Source: a virus
Reading direction: 5' to 3' (one strand)
DNA length: 25,162 bases
Virus record (IMG/VR): IMGVR_UViG_3300032322_001108
Span: 1-25,162 of that record
Both the position numbers and the translations under genes were made by a program. Shown in pieces: positions 1-25,162 of this stretch. Position 1 is the first letter of the stretch. Every line of letters starts with the position of its first letter. The notes under the pieces are model-generated. The model ran no database searches. It worked only from the letters and a program-made list of their open reading frames with translations, and had not been told where the DNA came from.

Positions 1-171
1 GCCGAAATGAAAAGAAAATTTCCAAGGTTAGTTTGTGTTAATTACCCAAACGAAGAACACTACTACTGGAACGACGGAACAGAAAAAGGCCTTCATATTA
101 TTTCTTTTTTTATAAGCCCTAATACAGATTTAACCCAACAAAAAATACTATCAAGTATTAGTTATTTGTAA
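1..171 (+). CDS. 3' end of an unrecognised gene (partial)
   Basis: An open frame runs from the first base of the window to a TAA at 169-171, giving 56 residues of the C-terminus of a protein that begins outside the window. It is rich in aromatic residues (HYYW near residue 20) and ends in SSISYL. I do not recognise the family. It reads in the same direction as the terminase genes and ends 18 bases before the small terminase, with a promoter element between them, so it may belong to a separate upstream unit. The call rests only on an open frame ending just before a known gene. Confidence 0.55.
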   Translation, partial: AEMKRKFPRLVCVNYPNEEHYYWNDGTEKGLHIISFFISPNTDLTQQKILSSISYL

Positions 172-177
172 TTTTGC

Positions 178-185
178 TATATTTG
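178..185 (+). promoter_or_regulatory. Bacteroidota-type -7 promoter element before small terminase
   Basis: TATATTTG matches the Bacteroidota -7 consensus TAnnTTTG exactly. It lies 4 bases before the ATG at 190, so a transcript starting at the usual distance would have almost no leader. I see no convincing -33 TTTG at the standard distance; TTTG at 165-168 is too close. A perfect inverted repeat, AATACT/AGTATT with a 4-base loop, lies upstream at 144-159 and could be an operator. Confidence 0.6.
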
Positions 186-189
186 TAGT

Positions 190-627
190 ATGGCAACAAG
201 GAAACAAAATGAGGTTGGCCGAGAAATGGCAAACGCTCAAAAAAGCACGGAAATACGTAAAAAGCTAATGCTTAACGCTTTACAGAAAACCTTGTACAAT
301 GTTACTGCGGCGTGTACAATTGCAGAGGTTCCACGTAGAACATTTTACACATGGTTAGAGGATGATCCTGAATTTAAAAGAGCAGTCGAAGAAGTTCCTG
401 AAATAGCCCTCGACTTTGCAGAGCAAGCATTATTAAAGAAAATAAAAGGTGGCGATACAATAGCAACAATTTTCTACCTGAAAACAAAAGGTAAAAAACG
501 TGGTTATGTTGAAAAGCAGGAAATTGATAATTCTCACAAATTTGATACACCGTTAATTGTTGACTGGTCAGAACAGAATAGAACCGACACCCAAACAGAA
601 GGAAGCACACAGATTACTAAAGGATAA
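190..627 (+). CDS. terS: Terminase small subunit
   Basis: A 145-residue protein expected to recognise phage DNA and hand it to the large terminase for packaging. Residues about 20-65 form a helix-turn-helix of the kind seen in small terminases: a stretch reading NVTAACTIAEVPRRTFYTWL (introduce, turn, recognition helix), then a DPEF step and a long helix to about residue 90. The C-terminal third is charged and probably contacts TerL or the portal. The length is typical. The start ATG sits right after a -7 promoter element. The order small terminase, HNH gene, large terminase, then head genes supports the call. The family is known for weak sequence conservation, so this rests on the HTH pattern and position together. 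Confidence 0.85.
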   Translation: MATRKQNEVGREMANAQKSTEIRKKLMLNALQKTLYNVTAACTIAEVPRRTFYTWLEDDPEFKRAVEEVPEIALDFAEQALLKKIKGGDTIATIFYLKTKGKKRGYVEKQEIDNSHKFDTPLIVDWSEQNRTDTQTEGSTQITKG

Positions 628-641
628 CACTATAGTAGTAT

Positions 642-1202
642 ATGTTAAAAATACCTGAAATTATAAGTGAAGAAAAGTTTATTCCAGTAAAAGGATTTGA
701 GGGCTTGTATGAGGTTTCTAATCATGGCAGAATAAAAAGCCTGCTAAGAAAAAACAAATTTGGACACAATATATTGACCGGAAAGCGAGATAAAGATGGG
801 TATATTTCTGTTGTTTTAGTTAAAAATAAAAAACCATATTATTTAAGGGCGCATAGAATTGTTGCAGAAACATGGTTAGAAAACGAAAAATCATTAAAAG
901 TTGTACACCACATTAATAATATTAAAGATGATAATAGGATTTATAATCTTCAATGGTCTACAATATCAGATAACACAAAACATGCTTATTCTATTGGTGT
1001 AATAGTAAGCCCAAATAAGGGTAAAAAAGGAAAAGATAATAAAATATCACGAGAGTTTGATGTGTTAGATTTAAATGGTAATTTTATCTCAAGAGAAAAA
1101 GGAGTAATGGAATATGCGAGAAAGAATGGGTTTTCTTGTTCATTCAGAAAGGCTTTAAAAAAAGGGACTAAATATAGGAATAATATTTATCGCTATGTCT
1201 AA
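642..1202 (+). CDS. HNH homing endonuclease (NUMOD4-HNH-NUMOD1 type)
   Basis: A 186-residue free-standing homing endonuclease. Residues about 12-60 match the NUMOD4 DNA-binding module (VKGFEGLYEVSNHGRIKS). Residues about 68-116 are an HNH nuclease domain, with paired histidines at 89-90 (VVHHINN), the conserved asparagine in NRIYNLQWS near 102 and a following NTKHAYSIG. Residues about 138-186 look like a NUMOD1 module (DLNGNFIS, then KKGTKYRNNIYRYV). Such genes cut an allele lacking them and spread by repair copying. It sits between the two terminase genes, and its last 8 bases overlap the large-terminase ATG at 1195. Its codon use looks more AT-rich and lysine/asparagine-heavy than its neighbours, as expected for a mobile gene. 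Confidence 0.9.
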   Translation: MLKIPEIISEEKFIPVKGFEGLYEVSNHGRIKSLLRKNKFGHNILTGKRDKDGYISVVLVKNKKPYYLRAHRIVAETWLENEKSLKVVHHINNIKDDNRIYNLQWSTISDNTKHAYSIGVIVSPNKGKKGKDNKISREFDVLDLNGNFISREKGVMEYARKNGFSCSFRKALKKGTKYRNNIYRYV

Positions 1203-1287
1203 CAATATAATACGTGCTACCCCCAAGCAGGCCGAGGCTCACAAGTTACTTAGTGAGAATACAATCGTTCTGTACGGGGGTGCTTGA
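1195..1287 (+). CDS. Large terminase, N-terminal piece (frame interrupted)
   Basis: ATG 1195 opens a 30-residue frame ending at TGA 1285-1287. The peptide contains TPKQAEAHKLL followed by VLYGGA. This is what the first 30 residues of a large terminase look like: an adenine-recognising Q-motif followed by the first half of the Walker A loop. The second half of the loop (IRGAKSYW) continues in another frame from 1284. A one-base backward slip, a one-base insertion or a two-base deletion would join the two. Compared with the GGA-IRG(G/A/S)KS form I recall from related terminases, five bases (TGACA, 1285-1289) look extra. The start overlaps the HNH gene by 8 bases. It is either a natural frameshift, a broken gene or a sequencing error. 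Confidence 0.7.
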   Translation: MSNNIIRATPKQAEAHKLLSENTIVLYGGA

Positions 1288-2594
1288 CAATCAGGGGTGC
1301 AAAATCTTATTGGGGTTGCCTCGAAATCATTACACTTTGTTTTCAATACCCAAATAGCCGGTGGTTAATGCTTCGCCGTTCATGGGACGACCTTAACGTA
1401 AAACTGCTCGTAACATTTAAAGAAAACTTTTTAAACAAAGGTTTTGATAGGTACGTAAGAGAATACAACGGCCAAACCTCTACTCTTACATGGAATAACG
1501 GCAGCCAAATTGTGTTTATGTCAGAAAGTTACGATAGGGATAAGGATTTAAACCGTTTTCGTGGACTTGAGATTAACGGCGCATTTTGTGATGAAATGAA
1601 CGAGCTGCAAGAAATTACATTTGACAAAGTAATTGAGCGTTCCGGCTCTTGGTTCCATTCACCCGGCTGCCCAATTAAAATACTTGGAAGTTGTAACCCG
1701 ACAAACAACTGGGTTAAAAAAAGATTTTACGATCTATGGAAAAAGAACGCTTTGCCAAAGGGTATTGCATACGTTCAGGCATACATGACTGATAACCCGT
1801 ATATCCCTGCGGCATATCTTGAAAGCGTTAAACTATTACCAAGGTACCAATACGAGGTGTTCGTACTCGGTAACTGGGATATTCAGATTAAAACAGGTGG
1901 TGAGTTTTACAAAGAATTTGAACTTGACAGAAACGTAAGAAATAATTTTTACAATCCGGATTTAGCGTTACATATTTCATTCGACGAAAACGTCAACCCT
2001 TATTTGCCTTGTGGCATATTTCAAGTAATAAACGAGGAAATTAGAATGATTGATGAGATAGCGGCCGTTTCACCGAATAATGATTTAAAATATGTTTGCC
2101 GGGAAATAGTAAACAGATACCGCAATCACAAATCGGGTGTTTTTATCTATGGCGATGCAACCAGTAGAAAACAGGACGTAAAACTTGAGAAAGGCCATAA
2201 TTTATTCACTTTAATTGAAAATTACTTATCGGTATTTAATCCAATTCTTAGAGTTCCCCAAAGTAACCCGTCGGTAGTTATGCGTGGCCAGTTTATGAAT
2301 TACTTACTTTGTGGAAAAATTGAAGGGGCTTCGCTTTACATAGGTGATAACTGCCAACATACAATAAACGACTTTATAAACACAAAAGAGGGTGCAAGCG
2401 GTGATAAACATAAGGAAGTTCAAACAAACCCAACAACAAAAGCACGTGAACAAATAACCGGCCACTTTACCGATTTAACAGATTATGCAGTTTGTGAGAT
2501 ATTGAAAGAAAAATATATTAAATTTGTATCAGGCGACACAATACCAGTTTTCCACTACGGTAAAGGAGCAATTAACACACGAGTAAAATATTAA
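1284..2594 (+). CDS. terL: Terminase large subunit (main body, frame-interrupted at Walker A)
   Basis: The packaging motor ATPase and headful or site-specific nuclease. The 436-residue frame begins at TTG 1284 with the end of Walker A (RGAKSYWG; Lys7, Ser8). Walker B is INGAFCDEMNE, with Asp103 and Glu104. The coupling motif is ILGSCNPTN at about 133-141. The RNase H-like nuclease follows, with Asp234 in SFDENVNPY and Asp291 in IYGDATSRKQD. The missing N-terminal 30 residues lie in another frame at 1195-1287. No ATG precedes Walker A in this frame: stops lie at about 1251-1256, and the first internal ATG (residue 29) would lose the loop. Function therefore requires a frameshift, a corrected sequence or complementation. 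TTG overlapping the previous TGA also allows reinitiation, but that would split the P-loop between two chains. Confidence 0.9.
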   Translation: MTIRGAKSYWGCLEIITLCFQYPNSRWLMLRRSWDDLNVKLLVTFKENFLNKGFDRYVREYNGQTSTLTWNNGSQIVFMSESYDRDKDLNRFRGLEINGAFCDEMNELQEITFDKVIERSGSWFHSPGCPIKILGSCNPTNNWVKKRFYDLWKKNALPKGIAYVQAYMTDNPYIPAAYLESVKLLPRYQYEVFVLGNWDIQIKTGGEFYKEFELDRNVRNNFYNPDLALHISFDENVNPYLPCGIFQVINEEIRMIDEIAAVSPNNDLKYVCREIVNRYRNHKSGVFIYGDATSRKQDVKLEKGHNLFTLIENYLSVFNPILRVPQSNPSVVMRGQFMNYLLCGKIEGASLYIGDNCQHTINDFINTKEGASGDKHKEVQTNPTTKAREQITGHFTDLTDYAVCEILKEKYIKFVSGDTIPVFHYGKGAINTRVKY

Positions 2595-2597
2595 AAA

Positions 2598-2867
2598 ATG
2601 ACTGTTAAAACATTATGGCAAACAATAGATAAAAAGCGGTGCTTTACTTTCTATTTCGAGGATAAAACAACCAACACGTTAATCCATTCCGATACTTTTA
2701 TAAAAACAAGGCAAACAAATTACAGAAAACTGAAAGAGGATTTTGTAAAATTCATATTGGATAAAATGCACTTAGAATTGGCAATGATTGATGCCAAAGT
2801 ACACACGCTGAAAGTAAACAAAATTCCGTTAAAGATTGAGATAAACAACAACGAGTTGCCTAATTAA
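2598..2867 (+). CDS. Conserved-position hypothetical protein, 89 residues
   Basis: A small, basic, alpha/beta-looking protein 3 bases after the large terminase stop, so almost certainly co-transcribed with it. I do not recognise the family. It has no signal peptide or membrane segment. A KTRQTNYRKLKEDFVKF stretch suggests a helix in the middle, and the C-terminus is strand-like and polar (KIPLKIEINNNELPN). The position between terminase and head-completion genes suggests a packaging or head role, but that is inference from order only. Confidence 0.7.
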   Translation: MTVKTLWQTIDKKRCFTFYFEDKTTNTLIHSDTFIKTRQTNYRKLKEDFVKFILDKMHLELAMIDAKVHTLKVNKIPLKIEINNNELPN

Positions 2868-2868
2868 A

Positions 2869-2911
2869 TTGTAACAACACAAAACCAAAGGGTTAAATTA
2901 TGCTATTTTTG
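2869..2911 (+). promoter_or_regulatory. Promoter with upstream dyad for the portal/neck/baseplate unit
   Basis: TATTTTTG at 2904-2911 is a perfect TAnnTTTG -7 element, 6 bases before the ATG at 2918. A short palindrome TTGTAACAA begins exactly 35 bases upstream (2869-2877), and AAGGGTTA lies at 2888-2895. The promoter at 9894 has TTGTTACAA at the same 35-base offset and also carries AAGGGTTA. This hints at a shared operator or activator site. Confidence 0.55.
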
Positions 2912-2917
2912 TAAAAA

Positions 2918-3775
2918 ATGGGAAGACTACTAACCGATACAGATTATTTGCGTACCATTCAGGACGGTAATTTACAACAAATTATCGAGCAAAATATGCA
3001 AACGCTAAAAGATGTGGAGCAGGCGGCACAGTCCGAAATGACTTCATACTTAAAGCAAAGATACGACACAGCAAGAATATTTTACGGAACAGATTCGGCC
3101 TCGCCGTTCAATTTGTCAACAGTTTATAAAGGGTTAAATTTAGTACAGTATAGCGAGGCCGCTTTTTCTGCTTTAAACACATATACAACCGGGCAAAGAG
3201 TAGTTTACCAAAGTAAAATTTATTCGTCAACTGCAGGAAGCGCACCCGGTGCTTGGAACGGTGCACAATGGACTTATGTTTGTGATGATAAGAAGTTTTT
3301 TTACGTTACACTTCCTCAGCCTGAATATGATCACGAAACAACTTATGCGGTAAATGCACAAGTGTGGTATAAAGATTATGTTTATACGGCACTAAGAGCA
3401 GTAAAAGGAATTGTACCAACTACTCAAGGGTACTGGGCACAAGGCGCACAATACACACTTACAAACGAATACCCAACAAACACACTATATTGGACGGCAG
3501 GGGATAACCGCAACCAACAAATAGTAATGCACTTAATGGATATTACATTATACCATTTGCATTCTCGTATTAATCCTCGAAATGTTCCCGATTTACGAAA
3601 AGAACGTTATGACGGCAATAGCCCGAACCAGTCAGGCGGGGCAATTGCATTTTTGAAAAGAGTTGGAAAAGGTGATGTTTCATTAGACTGCCCTACTCTT
3701 ATTCCCGACCAAGGATTAAGCATACGTTGGGGTAATAGCGACGGGGTAATAGAACGAACAACAAACATGTATTAA
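2918..3775 (+). CDS. gp36-like (DUF1320) head-completion protein with two inserted CBM5/12-like modules
   Basis: The first ~58 residues (TDTDYLRTI, then a helix ending SYLKQRYDTARIF) and the last ~90 (DITLYHLHSRINP, then RKERYD and the ending AFLKRVGKGDVSLDCP) match the two halves of the Mu gp36/DUF1320 family, a head-tail joining protein usually about 140 residues long. This one has 285. The extra ~130 residues in the middle carry two repeats of the chitin/carbohydrate-binding CBM5/12 pattern. The first is at about 87-121 (YTTGQRVVYQSKIYSS ... GAQWTYV). The second is at about 140-173 (TTYAVNAQVWYKDYVYTA ... TTQGYWAQ). The insertion probably projects from the neck of the particle. The gene follows a strong promoter and precedes the portal by one base. 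Confidence 0.8.
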   Translation: MGRLLTDTDYLRTIQDGNLQQIIEQNMQTLKDVEQAAQSEMTSYLKQRYDTARIFYGTDSASPFNLSTVYKGLNLVQYSEAAFSALNTYTTGQRVVYQSKIYSSTAGSAPGAWNGAQWTYVCDDKKFFYVTLPQPEYDHETTYAVNAQVWYKDYVYTALRAVKGIVPTTQGYWAQGAQYTLTNEYPTNTLYWTAGDNRNQQIVMHLMDITLYHLHSRINPRNVPDLRKERYDGNSPNQSGGAIAFLKRVGKGDVSLDCPTLIPDQGLSIRWGNSDGVIERTTNMY

Positions 3776-3776
3776 A

Positions 3777-5015
3777 ATGAAAATATTCGGTAGAGAAATA
3801 AATATATTTAATAAGGTTGAACCGGTGCAAAACATATCGGTAAATAAACCTGCTACTTCCGATATACGTAATACAATAAAGGTAGAAACTACGCTTTACC
3901 GTGTACGCCAAACTATAGCAGAATGGCGAGCGGCTTTAACTTCTGCAGAGTCTATAGAATACCCAAACAGATATTTACTTTACAGAACCTATAAGGATGT
4001 TGAGTTAGATGCGCATTTAACGGCGTGTGTTGCGCAGAGAAAAGCAAATTTATTGAGCAAAGAGTGGATAGTGGTTGACAAAGACGGGAAAGAGATTGAA
4101 GAAAAAACGAAGATAATAAAATCAAAATGGTTTTATGACTTTTTGGATTTATCAATAGAGTCAAAGTTTTACGGGCACTCATTAATACAATTCGGTTCCG
4201 TAATTGATGATATGTTCAGTTCGGTTGAACTTGTACCACGCATTTACGTAAAGCCTGAATTTGATATTGTAACAGAAAACTACGCAGCATTTTCAGGAAC
4301 CAAATACACTGAAAACCCTTATAAAAGATGGTGTATTTCGGTTGGGGGGAAAAGAGATTTAGGATTATTTGCGAAAGTTGCGCCGCTTGTTATTTGGAAA
4401 AAGAATGCACTTGGCGCATGGGCAGAATACCAAGAAATATTTGGAGCCCCTATACGAATTGGTAAAACAAACGTTAAAGATAAAGCCACTTCCTCAAATA
4501 TGGAAAACATGCTAAGAAACATGGGTGTTTCTGCTTGGGGTATGTTCAACACTGACGACGTTATTGAATTAATTGAGTCAAGCAAAGGAGATGGCAGCGG
4601 TGTTTTCAATACAATGATTGACCGCTGTAATAGTGAAATATCAAAACTTATTTTAGGCCAAACAGGAACAACCGACGAAAAATCATTTGTTGGCAGCGCA
4701 AAGGTACACGAAAACATATTAAAAAACATTTCGTGGCAAGATGAGTATTTTTTAGAGAACGTTTGCAATATGCAATTAATTCCTTTAATGAATGGCCTTA
4801 ACATGGGCATGAATGACGTTAGAATTATTGCAAAACAAAGTGACGAATTTACTTTGCTTGAAAAATCCGACTTAGACGTTAAGCTAATTAATACCGGCAA
4901 ATATAAATTAACACCTCAATACATAAAGGAAAAGTACAATACAGAAGTAATTGAGGTAAGCGAACCGAATACGGTAAAAAGTATTAATAACAGTTTAGAA
5001 AGTTATTACCCGTAA
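3777..5015 (+). CDS. Portal protein, DUF935 (Mu gp29-like) family
   Basis: A 412-residue portal, which forms the dodecameric ring at the capsid vertex through which DNA is packaged and on which the neck assembles. Family marks include SIEYPNRYLLYRTYKDVELD near residues 60-80, then HLTACVAQRKANLLSKEW, typical of the DUF935 N-terminal part. KFYGHSLIQFG and the central PRIYVKPEFD follow. KLILGQTGTTDE near residue 295 is another strong DUF935 signature. Length is near or a little below usual. It overlaps the next gene (MuF) by one base (TAATG), the usual portal-MuF pairing. Confidence 0.9.
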   Translation: MKIFGREINIFNKVEPVQNISVNKPATSDIRNTIKVETTLYRVRQTIAEWRAALTSAESIEYPNRYLLYRTYKDVELDAHLTACVAQRKANLLSKEWIVVDKDGKEIEEKTKIIKSKWFYDFLDLSIESKFYGHSLIQFGSVIDDMFSSVELVPRIYVKPEFDIVTENYAAFSGTKYTENPYKRWCISVGGKRDLGLFAKVAPLVIWKKNALGAWAEYQEIFGAPIRIGKTNVKDKATSSNMENMLRNMGVSAWGMFNTDDVIELIESSKGDGSGVFNTMIDRCNSEISKLILGQTGTTDEKSFVGSAKVHENILKNISWQDEYFLENVCNMQLIPLMNGLNMGMNDVRIIAKQSDEFTLLEKSDLDVKLINTGKYKLTPQYIKEKYNTEVIEVSEPNTVKSINNSLESYYP

Positions 5016-5815
5016 TGTGTGTACGTTGTGGGAACATAGAGAATGTAAAGAAACCACGCATATTTACCGATGAAGAGGCAGAAAAGTATATTTATCGGTT
5101 ATATTCGGGATTAATTACAACGAACAGTTTAGATGTTGCCGCTTACAAAAAAGTTGGCGAACATTTAACTAACGGTGTGTTTAACGGGTTTGGTGCTAAT
5201 ATTGGAAATGTGGAATACGGCACACCCGATTATAAAATGCTCTTTGACTTACGAAGAAATGTTTATGTGTTTAGTGGTGCTAAACAATATCAACAAGTGC
5301 GTTTAATGAGTAGCTTTTTAACCAATGAAAGCGGAATTGTTCCGTTTAATGAGTTTAAAAAAGTTGCTTTAGATGCTTTTGAAACATACAACGTTAATTA
5401 TCTTTATGCTGAATACAATTTGGCAGTTAGTTCCGGCCGTTCCGCTTCAATGTGGATGGACTATGAGCAAAACGCAGCAACAATGCCATACCTTACCTAT
5501 AAAACGGTAGGGGATGGACGTGTAAGGCCTGAGCACAAAGTATTGGATAACATTACACGAAAAATTGATGACAAATTTTGGTCGTTATACTTTCCTCCTA
5601 ATGATTGGAATTGCAGGTGTACAGTAATACAAAGTGACGAGGGTGTGTTAACTGATATGCGAACATTCAAAAGCCCGGAAAGTGTTCCCGAATTGTTTAG
5701 AATGAACCCCGGAAAAGACAGAATAGTTTACAGTAAAAAACACCCGTATTTTAAAGTAGAAAAAGGCGATAAAGAACTGGCAAAAAAGAATTTTGATTTA
5801 CCTATACCGTATTGA
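5015..5815 (+). CDS. Phage head morphogenesis protein, MuF-like
   Basis: A 266-residue minor head protein. The C-terminal half has the MuF signature: RPEHKVLDN near residue 172, then DKFWSLYFPPNDWNCRCTV ending near 208. MuF-type proteins enter the procapsid with the portal and help shape the head; some carry toxin or enzyme tails, but this one ends soon after the core domain. The N-terminal CVRCGN has a CxxC pair of unknown use. Translation is coupled to the portal through TAATG. Confidence 0.88.
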   Translation: MCVRCGNIENVKKPRIFTDEEAEKYIYRLYSGLITTNSLDVAAYKKVGEHLTNGVFNGFGANIGNVEYGTPDYKMLFDLRRNVYVFSGAKQYQQVRLMSSFLTNESGIVPFNEFKKVALDAFETYNVNYLYAEYNLAVSSGRSASMWMDYEQNAATMPYLTYKTVGDGRVRPEHKVLDNITRKIDDKFWSLYFPPNDWNCRCTVIQSDEGVLTDMRTFKSPESVPELFRMNPGKDRIVYSKKHPYFKVEKGDKELAKKNFDLPIPY

Positions 5816-5859
5816 TAGCAAATTATATAAATAAAGGAAACGTTAACGAGCAGTTGAGA

Positions 5860-5949
5860 ATGTCAACCGGTTATTTCTTTTGCCGTTTGATTGAGAAAAA
5901 CAGGTTTAAACTTTCCATGGTTCAATTATTTTATATTCACTTGAATTAA
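5860..5949 (+). CDS. Possible 29-residue peptide between MuF and gpG-like genes
   Basis: An ATG at 5860 opens a 29-residue frame that ends exactly as TAATG over the start of the next gene at 5949. TAATG junctions are common in this genome (5015, 14133, 16634, 17293, 19704), and the frame fills most of a 133-base gap that otherwise has no gene. The peptide is basic and hydrophobic (SMVQLFYIHLN at the end), with no recognised family. The perfect coupling junction is the main support; it may equally be a vestige or chance. Confidence 0.3.
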   Translation: MSTGYFFCRLIEKNRFKLSMVQLFYIHLN

Positions 5950-6407
5950 TGTTTAAAGAACATAAAAAAATATTGGATCACTTTAATAAGTTTCAGCAAG
6001 AAGTTGATAGAATGGTAACCATTATGGGAAATGATGCTAAAAACCATTATGTAAATTCATTTTATAACCAAGGTTTTACTGATGAGTCACTCGAAAAGTG
6101 GCAACCAAGAAAAAGAAAAGAATACCGAACGAGAAGCGGCAAACGTGTAAATGATACCAATAGGGGAATATTAATAAAAACAGGTGATTTAAGTCGAAGC
6201 ATACGATACCGTAAAATAAGTAAATACAGTATTGTAATGCAAAGTGATAAGCCTTATGCGAGAATTCATAATGAGGGGTTACAGGGTAAGGCATGGGGAA
6301 AACATTCTTTTAAAATGCCAAAACGCCAATTTATTGGATATTCAGGTGTATTAAATAGAAAATTAAGAGATAAATTTGACAGAATTATAAAAAACATTTT
6401 TAAGTGA
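5949..6407 (+). CDS. Phage virion morphogenesis / gpG-like neck or tail-completion protein
   Basis: A 152-residue basic protein of the Mu gpG / phage virion morphogenesis type, which joins heads and tails. Supporting marks are LEKWQPRKRKEYRTRSGKRV, then ILIKTGDLSRSIRYR (these proteins usually read L..TG.L..SI), YARIHNEG, and the near-C-terminal KMPKRQFIGYS, the family's most stable motif. It overlaps the next gene by four bases (GTGA). Position after MuF matches the Mu order. Confidence 0.85.
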   Translation: MFKEHKKILDHFNKFQQEVDRMVTIMGNDAKNHYVNSFYNQGFTDESLEKWQPRKRKEYRTRSGKRVNDTNRGILIKTGDLSRSIRYRKISKYSIVMQSDKPYARIHNEGLQGKAWGKHSFKMPKRQFIGYSGVLNRKLRDKFDRIIKNIFK

Positions 6408-6883
6408 GTAAATTAACTTTATACAATGATTTAAAACCTGAGCTCGAAGGAATTGCGGGAATTAAACACGTTGCTCTTTGGCGAAACCAAATAGAGCGAG
6501 AAAATGTTGAACAGCCATACTTACGGCCGGCAATATTTATTGAGTTTTTACCTTCCACTTTTAAGGATTTACTTGAGGGTGTACAACAACATGAAACAAC
6601 GGTTCGTTTACACATTGTTTTTGAAAGTTACAAAGATGAGGACACGGCAATATTAAGCCTTGTGCAAACAGTTTTTCAAACAGTGCACCGATTTAGGTCG
6701 GGATATTGGAGTAAACTAAAAAGAATTGCAGAAACACAAAACTTTGACCACCCAAATGTGCAAGATTATATTCAGGATTATTTAACCGTTGGTAAAGATG
6801 ATGCGGGAAGTATAAGGCCAACAACAACAACAAACGCAACAGAGGTAATAAATAACGACATAGTAACAACATTAACACCATAA
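6404..6883 (+). CDS. Probable tail terminator / head-tail joining protein (gp37-like position)
   Basis: A 159-residue protein starting at GTG 6404 inside the GTGA overlap with the gpG-like gene. No strong motif is recognised. The N-terminal half alternates strands and helices, with PAIFIEFLPSTF and TVRLHIVFESYKD, a pattern resembling phage tail-terminator folds: a short alpha/beta domain of this size following the neck gene. The C-terminal part is threonine-rich and low in complexity (PTTTTNATEV). Role assigned from position and size, so moderately sure only. Confidence 0.55.
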   Translation: MSKLTLYNDLKPELEGIAGIKHVALWRNQIERENVEQPYLRPAIFIEFLPSTFKDLLEGVQQHETTVRLHIVFESYKDEDTAILSLVQTVFQTVHRFRSGYWSKLKRIAETQNFDHPNVQDYIQDYLTVGKDDAGSIRPTTTTNATEVINNDIVTTLTP

Positions 6884-6884
6884 A

Positions 6885-7757
6885 ATGGCACGCAGCGTAG
6901 AAACAATATTATTAGAATTAGATGCTAAACAGGCCGCAGAAACAGGCCTTTCAGGGCTTAATAGCACCTCACAAACTGCTATTTATAGACTATGGAAATA
7001 CATTACAGCGTTAGTTATTAACTTACATGAACAATTGTGGGATATTTTCAAGGTAGAACTTGAGGACATTGTAGCAAAGGCTCCGGTAGGTTCCGATAGG
7101 TGGTTACAGGCAAAAGTTTTAGAGTTTCAATACGATGCTGTAACTCCTCAAGTGGTAGAATTAGTTGACTTTGTGCCAACATACCAAACAGTAGATGCAA
7201 CAAAGCGAATAATTACAAGGTGCGCAGTAAAAACACAGGCTAACAGAATTATAAGTGTTAAGGTTGCAAAAAACGAACCACCAATAGCATTATCAGCAGG
7301 GGAATTATCTTCATTGCAAGGATATTTAACCAACACTGGTAGCTCTTCTACAAACGGCAAAGGCATTGGATTTGCAGGTACTCAAATATTAGCACAATCT
7401 TTAACGTCGGATAAATTATACTTCAAAGCAACAATAACATACGACGGGCAATATACTTCAGTTATTCAAACAAACGTCGAGGCTGCAATAGCTGAGTACA
7501 TGGCGAATATTCCTTTCGACGGAATATTTTATGTGATACAATTGATTGATTATTTACAAGCAGTACCGGGTGTTAACGACGTGTTTATTGAGGAATTGGC
7601 TTTAAGAGCGGATTCAATACCGTTTGCTAATAGAACAAAATTAATTAATAACTTTACAACTGTTTATACTACACTTCCGCTTTATGCCGGTTATGTTGTA
7701 GAAGAAACAACGGTAGGAAATTTATTTGTAAATACAATAACTTATAACGCAGTATAA
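6885..7757 (+). CDS. Baseplate J-like (Mu gp47 / T4 gp6-related) wedge protein
   Basis: A 290-residue protein. The N-terminus is helical (ETILLELDAKQ, then QLWDIFKVELEDIVAKAP). The C-terminal part has the J-family stretch: a helix AAIAEYMANIPFDGIFYV followed by LQAVPGVNDVFIEE, where the PGV step is the usual mark. Baseplate J proteins form the ring of wedges that triggers sheath contraction. Its place inside the head/neck block, about 11 kb upstream of the hub, spike and gp25-like wedge, is unusual because these genes normally sit together. Spacing to neighbours is one or two bases, so it is in the same transcript. Confidence 0.75.
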   Translation: MARSVETILLELDAKQAAETGLSGLNSTSQTAIYRLWKYITALVINLHEQLWDIFKVELEDIVAKAPVGSDRWLQAKVLEFQYDAVTPQVVELVDFVPTYQTVDATKRIITRCAVKTQANRIISVKVAKNEPPIALSAGELSSLQGYLTNTGSSSTNGKGIGFAGTQILAQSLTSDKLYFKATITYDGQYTSVIQTNVEAAIAEYMANIPFDGIFYVIQLIDYLQAVPGVNDVFIEELALRADSIPFANRTKLINNFTTVYTTLPLYAGYVVEETTVGNLFVNTITYNAV

Positions 7758-7759
7758 AA

Positions 7760-8041
7760 ATGACAAGAGAAGAATTTTTAGCATTAACAATTCCTGAGGG
7801 TGGTACAGAAGTTGTAACACTAACAGTTGATAATAACCCATATCCAAGCTTTATAAAATTAGGTGGAACCACAATAAACATGGTAACATCACAGTTAGGT
7901 GTTATTTATTTATATGAAGGTACCGACGTTGTAAAATTAAAGGTTGATAGGGTAGAAGGTGATAATACTTTTTATACATTTGAAAAATCAGTTGACACAC
8001 AAGCGGAATTAAACGCACTACTTGCAGACGACCACGAATAA
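7760..8041 (+). CDS. Hypothetical protein, 93 residues, in baseplate block
   Basis: A small acidic protein between the J-like and gpI-like baseplate genes, separated by two and three bases. It looks strand-rich: EVVTLTVDNN, FIKLGGTTINMV, IYLYEGTDVVKLKVDRV. It may be a small beta-sandwich. I do not recognise it. The tight spacing and position make a minor baseplate component or assembly factor the simplest guess. Confidence 0.7.
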   Translation: MTREEFLALTIPEGGTEVVTLTVDNNPYPSFIKLGGTTINMVTSQLGVIYLYEGTDVVKLKVDRVEGDNTFYTFEKSVDTQAELNALLADDHE

Positions 8042-8044
8042 AAA

Positions 8045-8716
8045 ATGAGTATTTATAATTTTGATACAGATGTATTCGGCGAACAATTAACACCGCCCGC
8101 TATACGAGGAAGTAAGCACCTTGCATGGCTTCGTGTTATTCTTTGGCCGATACAAAGAGCGTGGCAAATATTTCGTGATTATAAAGACGGCTCAGGATAC
8201 CCGGATTATGACAACTTAGCAACATACAGTATTGGCGCAAGAGTTGTTTACACTGATAGAAGAGTTTACGAATACATAATTGTTCCAACGCTTCCAATTG
8301 CAGGTATACCGCCAACAGATACAACATACTGGAAAGTAATAAACGAAAATTTCTTAGGTGCAGTTGAAAGAGCAAAAACAAATTCACAAATTATTGAACT
8401 CGAAGCATCATTAAATAAATATTTTCAAAACCCTTTACCGGCAAATCAAATTTATTTAGTCAATAATTTAACGGCCTCAAATTTTTGGTTAGGATTTAAC
8501 GGGGAAACAAGTTCAAAACTTGTTAATGATTCTATTTATGCAAGCGACTATTTAGCAAACATAAATACGGTTACAATTTATAACTTTACTGTAATGGTTC
8601 CGTTAGCATTATTCACTTCTTTGGGCTCTACTAACGCAATACGAGAAGGGGTAATAAGAAATTGGGTTGACCGTTTTAAATTAGCAGGAATTACTTACTC
8701 GGTAAGCACGTATTAA
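8045..8716 (+). CDS. gpI-like baseplate/tail protein with an inserted CBM5/12-like module
   Basis: A 223-residue protein in the slot directly after baseplate J where gpI (Mu gp48-like) proteins belong. The N-terminus (HLAWLRVILWPIQRAWQIFRD, residues about 25-45, shown in part) is an aromatic helix resembling the family's start. Residues about 57-98 match the CBM5/12 pattern (LATYSIGARVVYTDRRVYEY, then PPTDTTYWKVI). This is the third such module in the window; two more sit in the gp36-like protein. The C-terminal half ends in FKLAGITYSV, similar to the repeat-free tails of small wedge proteins. The gpI assignment is by position and is less sure than the module. Confidence 0.6.
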   Translation: MSIYNFDTDVFGEQLTPPAIRGSKHLAWLRVILWPIQRAWQIFRDYKDGSGYPDYDNLATYSIGARVVYTDRRVYEYIIVPTLPIAGIPPTDTTYWKVINENFLGAVERAKTNSQIIELEASLNKYFQNPLPANQIYLVNNLTASNFWLGFNGETSSKLVNDSIYASDYLANINTVTIYNFTVMVPLALFTSLGSTNAIREGVIRNWVDRFKLAGITYSVSTY

Positions 8717-8735
8717 CATATTAATAAAATAAACA

Positions 8736-9593
8736 ATGGCAAATAAAATTAGTACATCATTCGTAACCGACCCGTCAATACAACAACCTTTTACGGCTAA
8801 GTCTTTGGACTTTTTGCAAAACAGAATTAGCGAGGATATTAGAGGAATAGTTTATAACATGATAGGTGAAAACCTTTACGGTTATTCGGGTGTTGCGGGT
8901 GTTGCTGTAAGTGGGTGCGACAAATCAGGAGGTGGAAATACAATATTTAACGGGTGGATTTATTACTCAGGTGAATTATATTATTTTCCGGGCGCAATGG
9001 GCTTGCTTTCTTACTCAAATGTTCCCGTTATTGTATTAGATGAAACAAACGACGGCACAATTGATCCTGTTACATTCAGTGATTTAATTCCTCGAAGCGT
9101 ACATAAAATAAGAAGATTAAAAGTTGTTGACCAATTGAGCGGCACTGGATTGTTTGACTTGAATAATTTAGGAAAAATAATACATTACCAAGAGGTAACA
9201 CCAACTAACTTTGCAAATACAGGGGCAATAGCAGAGTCCGTAACAGGCGCAACATTTACAAGCCCAAACAGAATTTGCGATTTAGAAATATGTTTTCAAT
9301 ATGACTTAACAATGGAGCAAGTTACATCAGGAAGTGTATCGCCAAACATAGTGTTAAAATACGGCGGTGGAGGAGGTACGCAATTAAGGGTGTCGGCCCA
9401 TAGAATGTCAGGGTTTGGTGCTGCCGCAAATCAAAAAATACAAAGTAGGGGGTATATAAAGTATGTGTATAGAAATTGTCCGGCAAGCACTGTAATTTTT
9501 GTTCGTTTAGAAAATGCACCTGCGGCTAACGAAACTCTATTATCGAATATGGTTTTATCTTATGAGGAAATTGTAAAACCTGCTCTTTGGTAA
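8736..9593 (+). CDS. Fibre-like / baseplate-distal structural protein
   Basis: A 285-residue protein following the gpI-like gene, the usual place of a tail fibre or baseplate-distal protein. The N-terminus (TDPSIQQPFTAKSLDFLQN) probably attaches to the baseplate. The body is strand-rich, with FNGWIYYSGELYYFPG, a GGGGG run near residue 215 and a C-terminal beta domain around RGYIKYVYRN. No enzymatic motif is seen. It ends where a strong rightward terminator begins, so it is the last gene of the 2918-9593 unit. Confidence 0.65.
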   Translation: MANKISTSFVTDPSIQQPFTAKSLDFLQNRISEDIRGIVYNMIGENLYGYSGVAGVAVSGCDKSGGGNTIFNGWIYYSGELYYFPGAMGLLSYSNVPVIVLDETNDGTIDPVTFSDLIPRSVHKIRRLKVVDQLSGTGLFDLNNLGKIIHYQEVTPTNFANTGAIAESVTGATFTSPNRICDLEICFQYDLTMEQVTSGSVSPNIVLKYGGGGGTQLRVSAHRMSGFGAAANQKIQSRGYIKYVYRNCPASTVIFVRLENAPAANETLLSNMVLSYEEIVKPALW

Positions 9594-9854
9594 TTAATAA
9601 CTAAGTTTATCTTTTACATATTCCCGAACTTTTTCAAAAGACTTGTCTTTGAGTTCGGGTTTTTCTTTTATTATTTCGTAGTAAAGAGAAACAATACAGC
9701 GAAGGTGTTCGGCCTCATAAGTTCCCTGCCTTACGCAATCTAATAGAAAAGAATTTTTATTTGTACCGTGTAAATACGTTGTACATTTAACTTTATAACT
9801 AAGCATTTTTTCTCTTAGCGCATCGGGCGTGTGGCTTCCACCGGTGTTGCTCAT
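9594..9854 (-). CDS. Leftward hypothetical protein, 86 residues
   Basis: This is the only leftward gene in the structural region. It encodes a soluble, mostly helical protein: TPDALREKMLSYKVKC, then LLDCVRQGTYEAEHLR, then a charged C-terminus (KSFEKVREYVKDKLSY). Three cysteines are present. I do not recognise the family. The ATG at 9854 lies about 27 bases from a near-match leftward -7 element (TATCTTTA, reverse complement of 9881-9888). Its 3' half contains a rightward terminator hairpin. It looks like an independently expressed accessory gene inserted between two late units. Confidence 0.65.
   Translation of the reverse strand: MSNTGGSHTPDALREKMLSYKVKCTTYLHGTNKNSFLLDCVRQGTYEAEHLRCIVSLYYEIIKEKPELKDKSFEKVREYVKDKLSY
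9623..9670 (+). terminator. Strong rho-independent terminator of the rightward portal/baseplate unit
   Basis: CCCGAAC (9623-9629) pairs with GTTCGGG (9653-9659). Inside them TCAAAAGAC pairs with GTCTTTGA with one bulged A and a 2-base loop, after a TTTT bulge. TTTTTCTTTT follows at 9660-9669. It starts 30 bases after the stop of the fibre-like gene. It lies wholly within the leftward gene 9594-9854. On the leftward strand the hairpin has no T-run, so termination should be one-way. Confidence 0.85.
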
Positions 9855-9858
9855 TTTG

Positions 9859-9901
9859 TTGTTACAACTTAAGGGTTAGGTAAAGATATTATTTATTTTT
9901 G
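9859..9901 (+). promoter_or_regulatory. Promoter with upstream dyad for the protease/capsid unit
   Basis: TATTTTTG at 9894-9901 is a perfect -7 element, 10 bases before the ATG at 9912. A palindrome TTGTTACAA starts 35 bases upstream (9859-9867), the same offset as TTGTAACAA at the 2904 promoter, and AAGGGTTA lies between them (9871-9878). The dyad abuts the ATG of the leftward gene, so one factor could affect both directions. Confidence 0.6.
9881..9888 (-). promoter_or_regulatory. Weak candidate leftward -7 element
   Basis: Read leftward this is TATCTTTA, one base off TAnnTTTG. It would give a leader of about 22 bases before the ATG at 9854. It overlaps the spacer of the rightward promoter, so the two would compete. 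The mismatch at the important final G keeps confidence low. Confidence 0.3.
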
Positions 9902-9911
9902 TAATTGTAAA

Positions 9912-11027
9912 ATGAATTTAAGCGATTTTAAACATATTCAAAACATTGACGGCGAAAAAGCAACAATGTTAGTATATGACAGAATTGGGGACGGATTTGA
10001 TTCAAACAATAACTACATTCCGGGAATTAGCGGAAGTAGATTTGCAGACGAATTAAACTGGCTTTCTAAACAAGATGAGATAAAAGGCATTGACGTTAGA
10101 ATAAATTCAATTGGAGGTTCGGTCTTTGAAGGTTACAGCATGATTTCTGCAATAATGAATTGCAAAAAACCAGTAAACACATTTGTTGACGGTTTGGCTG
10201 CTTCGATTGCGGGAGTAATTGCGGTTTCAGGAAAAAAATGTTACATGGCCGATTATGGTTTACTTATGTTACATAATCCTTCGGGCGGTGATGACAAAGT
10301 ATTAAACGCAGTAAAGGAAACGCTATTAACTGTTATAAGTAACAGATGCCAAAAGAGCAAAGATGAGATTTCTTTAATGATGGATGTTGAAACATGGATG
10401 ACTGCAGAAGAGGCATTGAAGGCGGGAATGATTGATGAGGTAGTAACAAGCAAGAAAAAATTCAAAGTAAGCAAAACTGAAAACCTTGCTGACTTAATGA
10501 ATATATACAATAATTTATTAACAAAACCTAAAATGGAAAAAGTAACAAACCTGCTTAAATTACAAAATAACGCTACTGAGGCGGAAGTTGTAAAAGCAAT
10601 AGAAACAAAAGACAGCGAAATTGAGGCTGTAAAAAAAGAAAACGAAGAACTTAAAAACAAGTTAGCGGATTTTGAGAAAAAAGAGGCAGAAGCTAAGGAA
10701 GCCGCAGAAAAAGAAGCGGATAGAAAAGCTACTGAACTTGTTGAAAACGCTGTAAAGGAAAAGAAAATTGCAGAAACAGAAAAAGAGCAATACAAAAAAC
10801 TTGCTTTAGTGGATTTTGCTTCGGTGGAAAATATGTTTAGCAAAATTACTAACAACAAAGATGCTGTAAAGATTTTTGATGTAAAGAATATCAAAACAGG
10901 GGAAGGTCGTGAAAACTGGACTATACGTGATTGGGAAAAGAAAGACCCAAAAGGATTAGAAAAAATCCAAAACGAAACTCCTGAATTATATCAACACATG
11001 TATAACCAATTTTATAAAAACAAATAA
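9912..11027 (+). CDS. ClpP-like prohead protease fused to a scaffold domain
   Basis: A 371-residue fusion. Residues about 1-185 are a ClpP/S14-type serine protease: NSIGGSVFEGYSMISAI, nucleophile Ser98 in DGLAASIAG, catalytic His121 in LLMLHNPSGG, and TWMTAEEALKAGMIDEV, where the third catalytic position appears to be Glu160 or Asp158. Residues about 208-300 form a long charged coiled coil full of Lys and Glu, the scaffold that guides capsid assembly and is then cut. The C-terminus (DWEKKDPKGLEKIQNETPEL) is probably the part that binds the shell. An internal ATG at 10533 (residue 208), after an A-rich tract like other starts here, could give scaffold alone. It stands first in the capsid unit and is followed after 3 bases by the decoration-like gene. 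Confidence 0.9.
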   Translation: MNLSDFKHIQNIDGEKATMLVYDRIGDGFDSNNNYIPGISGSRFADELNWLSKQDEIKGIDVRINSIGGSVFEGYSMISAIMNCKKPVNTFVDGLAASIAGVIAVSGKKCYMADYGLLMLHNPSGGDDKVLNAVKETLLTVISNRCQKSKDEISLMMDVETWMTAEEALKAGMIDEVVTSKKKFKVSKTENLADLMNIYNNLLTKPKMEKVTNLLKLQNNATEAEVVKAIETKDSEIEAVKKENEELKNKLADFEKKEAEAKEAAEKEADRKATELVENAVKEKKIAETEKEQYKKLALVDFASVENMFSKITNNKDAVKIFDVKNIKTGEGRENWTIRDWEKKDPKGLEKIQNETPELYQHMYNQFYKNK

Positions 11028-11030
11028 ACC

Positions 11031-11366
11031 ATGCCAATAAATTACCCTTTCGGGGCTGCTCAGGTAGTTGCTTTATCTGCAACAGGAGCACAAGCAATTA
11101 CAGTTAGTAACCAATATTTAATTATTGACGGTACTACTACTACAGCAACAGGAAACAGAACCTTAAACTTAACTATCTCAAAAGACGTTAAGGCAGGCGC
11201 AAGAATTTACATTGCTGCTAAAACAACTGGAACCGAAACAACAATTGCCGGAACCGGTATAACAATGCCAACCATAACAGGTGTAGCAGGAAAAACCAAA
11301 GTAACTGAACTTATTTACAATGGTACTGCGTTTATTGCAACCTCTGCTGGTTATCAAATTGATTAA
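11031..11366 (+). CDS. Decoration-like / capsid-associated protein
   Basis: A 111-residue, small-residue- and threonine-rich, all-beta protein between protease and major capsid, the usual slot for head decoration (gpD-like) proteins. Stretches such as TGAQAITVSNQYLIIDG, TTATGNRTLNLTIS and KVTELIYNGTAFIATSAGY suggest a small beta-sandwich or fibre-type fold. No catalytic motif. The role rests on position and composition. Confidence 0.65.
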   Translation: MPINYPFGAAQVVALSATGAQAITVSNQYLIIDGTTTTATGNRTLNLTISKDVKAGARIYIAAKTTGTETTIAGTGITMPTITGVAGKTKVTELIYNGTAFIATSAGYQID

Positions 11367-11387
11367 TTAATATAAAAACACAAAAAA

Positions 11388-12314
11388 ATGGGATTAAATA
11401 GAGAACAATGGCTATCTGATATTCAAGAGAACCTTTTCAAAAACAACGCAATTATTACTCGTGCAACAAATCACGACGGTTTTGTTAACTACAAAACTGT
11501 ACACGTTCCTCAAGCGGGAGCAAATCCAACCGTAACAAAGAATATCAACTCTTTACCGGCTGCTATTTCTCAGCGTTCGGATTCGGAACTTACTTACGAT
11601 ATGGATACATATTATTTGGAGCCAATTGTAATTGAGAAAGGCCAAGAAACAGCGTTTTTATCATACGACAAGCGTATGAGCGTGTTACGTCAACACATTA
11701 ACACTTTGGAAGAGGTGTTAGTAAATAACGCATTATACAAGTGGGCACCTGCAGGAGCGGGAACCTTTGTAAAAACAACCGGTTCGGCTGTAAGTAACGC
11801 TTTGGCACCTTCAGCTACTTCAACTCGTTTAGCTATCACCTTAGCAGACATTTTAAATGCAAAAGGAAAATTAGATGAGGCAAATGTTCCGTCGGAAGGC
11901 CGTATTTTATTAATGCCTTCATCAATGTACAACGCTCAGTTGTTAGCTATTCAAGACGTTTACCGTCAAGATTCTTACGGACAATCGGCATTACCTTCGG
12001 GAGTTGTAAACCGTATCCATGGCTTTGATATTATGATTCGTTCAACAGTTGTTGTTTACGATAATAGTGCAACACCTGCGTTAAAAGCGGTTAATGATTC
12101 AGGAACACCAAGCTCACCGGCAACTACTGACAACTTAGCTTGTTTAGCGTATCACCCGGCATTCGTTGCTAAGGCAATGGGTAATACCGAAGTAATGATT
12201 AACGAAAACGTAGCAGAATACTACGGAACAGTTATTTCATCATTCCAATTATTTGGAGCGAGCAAAATGCGTACAAGCCAAACAGGTATTGTTGCAATTG
12301 TTCAAGCGAACTAA
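11388..12314 (+). CDS. Major capsid protein
   Basis: A 308-residue protein in the position of the main shell subunit: directly after the protease-scaffold and decoration genes, before a very strong transcription-terminating hairpin. Motifs fit a HK97-fold capsid of the Bacteroidota Mu-like type: an N-terminal arm (GLNREQWLSDIQENLF), TVHVPQAGANPTV, a strand pair YYLEPIVIEKGQE, a spine helix HINTLEEVLVNNALYKWAP and EGRILLMPSSMYN. The C-terminal KMRTSQTGIVAIVQAN is the usual final strand. Codon use is richer in preferred-looking codons (CGT, GGT) than in its neighbours, consistent with very high expression. Confidence 0.88.
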   Translation: MGLNREQWLSDIQENLFKNNAIITRATNHDGFVNYKTVHVPQAGANPTVTKNINSLPAAISQRSDSELTYDMDTYYLEPIVIEKGQETAFLSYDKRMSVLRQHINTLEEVLVNNALYKWAPAGAGTFVKTTGSAVSNALAPSATSTRLAITLADILNAKGKLDEANVPSEGRILLMPSSMYNAQLLAIQDVYRQDSYGQSALPSGVVNRIHGFDIMIRSTVVVYDNSATPALKAVNDSGTPSSPATTDNLACLAYHPAFVAKAMGNTEVMINENVAEYYGTVISSFQLFGASKMRTSQTGIVAIVQAN

Positions 12315-12327
12315 TTAATAACCTAAC

Positions 12328-12356
12328 ACAAGAGGGGGGTTAATTCCCCCTTTTGT
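12328..12356 (+). terminator. Strong hairpin terminator after the major capsid gene
   Basis: ACAAGAGGGGG (12328-12338) pairs with CCCCCTTTTGT (12346-12356), an 11-bp stem with one G-T pair and a 7-base loop. TTAAATATTTATTT follows. The T-tract partly lies in the stem, so it may also act as a 3' stabiliser of capsid mRNA with partial read-through into 12373. Confidence 0.8.
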
Positions 12357-12372
12357 TTAAATATTTATTTGA

Positions 12373-12621
12373 ATGAAAAATCAAATCACATTAGAAAAAG
12401 CGCAAGAGTTGGCCGCTCCTCATACAATTAGTGAAGATTACAAAACCATTGTCGTTACAGGCGACGGGGCTGTATATCTTGACAATCCAATTGAGGCAAT
12501 GAAACAACACGCTAAGGATCACAAGTTAGAACTGTACATTATTAGAGGTGAGGAAGTGGAAACTGAAAGCACTGAAGATTCTAACGAACAAAAGGAAGTG
12601 AAAAAATATAAAAAGAAATAA
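12373..12621 (+). CDS. Small hypothetical protein after the capsid gene, 82 residues
   Basis: A short protein whose first 60 residues look like a compact alpha/beta unit (TLEKAQELAAPHT, DYKTIVVTGDGAVYL, KLELYIIRGEE) and whose tail is highly charged (ESTEDSNEQKEVKKYKKK). I do not recognise the family. It comes 3 bases before the tail sheath, so it probably belongs to the same transcript. Its place between capsid and sheath suggests a head-completion or neck role, but there is no motif to prove it. Confidence 0.7.
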   Translation: MKNQITLEKAQELAAPHTISEDYKTIVVTGDGAVYLDNPIEAMKQHAKDHKLELYIIRGEEVETESTEDSNEQKEVKKYKKK

Positions 12622-12624
12622 AAG

Positions 12625-14133
12625 ATGCCTAACGAAATTATATTTAATAAAAACGCTAACGGCCTTGGAACACCGCTTCCAAATAACGACCATATTAGCG
12701 GGCTTTTATTTTATACTGGGGCAACTTTACCAAGTGGTTTTACAACAAACGACAGGGTAAAAATTGTGTACAGTTTAGTAGAAGCGGAGGATTTAGGAAT
12801 AACCGACACTCATTTAGGCGAAACAGATGCAACAGGAACAGTTACAATAACTGGTGCCGGTGCTCAGAATGATACCATTAAGGTTGAGGTTGTAACCGAT
12901 TACGGAACTATTGACTTAGGCACTGGAACGGTTCCCTCGACTCCAACAGTAACAACAGTTGCCGCTGCGGTTGTTGCTGCTATAAACGCAGGAACAGCAA
13001 CACACGGATTTAGCGCAACAAACCTATTGGGCGTTATTACCGTAACGGCTCCGGACGGAAACGGTGTGGCTGCGAACGGTTGGACTTTCACAGTTACAAT
13101 TACAGGAACTGCAACGGCTACAAACGCAGCGTTTTCAGGTGGTGTTGCTTCGGATATTGATATTTTACATTATCATGTTTCAGAGTTTTTCAGAGCGCAA
13201 CCAAAAGGTAAATTGTATATCAGTTTACAAGCATTGGCAGACGTAGGAACTTGGGCAAAAATTACAGAATTACAAAACTTTGCAAATGGTGAGATTCGCC
13301 AATTAGGTGTTTACCAAAAGGGGACAGCATGGGCAACAAACCAAGTTACCGGAATTCAAGCTGTATTAACTACACTTGAAACAAATAAAAAGCCGTTAAT
13401 TGTTTTATACCAAGCAGAGATTTCGGGAACAGCAAATTTATCAGCATTAACCGATACCCGTTTATTAAATTCGCCACAAGTAACAGTTTGTATTGGCCAA
13501 GACGGTGGAGCTATTGGAAAAGCGTTATACAGAGCAACCGAAAAAACAATTGGTTGCGTAGGTTTAGCACTTGGAACAGTTGCATTATCAGCAGTACATG
13601 AGTCAATTGCATGGGTAGGTAAATTTAATATGGCAACAACCGAAATGGATACGTTGGCATACGGAAACGGTGATTTATGGACTTCTTTAAGCGACGGATT
13701 AAAGACAACATTAGATACTTACGGGTATTTAGCGTTGAAAAAACAAACTGACGTTGTAGGAAGTTATTTTACTGATTCACCTTCGAGTGTAACCGTAACA
13801 AATGATTTTGCATACATTGAAAGAAATAGAACAATGTACAAGGCAATAAAAACTGTTCGAGCTTTAATAACTCCTTTATTGAGTAGCCCGCTTTATGTTC
13901 AGGCTGACGGAAAAATGAGAATTGATACCGTTAACTACTTTAAAACTCAAGCGGGTAGAGGGTTAGAACAGATGCAACGTGATGGGGAAATATCAGAATT
14001 TCAAGTTGTGATTGATCCTGCACAAAACGTTGTTTCAACAAGTAATGTAACTTTAAAATTGGAAATTATCCCGGTAGGAGTTGCACGAAAGATAACAGTA
14101 AATATTGGTTTCACCCCTAAATTATCAGCATAA
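12625..14133 (+). CDS. Contractile tail sheath protein (DUF2586-like) with an inserted beta domain
   Basis: A 502-residue tail sheath; it proves that the phage has a contractile tail. Conserved features are the N-terminal ISGLLFYTGATLPSGF, FFRAQPKGKLYISL near residue 188, VTVCIGQDGG, the AIAWVGKFNM-like SIAWVGKFN, a RTMYKAIKTVRALITP helix, and the closing strand VARKITVNIGF that links neighbouring subunits. Between LVEAEDLGIT (residue 60) and DIDILHYHVSEFF (about 177) there is an extra ~105-residue beta-rich domain with DTIKVEVV, AAVVAAINAG, FSATNLLGVITVTAPDG and AAFSGGVA, a pattern seen as a surface domain inside other phage virion proteins. It likely decorates the sheath exterior. It overlaps the tube gene by one base. 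Confidence 0.9.
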   Translation: MPNEIIFNKNANGLGTPLPNNDHISGLLFYTGATLPSGFTTNDRVKIVYSLVEAEDLGITDTHLGETDATGTVTITGAGAQNDTIKVEVVTDYGTIDLGTGTVPSTPTVTTVAAAVVAAINAGTATHGFSATNLLGVITVTAPDGNGVAANGWTFTVTITGTATATNAAFSGGVASDIDILHYHVSEFFRAQPKGKLYISLQALADVGTWAKITELQNFANGEIRQLGVYQKGTAWATNQVTGIQAVLTTLETNKKPLIVLYQAEISGTANLSALTDTRLLNSPQVTVCIGQDGGAIGKALYRATEKTIGCVGLALGTVALSAVHESIAWVGKFNMATTEMDTLAYGNGDLWTSLSDGLKTTLDTYGYLALKKQTDVVGSYFTDSPSSVTVTNDFAYIERNRTMYKAIKTVRALITPLLSSPLYVQADGKMRIDTVNYFKTQAGRGLEQMQRDGEISEFQVVIDPAQNVVSTSNVTLKLEIIPVGVARKITVNIGFTPKLSA

Positions 14134-14564
14134 TGGCATACGACTTACCACCATTAATAAATGGAAAATCTTACGAATGGTCAGATATCATTTGTAACGT
14201 GCTTGGTGTTCCTTTAGTGGGTATAACAAGCGTTGAATACGAAGAAAAACAAGAAATGGCAAACGTTTACGGTGCCGGTGAATTTCCTGTTTCTCGTGGA
14301 TATGGTTCAATAACACCGTCAGCAAAAATCACGGTTTTAATGGAAGAGATTGAGGCAATTCAAGCAATTGCACCAAAAGGACGTTTAAATAAAATTCCTG
14401 AATTTGATATTCAAGTTGCTTATGTTGACGACCAATTGGTAACAAGAGTACACAAACTAAGAAATGTACGTTTTACAGGAAATAGCCGTAAGGTTAACCA
14501 AGGCGACACGTCAATTCCGGTTGAATTAGAATTAATTATTTCTCATATTGAGTGGATTTCGTAA
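14133..14564 (+). CDS. Tail tube protein
   Basis: A 143-residue protein directly after the sheath, starting in a TAATG overlap. It is the expected size for an inner tail tube subunit, a single beta-barrel that stacks into hexameric rings. Useful marks are GITSVEYEEKQEM followed by ANVYGAGEFPVSRGYG, SAKITVLMEEIEAI, and the final VELELIISHIEWIS strand. In contractile phages the sheath-tube pair is almost constant in order, so the role is well supported even though the sequence itself diverges. Confidence 0.85.
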   Translation: MAYDLPPLINGKSYEWSDIICNVLGVPLVGITSVEYEEKQEMANVYGAGEFPVSRGYGSITPSAKITVLMEEIEAIQAIAPKGRLNKIPEFDIQVAYVDDQLVTRVHKLRNVRFTGNSRKVNQGDTSIPVELELIISHIEWIS

Positions 14565-14597
14565 TAAAATAATTTTATCTTTGTATAAAATATTTTA
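14565..14597 (+). promoter_or_regulatory. Promoter flanked by two dyads, before the tail chaperone gene
   Basis: TATCTTTG (14576-14583) is a perfect -7 element, 17 bases before the ATG at 14601. It is bracketed by two palindromes sharing the same half-site: TAAAATAATTTTA (14565-14577, overlapping its first two bases) and TAAAATATTTTA (14586-14597). Their centres are about 20.5 bp apart, near two helical turns. They may be a pair of repressor sites, though A+T richness raises the chance level. Confidence 0.5.
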
Positions 14598-14600
14598 CTT

Positions 14601-14930
14601 ATGAAAGACAATGAAAGTTTAAAAATCGAACTTGAACAATTAAAGAAAATCCACGGCAAAGTGATAACTTTAGAAGTTCCACTTGACGAGGACGACGAAA
14701 CAAAAAAAGCAGTTCTTTATTTAAAAAAACCTGATATGTCAACTCGTAGCATGGTTGCGAAGTTGGTTCAAAACGACTCATACAAGGCAATTGTAGCCTG
14801 TTTGAAGAAGTTGAGAATAGGGGGGGACGAATTGGAGCTTGTTTTAAAAAATGATGATGCAGTTGCAAGTTGCGAAAGTGCAATTGTTGAATTGTTGACT
14901 GTTCAACAAGCGACAATAAAAAAAAATTAG
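14601..14930 (+). CDS. Tail assembly chaperone, short form (gpG-like)
   Basis: A 109-residue acidic protein between tail tube and tape measure, where tailed phages encode the chaperone pair that coats the tape measure during tail building. Helix-rich N-terminus (LKIELEQLKKIHG), a strand pair (KVITLEVPLDEDDE, KAVLYLKKPD), and a helical C-terminus (SCESAIVELLTVQQATIKKN). The frame ends at TAG 14928-14930 just after nine A residues, where a -1 shift opens a longer product. The size and arrangement match lambda G despite no obvious sequence identity. Confidence 0.85.
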   Translation: MKDNESLKIELEQLKKIHGKVITLEVPLDEDDETKKAVLYLKKPDMSTRSMVAKLVQNDSYKAIVACLKKLRIGGDELELVLKNDDAVASCESAIVELLTVQQATIKKN

Positions 14931-15118
14931 AGAAATATCACAAGTTATTAAAGGAGGACGAGGTTGCAAAAAACAATGCTCTCCTCCTTTTTTATTATAA
15001 GGAAAACCCGAATAAGTGGAGCGATACGAAATGGTGTAAAAGGGTGGCGGAAATGATGTTTGTTTTAAAGTTTACAGGCCAAATAGTAGAAAAGCAGAAC
15101 AATAATAATGAGCAATAA
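14601..15118 (+). CDS. Tail assembly chaperone, long form by -1 frameshift (gpG-T-like)
   Basis: Nine A residues at 14918-14926 present the zero-frame codons AAA (14919-14921) and AAA (14922-14924) inside a perfect slippery heptamer A-AAA-AAA (14918-14924). A -1 slip there continues as AAA TTA GAG and so on to TAA 15116-15118. It adds 64 residues to 108, total about 172. The extension is clearly coding: LEKYHKLLKEDEVAKNN, LLLFYYKENPNKWSD, then KWCKRVAEMMFVLKF. It overlaps the tape measure ATG (15108). Lambda-type phages make the same pair in a set ratio. The extension has no good independent start, so the frameshift is the straightforward reading. Confidence 0.85.
14950..14993 (+). other. Terminator-like hairpin inside the frameshift extension
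   Basis: AAAGGAGGA (14950-14958) pairs with TCCTCCTTT (14982-14990), continued by GAG (14960-14962) with CTC (14979-14981) after one bulged C, then weak GTTG/CAAT pairing in the loop. The run TTTTTT (14988-14993) follows. It looks like an intrinsic terminator, yet lies in the coding sequence of the long chaperone. It begins 25 bases after the slippery heptamer and 19 bases after the zero-frame stop. It could stimulate frameshifting, though that is further than usual, or link translation of the long form to transcript read-through. Confidence 0.6.
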
Positions 15119-16634
15119 TTTAGAATACAAACTAACCCTAAAGGATTTATTTAGTAAGTCGTTAAGAGGCGCACAATTAGAAGCGCAGAAACTTGACGAA
15201 AGAATGAACCGTTTACAAAGTGGTTTAGGAAAAATCGGTTTGGGTTTGGGTGTTGCGGCATTGGGAAGGCAGATTTTGGAAACAGGCTCAATGTTTGAGC
15301 GTGCAGAAATTCAGTTGACAACATTATTAAAAAGTGCTTCGGCTGCAAAGGCTGTATTTAATGACTTAAAAGATGAATCAACACGTAGCCCTTTTGGATT
15401 TGAAACACTATTACAAGGAAACGCAGCGTTAATAAGTGCCGGTATTAATGCGAAAAAAGCAAAAGAAGATTTCAATGGATTAGCAAATGCAGTTGCGGCA
15501 ACAGGTGGGACAGAGGACACTTTACAAAGAATGGTTTTTAACTTACAACAGATTAAAAACACAGGCAAGGCAACCGCAGTAGATATTAAACAATTTGGAA
15601 TGGCCGGAATAAGCATATTTCCAATACTTGAAGAATATTACAAGAAAAACAATATTGCTTTAAAAGACCAACAAGCAAATTATGAGCAAATAACAGGTGC
15701 TTTAAATATGGCGGCTGCAGAAGGCGGAAGATATTTCGGTGCATTGGGTAATTTGGCAAATTCAACAAGTGGCCGACTAAGTAACTTATCCGATTCATTC
15801 AAAAACTTTTTAAATGAGATTTTTGTAAAGGCAAAACCATTAATTAATGCCGTTGTTGTTTCATTAACAGCATTAATGGATTTATTTATTAAGTTTATGC
15901 CGTTAATAAAAACATTAATTGTCCTTTGGGGAAGCTATTATTTAAAGATAAAACTTGCAGCAGTAGGCACCCGAATGTTTGGCGTAGCAAATAGAGCCAT
16001 GGCCATGGGTATGACAAAGGCACAGGTTGCAAGCGTATATTTAAGCAGGGGAATTAAAGGCATAGGTACTGCAATTAAATCAGTTCCTATTATCGGTTGG
16101 GTTCTTGCATTGGCCGACGGGTTTATGTATTTATGGGATAATGTAGAGGGATTTCGGGCTTCTATTATGGGTATTGTTGAAATGTTTAAAAACAAATTTG
16201 CCCCAATTGCTGAATTTATAAGCGCATTATTTAGCGGTGATTTTAAAAAAATGCAACAAGCCTCACTTGACTGGGCATTAAATAAAACAGCCAAAACAGA
16301 AAGCGAAGCATTTACAGAGGGAAGAGTTAAGGGCTTTACTTCATTTAGAAAAGAAAAAATGCTTGAGGCCGGCGGTGGAATTGAAGGAATTGCGGGCGCA
16401 GGCGGTGGAGCATCAGATAAAATAAAAGGCGGTTCAGACGGTGGTGGCCTTGGAAGCGGAACGGAAGTTACGGGACGTTCACCAAAAAACCTTTATATAA
16501 ATATTACCAAGTTAGTTGAAGAGTTGAACATAAATACAACAAACATGCAGGAAGGTTCTGCTAAAATAAAAGAAATGGTAAGTAAGGCTTTATTAGAAGC
16601 GGTTAATGATGTTAATTTAATGGCAGCAAGATAA
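15108..16634 (+). CDS. Tail tape measure protein
   Basis: A 508-residue protein that sets tail length and is ejected with the DNA. The N-terminal part has helices with SLRGAQLEAQKLDERMNRLQ, then GKIGLGLGVAALGRQIL. Residues about 70-235 carry the classical start-of-tape-measure block (TGSMFERAEIQLTTLLKSA, RSPFGFETLLQGNAALISAG, VAATGGTEDT, KQFGMAGISIFPILEEYY). Residues about 245-345 are hydrophobic and likely cross the host membrane. The C-terminus is glycine-rich (GGGIEGIAGAGGGAS), then helical. At roughly 1.5 A per residue the tail would be about 75 nm, a short one. Start overlaps the long chaperone by 11 bases. Confidence 0.9.
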   Translation: MSNNLEYKLTLKDLFSKSLRGAQLEAQKLDERMNRLQSGLGKIGLGLGVAALGRQILETGSMFERAEIQLTTLLKSASAAKAVFNDLKDESTRSPFGFETLLQGNAALISAGINAKKAKEDFNGLANAVAATGGTEDTLQRMVFNLQQIKNTGKATAVDIKQFGMAGISIFPILEEYYKKNNIALKDQQANYEQITGALNMAAAEGGRYFGALGNLANSTSGRLSNLSDSFKNFLNEIFVKAKPLINAVVVSLTALMDLFIKFMPLIKTLIVLWGSYYLKIKLAAVGTRMFGVANRAMAMGMTKAQVASVYLSRGIKGIGTAIKSVPIIGWVLALADGFMYLWDNVEGFRASIMGIVEMFKNKFAPIAEFISALFSGDFKKMQQASLDWALNKTAKTESEAFTEGRVKGFTSFRKEKMLEAGGGIEGIAGAGGGASDKIKGGSDGGGLGSGTEVTGRSPKNLYINITKLVEELNINTTNMQEGSAKIKEMVSKALLEAVNDVNLMAAR

Positions 16635-17293
16635 TGGCAAAACAAAATTTTATACTTCCTGTTCAGTCAAATCCTGCAGGGTACGCAAAAGTAACATTAA
16701 AGGGTGCCGGATTAGGGTTAATTAAACCGAAATTTTTTAATTTAAACAAAGACGGATTAGAGGCAGAAACAGAATTTAACCCGGACGTGCACGATAAAAA
16801 GTCATGGTTCGGACTTCCTATTTATGACGTTGTTTCTTTTGGTGGTGTTACCTATGAAGATGAAAACGGGGAAACGGTGGCAGTGTTACCTGGTAGCAAG
16901 TTTACACTTGACACTGTTATGCTTGAGGTTAACCAAAGCAGAAACATTGTAAAAACGGAAATTGCAGGTAAGAACGGAACCGTTAAGGAATACATGAGCG
17001 ACGGTGATTATCAAATTAGCATAGTTGGCTCATTTACTGACGAGGCAAACGTAGTTCCCTATTTACAAGTACAAACTTTGCATAAATTTTGTAAAGCACC
17101 ATTTGAATTAAAGGTGGAAAGCGAATTTTTGAATTACCTGCAAATTTACAGCCTTGTAATTGAAACTTATTCTTTTGTTCCAAGGAAAGGGTTCAGAAAT
17201 ATTGTGGATTATGAATTAAATTGCATAAGCGAAACGCCTTTTGAAATTAAAAACGAGAACGAAGATAAATATAAAAGAACTTCATTTTTTTAA
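16634..17293 (+). CDS. Tail protein after the tape measure (DUF6046-like)
   Basis: A 219-residue protein in the slot that usually encodes the tail-hub adaptor between tape measure and baseplate hub. It resembles the Bacteroidota-phage DUF6046 type as I remember it: a start such as NPAGYAKVTLKGAG, then FGLPIYDVVSFGG, a central DGDYQISIVGSFTDE and FVPRKGFRNIVDYELNCISE near the end, all strand-rich. Overlaps on both sides are TAATG, so it is translated with the tape measure and hub. The name is tentative; the position is firm. Confidence 0.6.
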   Translation: MAKQNFILPVQSNPAGYAKVTLKGAGLGLIKPKFFNLNKDGLEAETEFNPDVHDKKSWFGLPIYDVVSFGGVTYEDENGETVAVLPGSKFTLDTVMLEVNQSRNIVKTEIAGKNGTVKEYMSDGDYQISIVGSFTDEANVVPYLQVQTLHKFCKAPFELKVESEFLNYLQIYSLVIETYSFVPRKGFRNIVDYELNCISETPFEIKNENEDKYKRTSFF

Positions 17294-18345
17294 TGTTACA
17301 GCCGGTATTTGAAATAATTATTAATAACGGAAGCGAAGAGATAAAATTCAACTTCGTTAACTCTTTTGAAATAGAGGAAACCTATGAGAATTTAACCCAA
17401 ACGGCAAAGGTTATTATACCACGCAAGTTAAAGTTTGAAGGTATTGATTTATTTGCAGGCCAAAACCCTTTATTTAAAAGAGGGGATTCAATACAAATTA
17501 ATGCAGGGTATTACCCACGTATGCGCAAGCTATTTACCGGGTATATTTCAAAAGTATATGCAAAAATTCCGATTGAGTTGGAGTGTGAAGATGAAATGTG
17601 GTTACTGAAACAATACGAGGTTAGTTACCCGCAAAAGGTTTACAAACAAACGTTAGGAAAAAACGGAAAACCGCTAAGAAAACCCAAAGTTTACAGTGAC
17701 AAAATAACGTTAAACGAATTATTAAGCCATATTCTAACAACCGATATAAAGTGCGCAAACTTAGATGAAACTAATTATTTTCAAGATATAAACCTTGGAC
17801 AATTTAGAGTTAGTAACGCAACGCCTGCCCAAGTATTAGAGGAGTTAAAAGATAATTACGGCCTTTATAGTTATTTTAAAGAGGGTATTTTGTACGTTGG
17901 ATTTGCTAATAACGCAAGCACAACAAACGAGGTTAAATTATACGTTGAAAAACAAGTAATAAATCTAAATGACTTAGAATGGGTTGACGAAAAGGATGTT
18001 CGTGTAAAAGTTAAGGCCGTTAGCATACAAGACGACAATAGTAAAATTGAGGTTGAGGTGGGCGATCCTGACGGGGAACAAAGAACAATCCATAAACATA
18101 ATATGAATGCGACCGAATTAAAAGAGGTTGCCGAGGCATGGTTAAAAGATAATAAATACACGGGTTTTCAGGGTGATTTAGAAACATTTGGGGAGCCTTA
18201 CGCTACGTTTGGGGATAGGGTTAATTTGGTTAGCACTAAACTTCCCGAACAAAACGGTATTTATTTAGTATCAAAAGTAAGGCGTTCATTAACGGTTAGC
18301 GGCGGGTATAGACAAATAAAAACATTAGGCGAAAAAGTTGGATGA
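17293..18345 (+). CDS. Baseplate hub protein (gpD / Mu gp44 / T4 gp27-like)
   Basis: A 350-residue hub that joins the tail tube to the spike. The signature parts are the N-terminal strand repeat FNFVNSFEIEETYENLTQTA, then LKRGDSIQINAGYYPRM-like FKRGDSIQINAGYYP and LFTGYISKV, a common opening of these hubs. YSDKITLNELLSHIL and ATPAQVLEELKDNYGLYSYF match the late-control-D class, followed by LYVGFA. The C-terminal ETFGEPYATFGDRVNLVS and NGIYLVSKVRRSLTVSGGYRQ are again typical. It overlaps the spike by four bases (ATGA), the usual hub-spike pair. Confidence 0.85.
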   Translation: MLQPVFEIIINNGSEEIKFNFVNSFEIEETYENLTQTAKVIIPRKLKFEGIDLFAGQNPLFKRGDSIQINAGYYPRMRKLFTGYISKVYAKIPIELECEDEMWLLKQYEVSYPQKVYKQTLGKNGKPLRKPKVYSDKITLNELLSHILTTDIKCANLDETNYFQDINLGQFRVSNATPAQVLEELKDNYGLYSYFKEGILYVGFANNASTTNEVKLYVEKQVINLNDLEWVDEKDVRVKVKAVSIQDDNSKIEVEVGDPDGEQRTIHKHNMNATELKEVAEAWLKDNKYTGFQGDLETFGEPYATFGDRVNLVSTKLPEQNGIYLVSKVRRSLTVSGGYRQIKTLGEKVG

Positions 18346-18851
18346 GTGGAAATAAACAAATAAGAGATGCAATAAAGAAAATTGCAGGCGACAAAGGCGC
18401 AACAAATATACTTTGCACGGTTGACTCTGTTAACCTTGTTAGCAAAACGTGTTATTGTGTTCCTGTTAATGGTGATGCTGATTTTGGCGACGTTAAACTT
18501 ATTGCAAACCCTAACAACGGGTTTTTAATAGTACCCGCAGTAGGTAGTTTTGTTTATATTTCTGTTATTTCGCCGGGTGTTGCGTTTGTTTCAATGTTTA
18601 GCGAAGTACAAGAAATACAATTAGCGGGGGATGTTAATGGGGGACTTGTAAAAGTTCAGGATTTAATAACCCAATTAAATACGCTACAAACTGAAATTAA
18701 TACTTTAAAAACTGCAATAGGCACGGCAATAGCTGTATATTCTTCCGCAATAGATGGCGGTGCCTCTTCCGCAGTATTTAATGCGGTTGTATTACCTCAA
18801 ATAGTAACGAACACATTAGAAAATACGACCGTTCTACACGGGAACGGATAG
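18342..18851 (+). CDS. Baseplate spike / puncturing protein (gpV / Mu gp45-like)
   Basis: A 169-residue protein in the slot of the membrane-piercing spike. The N-terminal ~95 residues look like the OB-fold of such spikes (CTVDSVNLVSKTCYCVPVNG, then FLIVPAVGSFVYISVISPGVAFVSMFSEV). A helix with a heptad-like pattern follows (VKVQDLITQLNTLQTEINTL). The C-terminal part is Ser/Ala-rich and ends HGNG. I see no His-x-His iron-binding tip motif. It starts in an ATGA overlap with the hub. Confidence 0.8.
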   Translation: MSGNKQIRDAIKKIAGDKGATNILCTVDSVNLVSKTCYCVPVNGDADFGDVKLIANPNNGFLIVPAVGSFVYISVISPGVAFVSMFSEVQEIQLAGDVNGGLVKVQDLITQLNTLQTEINTLKTAIGTAIAVYSSAIDGGASSAVFNAVVLPQIVTNTLENTTVLHGNG

Positions 18852-18895
18852 GTTTTATTATGGTTGAAGAAAAAAATATAAATTAGAAATAAAAT

Positions 18896-19201
18896 ATGGT
18901 TAAGGATATTATATTAGACGACGAAAACGACGTAACAATATCAAACGGTGATTTTCAGTTACGAGAAAGTGATACGCAACATATTGTTTTGGTTATAAAC
19001 ACATTTCCGGGAAATTGGAAACAATACCCTTTTTGTGGCGTTGGTATTATTCAGTTTGCAAATGCTGCAGGCCAAGGCGTAACATTAAAAAGAAGCATGC
19101 AAGTACAATTAGAGGCCGACGGGTTCGAGGTTGAAGAAATAAAACTGTTTTCAAATCCAAGTGGAACTTATGATTATTATGTAAACGCTAAAAGGCCTTG
19201 A
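18896..19201 (+). CDS. gp25-like baseplate wedge protein (gpW / Mu gp46-like)
   Basis: A 101-residue protein with the simple gp25 pattern: DIILDDENDVTISNGDFQL near the start, a middle LVINTFPGNWKQYPFCGVGI where the original family has a glycine and aromatic run, and a C-terminal strand set EVEEIKLFSNPSGTYDYYV. gp25-type proteins sit at the start of sheath contraction. A 44-base gap precedes it. The following LysM-like gene starts at the TTG overlapping this gene's TGA. Confidence 0.85.
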   Translation: MVKDIILDDENDVTISNGDFQLRESDTQHIVLVINTFPGNWKQYPFCGVGIIQFANAAGQGVTLKRSMQVQLEADGFEVEEIKLFSNPSGTYDYYVNAKRP

Positions 19202-19704
19202 CAACTTCGTACGTAAATAATGGGCAAACATTGTTTGATTTAGCTTTAAACGCTTATCAGGATGCCAGTGGCATACTTAAACTAATTCAGGAAAACGAAG
19301 GTGTTTTAACTGATATGCTGCAAGATGCTTCCGGGTTAACTATTCAATATACACCTGAATTAAAAACATTAAAAGAGGCCGTTAGCGTAAAAAATCCAAA
19401 GGATAAAGTTGTAACAATAGCCGATAGGCAAAACATCTTTGACTTATCTTTGCAATATTACGGGAAGGCGGAAAAAGCACTTGAATTAGTGCAAGCAAAT
19501 TCTTTTGCGGATTTATTAGAAGATGCAAAAGGAAAAACGCTTATTTATACAAAAAGTAATGATGTTGTTCAAAATTATTACTTTAAAAACAGTATAAATA
19601 TTGCAACCGGTGGAATATTTGTGGGCTCAGAATTTAGTTACTTATTGCAAGAAAACGGGTTTTATATTTTACAAGAAAATAACGACAAAATTTTAATAGA
19701 ATAA
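19198..19704 (+). CDS. LysM-like baseplate/tail protein
   Basis: A 168-residue protein starting at TTG 19198 in a TTGA overlap with the gp25-like gene. Two LysM-like units are visible: GQTLFDLALNAYQDASGILKLIQENE at about residues 9-33 (quoted in part: LFDLALNAYQ) and RQNIFDLSLQYYGKAEKA near 81. Both follow the LysM form of a helix after 'tl-dla' and a second helix with 'N'. In contractile systems such proteins bridge tube, hub and spike. The C-terminal part repeats a YLLQENGFYILQENNDKIL pattern that looks like a short beta add-on. Confidence 0.7.
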   Translation: MTTSYVNNGQTLFDLALNAYQDASGILKLIQENEGVLTDMLQDASGLTIQYTPELKTLKEAVSVKNPKDKVVTIADRQNIFDLSLQYYGKAEKALELVQANSFADLLEDAKGKTLIYTKSNDVVQNYYFKNSINIATGGIFVGSEFSYLLQENGFYILQENNDKILIE

Positions 19705-20522
19705 TGGCAGACTCAACAATATCAGCATTAGCTTCCGGCTCAACGCCAAGTGGTTCCGAGTCTATTCCGGTTGTTCAAAGCGGTGTTACAGTTAAATTAA
19801 CGGCTCAACAAATAGCCAATACAGTTTCAAATGCTACAGTTATAAGCAAAGTTTTAACAGGGTATGTTTCAGGAGCGGGAACGGTTCAGCCGACTGATTC
19901 AATCTTGCAAGCAATCCAAAAACTTAACGGTAATTTAGTAGCAAGCACGGCAAAAACAATTAGGTATATGTTAGCATTGACGGCTTCCGATATTGCTACA
20001 TATAATCAGCAAATTGAATTAACTGTTTTTACACCGGGTGCTTTAACAACAATAACAACTGCGGTTACAACCACGCCAACGTTATTAAAAGCGTTTGCAA
20101 CGAATATTAACAACCCAAATATAACTGTTTTACCTTCGGGAAGTTTTTTAATGCACTATGAAACTCAAAAAGCTGCGGGTTCAAATAATTACAGAACATA
20201 TTACGAGATTTACAAAAGAACACAGCCGGGAGGTGTTGAAACTCTTATTGCAACTTCCGATTATTCTTCTGAAACCTCTGTTAATACGGTTGTTCAGAAT
20301 ACTGTTTATGCTTTTTCAACGGCCAACGTTGCGTTAAATGCAACGGATAGAATTGTGGTTAAAATTTATGCTCAAATGTTATCCTCTTCGGCAAATATTG
20401 ACTTGAGGTTTGATAATAATACAAACGCAAGATTTGAACTTCCAACTGTAAGCGGTGGTGGTTCGACAACTGGTGGAACAGGAAGAGGTGAAAAATTATT
20501 TAATTATTACAACTTTACATAA
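19704..20522 (+). CDS. Tail fibre-like protein (receptor-binding candidate)
   Basis: A 272-residue protein starting right after the LysM-like gene in a TAATG overlap. The N-terminus (STISALASGSTPSGSESIP, then VKLTAQQIANTV) is the common attachment head of phage fibre proteins. TGYVSGAGTVQPTDSILQA looks like a linker with a short helix, and residues about 90-250 look like a beta-rich trimer-type domain with TTTPTLLKAFATNI and many strands. Gly- and Thr-rich GGGSTTGGTGRG closes the body. Fits a distal adhesin. Confidence 0.7.
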   Translation: MADSTISALASGSTPSGSESIPVVQSGVTVKLTAQQIANTVSNATVISKVLTGYVSGAGTVQPTDSILQAIQKLNGNLVASTAKTIRYMLALTASDIATYNQQIELTVFTPGALTTITTAVTTTPTLLKAFATNINNPNITVLPSGSFLMHYETQKAAGSNNYRTYYEIYKRTQPGGVETLIATSDYSSETSVNTVVQNTVYAFSTANVALNATDRIVVKIYAQMLSSSANIDLRFDNNTNARFELPTVSGGGSTTGGTGRGEKLFNYYNFT

Positions 20523-20532
20523 AATAAAAAAC

Positions 20533-20802
20533 ATGAAATACATAGCACCTGACAAAACAGTTATTGTATCAGACCCAACAAAAGAAGTTAAATACACGAG
20601 TGCGTGTGAGGGTATTGCTGACGGAATATATGAGAGTACAGAAACAAAAGGAAGTATTAACCCGGTTGGCATAGAACAAATTAAAATTGTTCGTAAAGTA
20701 TCTAACAATGTTATGGAAATAACCATAACAGAAACGAGTGAAGCAGATTTAATACTGTACAAAGCAAAAGCAATCGAAGAGTCAAATAACAATCAAATTT
20801 AA
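20533..20802 (+). CDS. Small hypothetical protein, 89 residues
   Basis: I chose ATG 20533 because it follows an A-rich leader (AAAATAAAAAAC) like most genes here; a longer reading from 20455 would sit inside the fibre gene. The protein is charged, with DGIYESTETKGSINPV and IKIVRKVSNNVMEITI, and ends in a helix (DLILYKAKAIEESNNNQI). It could be a chaperone or partner of the fibre next to it, but I see no motif to support that. Confidence 0.65.
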   Translation: MKYIAPDKTVIVSDPTKEVKYTSACEGIADGIYESTETKGSINPVGIEQIKIVRKVSNNVMEITITETSEADLILYKAKAIEESNNNQI

Positions 20803-20807
20803 GAAAA

Positions 20808-21227
20808 ATGGCCGCAAACATAGATCCAATATTTTTAATCCGTGGAAGTTTTACACCCGGAAGATTAACAGCAGCAAACACCGCTTCTGACGGTTCGGGT
20901 TCACTCGTTACAGTTGTAACAGCAGGAACAGACGGAACCCGTGTTGATGGTGTGCGGTTTTTAAATTCGCAAGCATCAGCAGCAGCAAGTTCAGCAAAAG
21001 TATTCAGAATATTTTTATCTGATACGGGAGGAGCAAATTACCGTTTAATAGGTGAGGTAATTGGAGTAGCAGCAACACGTTCAACAACTGTTATTGGTTC
21101 AACTTCTGTTTACACATTTGACCAACCAATCATTATGAGGTCGGGGCAAATCATGGCGGTTTGTCAATCGGTTTATGCGGGAGCGCAAGACCAAGTTGAT
21201 GCAGTTGCATACGCTGGTGATTATTAA
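20808..21227 (+). CDS. Small structural protein in the fibre cluster
   Basis: A 139-residue all-beta protein with Ala/Ser/Thr-rich stretches: FLIRGSFTPGRLTAANTASD, LVTVVTAGTDGTRVDGVRF, AKVFRIFLSDTGGANYRLIG and TVIGSTSVYTFDQPIIMRSG. It resembles capsid- or tail-associated beta proteins of Bacteroidota phages. No enzyme motif. It lies among fibre genes, so it is likely a tail or head surface protein. Confidence 0.65.
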   Translation: MAANIDPIFLIRGSFTPGRLTAANTASDGSGSLVTVVTAGTDGTRVDGVRFLNSQASAAASSAKVFRIFLSDTGGANYRLIGEVIGVAATRSTTVIGSTSVYTFDQPIIMRSGQIMAVCQSVYAGAQDQVDAVAYAGDY

Positions 21228-21230
21228 TAA

Positions 21231-22709
21231 ATGGCAGCACGGTATTTTTTAAATATTGGGGCAAACTGGGGTGATACCGCCAATTGGAGTGATACTTCAG
21301 GCGGAGCGGGTGGTTTTTCTGTACCCACCTCTTCAGATGATGTTTTTTTTGATAACAACAGCGGAAACTGTACAGTTAACGCATCTAATAGGGCGTGTTT
21401 GAGTATAAATTTCACTAATTACTCAAACAATATTAATTTTGCTTTTAATATTACCTCAAGCGGAAACATAACCCTCTCTGCAAGCATGACATTTTCAGGG
21501 AGTGGAACATTAATTTGTAACGCAACGGCAACCCTAACAAGTAATGGTAAGGCAATTAATATTCCTTTGACATTAACGGGTTCAACAGTAACTTTTACGC
21601 TTGCCGACAATTGGACAACTCAGGCATTATTAACACTAAATGGTTCTACAACAACAAACATAATAAATGGAAATAACATTTATATTGAAGGTAATTTAAC
21701 TCATGGCTCTGGAAGGGTTGAGGGTACAACAAACATTATTTTTCAAGGCACAACAACGTGGACAAACAGCGCAGGAAATGAGTTAAGAAATAATGTAACT
21801 TTTAACACATCGGGGACAATTACATTAAGTGGAAACATACGTTATGCGGGAGGAACAATGACGTGGTCATCGGGAACAATAGTTTCAACTGGTGCAACTG
21901 TTAGTTTTCAATCTTTTAGTTCCGGCATAAATACTACCATTGACTTAAATGGACTAATTTTAGATAATGTTTTGCTTGCGGGCGCAAGTTTAACGCACAC
22001 AATAAATTCTCCTTTCTCTGTAAGAGTGTTGTTAACAATAGGTGGAACAAATAATTCATACGTTATTAACGGTAACAGAATTAATGTTTTAGGCAGCATG
22101 AGTGTTCAAAACGGATTTGTGACAACTGGAAGCACGGACATTTATATTTTAGGAACAGGAACAATTAGCAGCACAGGATTATCTTCATTGGCGTTAAACA
22201 TTTATATAGAAGCAAATGGTATTGTAACATTCGGAAACACATTTTGTCACGGAGGAACAGCGGGCAAGGTATTGGAATACAGAAGAGGAATTATAAGAAC
22301 CCAAAGAACAAATTTATCTTTGTTTGTGTGTACATTAATAAATATTCACCATATATTGTTTAATAGTGTTACCATTATTGGAGCAATAACAATAACAATG
22401 GATAAATTTTTTAGTGGCTCGCCTTATTTTCCATGCAGGGTAAGGAATTCAATTGCCGGAACCCGATATTCGATAGCTCTTACTTCGGGTATTCAAGAAT
22501 TGGCATTTTATGTAATGGTGTCAGATTGCCAAGTTACAACAGGAACATTATTAATTTGCACCACAAACGGAAATAAGGGCAATAACATTGGCGTAGAGTA
22601 TATAAATCAGCTTCCCAATGGTTTTGCTCAAAACCAACCTAATGTTAAAACCACACAAATGTTTCCGGGATTAATGTCAGACCCTTCAGTTGTTAGAACA
22701 ATAAATTAA
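21231..22709 (+). CDS. Large beta-rich adhesin / tail spike-like protein
   Basis: A 492-residue protein, the largest of the fibre cluster. It opens with a motif shared by many phage surface proteins (NIGANWGDTANWSDTSGG, then GGFSVPTSSDDVFFDNNSG). After it come about 300 residues of short repeats of strand-turn type (SGNITLSASMTFSGSGT, STTTNIINGNNIYIEGN, TLSGNIRYAGGTMTWSSG), which look like a right-handed beta-helix. The C-terminal ~100 residues are a separate domain (FSGSPYFPCRVRN, ELAFYVMVSDCQVTTG). This is the best candidate for the final host-recognition protein. No signal peptide and no lyase motif are visible. Confidence 0.7.
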   Translation: MAARYFLNIGANWGDTANWSDTSGGAGGFSVPTSSDDVFFDNNSGNCTVNASNRACLSINFTNYSNNINFAFNITSSGNITLSASMTFSGSGTLICNATATLTSNGKAINIPLTLTGSTVTFTLADNWTTQALLTLNGSTTTNIINGNNIYIEGNLTHGSGRVEGTTNIIFQGTTTWTNSAGNELRNNVTFNTSGTITLSGNIRYAGGTMTWSSGTIVSTGATVSFQSFSSGINTTIDLNGLILDNVLLAGASLTHTINSPFSVRVLLTIGGTNNSYVINGNRINVLGSMSVQNGFVTTGSTDIYILGTGTISSTGLSSLALNIYIEANGIVTFGNTFCHGGTAGKVLEYRRGIIRTQRTNLSLFVCTLINIHHILFNSVTIIGAITITMDKFFSGSPYFPCRVRNSIAGTRYSIALTSGIQELAFYVMVSDCQVTTGTLLICTTNGNKGNNIGVEYINQLPNGFAQNQPNVKTTQMFPGLMSDPSVVRTIN

Positions 22710-22720
22710 AAAAATATTTG

Positions 22721-22728
22721 TATTTTTA
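22721..22728 (+). promoter_or_regulatory. Weak candidate -7 element before the lysis block
   Basis: TATTTTTA differs from TAnnTTTG by one base (final A for G) and lies 4 bases before the ATG at 22733, the same distance as the element before the small terminase. The mismatch is at an important position, so it may be inactive or weak. Confidence 0.3.
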
Positions 22729-22732
22729 CACA

Positions 22733-22921
22733 ATGGCAGAAATAGAAAAATCAGAATTAGAAAAAGCTCAAGAGCTTTTATTAGCAAAAGAAGCGGAAGA
22801 AAACAACGCTGTTTTAAGTAAAATAAACCAAGTGTTAGATGAGAGCGGTAAGAAGTTTGTTATTGACGGAATGTTTAACGAGTCAGGTATTTTTTTCAAC
22901 GTAAGAGTGACTAAAAAATAA
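22733..22921 (+). CDS. Small coiled-coil hypothetical protein, 62 residues
   Basis: ATG 22733 is preferred over the upstream in-frame TTG 22718 because the latter lies in the promoter-like region. The first half is a charged helix (EIEKSELEKAQELLLAKEAEE), the second half has a compact strand pattern (KKFVIDGMFNESGIFFNVRV). I do not recognise the family. It lies between fibre and lysis genes and could be a virion or regulatory add-on. Confidence 0.6.
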   Translation: MAEIEKSELEKAQELLLAKEAEENNAVLSKINQVLDESGKKFVIDGMFNESGIFFNVRVTKK

Positions 22922-22934
22922 ATGTTTAAAACTG

Positions 22935-23261
22935 GTGGAAAAATTCTACGATATAGCTAAAAAATTTGTAATTCTTATTTCAATTGTATTTACTGCAGGT
23001 TGGGGAATGAGCGAATATCTTTCTAAAACTGTAAAAAATACTATAAAATCAACTTTAGCCGAGGTGTTAATTCCACGAATTGAGAAATTAGAGGAAACTG
23101 TAAAAGAATTAGCAAACAAAACAAAAGAAATTTCAGATATTAAAACCGCACTTTCAGTATTAATGTACCGGGTAGACATGGGTGAAAAGTATGCGCTAAA
23201 TGGCAAATTTGCCACTCTTCCAATTTCGCCAAAAGTCCCGGATAAACCCGAAGAAGAATGA
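22935..23261 (+). CDS. One-TM coiled-coil membrane protein, start of the lysis block
   Basis: A 108-residue protein starting at GTG 22935. One strong membrane segment at about residues 10-30 (FVILISIVFTAGWGMSEYL), then a long charged helix with heptads (IPRIEKLEETVKELANKTKE) to about residue 70, and a proline-rich end (SPKVPDKPEEE). It may be a holin partner, an anti-holin or an inner-membrane spanin partner. Its ATGA overlap with the DUF5675 gene ties it to lysis. Which of these roles applies cannot be read from the sequence. Confidence 0.65.
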   Translation: MEKFYDIAKKFVILISIVFTAGWGMSEYLSKTVKNTIKSTLAEVLIPRIEKLEETVKELANKTKEISDIKTALSVLMYRVDMGEKYALNGKFATLPISPKVPDKPEEE

Positions 23262-23680
23262 AATTAGAATTAATCAGAAAAGAATTTACAGAAAAAGCAA
23301 CAATCGGCGAACTGTATATTGACGGCAAATTTTTTTGTTTTACGTGCGAGGATAAAGATAGGGGATTAAAACAAACGGATGCTTTAGTATGGATAAATAC
23401 AGTAAAAGTATTTGGTGTTACCGCAATACCTTACGGAACATACGAAATTAAAATGACAATGAGCAACCGATTTAAAAGAGTTTTACCTCTTTTAATAGGT
23501 GTTAGGGGTTTTGAGGGTGTGAGGCTTCATAGAGGAAACACCGCAGAAGATTCGCACGGGTGCCCTTTAGTTGGTTATAAAAAAGCGTATAATTCAGTAT
23601 TTGAAAGCACAAAAGCAGAAAACGACCTTGTAAGCATATTGAATAAATCACACAATATCACAATTGAAATAAAAAAATGA
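23258..23680 (+). CDS. DUF5675 protein (L,D-transpeptidase-like; putative lysis enzyme)
   Basis: A 140-residue protein with the DUF5675 signature GVRLHRGNTAEDSHGC: His91, then Ser99-His100-Gly101-Cys102. SHGC with a distant His is the catalytic pattern of YkuD-type L,D-transpeptidases, which use the Cys on peptidoglycan peptides. Earlier marks are TIGELYIDGKFFCFTCED and AIPYGTYEIKMTMSNRFK. It has no signal peptide, so export would rely on the holin-like neighbours. Four-base overlaps join it to membrane-protein genes on both sides. No other peptidoglycan enzyme is visible in the window, making it the best candidate lysin. Activity is not known to me for this family. Confidence 0.8.
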   Translation: MKLELIRKEFTEKATIGELYIDGKFFCFTCEDKDRGLKQTDALVWINTVKVFGVTAIPYGTYEIKMTMSNRFKRVLPLLIGVRGFEGVRLHRGNTAEDSHGCPLVGYKKAYNSVFESTKAENDLVSILNKSHNITIEIKK

Positions 23681-23958
23681 GTGAATACATAGATAAAATT
23701 TTAAAATGGCTTGCAGGATCCGCCGACAATAAACCGGGAGGTGCAAGCTCAAAAAAACTTTCTGCTTTTTGGGCGTTGGTGATACTTGCTACAGTAACAC
23801 AATTTACTTGGCTTATATGGGCAGTAAAAAATGGAAATTGGGCACATTTGGAATACATATTAACAACCGATTTTATTTTTGCTGCCACCGGGTTAGGTAT
23901 GAACTCATACGAGAAAATTAAAGGAAAAGCAAGTACGGAACAAGTAAAGAATGATTAA
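23677..23958 (+). CDS. Two-TM holin-like protein
   Basis: A 93-residue membrane protein with two hydrophobic segments, at about residues 28-50 (LSAFWALVILATVTQFTWLIWAV, quoted in part as FWALVILATVTQF) and 58-77 (YILTTDFIFAATGLGM), linked by a short polar loop (KNGNWAHLE). The N-terminal part is basic-amphipathic and the tail charged (EKIKGKASTEQVKND). Size, two hairpin-forming segments and neighbours fit a class II-type holin that permeabilises the inner membrane. It overlaps the DUF5675 gene by 4 bases and the spanin-like gene by 8. Confidence 0.7.
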   Translation: MSEYIDKILKWLAGSADNKPGGASSKKLSAFWALVILATVTQFTWLIWAVKNGNWAHLEYILTTDFIFAATGLGMNSYEKIKGKASTEQVKND

Positions 23959-24358
23959 AAATATTTTAATACTTATTGTTATTTTTATTGTTGGTTGCGA
24001 CTGTAATTGGCATTTAGAACGTGCCAAAAAAAAATGTGGCACTACATTACTAACGGATACCATTTATAGGCACGATACAACCTTTATAAGAAGCGTACAA
24101 ACAAACACAGTATTCCAGTACAACCAAAAAGACACCGTCGTAATAAAAGAAGGTAGGCTAACCATGAAGTATTTTTATAATACGCATGATTCAACGGTTT
24201 ACTTAAATGGGAAGTGTGATACTATAAGAATAATTAAAGAAGTTCCTTTTATGGTTAACTCAACCGAATTGAAGCCGGATTTAATTGATAAATACAAGTG
24301 GTTAATAATCGGCCTTGGCCTTGTTTTAATTGGCGTTGCCTTGTTGCTTAGAAAGTAG
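23951..24358 (+). CDS. Unimolecular spanin-like lipoprotein (u-spanin candidate)
   Basis: A 135-residue protein with both ends anchored. Residues 1-16 are a lipoprotein signal (ILILIVIFIVGC; lipid on Cys16), followed by Asp as often in Bacteroidota. Residues about 116-133 form a C-terminal membrane segment (WLIIGLGLVLIGVALLL) with a short Arg-Lys tail. The ~95 residues between are polar with strand patterns (DTIYRHDTTFIRSVQT, GRLTMKYFYNT, CDTIRIIKEV). A lipoprotein at one membrane and a TM at the other is the architecture of T1 gp11-type one-piece spanins, which fuse inner and outer membranes at the last step of lysis. The length is like T1 gp11's (about 130). Its place at the end of the lysis block fits. 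Confidence 0.75.
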   Translation: MIKNILILIVIFIVGCDCNWHLERAKKKCGTTLLTDTIYRHDTTFIRSVQTNTVFQYNQKDTVVIKEGRLTMKYFYNTHDSTVYLNGKCDTIRIIKEVPFMVNSTELKPDLIDKYKWLIIGLGLVLIGVALLLRK

Positions 24359-24380
24359 CGTTTTAATTCGTTACGTTTTT
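24355..24380 (+). terminator. Weak candidate terminator of the rightward transcript
   Basis: GTAGCG (24355-24360) can pair with CGTTAC (24369-24374; one G-T pair), with an 8-base loop, then GTTTTT. It overlaps the stop of the spanin-like gene and separates the rightward block from the leftward genes. The stem is short, so this is a weak call. Confidence 0.4.
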
Positions 24381-24536
24381 ATAATTACTAAACCACATAG
24401 GCTTTAAGCATCCTTCGTGATTTGCTGTATCTCTTACTACTTCTTTTACTTCTATGTACTTTTCAAAGTCATTAGTACATACTAAACAAAGTAAGAAGCC
24501 TAAGATAAAGGAAAGGATTAGTTTAATTATTTGCAT
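24363..24536 (-). CDS. Small membrane protein, 57 residues, overlapping the RIGN/TGEEL gene
   Basis: A leftward frame starting with ATG at 24536 and ending at TAA (24365-24363). The first 21 residues are strongly hydrophobic after a Lys (QIIKLILSFILGFLLCLVC), suggesting a membrane anchor or a lipoprotein-like signal (LVC then TND), though the residue before Cys is not the usual small one. The rest is polar: DFEKYIEVKEVVRDT, CLKPMWFSNYKN. Its start overlaps the last 10 bases of the upstream gene, in a TATGCAAATAA junction. I do not recognise it. The overlap and hydrophobic start support it as a real gene. Confidence 0.6.
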   Translation of the reverse strand: MQIIKLILSFILGFLLCLVCTNDFEKYIEVKEVVRDTANHEGCLKPMWFSNYKNVTN

Positions 24537-24901
24537 ACTAACTCCTCTCCTGTAAAAGCGAAGTGAATATTCTGAAGTTGGTGGACTGATTCAACTTTTA
24601 TTTCAATATTTATTAAGTCAAGTAAGTAACGTTCATAATCAGGATTATAATACACCTCCCAATATCCACCGAATAAAAATACTTCTGTGTTTTTTATTTT
24701 CTCAAACCCAAACTTAACCAACCATTCTTCAGTTAGTGGTATTGGTTCAATGTGCTCTATTGAGCAATTAATACTACCATTTCTATATGATACCCAAAAC
24801 TCACCATCTTTGTTTTCTATTGATTCTACTTTAAAATAATATGGCTTATCTTCAAAATCTTGAATATAGTTACCGATTCTTAATTCATTTGCTTTTAACA
24901 T
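24527..24901 (-). CDS. Conserved Bacteroidota phage protein with RIGN / TGEEL motifs
   Basis: A 124-residue protein of a type I recognise from many Bacteroidota phages and mobile regions: N-terminal LKANELRIGNYIQD, the central IEPIPLTEEWLVKFGF and C-terminal VESVHQLQNIHFAFTGEEL. Its function is unknown to me. The aromatic, strand-rich middle (YWEVYYNPDYERYLL) and short helices suggest a small binding protein. It overlaps the XRE regulator upstream by 7 bases and a small membrane protein downstream by 10, so the three form a leftward operon. Confidence 0.75.
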   Translation of the reverse strand: MLKANELRIGNYIQDFEDKPYYFKVESIENKDGEFWVSYRNGSINCSIEHIEPIPLTEEWLVKFGFEKIKNTEVFLFGGYWEVYYNPDYERYLLDLINIEIKVESVHQLQNIHFAFTGEELVCK

Positions 24902-25122
24902 ATCTCATAATTTAATTTTAAATCTACTCCAAATTTATCACAATATAAACAAATCACCTCTAAGTTTTTACTTTCTCCACTTTCAATAGCTGAAATTAAT
25001 CTTCTATCTACGTTAAATATTTCTGCTACATGCTCTAAATTAAAACCTAAAGACTTTCTTATAGTACATAATTCTGTACCTACTTTCTTTAATTGTGCAT
25101 TTATTTGTACAAGTGCGTTCAT
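24895..25122 (-). CDS. XRE/Cro-type helix-turn-helix regulator
   Basis: A 75-residue protein with one HTH_3 (Cro/CI) domain. The first helix is LKKVGTELCTIRKSLG; the turn and recognition helix are LEHVAEIFNVDRRLISAIESGE; the closing helix is NLEVICLYCDKFGVDLKL. It is only a DNA-binding domain without a dimerisation tail, as in Cro-like repressors or antitoxin-type regulators. It is the first gene of a leftward cluster and faces away from the lysis block. The 40 bases upstream to the window end hold no clear -7 element. Confidence 0.85.
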   Translation of the reverse strand: MNALVQINAQLKKVGTELCTIRKSLGFNLEHVAEIFNVDRRLISAIESGESKNLEVICLYCDKFGVDLKLNYEIC

Positions 25123-25162
25123 AAGTTATTGATTTTTAATTATAGCTGTTATCTTGTAGTTA

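Follow-up and report, generated by a model that had tools for sequence, protein, structure and literature searches.

A five-base coding gap in the Walker A loop of a phage large terminase gene: a probable ribosomal bypass element linked to an HNH homing endonuclease

Introduction

The large terminase gene (terL) of the virus recorded in IMG/VR as IMGVR_UViG_3300032322_001108 is interrupted in the middle of its ATP-binding Walker A loop, next to a gene for an HNH homing endonuclease. This raises the question of how an essential phage gene can be broken at such a point and whether the neighboring endonuclease has a part in it. A preliminary description of this DNA had left the choice between a natural bypass, a recently defective phage, and an indel error, and had suspected a homing event or imprecise repair near the HNH gene as the cause. 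Here, we follow the interruption through the record itself (25,162 bases, positions 1 to 25,162, which as a whole we call the window) and through the other phages that share it.

Results

The two halves of the Walker A loop lie in different frames

On the plus strand of the window, the terminase small subunit gene (TerS; 190–627, +; PHROG 309, E 3e-10) is followed by the HNH homing endonuclease gene (642–1202, +; Pfam NUMOD4, 7e-12, and HNH_3, 1e-7; PHROG 59 HNH endonuclease, 2e-34), which lies between terS and terL and, as the preliminary description had noted, overlaps the start of terL at ATG 1195 by 8 bases. The frame from this ATG encodes MSNNIIRATPKQAEAHKLLSENTIVLYGGA. This first coding part (1195–1284, +; 30 codons) comprises the Q-motif region and the first half of Walker A, is homologous to the N-termini of relatives L008–L018, and ends in ...VLYGGA before the stop codon TGA at 1285–1287. 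The terL frame resumes at ATC 1290 with IRGAKSYWGC... and stays open for 434 codons, to 2591. Together with its stop, this second coding part (1290–2594, +) holds the remainder of Walker A and the ATPase and nuclease domains, matches PHROG 2 and 979 (terminase large subunit; 4e-16 and 7e-16), and aligns to phage TerL by tblastn. Between the two parts lies the coding gap TGACA (1285–1289, +), which consists of the stop TGA plus CA. When it is removed, the halves unite as LYGGA-IRGAKSYWG, the sequence of the intact relatives L009–L011, so that both the coordinates of the split and its repair by this deletion are confirmed. The alanine before the Walker lysine (GAKS) is the normal residue in this TerL family (L008–L011 and L015) and does not count as a further defect.

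The genes downstream encode a Mu-type portal, a MuF protein, a protease, the capsid, a sheath-like protein, and a tape measure, and the record thus looks like an ordinary head-tail module. No second copy of terL was found among the ORFs of the window. The window contains no tRNA genes and hence no phage suppressor tRNA, and read-through of the UGA was rejected since it leads into the wrong frame. Two other features of the record are set down here as observations. The window TerL (1290–2594) looks chimeric, with an ATPase half similar to those of Flavobacterium phage 11b and Cellulophaga phi10:1 and a nuclease half similar to Winoviridae (FPSV, lotta) terminases; the terL of phage 11b is itself naturally free of a gap. 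In addition, a small ORF 5' of the tape measure gene (14601–15118) ends in an A-run (AATAAAAAAAATTAG) with an open frame beyond it to about 15118, which looks like an ordinary tail-assembly-chaperone frameshift.

The same loop is interrupted in 27 phage contigs

Searches of viral and genome contigs with the window TerL as a single sequence returned no relative, and an alignment-based search of viral contigs found close TerL relatives at 60–72% identity. Most of these have an intact loop (LYGGAIRGAKS, LYGGSIRGGKS, or VYGGAIRGGKS) without extra bases. Two of them, L013 and L018, carry five extra bases at the exact point of the window gap, with TGACT in place of TGACA, and a third, more distant case (L094) has TGACT at the same point of the loop. 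The window is therefore not alone in deviating from an intact junction. When the flanking loop was fixed and all five inserted bases were left free in a scan, the only inserts found among real terL genes started with TGAC; the matches L089, L090, L091, L093, and L095 were not terL and were set aside.

With 23 further contigs besides the window, L013, L018, and L094, we count 27 distinct IMG/VR contigs that are interrupted at the same Walker A loop, and the gapped proteins that were checked are true TerL of several families (Terminase_3, Terminase_6N; Pfam/PHROG). In these carriers, two coding parts of one protein are separated by a gap that breaks the frame or holds a stop. Seventeen gaps are 5 nt long and take the form TGACN (window, L013, L018, L094, L098, L100, L105, and L373), TAGCN (L372 and L374–L379), TAGTT (L283), or TAAGT (L216). 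One gap is 8 nt long (TGAAAGGT; L275), and nine are 40–43 nt long (L020, L076, L086, L135, L148, L151, L169, L195, and L213). The stop directly follows the last codon before the gap in all 5- and 8-nt gaps, including that of the window, and falls within two codons of it in the 40–43-nt gaps. The loci of two terL family scans contained 146 intact loops.

A scan for the pattern GGAA-gap-GGGKS, with the two bases after TRR left free, gave nine matches, all of them true terL. A scan of genome contigs for the TGACN form gave 23 matches with a single true terL (L130, the same phage as L098); the other matches fell in unrelated sequence and show the chance background of that search. Eight of the 15 matches of a viral scan (L097, L099, L101–L104, L106, and L107) were likewise not terL and were discarded. 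We looked for a cultured isolate with a gap of the 5-nt or hairpin form and found none. Hairpin-type sites were likewise absent from 395 genomes of the phylum to which a Hymenobacter belongs, and 16 genomes from the order of L130 had no 5-nt GCN-gap-GGN site. One carrier (L376:1–1082) has a TAGCT gap in terL and, four codons on, an apparent intein that carries a LAGLIDADG endonuclease and sits at the Walker lysine, so that two different homing elements would share one terL loop.

TerL is under purifying selection past the gap

For the part of TerL past the gap, omega was 0.02–0.08 in the seven pairs with measurable dS. Between L013 and L018, dS was 0.73 and dN was 0.016, and a dead gene would not evolve in this way. 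Purifying selection on this part is strong, in line with the earlier impression that the rest of the protein is under selection.

Gap-end codons resemble the codons in front of the gaps

Across the carriers, the last codon of the gap resembles the codon just before the gap, as expected if the tRNA in the P site hops and re-pairs. The codon before the gap, which we propose as the take-off codon, is GCN in 16 of the 17 five-nt gaps (CGA in L216); in the window it is GCT, for alanine, at 1282–1284 (+). The TAGCN class reads GCN-UA-GCN, so that alanine is specified both directly ahead of the stop and at the end of the gap. Over longer distances, the pairs are GGC/GGT across 8 nt in L275, GGT/GGT across 43 nt in L020, GCT/GCT across 40 nt in L151, and GCT/GCA in L076, L135, L148, L169, and L213. 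Positions 1 and 2 both match in 15 of the 27 contigs, and the match is partial, at one of these two positions, in the window, the other TGACN carriers, L283, L216, L086, and L195.

The position of the match was also specific. At +5, 16 of the 17 five-nt gaps have a codon with the same second base as the take-off codon, compared to none (0/17) at −1 and +2. Fourteen of the five-nt gaps came from searches in which that base was left free, and 13 of them match at position 2 (p 1.6e-7); among the nine from the GGAA-gap-GGGKS scan, seven read GCN-TA-GCN and eight have C at landing position 2 (p 1e-4). This re-pairing profile, together with the full GCN landing match in the TAGCN carriers, places the proposed landing codon of the window at ACA (1287–1289, +). 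Here, C matches at position 2, pairing with the Ala tRNA is possible at position 3, and position 1 is a mismatch; this two-of-three match is the weakest point of the bypass reading. The codon matches may partly reflect the original Ala codon of the loop. Even so, the sequence of the relatives is obtained only if one copy of the Ala codon stays untranslated.

The long gaps share a hairpin

All nine 40–43-nt gaps contain a conserved 10-bp hairpin, which begins one or two codons past the take-off codon, just after the stop. Within this hairpin, 97.8% of cells are paired, and five pairs have changed on both sides. A model of the hairpin was run against the window and against 75 terL-family loci other than the carriers, with no match, and among 80 HNH loci it matched known carriers only. 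The 5-nt gap of the window has no hairpin and no known stimulator. Two of the long gaps (L148 and L213) hold stops in both frames, which means that a one-base slip cannot join the two parts of these TerL proteins.

HNH genes are enriched directly in front of gapped terL

Using a profile built from the HNH proteins of five carriers, we found that an HNH gene ends 71–108 nt before the gap, just before terL, in the window, L013, L018, L374, L283, L216, L275, L076, L151, L169, and L213. Another HNH type lies just before terL in L100, and L373 and L376 have HNH genes farther upstream. Fifteen of the 27 carriers have no directly adjacent HNH gene, for which a cassette must be assumed to have lost it. 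Ten carriers had turned up incidentally in two terL scans, and in five of them the HNH gene is directly 5' of terL; among intact relatives for which 400 nt or more of upstream sequence was available, the count is 0 of 136 (p 5e-7). A comparison with close relatives had been suggested in the preliminary description; the loop is gapless in L009–L011, and one of the 136 intact relatives (L137) has an HNH match more than 800 nt from terL. A scan anchored on the HNH gene led to three further gapped terL genes (L213, L216, and L275) and also to L283.

The empty sites point the same way. In L008, L009, L011, L014, L015, and L017, TerS abuts terL and the P-loop is intact, and in intact relatives the TerS stop lies 49–82 nt before the P-loop. 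Since TerS runs straight into terL in these phages, the HNH gene of the window sits in an otherwise tight junction. In the pair L013 and L018, a block from −720 to the gap, which takes in the HNH gene, the start of terL, and the gap, is 90–100% identical, and its last 240 nt are identical. Upstream of the HNH gene, the short flanks of the two phages are unrelated, and beyond the gap their terL genes are 82–98% identical. This pattern, seen in one pair only, is what co-transfer of the HNH gene and the gap would leave. In L018 (5406–5900), the terL gap persists while the HNH gene is broken into two frames, which is what a homing gene in decay would be expected to show.

HNH genes of the same family were also found elsewhere. 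In L214, L215, and L217, one lies directly 5' of terL genes with an intact P-loop, which may reflect another target site or another form of protection. In L221 and L266, one lies directly 5' of helicase-like genes, also with intact P-loops, and other P-loop genes may be targets of these enzymes too.

Cultured Streptomyces phages have a gap in the same loop

Compared to the gapless phages phiScoe10 and phiScoe3, the terL of Streptomyces phage phiHau3 has a 10-nt gap (TTACTCCGGT) in its Walker A loop, between KGWG and KDP, with the matched Gly codons GGC/GGT. The cultured Streptomyces phages GreenWeasel and BroPlease have the same 10-nt gap. As all three are cultured isolates, a gap in this loop does not appear to preclude a functional packaging motor. 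A second 10-nt gap, with matched CGG/CGG codons, lies near Walker B in phiHau3 (L382:2905–2945) and GreenWeasel (L383) and is absent from BroPlease (L384). According to a 2013 study, as cited in a review (PMC5009743), the phiHau3 terminase is a possible case of bypass, interpreted there as control through UUA. The phiHau3 gap resembles the present ones in its gene, in its place in the Walker A loop, and in its matched codons. On the other hand, it is 10 nt long, the take-off codon is followed by the sense codon UUA instead of a stop, and its model, as cited there, is one without an adjacent homing endonuclease.

Discussion

With a probability of roughly two in three, we consider the window gap to be bypassed by ribosomes and the gap and HNH gene to form, or descend from, a homing cassette. 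From the sequences, we infer the hop, the cutting of terL by the HNH enzyme, and the protection conferred by the gap. On a ribosome that holds GCU (Ala) in its P site and UGA in its A site, the peptidyl-tRNA would detach, the mRNA would advance by five bases, and the tRNA would re-pair at ACA, the last three bases of the gap, after which decoding would resume at AUC and yield the normal Walker A loop LYGGA-IRGAKS. At the DNA level, the HNH endonuclease would cut the conserved P-loop DNA of a gapless terL, and repair from the carrier would copy in both the HNH gene and the gap. The gap would destroy the target site and so protect the new copy from cutting, hopping would keep TerL intact, and the gap would cost little because it is, as we propose, translationally silent. 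The HNH gene could later decay, as in L018, or be lost (e.g., in L094, L086, L135, L195, L020, L105, and L098), and the gap would remain. The preliminary description was therefore right in kind to link the split to the HNH gene through homing; its other suggestion, imprecise repair, is disfavored by evidence that points to a recurring two-part cassette. More broadly, we lean towards the view that mobile homing-endonuclease cassettes have repeatedly targeted the terminase Walker A loop in unrelated phages and that ribosome hopping lets them evade purifying selection, with gaps of 5 to 43 nt that include natural 5-nt stop-hops (GCN-UA-GCN) working without a hairpin.

Bypassing could be real and the HNH gene a bystander, with the gaps persisting for other reasons such as packaging control or escape from another nuclease. 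This would sit well with the carriers, more than half of the total, that have no directly adjacent HNH gene, and with the link of a phiHau3-type gap to a UUA codon in the study cited in PMC5009743. It is nonetheless improbable given the strong HNH excess beside gapped terL, the block identity of HNH gene and gap in L013 and L018, and the retention of the gap in L018 where the HNH gene has decayed. A programmed −1 or +2 frameshift at GCY-UGAC, by which one or two gap codons (T or LT) would enter the P-loop, is also compatible with the window junction taken alone, as the second frame is open through the junction in all TGACN carriers. UGA-C is, moreover, a slow and leaky stop context. However, re-pairing of the Ala tRNA across the 17 gaps is almost nil at −1 and +2 and good at +5, the GxxxxGKS loop would gain one or two residues, which is the case in none of the intact relatives, and the stops in L148 and L213 preclude a one-base slip there. 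The preliminary description had pointed to a slip at the G5 run, and this idea does not hold up. The run is not conserved, with other carriers reading GGA GGT GCC, GGC GGT GCC, or GGT GGC GCC, and we found no slippery sequence that allows re-pairing one base back. We therefore regard a frameshift as doubtful, slightly more so than a bystander HNH gene.

If a splicing-like or editing activity excised the gap from the RNA, this would also explain why the P-loop is restored exactly and why the long gaps hold hairpins, but 5–43 nt is far below the size of known self-splicing introns, no partner enzyme was seen, and matched flanking codons are expected of a tRNA hop and not of RNA excision in general, which leaves this reading very unlikely. 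Scarcely better placed, and if anything a little less so than RNA removal, is the production of TerL as two polypeptides, with the second restarting at a UUG or CUG that overlaps the UGA. A TTG or CTG does overlap TGA in every TGACN carrier, yet the TAGCN, TAGTT, and TAAGT carriers have no start codon at that point, and most long gaps have none beside the junction. The ATP-binding loop would, in addition, be cut in two. The TAG carriers (L372, L374–L379, and L283) and L216 lack a start codon upstream of the Walker lysine, so that a re-initiated protein would be missing the loop. Taken together with the stops in L148 and L213, this means that a one-base slip fails in some carriers and re-initiation in others, while bypassing would be one mechanism that covers them all. 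The broken frame itself, and the fact that the record is an IMG/VR contig, could speak for a defective phage or an assembly or sequencing error. This is the least credible reading, as the gap is common to diverged phages from different samples with dN/dS of about 0.02–0.08 past the gap, and as the cultured phiHau3, GreenWeasel, and BroPlease also carry a P-loop gap. The split is not an error, and of the three options first considered, the recently defective phage and the indel error fall away, while the shared gap, the codon re-pairing at +5, and purifying selection support a natural bypass. Shared inserts that recur in unrelated phages, often beside a gene for a DNA-cutting enzyme, are probably part of a mobile element and crossed by a ribosome hop.

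Such an arrangement has a counterpart in phage T4, where, in work by Bonocora et al. in 2011, the homing endonuclease MobA and the gene 60 bypass gap are reported to travel together as a mobile DNA cassette. As there, the present gaps are non-coding, have a stop beside the take-off codon and matched take-off and landing codons, lie just downstream of a homing endonuclease gene in many carriers, and presumably protect against cutting. The hairpin at the start of the gene 60 gap has its like in the 40–43-nt carriers and is absent from the 5-nt gap of the window. On the other hand, the T4 target is a topoisomerase and the present one a terminase P-loop, most of the present gaps are only 5 nt long and lack a hairpin, compared to 50 nt in gene 60 (PMC5009743), the endonuclease gene stands in front of terL instead of splitting it, and the gaps recur in unrelated TerL families, where bypass and cutting are putative. 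Matched codons flanking a stop are also known from artificial stop-hops, which span 9 nt for one residue and stay in frame (PMC5009743). The GCN-UA-GCN sites are nearly that arrangement, and differ in that they would be natural, take 8 nt for one residue, and change the frame. The byps of Magnusiomyces capitatus mitochondria are many short bypassed inserts in which imperfect codon matches are tolerated (PMC5009743). They share the shortness, the number, and the imperfect matches of the present inserts, and unlike these they are mitochondrial, occur under relaxed decoding, and are spread over many genes instead of one loop of one phage gene.

In the open-access literature searched, the possible bypass in the phiHau3 terminase was the only related mention that we found, and the Walker A comparison of phiHau3, the HNH link, and the 5-nt form did not appear there. 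The carriers thus appear to extend bypass elements linked to homing endonucleases to the terminase P-loop and to gaps as short as 5 nt. Few natural cases of bypassing are known, as the review remarks (PMC5009743), and efficient bypass in a bacterial system has so far rested essentially on the single gene T4 gene 60, in addition to yeast mitochondria and the suspected Streptomyces phage case. The 27 contigs add natural candidates from a single essential phage gene; their gaps follow several designs, and gapless genes serve as natural controls. They make it possible to test the requirements of a ribosomal hop, whether stimulators are necessary when only 5 nt are crossed, and whether homing endonucleases drive bypass gaps. 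Terminase genes that appear "frameshifted" in phage genomes may be real. If our reading is true, bypassing would be a way in which homing elements survive in general, and T4 would be no isolated curiosity.
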